34,873 nt of DNA from contig NZ_NKUB01000028.1 of the NCBI RefSeq assembly GCF_003207895.1, positions 1 to 34,873 of the forward strand, written 5' to 3'. Below the pieces are notes generated by a model. It saw only the letters and a list, made by a program, of their open reading frames with translations, was not told the DNA's origin and did not search any database. The stretch is from Komagataeibacter swingsii (lineage in GTDB: Bacteria > Pseudomonadota > Alphaproteobacteria > Acetobacterales > Acetobacteraceae). The number at the start of each line of letters is the position of its first letter. The first letter of the stretch is position 1. Both the position numbers and the translations under genes were made by a program. Positions 1 through 34,873 of this stretch are shown here, piece after piece.

Positions 1-433
1 CCGGGGATAAGGGTGAAGCGGACCAGGTTACCCAAGGCGTCGGTCATGGCGATGATCTTGGTCGACCATCCTGTCACACTGCGTCCGATCGCCTGATTTT
101 GGGTCCCCCTTTTGCGCCCTGGCCATGACGGTGAACCCGCACCACCGTGCCGTCGATCATCGCGTATTCCATGTCGGCGTCGTCCGAGACAGCCTCGAAA
201 ATTCGCTGGAAAACCCCGGCTTTCATCCAGTCGCTGTAGCGTGAGTAGACCGAGTTCCAATGTCCGAAATATGTCGGCAGATCCCGCCATGGACTGCTGG
301 TCCGCGCAATCCATAAGACCGCCTCGATGAAAAGGCGGTTATCCTTCCCGCTGCGGCCCCGATCCGTCTTCTTGCCAAGGCACAGGGGTTCCATCTTCGC
401 CCATTGGGCATCTGTCAGTATGAAGCGATCCAT
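1..433 (-). mobile_element. IS5-family insertion sequence, partial
   Basis: The first 433 bases hold the 5' part of an IS5-family element, read right to left and cut by the left window edge. The call rests on the two-frame transposase described in the next entry. The outer end must lie a little beyond 433, before the palindromic repeat that starts near 488. I could not identify the terminal inverted repeat or a target duplication, because the other end is outside the window. Confidence 0.75.
1..433 (-). CDS. IS5-family transposase, frameshifted, 3' end outside window
   Basis: This is a DDE transposase that would cut and join the ends of its own element. The first frame starts at 433 (ATG, with AAGG five bases upstream) and stops at 74 after 119 codons. 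It contains the N-terminal IS5 domain (LTDAQWAKMEPL, then WRDLPTYFGHWNSVY) and the first catalytic Asp in YAMIDGT. In the -1 frame the protein continues from about position 108 to the window edge as TQNQAIGRSVTGWSTKI and then MTDALGNLVRF, the usual IS5 continuation. The A-rich/G-rich run at 104-113 sits where the frames meet, so a programmed -1 frameshift is more likely than decay. The two-frame layout is typical of the IS427 group of IS5. The remaining catalytic residues lie outside the window, so activity cannot be judged. Confidence 0.8.
104..113 (-). other. candidate -1 ribosomal frameshift site
   Basis: On the minus strand the run AAAAGGGGGA lies in the reading frame GCA-AAA-GGG-GGA. Slipping back one base here converts the 119-codon frame into the downstream transposase frame and gives a continuous family-like protein (AKRGTQNQAIGRS). 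The position and direction of the shift come from the sequence. That it works as a frameshift signal is inferred from how IS427-type elements behave. Confidence 0.55.
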
Positions 434-487
434 ACAGACCTTGAATCACATCCAGATGCTTCAGAAAAGCATAATTCCCAACAGGCC

Positions 488-543
488 CCAAAAAGGCGGC
501 GTTCTTTCGAAGCTTCCTGAAAAAAGCTTCACCAGAAACTTTT
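488..543 (+). repeat. cloverleaf palindromic repeat, copy A (truncated)
   Basis: This is a partial copy of the repeat family best seen at 33035-33114, in reverse orientation to that copy. It keeps one arm of the GC-rich hairpin (AAAAAGGCGGCGTTC), the AAGCTTC-type hairpin and one outer arm (CCAGAAACTTTT). It lacks the other outer arm and the first half of the GC-rich hairpin. It lies between the IS5 element and the copper cluster, upstream of a gene on each side, so it is not simply a terminator here. Confidence 0.7.
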
Positions 544-572
544 ATGAGTTACGAAAATGTCCCCCGACACGC

Positions 573-589
573 ACGGGATACAGTCCCGT
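573..589. promoter_or_regulatory. small inverted repeat upstream of copper cluster
   Basis: The arms ACGGGA (573-578) and TCCCGT (584-589) are separated by five bases. They lie about 105 bases before the first gene of the copper cluster. This could be a regulator site or a chance hairpin. No cop-box or CueR-type site could be recognised with confidence. Confidence 0.25.
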
Positions 590-692
590 CACACCTGCGC
601 CAATGCACGGAAAAATACTTCCCTTTATGCCCCCCATGGGTATTATGCGGGCACGTTTTGTTATGTGACTTGCTAGTGCGTGGGAGCCCTGA

Positions 693-1076
693 ATGACCAG
701 GAGACATGGCCGGATCTGGATTGGCCTGCTGGCCTGGCTGCTGATGCAGGCCGGGCTGCTGGTCGCGTCCTTTCCCGCCACCGCACAGGCGCGGGACGCG
801 ATGGTACCCTGCGCAGTCGCCACCACCCCCCATTGCATGACCCCGGCGCAACTGACCCACATGGCGCACATGCACCATAAGGAAGGCCAGTGCTGCCATG
901 TCCATGTCAGTTCAACCGACATGCCGGCCCCGCCATCCACCCTGCTGCCCCCGCAGCCCGGGGCCGGCACGCAGGCCTACCGGCCCCATCCACAGGCCCG
1001 CCTTGCGGGCGGTGACTGGCTGCGCCCCATGCGGCCCCCAAAATCCCGGAACGCTTACGCGCCATCAGGCGTATGA
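693..1076 (+). CDS. small exported His/Cys/Met-rich protein, putative copper binding
   Basis: This 127-residue protein starts at ATG 693, with GGGAG six bases upstream. Residues 1-33 form a signal peptide: MTRR, a hydrophobic stretch (WIGLLAWLLMQAGLLVA), then an Ala-rich cleavage region ending near ATAQA. The mature part has a dense cluster of metal ligands at about residues 48-72 (HCMTPAQLTHMAHMHH, then CCHVHV). The tail is rich in Pro and Arg. I do not recognise a named family. Its place about 60 bases before copA, with copB after that, makes a periplasmic copper-binding or copper-sensing role likely. This is inferred from ligand content and context. A 25-bp palindrome separates it from copA. 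Confidence 0.65.
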   Translation: MTRRHGRIWIGLLAWLLMQAGLLVASFPATAQARDAMVPCAVATTPHCMTPAQLTHMAHMHHKEGQCCHVHVSSTDMPAPPSTLLPPQPGAGTQAYRPHPQARLAGGDWLRPMRPPKSRNAYAPSGV

Positions 1077-1080
1077 TGTA

Positions 1081-1105
1081 CCCGCCATCCCGCCGGGATG
1101 GCGGG
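1081..1105. promoter_or_regulatory. 25-bp perfect palindrome before copA
   Basis: The 12-base arm CCCGCCATCCCG is followed by one central base and its exact reverse complement. It begins four bases after the stop of the small exported protein and ends 31 bases before the preferred copA start. There is no T-run after it, so a simple intrinsic terminator is unlikely. It may be a regulator-binding site, or an mRNA hairpin that sets the ratio of the two products. It covers the alternative copA start at 1098, which argues against that start. Confidence 0.5.
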
Positions 1106-1136
1106 ATGTGACTGTCCTGTTTCCGGAATTTTCCAT

Positions 1137-2978
1137 ATGTCCAATGCCTCTCGCACGCGGGACGGCCTGACACGCCGCCGTTTCGTCACGGGTATGGGGG
1201 CGGGCGGGCTGCTTGCCGCCCTGCCCGCTTCCGCCACCCCTGCCACGTCCATCGCCCCAGGCACCGTGCCTGCCGCATCCAGTGCCACATGGAACCTGCG
1301 GGTCGGCCGCAGGCGTATCGAAATCGACCGCAAGGCCCTGCACGCGCCCTGTATTGGCGGGAGCGTGCCCGGCCCCATCCTGCGCTGGCGGGAAGGGGAC
1401 GATGTGACCCTGAACGTCACCAATACGCTGCGCAATGAGGATACCTCCATCCACTGGCACGGCATCCGCCTGCCCGCCAGCATGGACGGCGTGCCGGGAC
1501 TGAGCTTTACCGGCATCCCCCCCGGTGAGACCTTCACCTACCGCTTTCCCGTCCGGCAGGGCGGAACCTACTGGTACCACAGCCATTCCGGCATGCAGGA
1601 AGCGCAGGGACTGTACGGCGCCATCGTCATCGACCCGCGCCGTCCCGACCCGCATGCCTGCGCGCGGGATTATGTGATCGTGCTGTCCGAATGGACCGAC
1701 GTATCGCCCATGGACATGATCAACAACCTCAAGATGCAGGATGATTACTACGTCTTCCGCCAGCGCACGCTGGCGTCCCTGCCGCATGAGGCCCGTGCGG
1801 CGGGCGGTGTCGGCGCGGCGCTGAAGGACCGGCTGCAATGGTCGCGCATGCGCATGGCCGCGACCGATATTTCCGATGTCACGGGCATCATCTACACCTA
1901 CCTGCTGAACGGGCATGCGCCCGGCATGAACTGGAGCGGCCTGTTTACCCCCGGCGAGCGGGTACGGCTGCGGTTTGTCAACGCCGCTTCCATGACGTTT
2001 TTCGACATCCGCATACCCGGCCTGGAAATGCTGGTGGTACAGGCTGACGGCAATGATGTCGAACCCGTGCCGGTGGATGAATTCCGTATCGGCGTGGCCG
2101 AAACCTATGACGTGATCGTCCAGCCCCGCGACAGCCGGGCCTATACGATCTTTGCCCAGAGCGAGGACCGTACCGGCCATGCCCGTGGCACGCTGGCCCC
2201 GCGGCCCGGCATGACGGGTCCCGTCCCGCCCATGGACCCGCGCCCGGTGCGCACCATGGTCGACATGGGAATGGGCGACATGAAACCGGGCCAGGACATG
2301 AAGGGCATGGAAATGCCCGGCATGACGGAAAAAGACGCCCCCATGGACGGCATGGACATGTCCGACACGGACCATGGGGATATGGGACATATGGACATGG
2401 ACCACATGGACCACATGGACCACATGGACCATGCCACGCCTGCGGCGCCGGTCATGGAAGTGGATGATCCCGGTCCACCCCCCATCAATGTCGAAAACCA
2501 GAATGTCGCGAAAATGCCGGTGGACCGCCTGGGCAGCCCCGGTGACGGGCTGGAACACACTGGCCGCCGCGTGCTGAATTACCGGCAGTTGCGCGCCACC
2601 CGCCCCGGCACCGACCCCCGCCCGCCATCGCGCGAGATCATCCTGCACCTGACCGGCAACATGGAACGCTACATATGGGGGTTCAACGGCCGGAAGTTTT
2701 CCGAATCCGGGCCGATCCGCCTGAAGCTGGGCGAACGGGTGCGCTTTACGCTCATCAATGACACGATGATGGAACACCCCATCCACCTGCATGGCATGTG
2801 GAGCGAACTGGAAAACGGTCAGGGTGCGTACCGCCCCTACAAGCACACCCTCATCTCCCAGCCGGGATCACGGATGAGTTACCTTGTCACGGTCGATGCG
2901 CCGGGCATGTGGGCCTATCACTGCCACCTGATGCTGCATATGGAACTGGGCATGTTCCGCACGGTGATCGTGGCATGA
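1137..2978 (+). CDS. copA: CopA-type multicopper oxidase, Tat-exported
   Basis: This periplasmic multicopper oxidase (613 residues) is thought to bind copper and oxidise Cu(I). The ATG at 1137 is preferred over an in-frame ATG at 1098, because 1098 lies inside a perfect palindrome and 1137 puts the Tat motif TRRRFVTG at residues 12-19, followed by a hydrophobic stretch. Copper ligands are plain: HWHG (about 106-109), WYHSHS (about 146-151), HPIHLHGMW near 545, and HCHLMLHMELGM near 594-605 with the type 1 copper Cys. A Met/His-rich stretch at about 373-435 contains MDH repeats typical of PcoA/CopA copper loading. The stop overlaps the copB start (ATGA), so the two are translationally coupled. 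Confidence 0.93.
   Translation: MSNASRTRDGLTRRRFVTGMGAGGLLAALPASATPATSIAPGTVPAASSATWNLRVGRRRIEIDRKALHAPCIGGSVPGPILRWREGDDVTLNVTNTLRNEDTSIHWHGIRLPASMDGVPGLSFTGIPPGETFTYRFPVRQGGTYWYHSHSGMQEAQGLYGAIVIDPRRPDPHACARDYVIVLSEWTDVSPMDMINNLKMQDDYYVFRQRTLASLPHEARAAGGVGAALKDRLQWSRMRMAATDISDVTGIIYTYLLNGHAPGMNWSGLFTPGERVRLRFVNAASMTFFDIRIPGLEMLVVQADGNDVEPVPVDEFRIGVAETYDVIVQPRDSRAYTIFAQSEDRTGHARGTLAPRPGMTGPVPPMDPRPVRTMVDMGMGDMKPGQDMKGMEMPGMTEKDAPMDGMDMSDTDHGDMGHMDMDHMDHMDHMDHATPAAPVMEVDDPGPPPINVENQNVAKMPVDRLGSPGDGLEHTGRRVLNYRQLRATRPGTDPRPPSREIILHLTGNMERYIWGFNGRKFSESGPIRLKLGERVRFTLINDTMMEHPIHLHGMWSELENGQGAYRPYKHTLISQPGSRMSYLVTVDAPGMWAYHCHLMLHMELGMFRTVIVA
2397..2432 (+). repeat. 9-bp tandem repeat inside copA
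   Basis: ATGGACCAC occurs three times in a row, followed by ATGGACCAT, encoding four Met-Asp-His units. The unit is in frame, so gain or loss by slippage would change the number of metal-ligand units without breaking the protein. Confidence 0.85.
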
Positions 2979-3796
2979 GGGGCGCGTTCCTGCTGGTGGC
3001 CCCGGTCGTGGCCGCCATGGGCATGCCCGCGCTGGCGCAGGTTCCTGCCACCACCGGCACGACAGCAACCACGACAGCGCAGGCGGCAAAGCCGGCTTAC
3101 CACGCGGCCGATGCCCCGTCGTCAACACCGGTCGTGTATCTGGGCAACATGAAGCCGGTCATGGACCATGCCAGCTATTTCCATGGCATCCTGGATGAGT
3201 TCGAGGGACGGTACGCCCCCGCCGGCTCGGATTTCCGCTGGGATGGCGAGGCATGGTACGGCACGGATTACAACCGGGTCTGGCTCAAGACCGAGGGCAC
3301 GCTTGAACATGGCCGCCTGCATGATGGGGACCATGAACTGCTGTACAGCCGCGCCGTCTCGCCCTATTTCAATGTGCAGGGCGGCGTGCGCGCGGATATT
3401 GACGACGGGCCGACACGCACATGGGGCGCGCTGGGGGTGCAGGGACTGGCGCTGTATGAATTCGAATTCCAGGCCACCGCCTATGTCAGCGATCGCGGGC
3501 GCTTCGCCACCCGTATTGAAGGATCGTATGACTTCCTGCTGACCAACCGGCTGATCCTGCAGCCACAGGCTGAATTCAACCTCTATACCAAATCCGATCC
3601 CGCGCGCCAGGTTGGCGCGGGCCTGTCGGATGTCGATGCAGGACTGCGCCTGCGCTACGAGGTCTGGCGCAAATTCGCGCCCTACGTCGCGGTCTCCTAT
3701 GCCGGGTACCTGACACAGGCCCGCCGGATCGTGCATGACCAGCGCGGGGAGACCGGGGCGTTACGCTTTACCTTTGGTATTCGAAGCTGGTTCTGA
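2975..3796 (+). CDS. copB: CopB outer-membrane copper resistance protein
   Basis: This 273-residue protein is a CopB/PcoB-type outer-membrane beta-barrel that works with CopA in copper resistance; its molecular role is not settled. The start at 2975 overlaps the copA stop as ATGA. Residues 1-19 are a signal peptide (MRGAFLLVAPVVAAMGMPALAQ). A Thr/Ala-rich linker follows, then the CopB domain: MDHASYFHGILDEFEGR, WDGEAWYGTDYNRVWLKTEG, and alternating barrel strands. The protein ends in Phe (RSWF), as outer-membrane barrels usually do. An upstream extension to 2798 in the same frame would lie within copA and is rejected. CopB proteins often carry a long Met-rich N-terminus; here it is short, and the Met-rich stretch is in CopA. 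Confidence 0.9.
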   Translation: MRGAFLLVAPVVAAMGMPALAQVPATTGTTATTTAQAAKPAYHAADAPSSTPVVYLGNMKPVMDHASYFHGILDEFEGRYAPAGSDFRWDGEAWYGTDYNRVWLKTEGTLEHGRLHDGDHELLYSRAVSPYFNVQGGVRADIDDGPTRTWGALGVQGLALYEFEFQATAYVSDRGRFATRIEGSYDFLLTNRLILQPQAEFNLYTKSDPARQVGAGLSDVDAGLRLRYEVWRKFAPYVAVSYAGYLTQARRIVHDQRGETGALRFTFGIRSWF

Positions 3797-3987
3797 TCCA
3801 CCACAACACCCCAACATGACGAAGGGAATTGCCGCGACGCATTCACGACCCTATATTTTGGTTCATGGCTGGTCCCGTGGCGAAGGAAGGCCCGCGCCTT
3901 TCGCCGCATATCGGGAGGCAGCCATGGCCCTTTTCATGGTTGTGCAAAACCGTACCCATGATTTTTTCCTGATGGAGGATTGGGAAA

Positions 3988-4563
3988 ATGCCCATGTATA
4001 AATCTGCCAGAACAGGTACCCTGTGCGCACTGGCGGCCATGCTGATTGGTGGTGGCCTTGCCACACGTCCGGCACAGGCCCAGACGCTTACGGTCATTGA
4101 TGCCAGCGGGCACAAGGTGGGCGTCATCATTCCCCGACAGGTGGAAGCCCCGCCCGCATTCGATGCGATCGACCAGATGATGGACCGGGAATTCGCCGCG
4201 ATGGAAGCACGGCAGCAGCAGATGATGCGCCTGATCGACCAGACCACGGCCAACCCGGCCGCAGCCCTGCCCATCCCTGCCCTTGATACCCGCGACGGCC
4301 ATGGACAGGCCAGCGTGTACCAGAGCGTCACGACCATATCATGGGGCGGCAATGGCGCCCCGTGCAGCCAGACCGTGACCAGCACCAGCGATGGTCATGC
4401 CGCCCCCATCGTTCAGGTCGCGACCCGTGGCGATGCCGCCTGTGCCGCGAAAATGGCCCCGGCAACCAACCGGCAGGCACCAGCCACACGGACGCAGGAC
4501 CTGACCCCGGCCGTGGATACGATCCCGGCGCCCGCACAGCGGGGCATGACGCATCCCTTCTGA
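3988..4563 (+). CDS. exported protein of unknown function
   Basis: This 191-residue protein starts at ATG 3988, with GGAGG nine bases upstream. Residues 1-32 look like a signal peptide (LCALAAMLIGGGLATRPAQAQ). The mature part has a short beta-like stretch (LTVIDASGHKVGVII), a helical Met/Gln/Glu-rich segment (about 52-77, IDQMMDREFAAMEARQQQMMRLID), a region with two Cys (about 126 and 152) that could form a disulfide, and a Pro/Ala/Thr-rich tail. I do not recognise the family. It lies 191 bases after copB, so it may be transcribed separately. Nothing in it points firmly to copper. Confidence 0.7.
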   Translation: MPMYKSARTGTLCALAAMLIGGGLATRPAQAQTLTVIDASGHKVGVIIPRQVEAPPAFDAIDQMMDREFAAMEARQQQMMRLIDQTTANPAAALPIPALDTRDGHGQASVYQSVTTISWGGNGAPCSQTVTSTSDGHAAPIVQVATRGDAACAAKMAPATNRQAPATRTQDLTPAVDTIPAPAQRGMTHPF

Positions 4564-4582
4564 GGATACCTGTCTCCATTCC

Positions 4583-4609
4583 CCGCCCGTGTCATGCCGG
4601 CATGGGCGG
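4583..4609. terminator. candidate hairpin after exported protein gene
   Basis: The outer arms CCGCCC (4583-4588) and GGGCGG (4604-4609) enclose a region that contains the self-complementary CATGCCGGCATG. It lies 20 bases after the stop at 4563. There is no T-run, so it may be an RNA-protecting hairpin or a weak terminator. Confidence 0.4.
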
Positions 4610-4651
4610 ATCGGGCGATTTACTGGCCCAGACAGCCAACTGACAAAAAAT

Positions 4652-4730
4652 AAAAGTTTTTGGGTGCTGCCTTTTTACCAAAAGGCGGCGTTCCTTGAAG
4701 CTTTTTGAAAAAAGCTTCACCAGAAACTTT
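4652..4730 (+). repeat. cloverleaf palindromic repeat, copy B
   Basis: This is a full-length copy in reverse orientation to the one at 33035-33114. The outer arms are AAAGTTTTTGG (4653-4663) and CCAGAAACTTT (4720-4730), with one mismatch. Inside are a GC-rich hairpin (GCTGCCTTTTT with AAAAGGCGGC) and an AAGCTT-type hairpin. It lies between two convergent genes. Confidence 0.8.
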
Positions 4731-4762
4731 CATTTTTTATTACTGCACGGTTTTCGGGCGCA

Positions 4763-4800
4763 ACGGGTATGGACGCATCCTGTCCGTCGTCCATACCCGT
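4763..4800. terminator. strong hairpin between convergent genes
   Basis: The 13-base arms ACGGGTATGGACG (4763-4775) and CGTCCATACCCGT (4788-4800) match perfectly around a 12-base loop. The hairpin lies 14 bases past the end of the SGNH hydrolase gene, the last gene of the cellulose operon. It lacks a clear T-run on either strand, but its place suggests a bidirectional terminator or a 3'-end stabiliser. Confidence 0.55.
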
Positions 4801-4813
4801 ATCATGGCCGCGT

Positions 4814-6496
4814 TTATTTACTGAACAGGGACCCGATACGGTCCCATACATACTTCGCCATTATTTCATGCCCGGCCTGATTGGGATGTGTCGTATCGGG
4901 GTCCCATGTTTCATGGTCAAGTACGTCGGCAAGCGGCTGCCCGGCGGCGAAGGGATCGATGGTGATGTCAGCACCGATTACCCCCTTTGCGATGGCGTCA
5001 TGAACGGCGGCGCGGGGGGAGCCATTCGTCTGGGCTTCGTCAATGATGGCGACAGTGTAGCCCGCCGCTTTCAGGCGGCTGACGATGCGCGTCAGGTTAC
5101 GCACCGTATCGGCGGCGGAAATATTGTAGGCAGGCAGGTGATCATTATAGCCACCAAACACAACAGCCACCTTGCGCGCGGCGCCATGGGCCACGGTCTC
5201 GGCGGCGGGCAGCATGTCGAGCATCTGCCGCGTCGTCGCGCCTGATACCGCGAAATCGTAACTCTGGTACCGCGCGAAACGCTGCATGAGGTACGGCCAG
5301 TTCCGGCCATCATGCACGCGGAACCCTTCGGTGCGGCTGTCCCCGATGGCGACAAAGACATCATGCAACTGCGGCATGTAGTCCCCCGCCACGGCGGCGG
5401 ACGCGGCAAAGGCCTGCGTCTCCGCTGTCGCCGGGGCGTGGTCGGCTATGACAATACCGGTCCATTGTCCTGTATTGCGTCCCTGCACGAACCACGGCCC
5501 GCCATCGGCATTGTAGCCGATATACCCACCCGACAGCGTGCCGCCGGGCAGCATGCCCGGCAGGGTGGCGCGCGCATTGCCCGCCTGTAGCGTATAGCCG
5601 CCGGGGCTGGCCGCCACGCCAGTCGCCGCGGGCGAACTGGTAACGACCATGTCCGTGCGCAGGTCGGGACTGCGCGTATCGGCAACATGGACGAACCCGT
5701 CAAGGGTATAGCTGCCCATGAAGGCCTTGAATTCCTTTCCACTGCCCGCTGCCCCGAACAGCACGGGCACGGGAACCGCCGCATTGCCCGAATTGGACGA
5801 GGCATAGGTGCCCGTCGTCCCGAAGAAGAAGCCATCGGCCGCAACCTTCAGCCCCGCAGGCAGCACGAAGCCGCCGGCACCATTTTCCTCACCCCATGAC
5901 AGGGTATCGATGCCTCCGATCCTGACCGCGCCGATATGGACGACATGCTGGCCCGGCGTCGCGACCAGATGGTTGCCATGCCCGGACTGGTCATACACCC
6001 GCACCACATTTGCGAACGTGCCGGGATCGCGGGCGGACAGCGCATGCTGAAGGGCCACGGCATCCAGCCGGCCATCGCCACCGATGGCCAGCGTGGTGGT
6101 GACCGTCTGGCCCGCCGACACCGTCTCGATATCAAGGGCAGGCCCGGCATAGCCACTGACCAGCCGCATCGGGCCACCGGCAAAGACGGTATGGGAACCA
6201 AATGCATCACCCGGCAGGCGGACCGCGACATTTTCCCACCGGGCATCACCCGGCGCCACCGACACCGCGCGCCATGCCCGGCCCGATGCCTGCCACAGAT
6301 CCCCCACGCCATAGCCCCGGCGGCTGTCGTCATCGCGCCGGGGCGCGCGGTCCAGCCCGGCGCCCGCATGGTCGGGCGCGGGAATGCACACCGTATCCCC
6401 GCCCGCCGGCCCGCATTCCACCGCCTGCGCCCGTGCCACAAGCAATGGCGCGGCAATGGCCGCAAGGAAGGCTGCAAGCTGTCTGCGCGTTTTCAT
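4814..6496 (-). CDS. secreted two-domain SGNH hydrolase with GH54-like N-terminal domain
   Basis: This 560-residue exported enzyme is probably a carbohydrate esterase. The start at 6496 (GGGAA nine bases upstream) gives a clean signal peptide (MKTRRQLAAFLAAIAAPLLVARAQA); the frame stays open to 6544. Residues about 60-350 resemble the catalytic fold of GH54 arabinofuranosidase B (MRLVSGYAGPALDIETVS, VYDQSGHGNHLVATPG). The glycosidase residues are not evident, so it may only bind sugar. Residues about 378-560 are SGNH: GDSRTEG (Ser387), GATT, GGYND (Asn451) and DTTHPNQAGH (Asp534, His537), so the triad looks intact. It begins 63 bases after bcsC on the same strand and probably belongs to that operon. 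Removal of acyl groups from modified cellulose is a guess from context. Xylan or other plant polymers are alternatives. Confidence 0.75.
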   Translation of the reverse strand: MKTRRQLAAFLAAIAAPLLVARAQAVECGPAGGDTVCIPAPDHAGAGLDRAPRRDDDSRRGYGVGDLWQASGRAWRAVSVAPGDARWENVAVRLPGDAFGSHTVFAGGPMRLVSGYAGPALDIETVSAGQTVTTTLAIGGDGRLDAVALQHALSARDPGTFANVVRVYDQSGHGNHLVATPGQHVVHIGAVRIGGIDTLSWGEENGAGGFVLPAGLKVAADGFFFGTTGTYASSNSGNAAVPVPVLFGAAGSGKEFKAFMGSYTLDGFVHVADTRSPDLRTDMVVTSSPAATGVAASPGGYTLQAGNARATLPGMLPGGTLSGGYIGYNADGGPWFVQGRNTGQWTGIVIADHAPATAETQAFAASAAVAGDYMPQLHDVFVAIGDSRTEGFRVHDGRNWPYLMQRFARYQSYDFAVSGATTRQMLDMLPAAETVAHGAARKVAVVFGGYNDHLPAYNISAADTVRNLTRIVSRLKAAGYTVAIIDEAQTNGSPRAAVHDAIAKGVIGADITIDPFAAGQPLADVLDHETWDPDTTHPNQAGHEIMAKYVWDRIGSLFSK

Positions 6497-6559
6497 GTCA
6501 TGCTGTTCCCGAAAGGTGATGGGACCATGCCTGCGTCCCGGCATTGAAGGGTAATGGCG

Positions 6560-9500
6560 CTATTGGCCATCAAGGGTATAGTGCGCCATCCACATGCCGC
6601 TGGTCTCCGACCAGCTGCCCGCGCGGCTGTATCCGCCTTCCAGCCCCACGCGCAGCCGGTGATCCACCTGGTAGACAACCCGCCCGCGCACGTTGCCCGC
6701 AAGGCCGCTTGCGCTCTCGTCCCCATAATAGCTGGGCGGGTTTTCATCTCCCCTGGCCTGCAGCGTATTGCTGGTCGGGAAATATGGTGCGCCATTGCTG
6801 CGATAATACTGGTACCCCGCTTCCCCGCGCAGGAACCACGTCCAGCGCTTGTCATGTCCCGACCATTCGACCGGTATCATGGCGCCGTAATACTGCTGTG
6901 GCGAGAAGTACCCACCCTGCCCCCAGGTAAAGAAGTAAGCATTGCGCCTGTACCCGAAATACATGAGGTCAAGGCCCACACGCAGCCACTGCCGGTCATG
7001 CCACTGCCATACGGTGGCGCTGCCGCCCGCACCGGCCTCGGTCTCGGTATTGCCGATGACGTTGGTCCCGTCGAGATAGGCGAAACCACCACCCGCATAT
7101 GCATTCCACCCCGGCGCGGACCATTCCAGCGCGCCATGGCCGAACAGGCGCGTCACCCCGCCCCACAGCTTGCCGGTGCCCGGATCGCGTTCCCCCGCAT
7201 AGGACAGTTCGCTGTCCGTCACCATCCGCCGCCCGCCACTTATGCGCAGGCCCAGGTTGCGGGTCAGGCGCGGGGCGAATTCCAGCCCGCCCACCACGTT
7301 GGTGATGGGGAAGCCAAGCGGGGACGATCCCACATCGGCCGAGAACCAGTGATTGACGTAATTCAGGCTCAGCCCCACGCCCTGCGTATAATAATGGTGA
7401 TAGCCCCATGGCTGCGCGCCATTGACCGCAACCGTCCCGAACTGGTGGGCGGAATAGGCGTTGTCCAGCGGGTCGCCCGTGAACAGCAGCGTTGGCGTGA
7501 CGGAGAAGGACAGCCGGTGCTCCCACGATTCAAACGGCAGGGTGGCGGTGATGGGTACGGCGAATTCCGTCAGCTGCCCCAGCCCCGCGATCCCCGTCCG
7601 GCTGCGCACGAAGGTATTGGCGTCGAACTGCGGCGAGATGGAATCACGCAGGTAGACGATCTGCCGGTCCATCGCCTCGGTCCCGTCATCCTCAGGGATG
7701 TAATGGTAGCTCGCCGGCAGCGTCGCGCCATGCAGGTCGAGGTATTCACTGTCGATGAAGGGCCAGCGGTAATCGGGCAGGAAGCTTTCATGCCCGCCAC
7801 ATTCGCCTTCCCCATCCTGGCTGCACTGGGCATGCCGGGCATGTTCCACATCCACCAGCTGCGCGCGGGAATTGCCCTCGATCCGCTCGATGTCGGAGCG
7901 CACTTCCCAGCTCATCGGGCCATCGGGGTCCTCATGGGCCAGCCGGGTGGCGTAGTCCCGCGCCTGCGCCAGATGGTGGGCGCCACCGGCGTCACGCGCG
8001 GCGGCGGCCAGCGCATAGATGCTGGTGGGCTTCAGCCGCAGTGCGATCTCGTCCTCTTCCAGGGCACGCGCGGCCATGTTCCGGGCCTGGTACACACGGC
8101 CCATGGCCAGATGGGCCTCGGCTGAATCCGGGTGGGCGCGCAGCACGGGGGCAAGCACCTGCGCCGCCTGCGCGGTCTGGCCGTAGCGGTCGAAATTGTC
8201 AGCGGTCATGACCGCAAGGCCAATGGCGATCTGGTCGCGCGCACGCGCCTGTTCGAACGTGATGTCGGCGGGATGCGCCTTCGCCATCGTATCAAAGACA
8301 TCAAGGCAACGCGTCGCATCGAAGGACGAGCGCAGGCGCAGGTACATCCCCGCATAGGCCAGCATCTGGGCCGCATGGGGCGGCTGCGTCAGGCTTTCCT
8401 CACGCGCCAGCGCCTGCGTCGCATCCTGCGGCGCATGCCGCGCCAGAAGGGCTGCGGCAATACGCATGCCGCGCTCACCCGTGGGGTCAGGCCGGTCGGC
8501 CAGCGCCAGAAGCGCCGCGTTGTCCGCGGCAGGCGGATGGTTGAGTTCGGCTATGCGCCGGTCCAGTGCAATCAGTTCGGCCACGCTGACCATGCCCGGC
8601 GTGCGGCCGGTTCTGGGCAGGCGTTCCAGCAACGTGCCGGCGGTCGCCATGTCATGGCGGCCCATGGCGTAGATGATGCCGGCCTGCAGCGCCTCGGCTG
8701 ATGCGTTGCGCGGCGTGGTCATGTCATCCATCAGGGCCTGCGCCGCCGCATGGTCACCCGCGTCGTCAAGCGCATGCGCCAGCTTGAGCCGTACCCACGG
8801 GTCACCGGGTTCGAGTGCATGCGCGCGGCGCAGCAGGGCGATACGGCCATCGCCGTCCGTGGCCCGGTCGGCCTGCGCCGACAGCGCGGCAACCGTCAGC
8901 CGCCGCGCCAGCACCGGGTTCAGCGGGTCAAGGCGGGCAATGATCGCATCCACTTCCGTGCCGTCACCCGTCTGCACCTCCAGCATGCCAAGGTTGAACA
9001 GCGCCTCGGCATTGCGTGGCGCGCGGCTTACGACCTCACGGTACAGCCGTTCGGCCTCGGCCATGTTTCCCTGCCTGCGCTCAAGCAGCGCCTGCAGTGA
9101 CAGCACGGTCAGCGTATTGCCCGGCCGGCGGCCAAGGGTGGCAAGGTCGGTGCGCGCCGCGTCATAATCCCCGGTATTGATGGCGTGCACGATGCGCGCC
9201 ACCAGCGGGTCCATGCCCGTGCCGCCAGATTCCAGCGCCTTCAGCGCCGCGCGCCAGTGCGGGGCGGTTTCCGGGTCGGCCTGTATGGCCTGCATGAAAT
9301 ACTGCCGCGCCAGCACCGGCTGCTGGCGGGCCTGCGCCACCAGCCCCAGCCCGCCCAGCGCATCGGGGTCATGGGGGTTCAGCGCCACGGCGCGATGGAA
9401 CGCCACCGCCGCCGCATCAAGGTTGTGGTGCGCCAGCAGCACGTACCCCTGCTGGTGGAAGTTTGCGGCGTCAAAGGCATCCTGCGTTTCCTGCGCCTTT

Positions 9501-10549
9501 TTCAGGCGTACGGTGAACTCGGTATCATCGGGGTGCAGGGCCAGCCATTCATTATAAAGCGGGATGCTCTGCCCCGTTACAGGTTCCCACAGCAACGCGT
9601 CACGCCACGCCGCGACCGCATCGTTGCGGATCTGGGCCGACACGTTGGATCTTGCAAGCAGGCGCAGCCCGTTCAGCCCTTCCTCGCGCGAGGTGACGCG
9701 GTAGGTCAGGATCCGGTCAAGGCACAGCCGCGCATCGATATCGCGCGGGTTGCGCGCCACCCATGCCGCAAGCTTGGTGCGGGCTTCCTGATAGCCAAGG
9801 ATGGTCGCCCCCAGCACGCGGTAATATTCCAGCGCAAGGTCGGGTGGCGGGTCGCCATTCTTGAACAGCGCCTTGTATTTGAACATCGCGGGCATCATCT
9901 TGCCCGACGCCGCCAGCGCGCGTGCCGCGGCCAGGGCCTGCGGGTCCACCGGCCCGGCCTGGATCTGCGCTTTCAGGTCGGCCACCAGGCCCGGCGCACC
10001 GCCCATGCGCTGCAGGCGTTCCAGCGTGCGCGTGGCCAGCGCCGGACTGCCCTCGGCCATCTGCAGGCGCCCCTGCAGGAACAGGGCTTCGTTATTATCC
10101 GGTTCAATGGACAGCGCACGCTGGATCGTTTCATGCGCCTTGGGCAGATTGTGCTGGCCCAGCCAGTAATACCCCTGGTTGAGCAGCAGTTCGAGCACGG
10201 CGGCCGCATGCGCCAGATGCGCGCTGTTCGCCACCATGGCGGGTGTGGGCTGCGTGTCGGCGGGAACAGATGGCGGAACGGGTGCGCCCACGGCCGTACC
10301 CACCGGGTTCGCCACCGGGGGGGCGGCCGGTACCGCGGTGGTCGCCCCCGCCACCGCCATGGGGCTGTCCTGTGCTGCGGCACCGCCGCCGTACAGGATG
10401 AGGCCCGCCATCACGGCACAGGCCATCCGCATCCCGCCCGCACGCATGCAGGGATGGCCCAGCACGTCGCCGCGCAGCAGCACCCATGCGGCGGGCGCGC
10501 GTCGCCACGCCATCCCGTCACGCGGGCCGCACCCGCGCGGTCGTGTCAT
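6560..10549 (-). CDS. bcsC: cellulose synthase subunit C (TPR plus outer-membrane barrel)
   Basis: BcsC carries the nascent glucan across periplasm and outer membrane. The protein is 1329 residues from ATG 10549, which lies seven bases after the bcsY stop. The frame stays open into bcsY up to 10702, but that part is not signal-like. A hydrophobic signal (MACAVMAGLILYGGGAAAQ) starts about 34 residues in, so internal ATGs at 10513 or 10447 are also possible starts. A Pro/Ala-rich linker is followed by TPR repeats from about residue 80 to 900 (NQGYYWLGQHNLPKAHETIQ, PDDAL-type helices). The BcsC barrel domain runs from about residue 985 to the end (FAVPITATLPFESWEHRLSF through GMWMAHYTLDGQ). Length and layout match the family. 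Confidence 0.92.
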   Translation of the reverse strand: MTRPRGCGPRDGMAWRRAPAAWVLLRGDVLGHPCMRAGGMRMACAVMAGLILYGGGAAAQDSPMAVAGATTAVPAAPPVANPVGTAVGAPVPPSVPADTQPTPAMVANSAHLAHAAAVLELLLNQGYYWLGQHNLPKAHETIQRALSIEPDNNEALFLQGRLQMAEGSPALATRTLERLQRMGGAPGLVADLKAQIQAGPVDPQALAAARALAASGKMMPAMFKYKALFKNGDPPPDLALEYYRVLGATILGYQEARTKLAAWVARNPRDIDARLCLDRILTYRVTSREEGLNGLRLLARSNVSAQIRNDAVAAWRDALLWEPVTGQSIPLYNEWLALHPDDTEFTVRLKKAQETQDAFDAANFHQQGYVLLAHHNLDAAAVAFHRAVALNPHDPDALGGLGLVAQARQQPVLARQYFMQAIQADPETAPHWRAALKALESGGTGMDPLVARIVHAINTGDYDAARTDLATLGRRPGNTLTVLSLQALLERRQGNMAEAERLYREVVSRAPRNAEALFNLGMLEVQTGDGTEVDAIIARLDPLNPVLARRLTVAALSAQADRATDGDGRIALLRRAHALEPGDPWVRLKLAHALDDAGDHAAAQALMDDMTTPRNASAEALQAGIIYAMGRHDMATAGTLLERLPRTGRTPGMVSVAELIALDRRIAELNHPPAADNAALLALADRPDPTGERGMRIAAALLARHAPQDATQALAREESLTQPPHAAQMLAYAGMYLRLRSSFDATRCLDVFDTMAKAHPADITFEQARARDQIAIGLAVMTADNFDRYGQTAQAAQVLAPVLRAHPDSAEAHLAMGRVYQARNMAARALEEDEIALRLKPTSIYALAAAARDAGGAHHLAQARDYATRLAHEDPDGPMSWEVRSDIERIEGNSRAQLVDVEHARHAQCSQDGEGECGGHESFLPDYRWPFIDSEYLDLHGATLPASYHYIPEDDGTEAMDRQIVYLRDSISPQFDANTFVRSRTGIAGLGQLTEFAVPITATLPFESWEHRLSFSVTPTLLFTGDPLDNAYSAHQFGTVAVNGAQPWGYHHYYTQGVGLSLNYVNHWFSADVGSSPLGFPITNVVGGLEFAPRLTRNLGLRISGGRRMVTDSELSYAGERDPGTGKLWGGVTRLFGHGALEWSAPGWNAYAGGGFAYLDGTNVIGNTETEAGAGGSATVWQWHDRQWLRVGLDLMYFGYRRNAYFFTWGQGGYFSPQQYYGAMIPVEWSGHDKRWTWFLRGEAGYQYYRSNGAPYFPTSNTLQARGDENPPSYYGDESASGLAGNVRGRVVYQVDHRLRVGLEGGYSRAGSWSETSGMWMAHYTLDGQ

Positions 10550-10556
10550 GTCATGC

Positions 10557-11717
10557 TTAATGGACACGAGACACATGGGAAATATAGGCCAGGACCGCCG
10601 CAAGCAGCAGGCAGCCACCCACCAGCAGGCCCGCACCACGGTTGCGGGCGGCAGGGCTGACCCGGTCCTCGTAATCAAGGCCGGTCCGCTCGACAAAGAC
10701 ATAGCTCAGCAGACTGACCACCATGACCAGCGCCAGCACGCCCGCCATCATGGCCCCGCGCACCTGGAAGAACAGCAGGTAGTTCGCAACAACGATACCC
10801 GGCCAGTGCCACAGGTAGACGGAATACGAAATCACCCCCAGCGGTGACAGCGGCACGAGGCACCACTGCCCTACCTTCGTATCAGGCAGCATGATGATGA
10901 CCGCAACCGCGACACACGGGAACACCGTCATGTAGGACGGGCAGGCGAAGCTGAGGGGATAGAACAGCCCCGCCCCCACGATGACCGCAAGGGCCGCGGC
11001 ATAGACAAGGTTGGCCACACCGCGCGACAGCCGCAGGCGGGGCAGCATCCAGATCATCGTGCCGAGCGAGAACTGCCACAGCCGGTCGAAGATGTTGTAA
11101 TAGGCCTGGCTGTCGCCCCTGTACCACGCCAGCGCACAGTATGCCGCCGAGGCGGTGAAGATGGCCGAAAGCACCAGCCTGCGGTGATGCGTCAGCGGCA
11201 GCAGCAGCGCCATGATGAAAATGATGGCGTAGAACTGCATTTCCAGCGACAGCGACCATGTATGCAGGAACGGGTAGGCGACGGCCTGCCCCTGGAAATA
11301 CCCGACATGCCCCGACGCCCAGATGTTGGACAGGTACACCAGCGCATACGCGCCATTGATCGCGATATCGGCGCGATCGCTCTGCAAAACCCACCACAGC
11401 ATGCCCGCCGAAATCGCCGCGATCATGCACAGGAGTGCCGGCAGCAGGCGGTACAGCCTGCGGCACACGAAACGCACCGGCTGGAACGGATGCTGCATGA
11501 GCGCCGAACGGCCCATGAAATAGCCCGATATCACCACGAAAATATCGACACCGATAAACCCGCCCTTCAGCCACCCCGCATGAAACAGCACCACAAGGGC
11601 AATGGCCAGCCCCCGCAGGCCGTCAATGTCACGCCGGCGGTTCCTGGGAAAAAAATCGTTTTCCAGAATGGTGCGCCAACGGCTGGGCGCGGGCTGGAAG
11701 GGGGTAAGTTGCAGCAT
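10557..11717 (-). CDS. bcsY: BcsY, membrane acyltransferase of cellulose operon
   Basis: This 386-residue integral membrane acyltransferase belongs to the AT3/OafA family. It has ten or so membrane helices and the family signature at the start: RDIDGLRGLAIALVVLFHAGW with the conserved His, then GGFIGVDIFVVISGYFM. Further landmarks are FLHTWSLSLEMQFY and SYSVYLWHWPGI. In family members it passes acyl groups (often acetyl) across the membrane to a sugar polymer. In type II cellulose operons bcsY has been proposed to acylate cellulose. The start at 11717 has GGGA seven bases upstream; an in-frame ATG at 11771 would add 18 residues and has a weaker ribosome site. It follows bcsX by about 83 bases and precedes bcsC by seven. 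Confidence 0.88.
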   Translation of the reverse strand: MLQLTPFQPAPSRWRTILENDFFPRNRRRDIDGLRGLAIALVVLFHAGWLKGGFIGVDIFVVISGYFMGRSALMQHPFQPVRFVCRRLYRLLPALLCMIAAISAGMLWWVLQSDRADIAINGAYALVYLSNIWASGHVGYFQGQAVAYPFLHTWSLSLEMQFYAIIFIMALLLPLTHHRRLVLSAIFTASAAYCALAWYRGDSQAYYNIFDRLWQFSLGTMIWMLPRLRLSRGVANLVYAAALAVIVGAGLFYPLSFACPSYMTVFPCVAVAVIIMLPDTKVGQWCLVPLSPLGVISYSVYLWHWPGIVVANYLLFFQVRGAMMAGVLALVMVVSLLSYVFVERTGLDYEDRVSPAARNRGAGLLVGGCLLLAAVLAYISHVSRVH

Positions 11718-11800
11718 CAATATTTCCCACGGCTTGCGCCAGTCTCGGGCAAAATGGTGGATGCCCGGCATCCCGGGCCGCCCACCACGTCAGGATAGGC

Positions 11801-12472
11801 TTATTGCGCGGCCGCGGGCGGCGCGTCCTTCAGCTTCTCAAGTTCGGGCAACGTGGCCTGCACGATCGCATCACCCCATACCTTGTAGCTTTCGGGGGTG
11901 GCATGGATGCCGTCGATCGTGTTCACGCTGCCCTGCTTGAGCAGGGCCGTGCCATCGACATACGTGCACGGCGCGACCTCACCCTTGAGGAAGGTCGCCA
12001 TTTCCGTCGCACGCTGGTCGGTCTTGCCGTAACGCGGGCTGAACTGCCCCCATGTCGGCCCGACCCAGATGCAGGCCGTCTTGCCAATGGCGTATGTCAG
12101 CGTCTTGACCTGTTCGTCCACCCAGTCCTTGGACACCGCATTCTGGCCATACGCCGCCATCGTGTCGCCCAGGATCACCATGACCACGTTGGGGTGCCAT
12201 TTCTCGATCAGCGAATTGATCGGCGGCGGGGACGCGGGCTTCATGTTGGGCGCGCCGATCGGCGCGTCACCAATGCGTTCAGCCGCGCCGCAGCCATTGT
12301 TGGGATTGGGCACGACCCAGTCGGCGGCGGTCGATGAACAGACGCCATACGTCACGACCTTCGCCCCCTGCCTGGTGAATTCATCGGGCAGCACGGACAG
12401 CAGCGAGTCCTTGAAGGTAACGTGGCTGTCGCCAATGATCAGCAGGGTCAGGCCTGCAAGAAGGGCATTCAT
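11801..12472 (-). CDS. bcsX: BcsX, SGNH-like protein of cellulose operon
   Basis: This 223-residue protein sits between bcsAB and bcsY, where bcsX lies in type II cellulose operons. The start at 12472 has GGAGA nine bases upstream. It has SGNH-hydrolase marks: IIGDSH with Ser16, GVCSS, LGDTMAAYG, and DGIH with Asp187 and His190. The block-III Asn of standard SGNH enzymes appears to be Asp103 here. The N-terminus is hydrophobic (MNALLAGLTLLIIGDS) but runs straight into the catalytic Ser, so it is not a normal cleavable signal. Location in the cell is therefore uncertain. It may take part in acyl transfer or removal with BcsY; the role is unproven. Confidence 0.85.
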   Translation of the reverse strand: MNALLAGLTLLIIGDSHVTFKDSLLSVLPDEFTRQGAKVVTYGVCSSTAADWVVPNPNNGCGAAERIGDAPIGAPNMKPASPPPINSLIEKWHPNVVMVILGDTMAAYGQNAVSKDWVDEQVKTLTYAIGKTACIWVGPTWGQFSPRYGKTDQRATEMATFLKGEVAPCTYVDGTALLKQGSVNTIDGIHATPESYKVWGDAIVQATLPELEKLKDAPPAAAQ

Positions 12473-12608
12473 CTATTTCTTTCTCCGTACCAGAATTATT
12501 CTGTTTATGACCCGGATGTATCCGTCACGTCCGGTAGCGTAATGGCCTCGCGCCATCACGTTGACAGCTATCGCCATCGCAGAGGATGGGGGAAATGTAT
12601 ATGACCTA

Positions 12609-15600
12609 TCACAAATCCCCCGTCAGATCGTCATGCGCCACCCGCTTGCGCGACCAGCCGCGCAGCCAGGCCCAGATGCCGAGTGCTGCAAGCCCCGCGC
12701 CAGTCAGCCCGGCCAGGTAAAGCAGCGCGGGATGGCGGCCAAGGTACCAGTCAAGGCGCATCCACAACGGCAGCGACCCTATGGTATAAAGCGGCGCCGT
12801 GCGGTAGCTGGTGAACCGGTCGCCATTCTTGAGCACAAGGTCACCCTGCAGTGACGGCAGATCGGTCTTGTTACGCAGGCTGAGCACCATGTCATGGATG
12901 CGTTCGGGCGTATCCCCCATGAAGGCCACGACCGAGCGCTGGCTGTCATAGGGCGACTGCGCGGCCAGCAGCACGCCCGCTTCGGCTATGGGGGCGTTCA
13001 GGTTGGCCGTCACCCCATTCTTCAGCCCCGCGTGGTCACGGTCCTGGAACAGGTACCAGATCCCCTGCAGCCCCATGTGCTGGCCCACCGTGATGTGCTG
13101 GTCATGGATCACATAGGGGGAACGGGCCAGCACGGCCGTCGCCCGGCCAAGCTGCGCCGCCGTGCCCAGCACGACGATATCCCCCTTCGGCGGGGCCTGC
13201 TCCACCTCATCGGCCTTCATGATTTCCACGCCTGCCGCCGGATACCATGTCGAGGCGCCAAAGAAGCCCATGAGGTCAAGGAACGCCCCGGCCGTGCCCG
13301 CGTCGGGATGGTCGGGCAGGACGACGGTGGTTTCCGACAGGTCGGCCATGCGCGAGAACGGGAAGGCCGCCTCGGCGAAGTAGGACAGGTTGGGCAGCTG
13401 GGCAAAATGGTGCCCGCGCCGGAAGTCCAGCGTGGAATCCGAATCCACGCTCATGCGGATGTCGCCCGGCGTGCGGCGGCACGCCCCGCGGTCGATGGGA
13501 CGGGCGTCAAAATTGAACTGAAGCTGGTTCTGCCCGAACAGCAGCCATGGCGGCAGCGCCGTCACGTGGCCCGCGGCCCCCGCGTGCTGGCTGACCAGGC
13601 GTTCGGACCATTTGCGCCACAGGCCCGGCGGCGAGAGCGTATAGCTCTGCAGGTAGTTGTTGTTGACGCTGACATCGACGCGCGATGTCTCAAGGTCCAC
13701 CACCGGGCCGCCGGGCGCGCGTATCCACAGGTTCATGAGGAACGGCCGGCCACGCCACGTATACAGGTCGGGCGGCAGGTGGAACGGCAGCGTCATGCCC
13801 GCGGGCGTGAAGCCGCCCCCCTGCAGGTCCGCCGCCCCCACCAGTTCGCCAAAGCGCACGGGGCGGTCCGTCGGCACGAAGGCGGGCGCGTCATAGGGCT
13901 GGCGTGTCTCAAGGTTGACATCACTGACCGCCTTCGACGCCACGCCACCCAGCGTATCGGGCGAGAAGACCACCGCGCGGGCCGCGACCTCCACTTCCTG
14001 CGCGTTACGCCCGGTTACGACCAGCACGGTGCCCCAGTGGTCATTGGGGTTGGCGATTTCCGCCACCATCGGTCCCGCCGGTCGCGTGCCATCGGCGTCG
14101 ACAGCCAGGTTTTCGCCCACTTCGACGGCATTGCCCGAGGCCGGGATGGTGGTCGAGACCGGGAAGGACAGCTTGCGGAAATCGGCGACCTTGCCAAACC
14201 ACGACGCGAGCAGCCCCGCGGCCTTGAGCGCCCCCTTGTCCCCCGTCACGGGCAGCACGACGGGCACGCGCAGCGTGGAACGCAGGTTGGGGTCGAAGAA
14301 GGGGGCGGGCAGGCGCGAAAGCTTGCGTTCCGGCGTGATGCGCACCGTTGTCAGCGTAATGTGCGACAGGTCGGAGATGCGCGCCCACAGGATCTCGTTG
14401 AACAGGTCGTTACAGTCACGCCGGTATTCCCCGGCGAAACGGAAATTGAGCTTGTTGTCGCCCGTAAAATACAGCGGGTCGATATCGAAGGTCAGGGGGC
14501 CGAACTGCGGATGCTGCGGGTCAACCTTGATGGTGCCCACGTACTGCTCGTTCATCGTGACCGTCACGGCACTCGCCTCGGGCAGCAGCGAGGGCGACAG
14601 CGCGCCCGACAGCGTCAGTTGCGCATGCGTCACCACCCGGTTGGCCGGCACGACCACGTCCAGACCCTGCAACGGGGAATACCCGCGCAGCGTCAGCGGG
14701 CCGGTCGTGGCGCCCAGGTTGCGGAACGTGATGGTGCGCGTCACCTCCGTATCGCTGATGCGGTCGGCGGCGAGGGGATCGATCGCCGGCGCCGCGTCCG
14801 GGATATTGCCGGTATTGCTGTCCCCGAACGGGGCATCCGTCGTGACACCGGTCTGGTCCGCCACTGGCGCCATGGCCGCGGACGCCGTCTCCTGCGCCAT
14901 GGCGGCCGGAACCAGGGCCGTGAATGCGACAAGCAGGGCGGCGGATGCGGTAGCGCCGTTACGAACGCTACGGGGAACAGGTTTCAGCACGAGGCTTTGT
15001 TTCTCCAGTTTTTCTTCCGTGGCGGGAAGGTCCTCCTCCCCCCCGTCCGGCAGGGCACGCGGTGCATCAGGCCCGCGCCTGCCGAACAGGCCGCCAATGC
15101 TGCGAAACACCATCGCAAGGCTGCGCAGCGGGCGGTCGGGCGGAAAATCCGCCCAGTTGGTCCAGGCGTCATTGCGCCCGAAAACCATGCCGACGATCTG
15201 CCGTTCATCCCGCAGGTCGCGCCGGAGCCACCGCAGGCGCAGCATGCCCTGCCCCACCCCCAGCACCCGCGCGGGAACACCGACATGGATACCATCGCGC
15301 GCATTGTCGTAATGGACCGTAACCTCGGTCCCTTCCATTTCGGGTGCGGCCCAGTTGCCCTTCACCGCAAGCCCGCCGAGCGAGATGTCATGCGTATGAC
15401 CATCAAACCTGCGGCCATGGGCATCGGTGATCGCCATGGGAAGCTGGACGGTAATGCGCGGCGCGTGGCGGGTCTGCCGCGTTTCGCGTCCCACCGCGAT
15501 CGACGCCAGGACGATAATCATGCTGATGGCCACCCACAGCGTGTTCAGCACGAAGGACTGCAGCGCCAGCCGGTCATGAAACTGCCAGAAGATGCCGAAT

Positions 15601-17180
15601 ATCCCGCGCACGAAGGCGGCGAACAGCACAAGGGCGAGGATGACGTTTGGGTACACCGCGCTGAAATCGAAATAGCCCCGCGCCAGCAGCCCGCCCTTGT
15701 CCGTCACGTTGAACTTGCCCTTGTGCGGTTGCAGCAGGGTGACGATGGTGATGCGGATGAGGAACAGCGCGAGCGAGGTCTCGTAGATCTCGCTCCAGAA
15801 GGAATAGCGCCATCGCCCCTCGATCCGCGACAGGGTCATGATGGAATGGAAGATGTGCGGCAGCGCGTAGACACTGATGGCCAGCGGTGACGCCGCGATG
15901 ATGTTCTGCCCCAGGAACAGGTAGGCCAGTGGCGACATCAGGAACATCGCCCGTGGCATGGCGAACAGGAAATGCGACATGGCCGACAGGTAGCAAAGCC
16001 GCTGTTCCCACCGCAGGCCACCGCCCAGCAGGGGGTTGTCCAGCCGCATGATCTGCAGCATGCCACGCGCCCAGCGCACGCGCTGGCCGATATGCAGGAT
16101 CAGCCGTTCCGTGGACAGGCCCGCCGCCAGCGGTTCGCGCAGGTAGGCCGTCCCCCACCCCTTGCGCTGCATCTTCAGCGCGGTATGGGCGTCTTCCGTA
16201 ACCGTTTCCGTTGCGAAACCACCAATGCCCATCACCGCGTCGCGCCGGATGATGGCGCACGAACCACAGAAGAATGTCGCGTCCCAGAAATCGTTGCCGT
16301 CCTGCACCAGCCCATAGAACATGTTGCCTTCGGGCGGCACGTGCATCCCGCTTGCAAGGTTACGCTGGAACGGGTCCGGGGCGTAGAAATGGTGCGGTGT
16401 CTGCAGCAGGGCCAGGTTGGGGTCGGCCATCATCCAGCCGACGGTACGCTTGAGGAAGCCGCGCGTCGGCACGTGGTCGCAGTCGAAAATGACAGCGAAC
16501 TGGCTGTGCGTCACATGCAGCGCGTGGTTGAGGTTGCCGGCCTTGGCATGGTTGTTCTCGGCGCGGATGATATAGCCCGCCCCTGACGCCTGCGCGAAAT
16601 CACGGAACGCCTTTCGCCGCCCGTCATCAAGGATATAGACATTGAGCTTGTCCTCGGGCCAGTCGAGGTCGAGCGCGCCGAGCACCGTTGAGCGGACAAG
16701 CGAGAGTTCCTCGTTATAGGACGGGACGAACACATCCACGCTCGGCCACTGCGCCGTATCGTCGGGCAGGGGATGTTCCCTGCGCCGCAACGGCCACGCC
16801 ATCTGGAAATAGCTCAGGCACAACGTCACCAGGGCGTAGGTTTCCGCCGCCAGCAGCATCAGGGCCAGCGTCGCCTGCAACCAGTTATTGAACTGCACCG
16901 TCATGGTCAGCCGCCACACGATGTAGCGCAGCGACATCAGCAGCGACAGCATCATGAGAAAGATGGTGATCCCCCGCCCCGGCCGCCGGTTGAGAACCAG
17001 CAGCACCGTAATCGTACCAATGGCGATGAAGCCCTGCATCGCGGGGTCAACCGTTACCGAGCCGACAAACGCCATGATGGCCACGCCCAGCACGACCGGC
17101 ACCCACACCGGAACGCGGTCAAGCCCCGTCCGCGCAAGTAGCCCGGCGACTTTCCCGGTCATGAAGCCTGTTCTGTACAT
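12609..17180 (-). CDS. bcsAB: fused cellulose synthase BcsAB, c-di-GMP regulated
   Basis: This 1523-residue fusion of the catalytic and periplasmic cellulose synthase subunits adds glucose from UDP-glucose and moves the chain through the inner membrane. Membrane helices flank a GT2 domain with VPSYNEE (153-159), DDG (185-187), DCD (233-235), TED (328-330) and QRVRW (366-370). The helices from about 395 to 563 form the channel. A PilZ domain follows, with RHAPR (571-575) and DISLGG (598-603), the c-di-GMP contacts. A second hydrophobic signal-like stretch (about 745-763, ending AMAQ) starts the BcsB part, and a last helix near 1490-1510 anchors it. The AB fusion is typical of Komagataeibacter. 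Promoter elements upstream could not be assigned. The gap to bcsX is 136 bases. Confidence 0.96.
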   Translation of the reverse strand: MYRTGFMTGKVAGLLARTGLDRVPVWVPVVLGVAIMAFVGSVTVDPAMQGFIAIGTITVLLVLNRRPGRGITIFLMMLSLLMSLRYIVWRLTMTVQFNNWLQATLALMLLAAETYALVTLCLSYFQMAWPLRRREHPLPDDTAQWPSVDVFVPSYNEELSLVRSTVLGALDLDWPEDKLNVYILDDGRRKAFRDFAQASGAGYIIRAENNHAKAGNLNHALHVTHSQFAVIFDCDHVPTRGFLKRTVGWMMADPNLALLQTPHHFYAPDPFQRNLASGMHVPPEGNMFYGLVQDGNDFWDATFFCGSCAIIRRDAVMGIGGFATETVTEDAHTALKMQRKGWGTAYLREPLAAGLSTERLILHIGQRVRWARGMLQIMRLDNPLLGGGLRWEQRLCYLSAMSHFLFAMPRAMFLMSPLAYLFLGQNIIAASPLAISVYALPHIFHSIMTLSRIEGRWRYSFWSEIYETSLALFLIRITIVTLLQPHKGKFNVTDKGGLLARGYFDFSAVYPNVILALVLFAAFVRGIFGIFWQFHDRLALQSFVLNTLWVAISMIIVLASIAVGRETRQTRHAPRITVQLPMAITDAHGRRFDGHTHDISLGGLAVKGNWAAPEMEGTEVTVHYDNARDGIHVGVPARVLGVGQGMLRLRWLRRDLRDERQIVGMVFGRNDAWTNWADFPPDRPLRSLAMVFRSIGGLFGRRGPDAPRALPDGGEEDLPATEEKLEKQSLVLKPVPRSVRNGATASAALLVAFTALVPAAMAQETASAAMAPVADQTGVTTDAPFGDSNTGNIPDAAPAIDPLAADRISDTEVTRTITFRNLGATTGPLTLRGYSPLQGLDVVVPANRVVTHAQLTLSGALSPSLLPEASAVTVTMNEQYVGTIKVDPQHPQFGPLTFDIDPLYFTGDNKLNFRFAGEYRRDCNDLFNEILWARISDLSHITLTTVRITPERKLSRLPAPFFDPNLRSTLRVPVVLPVTGDKGALKAAGLLASWFGKVADFRKLSFPVSTTIPASGNAVEVGENLAVDADGTRPAGPMVAEIANPNDHWGTVLVVTGRNAQEVEVAARAVVFSPDTLGGVASKAVSDVNLETRQPYDAPAFVPTDRPVRFGELVGAADLQGGGFTPAGMTLPFHLPPDLYTWRGRPFLMNLWIRAPGGPVVDLETSRVDVSVNNNYLQSYTLSPPGLWRKWSERLVSQHAGAAGHVTALPPWLLFGQNQLQFNFDARPIDRGACRRTPGDIRMSVDSDSTLDFRRGHHFAQLPNLSYFAEAAFPFSRMADLSETTVVLPDHPDAGTAGAFLDLMGFFGASTWYPAAGVEIMKADEVEQAPPKGDIVVLGTAAQLGRATAVLARSPYVIHDQHITVGQHMGLQGIWYLFQDRDHAGLKNGVTANLNAPIAEAGVLLAAQSPYDSQRSVVAFMGDTPERIHDMVLSLRNKTDLPSLQGDLVLKNGDRFTSYRTAPLYTIGSLPLWMRLDWYLGRHPALLYLAGLTGAGLAALGIWAWLRGWSRKRVAHDDLTGDL

Positions 17181-17299
17181 CGTCAGCTATACCACTGCCC
17201 TGCAATACGAATATCTGATGTTTTTTACTGTCCGCGGCCACGCGGCGACATGAATGGGCAGGCGCGCGCCGTCTTGCCGGAAACACAACCAGCCGTTCC

Positions 17300-17320
17300 C
17301 TGAAAATAATTACTTTTCAG
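17300..17320. promoter_or_regulatory. inverted repeat in bcsAB upstream region
   Basis: The perfect arms CTGAAAA (17300-17306) and TTTTCAG (17314-17320) are separated by TAATTAC. The repeat lies 120 bases before the bcsAB start. It could bind a regulator of the cellulose operon; nothing identifies which. Confidence 0.4.
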
Positions 17321-17551
17321 TCCTGATCCGGAATGGAATCCTGGTGACCCGACGCCCCTGCCATGCAATACTGAAACAATTCGTTTACCCGCGGCCAACG
17401 CGCCGCGTGGCTTTACGCCCGAGCAATGCGAACGGTGTTAATTTTACATTAACCTTCTGTCAAGCGAAAAACCGGAAACTGAAAGACAGCTTTTCACCCG
17501 CCCCATCGGCAGGACGTGCCTGGATCATTGTCCGCGACATGGGAAAATGTA

Positions 17552-17596
17552 TTGATATTTTTGTTTTACAAACGAGAGTTGTTGATATTTTTGTTT
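17552..17596. repeat. pair of 15-bp direct repeats
   Basis: TTGATATTTTTGTTT occurs at 17552-17566 and again at 17582-17596. The starts are 30 bases apart, about three turns of the helix. Two copies on the same face of DNA suggest a double binding site. They lie about 190 bases before the TetR start and 370 before bcsAB. Confidence 0.55.
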
Positions 17597-17785
17597 CATT
17601 ATCAGCGTTATAGGCAGGCCGCCCGTTCCCGTCGCGCCCATCATGCCGCACCCGGGGCTGCCTGACGCCTTGCGAAGGGGAATTTATGTGAACACCGTTC
17701 ACTACCGTCAGCATCAGGAATGTACGAAAGCCCAAGTGCATGCCGGCTGGTTTCCCCGATGGAACCGCCTGCAAGGGAAATGGCC

Positions 17786-18454
17786 ATGAAGACCGCCACG
17801 CCACCCGGACAGCGCAACGGCCGTTACCATAAGGGACATGTCGCGGAGGACCTGCTGCGCACGGCCCGGAACCTGCTGGACCGGGAAACGGTGGAAAGTG
17901 TCTCGGTGCGGCGCCTGACGCGGGAAATTGGTGTAACACCCGCCAATTTCTATAATCACTTCAGCAGCATTCACGACCTGCTGCTGCAGATCGCCGCCGA
18001 TTCATTCGTGCAATGCACCCGGCAGCTACGCTATTTCCAGCGCAATACCGTAACACGTGCGGATGCGCTGAAGGCGGCCCTGTCGGAATATGCCAGCTTT
18101 GCCCAGCGCCACCCGCAGATATTCCGGATCATGTTCGGCTTCGTGCCCAACGCCATTTCGCACAAGGTCTACCATAATGCCGCGATACAGGCATTCGCGG
18201 CATTGCTGGAAATTGTCTATGGCCGGAAGATGCTCCACCTTCATGACATTGAAGGCACCCGGAAACGCGCACGCATCGGCTATGGCCTGTGCGCAATGGG
18301 CCATGGGCTGGCGATGATGCTGGCGGATGGCCTGCTGCCGTTTGACAGGAAAGCAGGCCAGGGACAGCGGGAAATGATCGAGGACATTATCGATGCCTTC
18401 ATTCACAACGAATTGCATGAAGCCCTGACCCGGCCGGCGGGACAGGAGGCATAA
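17786..18454 (+). CDS. TetR-family regulator, first of two paralogs
   Basis: This 222-residue DNA-binding regulator has an N-terminal TetR helix-turn-helix (about residues 13-70: YHKGHVAEDLLRTARNLL, then SVRRLTREIGVTPANFYNHFSSIHDLL). The C-terminal ligand domain contains FAQRHPQIFRIMFGFVPN, similar to the WHG-type TetR C-terminal domain. The start at 17786 has AAGGGA seven bases upstream; other in-frame ATGs at 17720, 17759 and 17780 lack good spacing. It is clearly related to the next gene over its whole length. Its target may be itself, the neighbouring transport genes or the divergent bcs operon; sequence does not say which. Confidence 0.85.
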   Translation: MKTATPPGQRNGRYHKGHVAEDLLRTARNLLDRETVESVSVRRLTREIGVTPANFYNHFSSIHDLLLQIAADSFVQCTRQLRYFQRNTVTRADALKAALSEYASFAQRHPQIFRIMFGFVPNAISHKVYHNAAIQAFAALLEIVYGRKMLHLHDIEGTRKRARIGYGLCAMGHGLAMMLADGLLPFDRKAGQGQREMIEDIIDAFIHNELHEALTRPAGQEA

Positions 18455-18456
18455 GG

Positions 18457-18483
18457 CCCGGAGGGTGGCTGCCGCCCGGTTTT
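18457..18483 (+). terminator. candidate intrinsic terminator after first TetR gene
   Basis: The GC-rich stem GGGTGG with CCGCCC (one G-T pair, loop CTG) is followed by GG and TTTT at 18480-18483. It lies directly after the TetR stop at 18454. The T-run is short, so strength is uncertain. Confidence 0.45.
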
Positions 18484-18716
18484 CCAGCAGGGCTGGGCTG
18501 GAAATTTGGCATTACAGGCCGCGGCCATAATGGAACTATAGAGAAGAAAGCAACCAGGGAACGCAACCACATGATATTGTGTATCTGAAATCTATCTTTT
18601 TCCTGCCATATTTGTGCAGTCATTAAGCCCGCCCGTTCCGTACCGGCCATTGGTTCCCTGCGCCATCCATATGGATTGATTTGCCAGATCCGCCCCGCCC
18701 ACAAGGATGACTTCCC

Positions 18717-19376
18717 ATTTCGAGAGCCTACCACAAAGGAAACGTCGCCGAAGATTTGCGGATCGCCACCGTCAGGATACTGGAAACCGAACGGCTGGAA
18801 GACCTGTCGGTGCGTCGCCTTACGCGGGTAGTCAAGGTGGCGCCAGCGAACTTCTATAACCATTACGCCAGCCTGAACGAGCTGCTGCTGGAAATTGCCG
18901 CGGATTATTTCGAGATTTTCCGCGATCAGGCAGCCCATATCGGCCGTACCTCCGCAAACAGGACGGAAGCGCTGAAGCGAACCGTTTTCTATTTCGTGGA
19001 TTTCGCGCGCAGTCACCCACAACTCTATCGCCTGATGTTTGGCTATATACCCGATGCCTATACCTATCCCCGCTACCGCCTGAAGGCGGGCGCTGCCTTC
19101 GAGGGCCTTATGGAGCTGATATACGGCTACAAGGTCTTTACCATCAGTGATAATTTCGGCCCCAACGACATGGCGGCACTGGGAAGCAGGGTACAGATCG
19201 GCTACGGCATGTACGCCATGCTATGTGGCCTGTCGAACCTGTTCGTTGCCAATGCCAGCGAGGGACCCTTTGAAAAAACCAGCGATCCACGTGAAAGCAT
19301 CGCCACGTTCCTGAACGGAATTCTGGATGCATTCATCAAAGGCGACCTGCCCAGGGTGCTGGGGGCAGAATCCTGA
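18717..19376 (+). CDS. TetR-family regulator, second paralog, start codon unclear
   Basis: This regulator resembles the preceding TetR protein in both the helix-turn-helix (SVRRLTRVVKVAPANFYNHYASLNELL) and the C-terminal domain (FARSHPQLYRLMFGYIPD). The conserved helix 1 begins AYHKGNVAEDL, but no ATG, GTG or TTG precedes it in frame: a TGA at 18708 closes the frame. ATT at 18717 lies nine bases after AAGGA and would give 219 residues. TTG at 18756 is canonical but would remove the start of helix 1 (206 residues). An ATG at 18707 begins a different frame and would need a +1 shift near 18728. Coordinates given assume ATT. The rest of the gene is intact and looks functional. Confidence 0.75.
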   Translation: MSRAYHKGNVAEDLRIATVRILETERLEDLSVRRLTRVVKVAPANFYNHYASLNELLLEIAADYFEIFRDQAAHIGRTSANRTEALKRTVFYFVDFARSHPQLYRLMFGYIPDAYTYPRYRLKAGAAFEGLMELIYGYKVFTISDNFGPNDMAALGSRVQIGYGMYAMLCGLSNLFVANASEGPFEKTSDPRESIATFLNGILDAFIKGDLPRVLGAES

Positions 19377-19468
19377 ACCGCCCGTCACTTTCCTCCATCC
19401 GGGAGAGGTGATACCCTCCGCGTCCACTATGAAAAATCGGACCACCTGAGGGGAAGGATTCAGCCGTC

Positions 19469-20827
19469 ATGGTTTCAGCCCTTCCCAATGCCCCGCCTGC
19501 GCAGCCGGGCCTGACACGATCACAGGTCTGGCTTTTCGCCTTTCCGGCCCTGCCTGCGGCTTTCATTATCCTGCCGATGAACATTTTCATACCGGCCTTC
19601 TACGCCAGCCATACGGCAGTCTCGCTCGTGCAGATCGGTACGGTCACGTCATTATGCAGGATCATCGATGCGCTGGTGGACCCGGCCATCGGTTTCATGT
19701 CCGACAGTCTTGGTGCCCGGTCGGGCGGTCGGGGCATGTGGGGGGTGGCCAGCGCCATCATCTGCTCTGTCGCCCTGTATTTCCTGTTCCAGCCATCACC
19801 ACACACGACGGTCCTCTATTACGGGTTATGGGCCTTCATGCTGTATCTGGGGTACTCCCTGTTTGAAATTCCCCGTAACGCATGGAGCGTGGAACTGGGT
19901 TCGAGTCCATCCCTGCGCACACGCATCAACGCGGTCATCGGCCTGTTCACCGTTGCGGGAAGCCTGATTTTCTGGCTGGTTCCCGTCATCCTGTTCCGCG
20001 CCTACGGCACGACGGGTTTCACGCAGGGGGCACTATCCGTCATTGTCTGGCTATATATGGCGCTCATGGTGCCGGCCGCCCTGTGCATCATGCGCTACAT
20101 TCCCGGCCGGCCATCCGGGCGGACCGCCGCGCCGGCCCTGCATGGCCTCGTGCATTCCCTGAAAAGGAACCGTCCCCTCACCCTCTATTTCCTCGCCATC
20201 GGCCTATGGGCCATGGGGCAGGGCGTATGGCTGTCCACGACATACCTGTTCCTGAATGACTACCTGCAGGTCGGCGGCGCGTTCCCGTTCATAATGATCG
20301 TGTTTTTCCTGTCCACCCTTGTCGCCATCCCGTTATGGGAACGATCGGAACGCTGGCTGGAACGCCATGACATATGGGCCATCAGCATCATCCTGACCGC
20401 GGCGACGCGACCCCTTGCGTTACTGCTGGCGCCGGGCATGCAGAACCTGCCCTTCATCCTGCTGCTGACGGCCGTGGGCGGGGCCTTGTCCGCACCGGCG
20501 AATTTCGCGCCTGCCGCCATGCTGGGCGATGTCGTGGACTATGATATCTGGAAAACATGGGCCAGCCGGTCCGGCATCATTCATGCCCTGAACACGCTGG
20601 TCACCAAAGCCACCCTGGCCATGGGCGGTGGCGCGGGGTTCATCATCCTTGGCTGGGTCCATTACCATGCCGGGCGGATGAACCATGGCCTTCCACTGGG
20701 GGGCCTGCTGTCATGCTACACCGTATTGTGCAGCATTCCCCAACTGATCGCGACGGTCATCATTTTCCGTTTCCCGATCGGACGCCGCGCCCATGCCCTG
20801 ATCCGCCATCGCCTGCATGGACGCTGA
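19469..20827 (+). CDS. GPH/MFS-family symporter
   Basis: This 452-residue inner-membrane transporter has about twelve membrane helices. It carries marks of the glycoside-pentoside-hexuronide symporter family (MelB/MFS_2 type): DALVDPAIGFMSDSLGARSGGRG between the first helices, and MLGDVVDYDIWKT near residue 350. The family moves sugars or similar solutes with a cation, but several bacterial members carry other compounds and the substrate here is unknown. The start at 19469 has AAGGA ten bases upstream. It ends 24 bases before the TonB-dependent receptor gene, and the two probably form an uptake pair across both membranes, controlled by one or both TetR proteins. Confidence 0.85.
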   Translation: MVSALPNAPPAQPGLTRSQVWLFAFPALPAAFIILPMNIFIPAFYASHTAVSLVQIGTVTSLCRIIDALVDPAIGFMSDSLGARSGGRGMWGVASAIICSVALYFLFQPSPHTTVLYYGLWAFMLYLGYSLFEIPRNAWSVELGSSPSLRTRINAVIGLFTVAGSLIFWLVPVILFRAYGTTGFTQGALSVIVWLYMALMVPAALCIMRYIPGRPSGRTAAPALHGLVHSLKRNRPLTLYFLAIGLWAMGQGVWLSTTYLFLNDYLQVGGAFPFIMIVFFLSTLVAIPLWERSERWLERHDIWAISIILTAATRPLALLLAPGMQNLPFILLLTAVGGALSAPANFAPAAMLGDVVDYDIWKTWASRSGIIHALNTLVTKATLAMGGGAGFIILGWVHYHAGRMNHGLPLGGLLSCYTVLCSIPQLIATVIIFRFPIGRRAHALIRHRLHGR

Positions 20828-20851
20828 CAGCACCCGGACGCCCGTTAAAGA

Positions 20852-23209
20852 ATGATACCTGAACATTCCTTTCCTGCCGGCAGGAAACGACGGACCTGCG
20901 GGTTATCATGGCCTGTATACGTCCTTTTTTTCATGACATTGCATTCCGTCCTGCTTCCCGCCGGAGCGGCAGCCCCCTCCCCCCACAGGAAAAACCGGAA
21001 ACATCCCGTCACCCATCTGGAACAGGACCGGCCACAGGCCGAACAGATGGAAGTAACAGCCCGGCGCACGGCGCAGCGGCTGTCGGATGTACCCGCCCCC
21101 ACAACCGCCATCAGCGGCCAGACGCTGCATACCTTTGATATTCTGGATATGAAAAGCATCATGGACATGGTGCCGAACGCCGTGGTGCCGACCGATCCGC
21201 AGAACATCAATACATACATCAACATCCGCGGCATCCGGCAGGTGGACAACAACGCCGATCCCAATTTCGGCATGTACCGCAATGGCATTTATGATGGGGG
21301 CCTGCGCACCAACCTCGGGCCACAGGTCGATGTCGCGCGGGTCGAGGTCAATCCCGGGCCACAAGCGGGCCTGTACGGACGTGATGCCGTGGGCGGCGCG
21401 GTCAACGTGATATACGCGACGCCGGAACAGAAAACCGGGGGATACCTGACCGGGTCCTACGGCAATTATGGCCGGGGTGAATTACAGGGCGCCATCAACG
21501 TGCCGCTGTCGCGTCATTTCGCGCTCAGGCTGACGGGATGGTACATCGACCAGCCACGGGGCGCGCTCTACAACGCCACATTACATGAATATGAAGACCG
21601 CGACCGCCAGCAGGGCCTGCGGCTGGGGGCAAAGTGGACACCCGATGACAACCTGTCCCTGACATGGATGGCGGAATATGCCGATGTTCACGGGCCATCC
21701 CTGGCCGGCTACGCCCCTGCTGGCGTCGCCAACCTGGTCCAGAGCGGGGCGGATGAAACATCCGCCACGGTTTACCGCGACACCCCCGACCGTTCCCACA
21801 ACCACCAGCTCTACCTTTCACAGGATCTGACATACAAATCACGCTGGGGTACGGTCCAGTGGCTGTCTTCCTATCGGGATTATCATCTTGATGCCACGGA
21901 GGACGGGGACCGCACGGACCTGTCGGCCGCCTCCTATCCCCTTACGTTACAGAACCAGTTTGTCCGCCATGAAAACACGCGCAATTACTACACCGAACTG
22001 CTGTGGTCTTCCCCCCGGAACCGCCGCCTGACCTTCATGGCGGGCGCATCCTATTTTCACGAATATTTCTCATTCCAGCAGATATACAATACAAAAATCG
22101 ACCTGAGCCTTCTGCAGGGGATATGGGGCAATATTGCCTGTGGCGCATTACGGGGTGACCCGACATGTTCCACCATCCCCGGCGGCGGCTTTCCCGACAC
22201 GGGCGTGCAGGCGGCAAGCGAATATGCCCCCGGTCCCGGATCGGGCATCGGGACACAGTCATGGTCGGGGTTTGTTTCTTCCACATTCCACATGACCCCG
22301 TCCCTCAGCCTGACGGCGACGGCACGCTACACACGCGACCGCAAGACCCTGTCCTACAACCAGTACAACAATCCCATGAATGCCAGTGGCCGGGCCATCG
22401 CCGCCCTGTTCGGGAATGTCTATCCGGACATGGCGCTGGATGACACGGCGGCCTATGGCAACTGGAGCCCCAGCGCCGAACTGAATTACCGCCCCTTGCG
22501 CAACGTCAACCTTTATGCGCTGTACAGCAACGGATTCCGCGCTGGTGGTTTCAGCACGACCACGACAACACCATCCCTGATACCGTATGGGGAGGAGACA
22601 GCCACCAATTACGAACTGGGTGGACGCACGCAATGGCTTGGCGGGCGCCTGGGCGTCAATGCCAGCCTGTTTTACATGACACAGGACCACCTGCTGCTGG
22701 ATGAAGCCGACCCACGCGCGCCCGCCGCGTTCAGTTTCTATTATCTTGCCAATGCCGGCAGCGCGCGGACATATGGCGCGGAACTGTCGGCCCAGTTTGT
22801 GCTGACCCGCTGGTGGTCCCTATCGGGCAATGTCGGATGGCTGCATGCCCGCCTGTCCGGCGGCCGGTCATATGGCAGTTATGTCGCCAACCAGTCCCTG
22901 CCCGATACGCGCACATGGACAACGAACATACGATCCGAAATGGCATATCCCCTGACACCCGCGTACAGCCTGCTGTTCAATGCGAACTGGCATCATGAGG
23001 CCGGTGGCGTGCTGGATATCACCAATCTCCCATGGCATGCGCTTGACCGCCTGGACCTGACGCTGGGCATGGCGTGGAAGCAGAACCAGCTTGTGGTCTT
23101 TGCCAACAACGCCTTCAACAACCGCGTCGTGGATTATGCACTGACCGACGGGATGGATATCCTGACCGCGCCCGCAACCTATGGGGTGCGCTTTACCGCG
23201 GCCTTTTAG
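20852..23209 (+). CDS. TonB-dependent outer-membrane receptor
   Basis: This 785-residue receptor takes up a large or scarce ligand with TonB energy. An N-terminal signal (WPVYVLFFMTLHSVLLPAGAAA, about residues 20-41) is followed by a TonB-box-like segment (QMEVTARR). The plug runs from about residue 70 to 195, with MVPNAVV, NIRGIRQVDNNADPNFGMYRNG, VEVNPGPQAGLYGRDAVGGAVNV. The barrel then runs to the terminal Phe (VRFTAAF). Length fits the family. No sequence mark distinguishes siderophore, vitamin or sugar uptake. It is probably co-transcribed with the upstream symporter, which favours a carbon compound over iron, but this is inference. The ribosome site before ATG 20852 is weak. Confidence 0.9.
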   Translation: MIPEHSFPAGRKRRTCGLSWPVYVLFFMTLHSVLLPAGAAAPSPHRKNRKHPVTHLEQDRPQAEQMEVTARRTAQRLSDVPAPTTAISGQTLHTFDILDMKSIMDMVPNAVVPTDPQNINTYINIRGIRQVDNNADPNFGMYRNGIYDGGLRTNLGPQVDVARVEVNPGPQAGLYGRDAVGGAVNVIYATPEQKTGGYLTGSYGNYGRGELQGAINVPLSRHFALRLTGWYIDQPRGALYNATLHEYEDRDRQQGLRLGAKWTPDDNLSLTWMAEYADVHGPSLAGYAPAGVANLVQSGADETSATVYRDTPDRSHNHQLYLSQDLTYKSRWGTVQWLSSYRDYHLDATEDGDRTDLSAASYPLTLQNQFVRHENTRNYYTELLWSSPRNRRLTFMAGASYFHEYFSFQQIYNTKIDLSLLQGIWGNIACGALRGDPTCSTIPGGGFPDTGVQAASEYAPGPGSGIGTQSWSGFVSSTFHMTPSLSLTATARYTRDRKTLSYNQYNNPMNASGRAIAALFGNVYPDMALDDTAAYGNWSPSAELNYRPLRNVNLYALYSNGFRAGGFSTTTTTPSLIPYGEETATNYELGGRTQWLGGRLGVNASLFYMTQDHLLLDEADPRAPAAFSFYYLANAGSARTYGAELSAQFVLTRWWSLSGNVGWLHARLSGGRSYGSYVANQSLPDTRTWTTNIRSEMAYPLTPAYSLLFNANWHHEAGGVLDITNLPWHALDRLDLTLGMAWKQNQLVVFANNAFNNRVVDYALTDGMDILTAPATYGVRFTAAF

Positions 23210-23252
23210 GGCGTATCATGCACGTCGCATGCGCCTGTGTCCGGATACGCCC
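23209..23252. terminator. bidirectional hairpin between receptor and shc
   Basis: The perfect 9-base arms GGGCGTATC (23209-23217) and GATACGCCC (23244-23252) are separated by 26 bases. The hairpin starts at the receptor stop codon and fills the 59-base gap between two convergent genes. The place fits a shared terminator, although no T-run follows directly. Confidence 0.55.
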
Positions 23253-23268
23253 CTTCCTGTTGAACGAC

Positions 23269-25419
23269 CTATTTTTCCGGTTTCATCAGGCGTGATGCGC
23301 GGCTGAGCGCCATGATCGGGAAAAACTGCCGGTACAGGTCATAGCGCAGCATGAAGGCACGCGAGAGTTCCGCCCCCTGCTGCAGCCGTTTTGACAATGC
23401 AGGATCATCGAGCTTGATGGTCTGGCCAACCCCGTAGCCGGGGAAGCCGGTGCCGGTGAACTCCTTTTCATGCCAGCTTCCATCCGCCTGCTGCAGGTCG
23501 ATCAGGTAACGGCAGCCACGGGCGATCGCCCCGTAATCCTGTGGACGGTTGGCGGCGATCAGCCCCATCAGCGCCCACGCGGTCTGTGATGGCGTGGTCA
23601 CCCCCCGCCCCACCATGGACAGTTCCATATAGGACGCGCAGCTTTCGCCCCAGCCGCCATTTTCCTGCTGGTGGGCCACCAGCCAGTCACAGGCTTTGGT
23701 GATGTAGGGCTGCGTCATGTCCTCGCCAATTGCGGCAAGGGCCGGCAGGACCGCGCCCGTGCCATACAGGTAATTGACGCCCCAGCGGCCAAACCACGGG
23801 CCATCGGGTTCCTGTTCCGCGCGGATATAGGCAAGGGCGCGCTGGATGGTGGGCATGTGGCGCGGCAGGCCCAGAATGCCAAAGGCTTCCAGAACGTGCG
23901 CCGTTACATCAACGGATGGAGGGTCGAGGGCCTCGCCAAAATCACAGAACGGGATCTTCGACAGGATGCTGCGGTTATTGTCCTTGTCGAACGCCCCCCA
24001 GCCGCCGCATTCGCTCTGCATGCCGATCAGCCAGTTCACCCCACGGCTGATGGCTTCCTCCACACCCCGCTTCTTCCATTCCTCGCGGTTACGGCACGAC
24101 GAAAGGGCGATCAGGGCAACGGCGGTATCATCCGTGTCGGGATAGCGGTCATTGGCGTATTCAAATGCCCAGCCGCCGGGTTCCACATCCGGCAACTTGA
24201 TCGACCAGTCGCCCTTGACCCGCACCTGACGGTCCAGCAGCCAGCCCAGCGCCTTTTCCATCTGTGGCGAAAACTGGGTTTCGCCATCGGCGTCGTGCAG
24301 CGCCATGATGGCCAGCATGGTGTCCCATACCGGGCTGTTCGTGGCCTGTATCCAGCTTGCATCGCCCCTGTCATGCCGCCAGCCGGGATCATTCAGGGCG
24401 GATAGCGCCTTGGCCATGACCGGGTGATGGAACTGGTAATCCTCGCCATGCAGCGCCATCAGGCCGTACACCCATGGCGGCTGGATGCCACCCCAGCCAC
24501 CATCGGCATCCTGATGGCGGATGATCCATTCCAGCATGTGCCGGATGGCGGCCTCACGCAGGGTATTGCGCTTGAGGAATCTGGACTGCAGCCAGTGCAG
24601 GCCCCGGTCTGTCGCGCGGAAGAACCGGTCCCACAGGTCGCGCTCGCCCCTGGCGGGCAGTTCGTAATCGAAATTCGCGCGCCCCCCCGGAAACAGGGCA
24701 TCCAGACGGTCCTGCGGGCGCAGCGGGCGAGAGGGCCTGCGGGCGGACAGGATGGCCAGCGGCACCAGTGTCGCACGCGCCCACTGCGCGAAATTATAGA
24801 TGGAAAAGACAAAGTTGTTGGGAAACCAGATGACTTCCGGCGGCAGGTTGGGCGTTTTTTCCCACGGCCATTCCCCGATCAGGGCCAGCCAGTACCGCGT
24901 AAAGACACGGATGTTCTTCAGCCCCCCCTTGCTGGCGATCCATGTGGCGGCCCGGCTTATGGCCGGGTCGTCGGCGGGATAGCCAAGGGAACGCAGGGCG
25001 GCATAGGATTCGACCGTGGCGTTGATATCGCCATTCCCGGCGCCATAATAGGTGCCCCATGACCCGTCCTCGCGCTGCATTTCCAGCAGGGCCTTGCCCA
25101 GACGGGGACGCAGCGGGTGATCGTCAAGGCCAAGAAACCACAGCGCCAGGCACCATTCCGCCTCCATCGAGGCGTTGGACGCGACCGGGCCGACCCAGTG
25201 CCCGTCGGGTTTCTGCTGCCCGACCAGCCAGTCACAGGCGGAAGAAATGGCATGGGACAGGCTGTTATCCATCGTCCGCAGCGCCGAGGCCGCGACCGAA
25301 GCCACGGATTTCCCGCCCCCGTTCACGGACTGGGTGCCGGCCGCGGGGAAAGTGTTGCCGGAAGGGGTGTTGCCGGAAGATGCGGCGGTCTTTGTTAACG
25401 GGCGACTTTCCCTAGTCAT
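23269..25419 (-). CDS. shc: squalene-hopene cyclase
   Basis: This membrane-associated triterpene cyclase turns squalene into hopene and hopanol, the first hopanoid step. The acid motif DTDD is at residues 428-431. Several QW repeats are visible (QKPDGHW, QREDGSWG, QDADGGWGG, QSECGGWGA, QQENGGWGE, QQADGSWHE), as well as PPWVYGLMAL and GWAFEYANDRYPDTDD. The start at 25419 gives 716 residues, with AGG ten bases upstream; in-frame ATGs at 25428 and 25446 have no clear ribosome site. The first 50 residues are a Ser/Gly/Asn-rich extension. Hopanoids are abundant in acetic acid bacteria and linked to ethanol and acid tolerance. A TetR gene lies 57 bases upstream on the same strand. Confidence 0.95.
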   Translation of the reverse strand: MTRESRPLTKTAASSGNTPSGNTFPAAGTQSVNGGGKSVASVAASALRTMDNSLSHAISSACDWLVGQQKPDGHWVGPVASNASMEAEWCLALWFLGLDDHPLRPRLGKALLEMQREDGSWGTYYGAGNGDINATVESYAALRSLGYPADDPAISRAATWIASKGGLKNIRVFTRYWLALIGEWPWEKTPNLPPEVIWFPNNFVFSIYNFAQWARATLVPLAILSARRPSRPLRPQDRLDALFPGGRANFDYELPARGERDLWDRFFRATDRGLHWLQSRFLKRNTLREAAIRHMLEWIIRHQDADGGWGGIQPPWVYGLMALHGEDYQFHHPVMAKALSALNDPGWRHDRGDASWIQATNSPVWDTMLAIMALHDADGETQFSPQMEKALGWLLDRQVRVKGDWSIKLPDVEPGGWAFEYANDRYPDTDDTAVALIALSSCRNREEWKKRGVEEAISRGVNWLIGMQSECGGWGAFDKDNNRSILSKIPFCDFGEALDPPSVDVTAHVLEAFGILGLPRHMPTIQRALAYIRAEQEPDGPWFGRWGVNYLYGTGAVLPALAAIGEDMTQPYITKACDWLVAHQQENGGWGESCASYMELSMVGRGVTTPSQTAWALMGLIAANRPQDYGAIARGCRYLIDLQQADGSWHEKEFTGTGFPGYGVGQTIKLDDPALSKRLQQGAELSRAFMLRYDLYRQFFPIMALSRASRLMKPEK

Positions 25420-25476
25420 GTTTTCCATACCTGTGCGAAATGTCATGGAGGATCTGAATGATCTTGTTGGCCTGAA

Positions 25477-26031
25477 TTACGGCGTGCAGGGGTCGGACAG
25501 GATCAGTTGCTGGAAATCGGCAAAGGCCGTTTTCCACCATCCCGGGTCCATTTCCATAAAACCGAGGCTTCTTAGAAAAAATGCTCCTTCAGCGGCAAAT
25601 ATCGCGGTGCGGGCCTGACGGGCTTCCCGACAGTCAGGATCGCACCCGTTAAACCACCCCGCGTACCACGCGCGTATCTTCTGTAAATATTTTGGCGACT
25701 GAAGCAAGGTGACAAGCATGCCGACCATTCTGACCTGGGTTGTATCATCAATCTGGCTGACGGTCAGGACATAGGCACGCGCCCGGTCAATGATCCCGGC
25801 ATCGGGACCGATATGCCGGGCGACGCTTGCATCGAATGCCGCAAGCCAGCGATCGATCAGCGCGGTCATCAGGTCGTCCTTGCTGCCGAAGCGGTACTGC
25901 AGGCCCCCCTTGGTAATGCCTGCCTCCCTTGCCACGGCTTCCAGCGTCAGGGCGGCCACACCCTCGCGGTGGACAAGCTGTTCGACACAGTCCAGGACAT
26001 GTTCGCGATCAATAGTTCTGGGACGCGCCAT
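25477..26031 (-). CDS. TetR-family regulator upstream of shc
   Basis: This 184-residue regulator starts at ATG 26031 (MARPRTIDREHVLD) with AGAGG six bases upstream; an in-frame ATG at 26076 would add a 15-residue tail that is not family-like. The helix-turn-helix is typical: ALTLEAVAREAGITKGGLQYRFGSKDDLMTALIDRWL. The C-terminal domain contains a MLVTLLQSPKYLQKIRAWYAGW segment and two Cys near GCDPDC. It ends 57 bases before shc on the same strand and may be co-transcribed with it. It could repress itself and shc. It is not closely related to the two TetR proteins at 17786-19376. Confidence 0.85.
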   Translation of the reverse strand: MARPRTIDREHVLDCVEQLVHREGVAALTLEAVAREAGITKGGLQYRFGSKDDLMTALIDRWLAAFDASVARHIGPDAGIIDRARAYVLTVSQIDDTTQVRMVGMLVTLLQSPKYLQKIRAWYAGWFNGCDPDCREARQARTAIFAAEGAFFLRSLGFMEMDPGWWKTAFADFQQLILSDPCTP

Positions 26032-26164
26032 GCGGTGCCTCTGCCGTTTCAATCCAACCGTATGGAAATAAAACACGCACCGTCATCGCGCAAGCCGGAA
26101 TCAGCAGCGTCCCATGCCGTGCGGAGGGGCGCCGGTTACGCCCCATCCGCACGGCAGCCATGGC

Positions 26165-26211
26165 GGAACGCCGCCTGTTTGAAACAAGGCGGCGTCCCAT
26201 AAAACTTTTTC
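26165..26211 (-). repeat. cloverleaf palindromic repeat, copy C (partial, degenerate)
   Basis: This copy keeps the GC-rich hairpin (ACGCCGCCTGTTTGAAACAAGGCGGCGT in pieces: arms GCCGCCT and AGGCGGC) and one outer arm (AAAACTTTTT). The AAGCTT hairpin and the other outer arm are gone. It lies just after the reductase gene that ends at 26220, and the hairpin could end that transcript. Confidence 0.55.
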
Positions 26212-26219
26212 GTAAGTCC

Positions 26220-27164
26220 CTACAGGCCCAGCGTCAGGGACGGGCTGCGGCTGCGTGAACAGCACAGGGCGATATTGCCACCCTGTTCCTCTTCCGTCAG
26301 GACCATGTCCCGATGGTCCCCCTCCCCGGACAGCAGCGGCACCACGCAGGCCCCGCACATGCCCTGTTCACATGACAGGGGCACATCCACCCCCGCCGCC
26401 AGCAGGGCGGATGCAATGCTCTGCCCCGCCGGCACGGTCACGGTCTGCCCCGATCGCGCCAGGACCACCTCGAACGGACGGTCCGACAGGGCATGGGATG
26501 ATTCCACGGGCCGGAAATATTCTGTATGGATCTGCTCCCCCCGCCACCCTGCCGCCACGGCATGGGCATAAACGGCATCCATGAACCCGTCCGGCCCGCA
26601 CAGCATGATGGCCGTGTCGGCACACGGGCTGTCCAGCGCATCCGGATACCCGTTTGTCAGGCCGGGACTGAAACGGACATGCGCCGCATAAGGGGGCGTG
26701 CGCAGCATATCCCCAAACGGCGCGTGTCCCGGCGCGCGGGCATAATAACAAAGCTGCCAGTCCGCGCCGTCCCGCTGCAACCGCATCATCATGGACAGCA
26801 GCGGGGTCACGCCAATCCCGCCCGCGACAAGGATATAGCGCCGTGCCTGCGGCAGGGGAAACGCATTGCGCGGGCGGGATATCCGCAGTTCCATGCCCTG
26901 CCGCACCTGCGTGCACAGGGATTCCGACCCGCCACGGGAATTCGCCTCGCGCCTGATGCACAGGTCATAGGCGGATGGATCATCAGCCGATCCACACAGG
27001 GAATACTGCCGGACCAGGCCCGCAGGCGTCATGACATCCACATGCGCGCCGGGTTCAAAACCCGGCAGGGCGTCATCACCGGCGCGCGCAACCAGGCGCA
27101 GGCGCACGCACCCGGCCCCTTCCGGGGCGGCGTCATCAACGATTACAGGAAACAGGGAAGACAT
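26220..27164 (-). CDS. VanB-type oxygenase reductase (FMN, NAD, 2Fe-2S)
   Basis: This 314-residue cytoplasmic reductase passes electrons from NAD(P)H through FMN and a 2Fe-2S centre to the partner oxygenase. The order of domains is that of phthalate-dioxygenase-reductase/VanB proteins: a flavin domain (RQYSLCG near residues 55-61), a nucleotide domain (GGIGVTPLLSM near 115-125, and LCGPDGFM), and a C-terminal plant-type ferredoxin with Cys265, Cys270, Cys273 and Cys301 or Cys302. The start has AGGA ten bases upstream and lies 14 bases after the Rieske gene, so the two are one operon. Confidence 0.9.
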   Translation of the reverse strand: MSSLFPVIVDDAAPEGAGCVRLRLVARAGDDALPGFEPGAHVDVMTPAGLVRQYSLCGSADDPSAYDLCIRREANSRGGSESLCTQVRQGMELRISRPRNAFPLPQARRYILVAGGIGVTPLLSMMMRLQRDGADWQLCYYARAPGHAPFGDMLRTPPYAAHVRFSPGLTNGYPDALDSPCADTAIMLCGPDGFMDAVYAHAVAAGWRGEQIHTEYFRPVESSHALSDRPFEVVLARSGQTVTVPAGQSIASALLAAGVDVPLSCEQGMCGACVVPLLSGEGDHRDMVLTEEEQGGNIALCCSRSRSPSLTLGL

Positions 27165-27178
27165 GGGCCGTGTTTCCT

Positions 27179-28234
27179 TCAGGCGGTAAAGAACTGGCTC
27201 AGCCCCATCGTGCGCAGGGCGCGGCGATAGGCGATCGAACTGCGGTCGGCCATCACATGTGCCTCCAGCATCGGGTCCAGTGGCAGGTTTTCCGGCTTCT
27301 GGGCCTCGACCAGCGCGCGATCTTCCTCGAACACCCTCAGGTTGAAATCGTACACATCCTGCAGCGGCAATGCCTTGTCGAAGTTACGGCACATCGGCGC
27401 GAACATGCGCGTCTGCCGGGCCGATACGGGGGATGCCGCGTTCATGATGACAAGGCGGCCATTATCGGGAAAATGGATTTCCAGCGTCGCGGTAAAGGGC
27501 ACATGCACCCGGAAATGCCGCAGCCATTCAAAACCCGGCCGCCCGCGGTCGGATCTGCCGATGGGGTAGTTGCCGACGCTGCTGCGGTATTCGGCTTCGA
27601 ACCCATCCGGCGTGATGCGGGTTTTATAGGGTGGCACGACAGGGTTGTCGGGATCGGCGAAGGTATCGGTATGGACGAAGGCGAAATGCGCCACGTCAAT
27701 GAACCCTTCGACCTGCCTTCCCGCAAAACCGGCAATATCGATCCACGGGCAGTTGATCTGCTGGAAGTCCGGGTCATTCCAGTGCGGCATGGGGGGAATG
27801 GCGACTGCATCCCCCTCCGGCCGCAGGCAGGTCCAGATCAGGCCGTAGCGTTCCACCGCCGGATAGGTGCGCAGGTTGAGCCTTGACGGGATGGCGCTGT
27901 CGGGATGGGCGGGCACCCTGACACACTTCCCCTGCCCGCCAAAACGGAACCCGTGATAGGCGCAGGCCACGCTCCGCCCATCGCCCCTGCCCATGCTGAG
28001 CGGCACGCCACGATGGGGGCACAGGTCATCGGCAATGACTATGTCCGCATCCGCCCGATAGACCACCAGCGGCGCATCCAGCAGGGTCACGCCCAGCGGC
28101 TGTTCGCCCAGTTCACGCGCAAGGGCTACGGGGTACCAGCACCGGGCGAGGATGTTCCAGTCATCCACGTCGAACGTCATGGTACGGGGCAGGCTGTGGG
28201 GTGCGGCGGGGCGCGGGCTGGTGGCGGTGGTCAC
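27179..28234 (-). CDS. Rieske mononuclear iron oxygenase, VanA-like
   Basis: This 351-residue oxygenase subunit would hydroxylate or demethylate an aromatic or similar compound with electrons from the reductase next to it. A Rieske centre is seen at CPHRG (Cys72, His74) and CAYHG (Cys91, His94). The mononuclear iron site is EGFIDVAHFAFVH (Asp180, His183, His188). The start is GTG at 28234 with a strong AGGAGG seven bases upstream. Length and VanAB-like pairing fit the vanillate demethylase or toluene-sulfonate monooxygenase group, but the substrate is not readable. A divergent LysR gene 118 bases away is the likely regulator. Confidence 0.9.
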   Translation of the reverse strand: MTTATSPRPAAPHSLPRTMTFDVDDWNILARCWYPVALARELGEQPLGVTLLDAPLVVYRADADIVIADDLCPHRGVPLSMGRGDGRSVACAYHGFRFGGQGKCVRVPAHPDSAIPSRLNLRTYPAVERYGLIWTCLRPEGDAVAIPPMPHWNDPDFQQINCPWIDIAGFAGRQVEGFIDVAHFAFVHTDTFADPDNPVVPPYKTRITPDGFEAEYRSSVGNYPIGRSDRGRPGFEWLRHFRVHVPFTATLEIHFPDNGRLVIMNAASPVSARQTRMFAPMCRNFDKALPLQDVYDFNLRVFEEDRALVEAQKPENLPLDPMLEAHVMADRSSIAYRRALRTMGLSQFFTA

Positions 28235-28334
28235 GATCGGTCCTCCTGAACGGGCCGGGGCTGCCCGGCGGTTTCCAGAAGGATCATTTCACAGGCGATG
28301 CGCTCTCAGATATATCATAATTGATCCTTGTTCA

Positions 28335-28349
28335 TTCTTGAAATAAGAA
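28335..28349. promoter_or_regulatory. candidate LysR-type binding site
   Basis: TTCTT (28335-28339) and AAGAA (28345-28349) form an inverted repeat with the T-N11-A spacing usual for LysR regulators. It lies four bases before the LysR start and 101 bases from the Rieske gene. It could serve auto-repression. The site that would activate the Rieske operon was not found. Confidence 0.4.
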
Positions 28350-28352
28350 CGC

Positions 28353-29258
28353 ATGCAGCCCTTTTCGCGCTTCCTGGTCTATTTCCTGGCCGTCGCCCGC
28401 CACCGTTCCATCCGCAGGGCGGCGGAGGACCTGCATATTGCGGGGTCCGCCATCAACCGGCACATCCTGCTGGGGGAAAAACAGTTGCAGACCCCGCTGT
28501 TCGAACGCCTGCCCACGGGCATGCGCCTGACGGCGGCGGGTGAACTGCTGTATGGCTGCGCGCGGCGCTGGGTCAGGGAACTGGATGACCTGAACCGCCA
28601 GATTGATGACCTGAAGGGCATACGCCGTGGCCAGGTTGACCTGCTGGCGCCCGAGGCCCTGTCACGCGCCTTCCTGCCCGAACTGGTCACGCGCATGCGG
28701 CGCAGCCATCCCGGCGTGGTGCTGAACCTGAACATCCGCGACAACCGGCGGATCCATCATGCCCTGCTGTCTGGCGAGGGCGACCTTGCCCTTGTGCTGG
28801 ACCCTGAGGAGATGCGCGACCTTACGGTCATCCGCCGCATGTCCTTTCCGCTTGGCTTCATCTGCCCGCCCGGCCATCCGCTGGCGCGACACGCCGCTGT
28901 CAGGCTGACGCAATGCGCGGATTACCCCATGGTGGCGCCGGAACAGCCACTTGCGCTTTCATCCGTCTTCGCACGGCTTATGGATGCCCGGCGCATCATC
29001 CCCCACGTCGCGGCACGAGCGAATAATGTGCAGATGATCATTTCCCTTGTCACCGGCGGGATCGGTATCGGTTTCCTGAGTTCCCTGGATGTGATGTCCG
29101 AAGTGATGCGGGGGGATCTGGCCTTTGTGCCACTGGTGGGTGCGAACGTGCCGCACCTGACGCTGGCGCTGGTGCATGATCGCACGCGCCAGCTTTCGCG
29201 CACCATGTATCTGGTCGAGAACATTATCGAGGACATCATGTCCCGGCATGTGCCCTGA
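28353..29258 (+). CDS. LysR-family regulator, divergent from oxygenase operon
   Basis: This 301-residue regulator has an N-terminal helix-turn-helix (RSIRRAAEDLHIAGSAINRHILLGEKQLQTPLFER in two parts, about residues 18-53) and a LysR substrate-binding domain from about residue 90 to 297, with GIGIGFLSSLDV near the end. It is transcribed away from the Rieske/reductase pair with a 118-base gap, the usual arrangement for a LysR activator and its target. The inducer is probably the oxygenase substrate. It has a normal length and no visible defect. No clear ribosome site lies before ATG 28353. Confidence 0.9.
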   Translation: MQPFSRFLVYFLAVARHRSIRRAAEDLHIAGSAINRHILLGEKQLQTPLFERLPTGMRLTAAGELLYGCARRWVRELDDLNRQIDDLKGIRRGQVDLLAPEALSRAFLPELVTRMRRSHPGVVLNLNIRDNRRIHHALLSGEGDLALVLDPEEMRDLTVIRRMSFPLGFICPPGHPLARHAAVRLTQCADYPMVAPEQPLALSSVFARLMDARRIIPHVAARANNVQMIISLVTGGIGIGFLSSLDVMSEVMRGDLAFVPLVGANVPHLTLALVHDRTRQLSRTMYLVENIIEDIMSRHVP

Positions 29259-29312
29259 GCGGGTATATCCGCAAAAGAAGGGCGTATCTGAAGTTACCTG
29301 CAAATCAAGAGG

Positions 29313-29389
29313 ACGTTTTTGGTAACGCTTTTCCAGAAATCTTCAGGAAACACCGCCTTTCTGAAAACAGGCGGCACCCGAAGACCTTT
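29313..29389 (+). repeat. cloverleaf palindromic repeat, copy D (diverged)
   Basis: This copy has the same orientation as the one at 33035-33114. The GC-rich hairpin is clear (ACCGCCTTT with AGGCGGC), the outer arms are present but changed (CGTTTTTGG and CCCGAAGACCTTT), and the middle hairpin is eroded. It fills the gap between the convergent LysR and tannase genes. Confidence 0.65.
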
Positions 29390-29393
29390 ATTT

Positions 29394-30986
29394 TCATTCA
29401 GGTGTTACGCAGCCAAAACTGCCTGCGTCATCCATGTTGCCCCGGCCATCATACCGCGCGACCTTCGGCCATGCGCAGAGTGGCCGCGTGCGCACGACCT
29501 GCCCATTATCCACGCGCGCCGCAATGATCTGCTCCGGCGCCTGTTTGTGGCTGACCCAGTCATCAATCGCACCCAGCTTGCTGAACGTGTCACACGCCGC
29601 ACCGCCATAGCAGTGCCCCATGCCCGGAATGACGATCAGGCGCACCGCATCCGCGCCCACAGGCCCGGCATTGCGCTGCACCGCCTGATAATATCCCGCC
29701 AGTTGTTCAGGGTTATGCCCGTCGTTCCAGCCGATATACATGAGCAGCCTGCCGCCATGACGGAAGAAAGGCGTCAGGTTGTCATCCACATGCAGCAGGG
29801 GGCCGACCCTGCGCGTGGCTTCCTGAATGTCCGTATCCCATTTCAGCGTTGTCCAGTCCCAGTCCGGGTTCTGGAACGCCGCGTATCTGAACAGGTCGAG
29901 GGCAACGGGGAACGGCCTGCCATCGGCCGAGAACCCGTCCTCGCTCCCCTTCGCCGGGCCGGGGAAAATGACCTGGTGCGTCTGCGGGTCAAGTGGCCCC
30001 TGGTAGATGTTGTTGGCGGCCTGTACCTCGTTGGCGGTCAGGCAGTTCGCCGTGTCCTTCCCCCTGCACCGCAACTGTTCGGGAGTGAAGGTGCATCTGT
30101 CCGGTTCATCCACAAAACCCTGTTTCCTGCCAACGGGTGACGCGCAGGCATTCATGACCGCCGTGTTCAGCAGGTGGAATTTGTCCCGCGATACGCGCAG
30201 GGCCGGGTTATGGTAGCTCATCCATCCCGCCCATAGCTGTTCGGCGTTGAAGTTCACGATCGGGTTGGGCGGCGCACCGGCCACGATCCCGTCATAGTCA
30301 TCGGGATAACGCCTGGCCTCGATCAGCCCTTCCAGCCCACCCAGCGAGCAGCCGATCCAGTAGGCATGCGCCGCCTTCCGGCCATAGAAATTCCGGATCA
30401 GCGCCTTTGCCGCCACCGTCATCAGGTGATCTGCGCGATAGGCGTAATCGACCATCTTTTCCGGGTGCCCCAGCGTAAAACGCCCGCCCTGCCCTTCGGG
30501 GGTGGAACTGTCATGCCCGGTATCCGTGCTGGCCACGGCATAGCCTTCGGCTACCCCCGTCGCCATGCCATAATACATGAGTGAGCCAGCCCAGCCGAAA
30601 TTGCCAACCCCCAGCAACCTGCCATTCCAGCCCTTCAGCGGCAGCCAGACTTCGGTGCGGATACGGGAATCAGATGACGGATGCAGCGTAATGGCCACGC
30701 GGCAGAAAGCGGGATTGGGAGCCTGTGTCGGGTGTCCGGCCACGTTCATGCCCGGCGCCGACATGATGTGGGTCAACTGGTCCTGCGGGGGGCGCCAGCT
30801 TCCGGCGGGCACTGTCTCCACCGTGGTGAAGGTCGCATCCGGCAACGCGCTGCGGGCAAGGTCGGCGCAGCTTGTGGCATGGGCATCCGCTGTATCCAGC
30901 ATCGCAAGGGCTGTCCCCGCGACCAGCAGGGACAACAGGCGGGACAGGCCACATGAACGTTTGGGAAGGGATGCAGGACGGGACAT
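29394..30986 (-). CDS. tannase/feruloyl esterase family protein, exported
   Basis: This 530-residue secreted esterase belongs to the tannase family (PF07519), whose members split phenolic esters such as feruloylated sugars, gallates or MHET. The start at 30986 has AGGA eight bases upstream and gives a signal peptide (SRLLSLLVAGTALAMLDTADAHA). The longer frame to 31229 has no signal-like start. The family catalytic set is present: Ser214 in GCSLGG with the Cys before it, Asp422 in GWNDGHN, and His458 in GMGHCYGG with the Cys after it, which gives the CS-D-HC disulfide pattern. Substrate is unknown. The Rieske/reductase operon nearby would fit use of a released phenolic acid, but this link is inference. 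Confidence 0.88.
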   Translation of the reverse strand: MSRPASLPKRSCGLSRLLSLLVAGTALAMLDTADAHATSCADLARSALPDATFTTVETVPAGSWRPPQDQLTHIMSAPGMNVAGHPTQAPNPAFCRVAITLHPSSDSRIRTEVWLPLKGWNGRLLGVGNFGWAGSLMYYGMATGVAEGYAVASTDTGHDSSTPEGQGGRFTLGHPEKMVDYAYRADHLMTVAAKALIRNFYGRKAAHAYWIGCSLGGLEGLIEARRYPDDYDGIVAGAPPNPIVNFNAEQLWAGWMSYHNPALRVSRDKFHLLNTAVMNACASPVGRKQGFVDEPDRCTFTPEQLRCRGKDTANCLTANEVQAANNIYQGPLDPQTHQVIFPGPAKGSEDGFSADGRPFPVALDLFRYAAFQNPDWDWTTLKWDTDIQEATRRVGPLLHVDDNLTPFFRHGGRLLMYIGWNDGHNPEQLAGYYQAVQRNAGPVGADAVRLIVIPGMGHCYGGAACDTFSKLGAIDDWVSHKQAPEQIIAARVDNGQVVRTRPLCAWPKVARYDGRGNMDDAGSFGCVTPE

Positions 30987-31027
30987 GACGGTTTCCTGAC
31001 GGATCATTGCAACAGGGCCGCAGCCAT

Positions 31028-31042
31028 GCCGGACAGTCCGGC
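31028..31042. promoter_or_regulatory. inverted repeat, site 1 between tannase and DUF3500 genes
   Basis: GCCGGAC and GTCCGGC flank a single A, forming a 15-bp perfect palindrome 41 bases before the tannase start. The same arms recur at 31120-31140. Confidence 0.5.
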
Positions 31043-31119
31043 AAGACGGATACCGCCCTGACAACAGCCCGTATTCTGGACAGGAAAACCATAAAAGGGA
31101 AAGCCCTTGATCGCGTGAC

Positions 31120-31140
31120 GCCGGACGGGCAGTGTCCGGC
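31120..31140. promoter_or_regulatory. inverted repeat, site 2 between tannase and DUF3500 genes
   Basis: The same arms as site 1, GCCGGAC and GTCCGGC, are seven bases apart here. The site ends 43 bases before the DUF3500 start. Each divergent gene thus has one such site just upstream, which suggests one regulator for both. Confidence 0.5.
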
Positions 31141-31183
31141 AACACGAAAACGATCCCATGCAACGGCGAAAAGCAGAGGACTG

Positions 31184-32383
31184 ATGCGAAAGATTTCCCT
31201 GATGGCTGGTGGACTGTTTCTGGCCACACTCCCCGTCATGGCCAGAACGGTCCCGGCCATGGCAGCCGCGGATTTACCCGGTACGGAGGCAGATCAGGCC
31301 GCCAGCCAGACACAGGCCGTCACCAGCGCCGCGCTGTCCTTCCTTGCCACATTTGATGCCACCAGCCGCACGAAAGTGCAGTTTCCATTTGTTACACAAA
31401 AATCCGGCATGCTGGCCCGTTTCCGGCGCAGCGCCCCGGACCAGCCCGTCCGGCCGGTAACCGACGCGCAGGCAGGTGCCCCCACGGCCCGTGGACCGGG
31501 CATGGGACCGCCCGGCGGTTTCATTGGCGAACGCTATGGCATGTCGGTGTGGTCCAACTTTCCCGTCAGTGACGTGCCACGGCCGGGATTGCGGATGGGC
31601 CAGTTGACAGATGCCCAGCGCATCGCGGCATTCCACCTGCTGCAGGCCGTGTTAAGCCCGAAAGGCTACCGGAAGGTCATGGACATAATGGGGGGCGATC
31701 AGGCGCTGGCGGATGCCGGGACCCCGTTCGCGTCGGGCAGGGCCGCCTACACCATCGCGATTTTTGGCGAACCGGGCAGCACCAGCGCGTGGATGGTGCA
31801 GTTTGGTGGCCATCATCTGGGGCTTAACATTGTCATTGACGGCCTGCATGGCGTCATGACCCCGACCCTGACGGGTGCCCAGCCTGCGATCTATCAGGCG
31901 GCGGGAAAGCGTGTGCGCGTTCTGGCTGGTGAAAATGACCGGGCCTTTGCCCTGCTGGATGCCCTTGATGCCAGACAGCGCCAGCAGGCCATCCTTTCTT
32001 ACAAGGTGGAGGATCTGGTGCAGGGACCGGGCCATGACGGGGAAACCCTCATTCCCGAAGGGATAAAGGGGTCAGCACTGACCGCGAAACAGAAGGAGCT
32101 GCTGATGGGTGTGATCGGGGAATGGGCGGGGATCATAAACGACGCCTATGCCATCCCGCGCCAGAAGGAAATCAGGGACGGTCTGGACAGTACATGGTTT
32201 GCATGGAGCGGCCCGACCACGCATGCGCCAGATCGTAATGGTTCATCCTATTACCGCATCCAGGGACCGCGGGTGCTGATCGAATTCTCACCACAGGGCG
32301 TGGGTGATGACCCAACCATGCATGTGCATACCGTCTATCGTGACCCCACCAACGACTATGGCGCCCGGTACACCATGCCATGA
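31184..32383 (+). CDS. DUF3500 family exported protein
   Basis: This 399-residue protein fits the DUF3500 family (PF12006), which has no settled function. The start at 31184 follows AGAGGA by three or four bases and gives a signal peptide (MRKISLMAGGLFLATLPVMARTVPAMA). The long upstream extension to 31007 is not signal-like. Recognisable stretches are WSNFPVSDVPRPGLRMGQL, YTIAIFGEPG, WMVQFGGHHLGLNIVI, and near the end FAWSGPTT and YYRIQGPRVLIEFSPQG with HVHTVYRDPTNDYG. The His-rich HH and HVH could bind metal. It overlaps the next gene by four bases (ATGA), so the two are translated together. Confidence 0.8.
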   Translation: MRKISLMAGGLFLATLPVMARTVPAMAAADLPGTEADQAASQTQAVTSAALSFLATFDATSRTKVQFPFVTQKSGMLARFRRSAPDQPVRPVTDAQAGAPTARGPGMGPPGGFIGERYGMSVWSNFPVSDVPRPGLRMGQLTDAQRIAAFHLLQAVLSPKGYRKVMDIMGGDQALADAGTPFASGRAAYTIAIFGEPGSTSAWMVQFGGHHLGLNIVIDGLHGVMTPTLTGAQPAIYQAAGKRVRVLAGENDRAFALLDALDARQRQQAILSYKVEDLVQGPGHDGETLIPEGIKGSALTAKQKELLMGVIGEWAGIINDAYAIPRQKEIRDGLDSTWFAWSGPTTHAPDRNGSSYYRIQGPRVLIEFSPQGVGDDPTMHVHTVYRDPTNDYGARYTMP

Positions 32384-32925
32384 AATACAGTACGGCCATG
32401 CTGCTGGCGGCAGCGATGCTTGCGGCAACCTGTGGCCCGGCAGGCGCGCACCGTCTGGATGAATACCTGCAGGCCACGGTCATTGATGTCACACGGCAGC
32501 ATATTGCCGTGACCCTGCGGCTGACGCCGGGCGTGGATGTGGCATCCACTGTCATTCACCAGATTGACAGCAACGGGGATGGCATCCTGTCGCCACAGGA
32601 ACAGCAGGCCTATGTCGCACGGGTCAGGCAGGGAGTGTCGTTTTCCATTAACGGCAAGCCGGTTTCCCTCAACTCCGTTGCATCTGTATTTCCATCGGTC
32701 ACGGCGCTGCGAACGGGGAGCGGCGTCATCAGCCTGCACTTCCGTATCATGACCAGCCTGGCACCGGGATCATATCGACTGGCCTATGCCAATCGTGGCA
32801 TGGGACCGGATACGGTCTATCTGGTCAACGGCCTGCTGCCCCATGATCCGGCCATTCATGTCGAACGGCAGGAACGTTCAGTCAATCAGTCCACTTACGC
32901 GCTGGATTTCACGGTTCAACCGTAA
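32380..32925 (+). CDS. small exported EF-hand protein
   Basis: This 181-residue protein has a signal peptide (MKYSTAMLLAAAMLAATCGPAGA) and a mature N-terminus HRLDEYLQATVIDV that resembles the leading part of exported HupE-like or nickel/cobalt transporter-associated proteins. A single calcium-binding EF-hand loop, DSNGDGILSPQE, lies at about residues 63-74. The rest is beta-rich. Its start overlaps the DUF3500 stop, so the two products probably act together outside the cytoplasm. I do not know a function. Confidence 0.75.
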   Translation: MKYSTAMLLAAAMLAATCGPAGAHRLDEYLQATVIDVTRQHIAVTLRLTPGVDVASTVIHQIDSNGDGILSPQEQQAYVARVRQGVSFSINGKPVSLNSVASVFPSVTALRTGSGVISLHFRIMTSLAPGSYRLAYANRGMGPDTVYLVNGLLPHDPAIHVERQERSVNQSTYALDFTVQP

Positions 32926-33034
32926 TCTGCGGCCCAGATGCCCAAAACCGGTTTACGACATACTGGAAAATAAAGCAGTTCTTGGTAAGAGACTGTTTGA
33001 AAAGTCAGATCATGATAGCGCTTTAAAATTAAAG

Positions 33035-33114
33035 AAAGTTTTTGGTGAAGCTTTTTGCAGAAGCTTCGAAAGAACGCCGCCTTTTTGAGAAAAAGGCGGC
33101 ACCCAAAAACTTTT
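33035..33114 (+). repeat. cloverleaf palindromic repeat, copy E (reference copy)
   Basis: This is the best-preserved copy. The terminal arms AAAGTTTTTGG (33035-33045) and CCAAAAACTTT (33103-33113) match perfectly. They enclose hairpin 1, GAAGCTT (33047-33053) with AAGCTTC (33061-33067), and hairpin 2, GCCGCCTTTTT (33076-33086) with AAAAAGGCGGC (33090-33100) around a 3-base loop. The whole could fold as a three-way junction in DNA or RNA. Hairpin 2 could also work as a terminator. It lies between two genes in the same direction. Confidence 0.85.
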
Positions 33115-33209
33115 ATTTATCAACGAATTGTTTTCGACACGATCAGGCTTCAAAATGACATGGGGCGGGATTGTCTTGTGTTATCGCCCGATTACAGGAG
33201 AAACCGTTC

Positions 33210-33965
33210 ATGTCCATTCGCGTCGGGGTCGCTGGCTGGTCTATCCCCTCCGCACTTGCCAGCCGGTTTCCCACGGTTGGCACGCATCTGGAACGCTATG
33301 GCGCGCGCATCCACGCTGTCGAGATCAACAGCAGTTTCTACCGGCCGCACCGGCGCACGACCTACGCGCGTTGGGCGGCAAGCGTGCCGCCCGCGTTCCG
33401 CTTCTCCGTCAAACTGCCCAAGACAATCACACATGAACGCCGCCTGACTGACTGCCATGCGCTTATTGAACGCTTCGCCGAGGAAACCGGCGGCCTGGGC
33501 GACAGGCGCGGCCCCATACTGGTCCAGCTTCCCCCAAGCCTTGCCTATCCCGGTGATATCGCCGAACGGTTCTTCAATGACCTGAAAACCATGATCACCG
33601 GCCCCATCGTTGTGGAACCAAGGCATGCCAGCTGGTTCGTACCGGAAGTCAGCCATATGCTGGAAAGGCTGCGGATAGCGCGGGTTGCGGCGGATCCGGC
33701 CCGGCCATGCCTTGCGGCCCGGCCCGGTGGCTGGAGCGGGCTGGCCTATTTCCGGCTGCATGGGTCCCCCCGCATCTATGAATCGACCTATGCAAGGGAA
33801 ACCATTGAAACCCATGCAGAAATGGTCACGTCACTGGCCATGCGTGGCATTGATGTCTGGACGATCTATGACAATACCACTTATGGCGCTGCCACGCAGA
33901 ACGCGTTCGAGCTTATGGAAATACTTGGGAAAGACAGTCTGGCCTTGAAACGCCCTGCAGATTAA
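33210..33965 (+). CDS. DUF72 family protein
   Basis: This 251-residue protein belongs to the DUF72/YecE family (PF01904), a TIM-barrel-like family without a settled role. The start at 33210 has AGGAGA nine bases upstream; a 13-residue extension to 33171 is less likely. Family marks are RVGVAGWSIP at the start, HAVEINSSFYRPH, FRFSVKLPKTITHERRL, GPILVQLPPSLAY, VEPRHASWF, and YFRLHGSPRIY near the end. It is probably cytoplasmic. Neighbours give no hint of its work. Confidence 0.88.
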   Translation: MSIRVGVAGWSIPSALASRFPTVGTHLERYGARIHAVEINSSFYRPHRRTTYARWAASVPPAFRFSVKLPKTITHERRLTDCHALIERFAEETGGLGDRRGPILVQLPPSLAYPGDIAERFFNDLKTMITGPIVVEPRHASWFVPEVSHMLERLRIARVAADPARPCLAARPGGWSGLAYFRLHGSPRIYESTYARETIETHAEMVTSLAMRGIDVWTIYDNTTYGAATQNAFELMEILGKDSLALKRPAD

Positions 33966-34029
33966 ATGGATTTTTTAAATTTAAGGAAAACGCCACATTA
34001 AAGAATATAATACCCAAGAAATTCCTTAG

Positions 34030-34873
34030 CAGCCTGTCGGGTTGGCCATTTTGAGGGTCATAAGGCCGAGGCTGACCTGGCTTATGCTGTTTGAAGCCGT
34101 GCCATTCTTTTGCAGTTATATGCGAGTGCAACGAGGGTCCATTCGGTCGTGACTTTTGCAAGGCCACGCAGGCTGAACCTTCTGAAGCCCATGATGCTTT
34201 TGATAATTCCAAAGACCGGCTCCACGGTCTGTTTTCGTAGTCTGTAAAGATCTCCGGCTTCTGTGGTTTCCAGCCTGTCCTTCATGGCAAGCCGCCAGGG
34301 TTCGGTTATCCGGCGTGGCTCCCTTTCTGCGGGCCGGGGTCGGAAGTCGTAAGGTCTGCGGGCACAGGGCCGTCCGATGGCGACCAGCGGATCAATGCCC
34401 TTTTCCCGCAGTTTTCGGACCGCTTGCCCGCTGGCGTACCCGGTATCGGCGAGCACTGTCTCCGGAAGACCGATTGTGTCTTCCATCGACAGCACCGTGT
34501 CGGCAAAGGATGGCGCATCCGCTGATGTGGCGACAACGCCGGTTGTCACGATCAACTGGCTGCCTTCGGCGCAGACTATGGCCTGAGCATTGTAAGCCTG
34601 CCGGAATTCATGGGCGTCCGAACGCCGCATGAGGCGGCTGTCGGGATCGGTCAGACTGATCTGTCGGTCGGGTGGTGGTTCATCATCGGGCGGTTTGGGC
34701 GCCCGGCCGCGACGCCCTGTTTTTGCGTCATACACCGCCTTCTTTTTCTCGTATGCCGGTCGCGCCGCCTCGGTCTGCGCCTTCGCATCAGCTTCCAGCC
34801 GGGCGCAGGCTTCGTCCAGCTTCGCTTTCAGCGTTTCCCGCCGGGCAAGCTCTTCCGGCAATGCCTGCGGATC
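34030..34873 (-). mobile_element. IS1182-type insertion sequence, partial
   Basis: The element containing the transposase above runs off the right edge. Its end near 34030-34080 is approximate; I could not fix the terminal inverted repeat because the other end is not present. Confidence 0.6.
34082..34873 (-). CDS. IS1182-family transposase, N-terminus outside window
   Basis: This is the C-terminal part (263 residues) of a DDE transposase; the frame is open to the right window edge, so the true start is outside. Family marks are SLTDPDSRLMRRSD, HEFRQAYNAQAIV, VLADTGYASG with a catalytic Asp, and YRLRKQTVEPVFGIIKSIMGFRRFSLRGL with the catalytic Glu. The upstream helical segment (ETLKAKLDEACARLEADAKAQ) is the usual insertion. 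No frameshift is seen in this part. It is not related to the IS5 element at the left end. Confidence 0.85.
   Translation of the reverse strand, partial: DPQALPEELARRETLKAKLDEACARLEADAKAQTEAARPAYEKKKAVYDAKTGRRGRAPKPPDDEPPPDRQISLTDPDSRLMRRSDAHEFRQAYNAQAIVCAEGSQLIVTTGVVATSADAPSFADTVLSMEDTIGLPETVLADTGYASGQAVRKLREKGIDPLVAIGRPCARRPYDFRPRPAEREPRRITEPWRLAMKDRLETTEAGDLYRLRKQTVEPVFGIIKSIMGFRRFSLRGLAKVTTEWTLVALAYNCKRMARLQTA

Follow-up and report, generated by a model that had tools for sequence, protein, structure and literature searches.

The window analysed here is a stretch of 34,873 nt from Komagataeibacter swingsii (contig NZ_NKUB01000028.1), part of a genome assembly of 3.73 Mb in 113 contigs designated G000 below. 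A BCSC_C-type cellulose synthase gene is encoded in the window, and neither Rfam matches nor tRNA or tmRNA were found in it. The squalene-hopene cyclase is 95-97% identical to those of Komagataeibacter sp. FXV3, K. europaeus, and K. diospyri, as fits the genus. Both contig ends (34082-34861 and 1-433) lie within IS5-type transposase genes; multi-copy insertion sequences (IS) are expected to break short-read assemblies and so to leave IS genes at contig ends. The window was searched using a profile of 30 copies from G000, the window's own copy at 33035 included, which returned five copies at E ≤ 1e-3 and no sixth. These are the five cloverleaf palindromes of one shared plan named in the original prediction.

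The core at 33035..33114 (33034-33114 by the profile; forward strand) consists of an outer 11-bp stem, an AAGCTT hairpin, and a GC hairpin. It lies in a tandem gap according to our own gene calls, and its bases 2-80 were matched at 100% in two other places of the genome. The mobile element copy around it covers 32989..33147 on the same strand. TAA stands before its left end GAGACTGTTTGAAAA, which is intact at 32989-33003. On the right, erosion of the terminal repeat makes the limit approximate, and the flank is similar, in diverged form, to the right arm found in other copies. Convergent gaps hold a core at 4652..4731 (reverse strand), with terminal arms unrecognisable by eye, and an eroded core at 29311..29389 (forward strand). 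The remnant at 26165..26211 (26166-26209 by the profile; forward strand, tandem gap) keeps the GC hairpin and the 3' half of the outer stem, and in its fold, next to a bulged base, a changed G pairs with a C that has also changed. The fifth copy, 489..542 on the reverse strand (first placed at 488-543), is truncated in its GC-hairpin loop by an IS (locus L398) whose end is at 488. The IS end (1..488, reverse strand) is from an 821-bp IS5-family element and carries an ORF at 74-433 with DUF4096 and the terminal repeat GGGCCTGTTGGG. The left neighbor of the fifth copy is this IS gene, and the divergent-gap placement noted for the window is due to it.

Folding of 33035-33130 gave the cloverleaf as predicted (-35.7 kcal/mol, z -5.9), and 4652-4730 also formed a cloverleaf (z -3.7 on one strand and -5.3 on the other). 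In the remnant 26165-26211, only the GC hairpin forms (z -4.7 and -5.0); the eroded copy 29311-29389 reached z -1.5, and 488-543 was unstable by itself (z -0.25).

The family is real and abundant. Stretches totaling 1.6 Mb from four species contained 114 merged copies (40, 37, 20, and 17) at E ≤ 1e-3, vs 0 in the reversed control, which extrapolates to about 160-370 copies per genome. The 80-base cloverleaf stood as a unit of structure but not as the entire shared sequence. Most of the 30 best copies share sequence past the 80 bases, for about 46 bp more on the left and 36 bp on the right, as far as terminal repeats, with GAGACTGTTTGAAAA at the left and its complement at the right; one side has been lost in a few of them (e.g., L018, L022, and L016). 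With one mismatch at most, GAGACTGTTTGAAAA occurred 93 times in the genome, and the reversed-pattern control gave 0. Terminal inverted repeats GAGRCTGTTTGAAAA are present at both element ends. Twenty-six of 29 distinct full copies were 162-164 bp long, the others being 154, 160, and 160 bp; full copies are non-coding, and their size rules out a transposase gene. The 80 bases had also been taken for the complete mobile unit, which is untrue of young copies.

The 3-bp flanks were identical in 18 of the 29 distinct full copies (17 TNA and one TTG), a perfect duplication being missing in the other 11, and the chance level for identical 3-bp flanks is about 1 in 64. TNA target duplications are typical of the IS5 family. 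Three sites (L010, the window site, and L031) were examined for empty counterparts. The L010 copy is absent from the relatives G009 and G011, leaving a clean empty site: the flanks are 9 nt apart in G009 vs 176 in the query and 7 nt apart in G011 vs 174. Read by eye from the alignment rows, since mafft alignments of entire gaps were unusable, the G000 junction is CGTATTTC-TAA-element-TAA-TGACAGG and its G011 counterpart is CGTATTTCTTGCAGCGGGG; the two rows are equal in length minus one TAA and the element. No clean empty site was found at the window site, where G010 carries an eroded copy and G009 and G011 other sequence, or at L031, which is complex. Because of the GAGRCTGTTTGAAAA ends, the TNA duplications, and the clean empty site, the element is a miniature inverted-repeat transposable element (MITE) with IS5-type ends, and the proposal of a non-coding mobile element of this type was supported. 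As a non-autonomous MITE, mostly of 162-164 bp, with GAGRCTGTTTGAAAA ends and TNA duplication, it spreads across Komagataeibacter. By eye, copies at L048, L025, and L030 lie inside or adjoin older copies of the same element, and an IS lies within a MITE copy at L081.

The transposase partner was sought in the collected loci and the 1.6 Mb of stretches from the four species. No transposase with matching ends was found at the DDE_Tnp_1 loci of G000, at 30 end loci inspected in this genome, at 28 further end loci (27 in relatives) read 170 bases inward, or at 50 DUF4096 loci of six relatives, and no IS-sized pair of GAGRCTGTTTGAAAA ends in the collected loci or 1.6-Mb stretches proved to be a partner. 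A 1033-bp pairing in L047 was rejected as a chance pairing, and 1272-bp pairings in L007/L045 as two adjacent MITE copies. Terminal repeats of the IS427/IS1031 groups of the IS5 family begin with GAG and are accompanied by a TNA target duplication, both features shared by the MITE. A DDE_Tnp_1 IS of G000 ends in GAGCCTGATCCGAAAG, carries a TCA duplication, and has ends of the MITE's type, which makes it a cousin as far as its end sequences go; no IS with GAGRCTGTTTGAAAA ends was found at the loci searched. Separately, L076:1289-1937 (G000, contig C32) holds an IS5-type element of about 650 bp with GAGCCTGATCCGAAAGTTTTT ends, a TCA duplication, and an internal stop, possibly a cousin of the missing partner.

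As had been predicted for related genomes, each of the 19 genomes tested from the genus gave matches; outside the genus, 2 of 41 genomes gave one weak match each. The exact GAGRCTGTTTGAAAA end occurs in 18 of the 19. It was counted 63 times in G000 and 24 times in the next genome (G014), and for this reason a recent burst of the element in G000 looks likely; many near-identical copies are present there. Five plasmid records carry the window element, four from Komagataeibacter and one from Novacetimonas, in a search that possibly left out the own genome. Novacetimonas is presumably counted within Komagataeibacter by GTDB. Using a copy from Acetobacter musti (L141) as the query, 19 of 299 genomes of the family matched, in 6 of 102 genera, 7 of the 19 being from the own genus. 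Among the named loci, five copies lie within 21 kb of A. musti; those of other Acetobacter and of Gluconobacter yielded no copy at E ≤ 1e-3.

Five cores in other genera (g97 and g55; L475, L476, two in L477, and L482) are close to the Komagataeibacter core, and by eye none has terminal repeats. They would fit an origin in which the 80-bp cloverleaf was mobile alone and the 162-bp form, with its IS5-type ends, came from a capture at a later time. This order of events is unlikely, given that a right-arm trace, TATCAAT, remains by eye in one L477 copy and that the exact end is found in nearly every genome of the genus, as above.

Genes were called using a small codon-usage predictor written for the analysis. 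Among the 114 copies, 69 lie in convergent, 40 in tandem, and 2 in divergent gaps; the other 3 are found at the edge of a stretch, and no copy falls mainly within a gene. Gaps of at least 80 bp contain a copy in 66 of 130 convergent, 39 of 414 tandem, and 2 of 190 divergent cases, counts that are partly circular because the copy itself lengthens the gap. Convergent gaps make up 16-18% of intergenic bases and divergent gaps 23-29%. In tandem gaps, the median distance from the upstream stop to the copy was 29-54 nt, and 27 of 40 copies were oriented against the genes (27:13, one-sided p 0.019), a weak bias that is reversed in G002 (2:4). A hand count of the 27 young full copies flanked by called genes gave 13 convergent, 13 tandem, and 1 divergent. 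Since they already shun divergent gaps, harm avoidance explains at least part of the placement, and placement alone is no proof of later retention; copies landing in promoters or genes would be removed.

For one conserved convergent gene pair, the gap holds the element or what remains of it in 16 of the 18 genomes that could be resolved (G016 could not). These copies are partly shared by descent, and they occur in both orientations and at different places, which suggests repeated recruitment of the element at this pair. In the same gap of G017 (L355), the sequence before the AAGCTT hairpin now matches the outer arm and gives a stem of about 16 bp, perhaps through palindrome perfection by template switching or through selection favoring a longer hairpin. 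Half elements reduced to a single hairpin were noted at L169:12845-12905 (K. nataicola), L122:12178-12227 (K. melomenusus), and L123:8902-8948 (K. xylinus), one of them grown to a perfect palindrome.

What is conserved after insertion was examined in 72 complete cores. The 9-base end motif was found on neither side in 59 of them, by an exact string match in which a once-mutated end is scored as missing. On the right side of these 59 end-less cores, 9 of 10 positions hold 0.22-0.90 bits and are T-rich; on the left side, 5 of 10 positions hold 0.23-0.81 bits and are A-rich, i.e., T-rich on the other strand. Beyond about 10 tail bases on each side, information was at most 0.18 bits. A bare core as a sharp insertion edge is not favored, about 10 T-rich or A-rich bases being retained on both sides. 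Twenty-two copies combine a core identity of at least 92% to the consensus with scores below 14 for both arms; on this scale, shuffled flanks reach about 7-9, and arms that are intact about 36-41. Uniform decay would not be expected to give this pattern of a good core beside decayed arms. The core and its tails may be under selection, may be homogenised, or may be mobile alone, and because the T-rich tails are kept, selection appears favored. In most complete copies, the terminal arms have been lost to decay, and what stays is the cloverleaf with about 10 T-rich bases on either side.

The rival explanations are not mutually exclusive. Under a purely selfish MITE lacking any host function, insertions elsewhere would be harmful, and the good cores would be young or homogenised by recombination. 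The avoidance of divergent gaps by young copies agrees with this. So does the window site at 33035, where G010 (L200) is strongly eroded and the core of G000 (L199) matches copies of its own genome, a contrast that fits homogenisation or re-insertion and for which gene conversion or re-insertion is possible. Nevertheless, the explanation is improbable, as the 22 well-kept cores beside nearly shuffled arms are unlike uniform decay, the limit of conservation takes in the T-rich tails, and the stems change more slowly than unpaired bases.

The last point comes from diverged copies, in which stems differ at 0.14-0.18 and unpaired bases at 0.27. Across 54 diverged cores, the cloverleaf pairs were formed in 87.1% of cells, and both-sided changes were found in 31 cells vs 12.6 in shuffles (0 of 500). 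All five pairing measures were above the shuffles (0 of 500 for four and 1 of 500 for one). When the pairing was slid, at most 63.5% of cells were paired and the covariation score was at most 0.090 vs 0.143, but two of the slid controls equaled or beat the both-sided counts (18 pairs vs 16 at slide -2, and 31 cells vs 31 at slide -1). A separate count over 112 cores gave 48 both-sided paired changes vs 19.6 (0 of 300). Contrary to these pair counts, RNAalifold predicted no pair on the 54 diverged cores. Paired changes could alternatively come from template-switch repair of imperfect palindromes.

A standard terminator scan flagged 0 of the 5 window copies. The standard rule found hardly more sites in the window than in shuffled sequence and may thus be ill suited to this genome. 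By our own terminator rule, 37 of 132 convergent ends with the element fitted vs 26 of 212 without it, with 7 and 8 in the respective shuffled sets. The role as a termination signal, raised in the original prediction, is the likeliest function as judged from position, conservation limits, and structure. We infer from these sequence features that the core was domesticated as a two-way transcript end, probably a terminator. After insertion behind a gene, a cloverleaf with two T-rich tails would be selectively kept, and it would end, or protect the end of, transcripts from both sides.

The repeats may instead act as DNA, by relieving supercoiling or as sites for nucleoid proteins or gyrase between convergent genes, with termination secondary. 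Convergent gaps accumulate positive supercoils, and cruciform-capable palindromes that receive IS at their tips are compatible with extrusion. A role at the DNA level is nonetheless quite unlikely, in that two-sided T-rich tails point to RNA and the motif at the tips is nearly confined to the element, so that IS targeting could proceed without extrusion.

The hairpin-seeking IS is the one met at the left end of the window: 821 bp, IS5 family, with DUF4096 and DDE_Tnp_1 domains. All 8 strong copies in G000 sit in a cloverleaf hairpin loop by eye; by the profile threshold the count is 8 of 9, as L399 (E 0.01) narrowly fails and a weak ninth copy passes. A search of the genus gave 97 places in 13 genomes, of which 75 were retrieved and 22 left out; 3 of those retrieved were dropped because the end was not reached, leaving 72 IS ends from 12 genomes. 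By the profile, 51 of the 72 fall inside the element: the AAGCTT tip received 28, the GC tip 14, and other parts of the element 9. The element itself accounts for 0.48-1.30% of the four sampled genomes, and no match to the 821-bp IS was found in two of these four, G018 and G002. By genome, the ends inside the element were 8/9 in G000, 13/16 in G011, 12/14 in G015, 9/12 in G010, 6/9 in G009, 1/3 in G007, 1/2 in G016, 1/1 in G014, and 0/6 in G003, G005, G008, and G013 together. Both tips were hit in five species (G000, G009, G010, G011, and G015). The element is therefore the main landing site of the 821-bp IS.

At 69 of the 72 IS ends, the flank closes with CA or TG. The second IS end was found in 8 of 17 loci searched, one of them a duplicate, and 5 of the 7 distinct two-ended loci have a 2-bp CA or TG duplication. 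The tip motif, T5(CA or TG)A4, occurs in the element in 48 of 51 cases in the 1.6 Mb, with 3 outside. Because it is nearly confined to the element, sequence and structure are inseparable as the target, and the data fit either reading of the tip or an extruded cruciform. With its CA/TG target, the 821-bp IS inserts mainly into the tips of both hairpins, and we infer that these tips offer it a harmless landing site. The flanks of six other IS candidates in G000, one with a left flank of only 2 bases, gave no element match better than E 0.098. Several DUF4096-type IS of relatives (L489, L494, L502, L504, L505, L509, L516, and L521) have a TA duplication after C (CTA), unlike the CA/TG target of the 821-bp IS.

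Target specificity of this kind brings REP sequences to mind. According to the portions of PMC1525189 drawn on here, REPs are targeted by IS1397, ISKpn1, IS621, ISPa11, ISPpu9, ISPpu10, ISRm22, and ISNm1106, the last being an IS5-family case. The present repeats share with REP/BIME a high copy number, an extragenic position, a palindromic form, and use as specific IS landing sites (PMC1525189, same portions), as would suit a REP/REPIN-type element whose mobility depends on a REP-associated tyrosine transposase. That identity is nevertheless very improbable. REPs/REPINs are defined, in the text available to us of PMC3733652, by a palindrome of 20-40 bp with a GTAG or CGTC tag; here the core measures 80 bp and has two hairpins, inspection by eye showed neither tag at the stem ends, and TNA duplications and IS5-type terminal repeats do not fit. 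The REP membership suggested earlier is not supported; nothing in the sequences inspected links the element to REP. Relative to the REP/BIME examples in those portions of PMC1525189, the target here is the two-hairpin core of a MITE that has IS5-type ends, and the IS differs from REP-targeting IS in its CA/TG target, its use of both hairpin tips, and its occurrence in five species.

Uptake-sequence terminators are those of Neisseria and Haemophilus. DNA uptake sequences form terminators and, in the part of the source used, resemble the present family as dispersed repeats with hairpins at gene ends, whereas the origin here is a transposable element and not an uptake signal (PMC2267715). Known bacterial MITEs include SPRITE, RUP, and BOX of Streptococcus pneumoniae, and a terminator potential has been suggested for SPRITE, as excerpted from PMC10969869. 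Like these, the present element is short, non-coding, intergenic, and present in many copies with inverted ends; as far as that excerpt describes them, it is unlike them in that the inner cloverleaf outlasts the terminal repeats, that about half of the convergent gaps of at least 80 bp are occupied, and that the element is genus-wide and found in some other genera (PMC10969869).

The repeat was found described or named nowhere in the literature searched (openly licensed PMC articles), and by our searches the MITE family is so far undescribed. The many copies, the conservation of paired arms with covariation (under the reservations given above), and the lack of a named element covering the repeat in Rfam or in the papers searched all agree with the original prediction. 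The parts are of known kinds; their combination and quantity are unusual, and a MITE as an IS target, with such precision at both tips, is new to our knowledge.

The spread of a MITE, retention of its cloverleaf at gene ends, and landing of an IS at the hairpin tips form the best explanation, to which we assign a probability of roughly 65%. A more far-reaching version, tentative and at somewhat less than even odds on the sequence evidence, is that one transposable element supplies a large share of the termination signals of convergent genes and is resupplied by independent insertions, its tips, perhaps as cruciforms, being the main IS landing pad. If true, an insertion delivers a ready-made two-way terminator whose mobility ends then decay, and a single structure is shared by two mobile elements and the host. 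A selfish element would have become a standard part of gene expression, with every stage on view, from the newly inserted copy to the cloverleaf alone, and many natural replicates per genome for watching its domestication. The IS that prefers hairpin tips offers a target choice that is open to testing. For these cellulose-making bacteria, the family would be relevant to genome stability, annotation, and terminator design.
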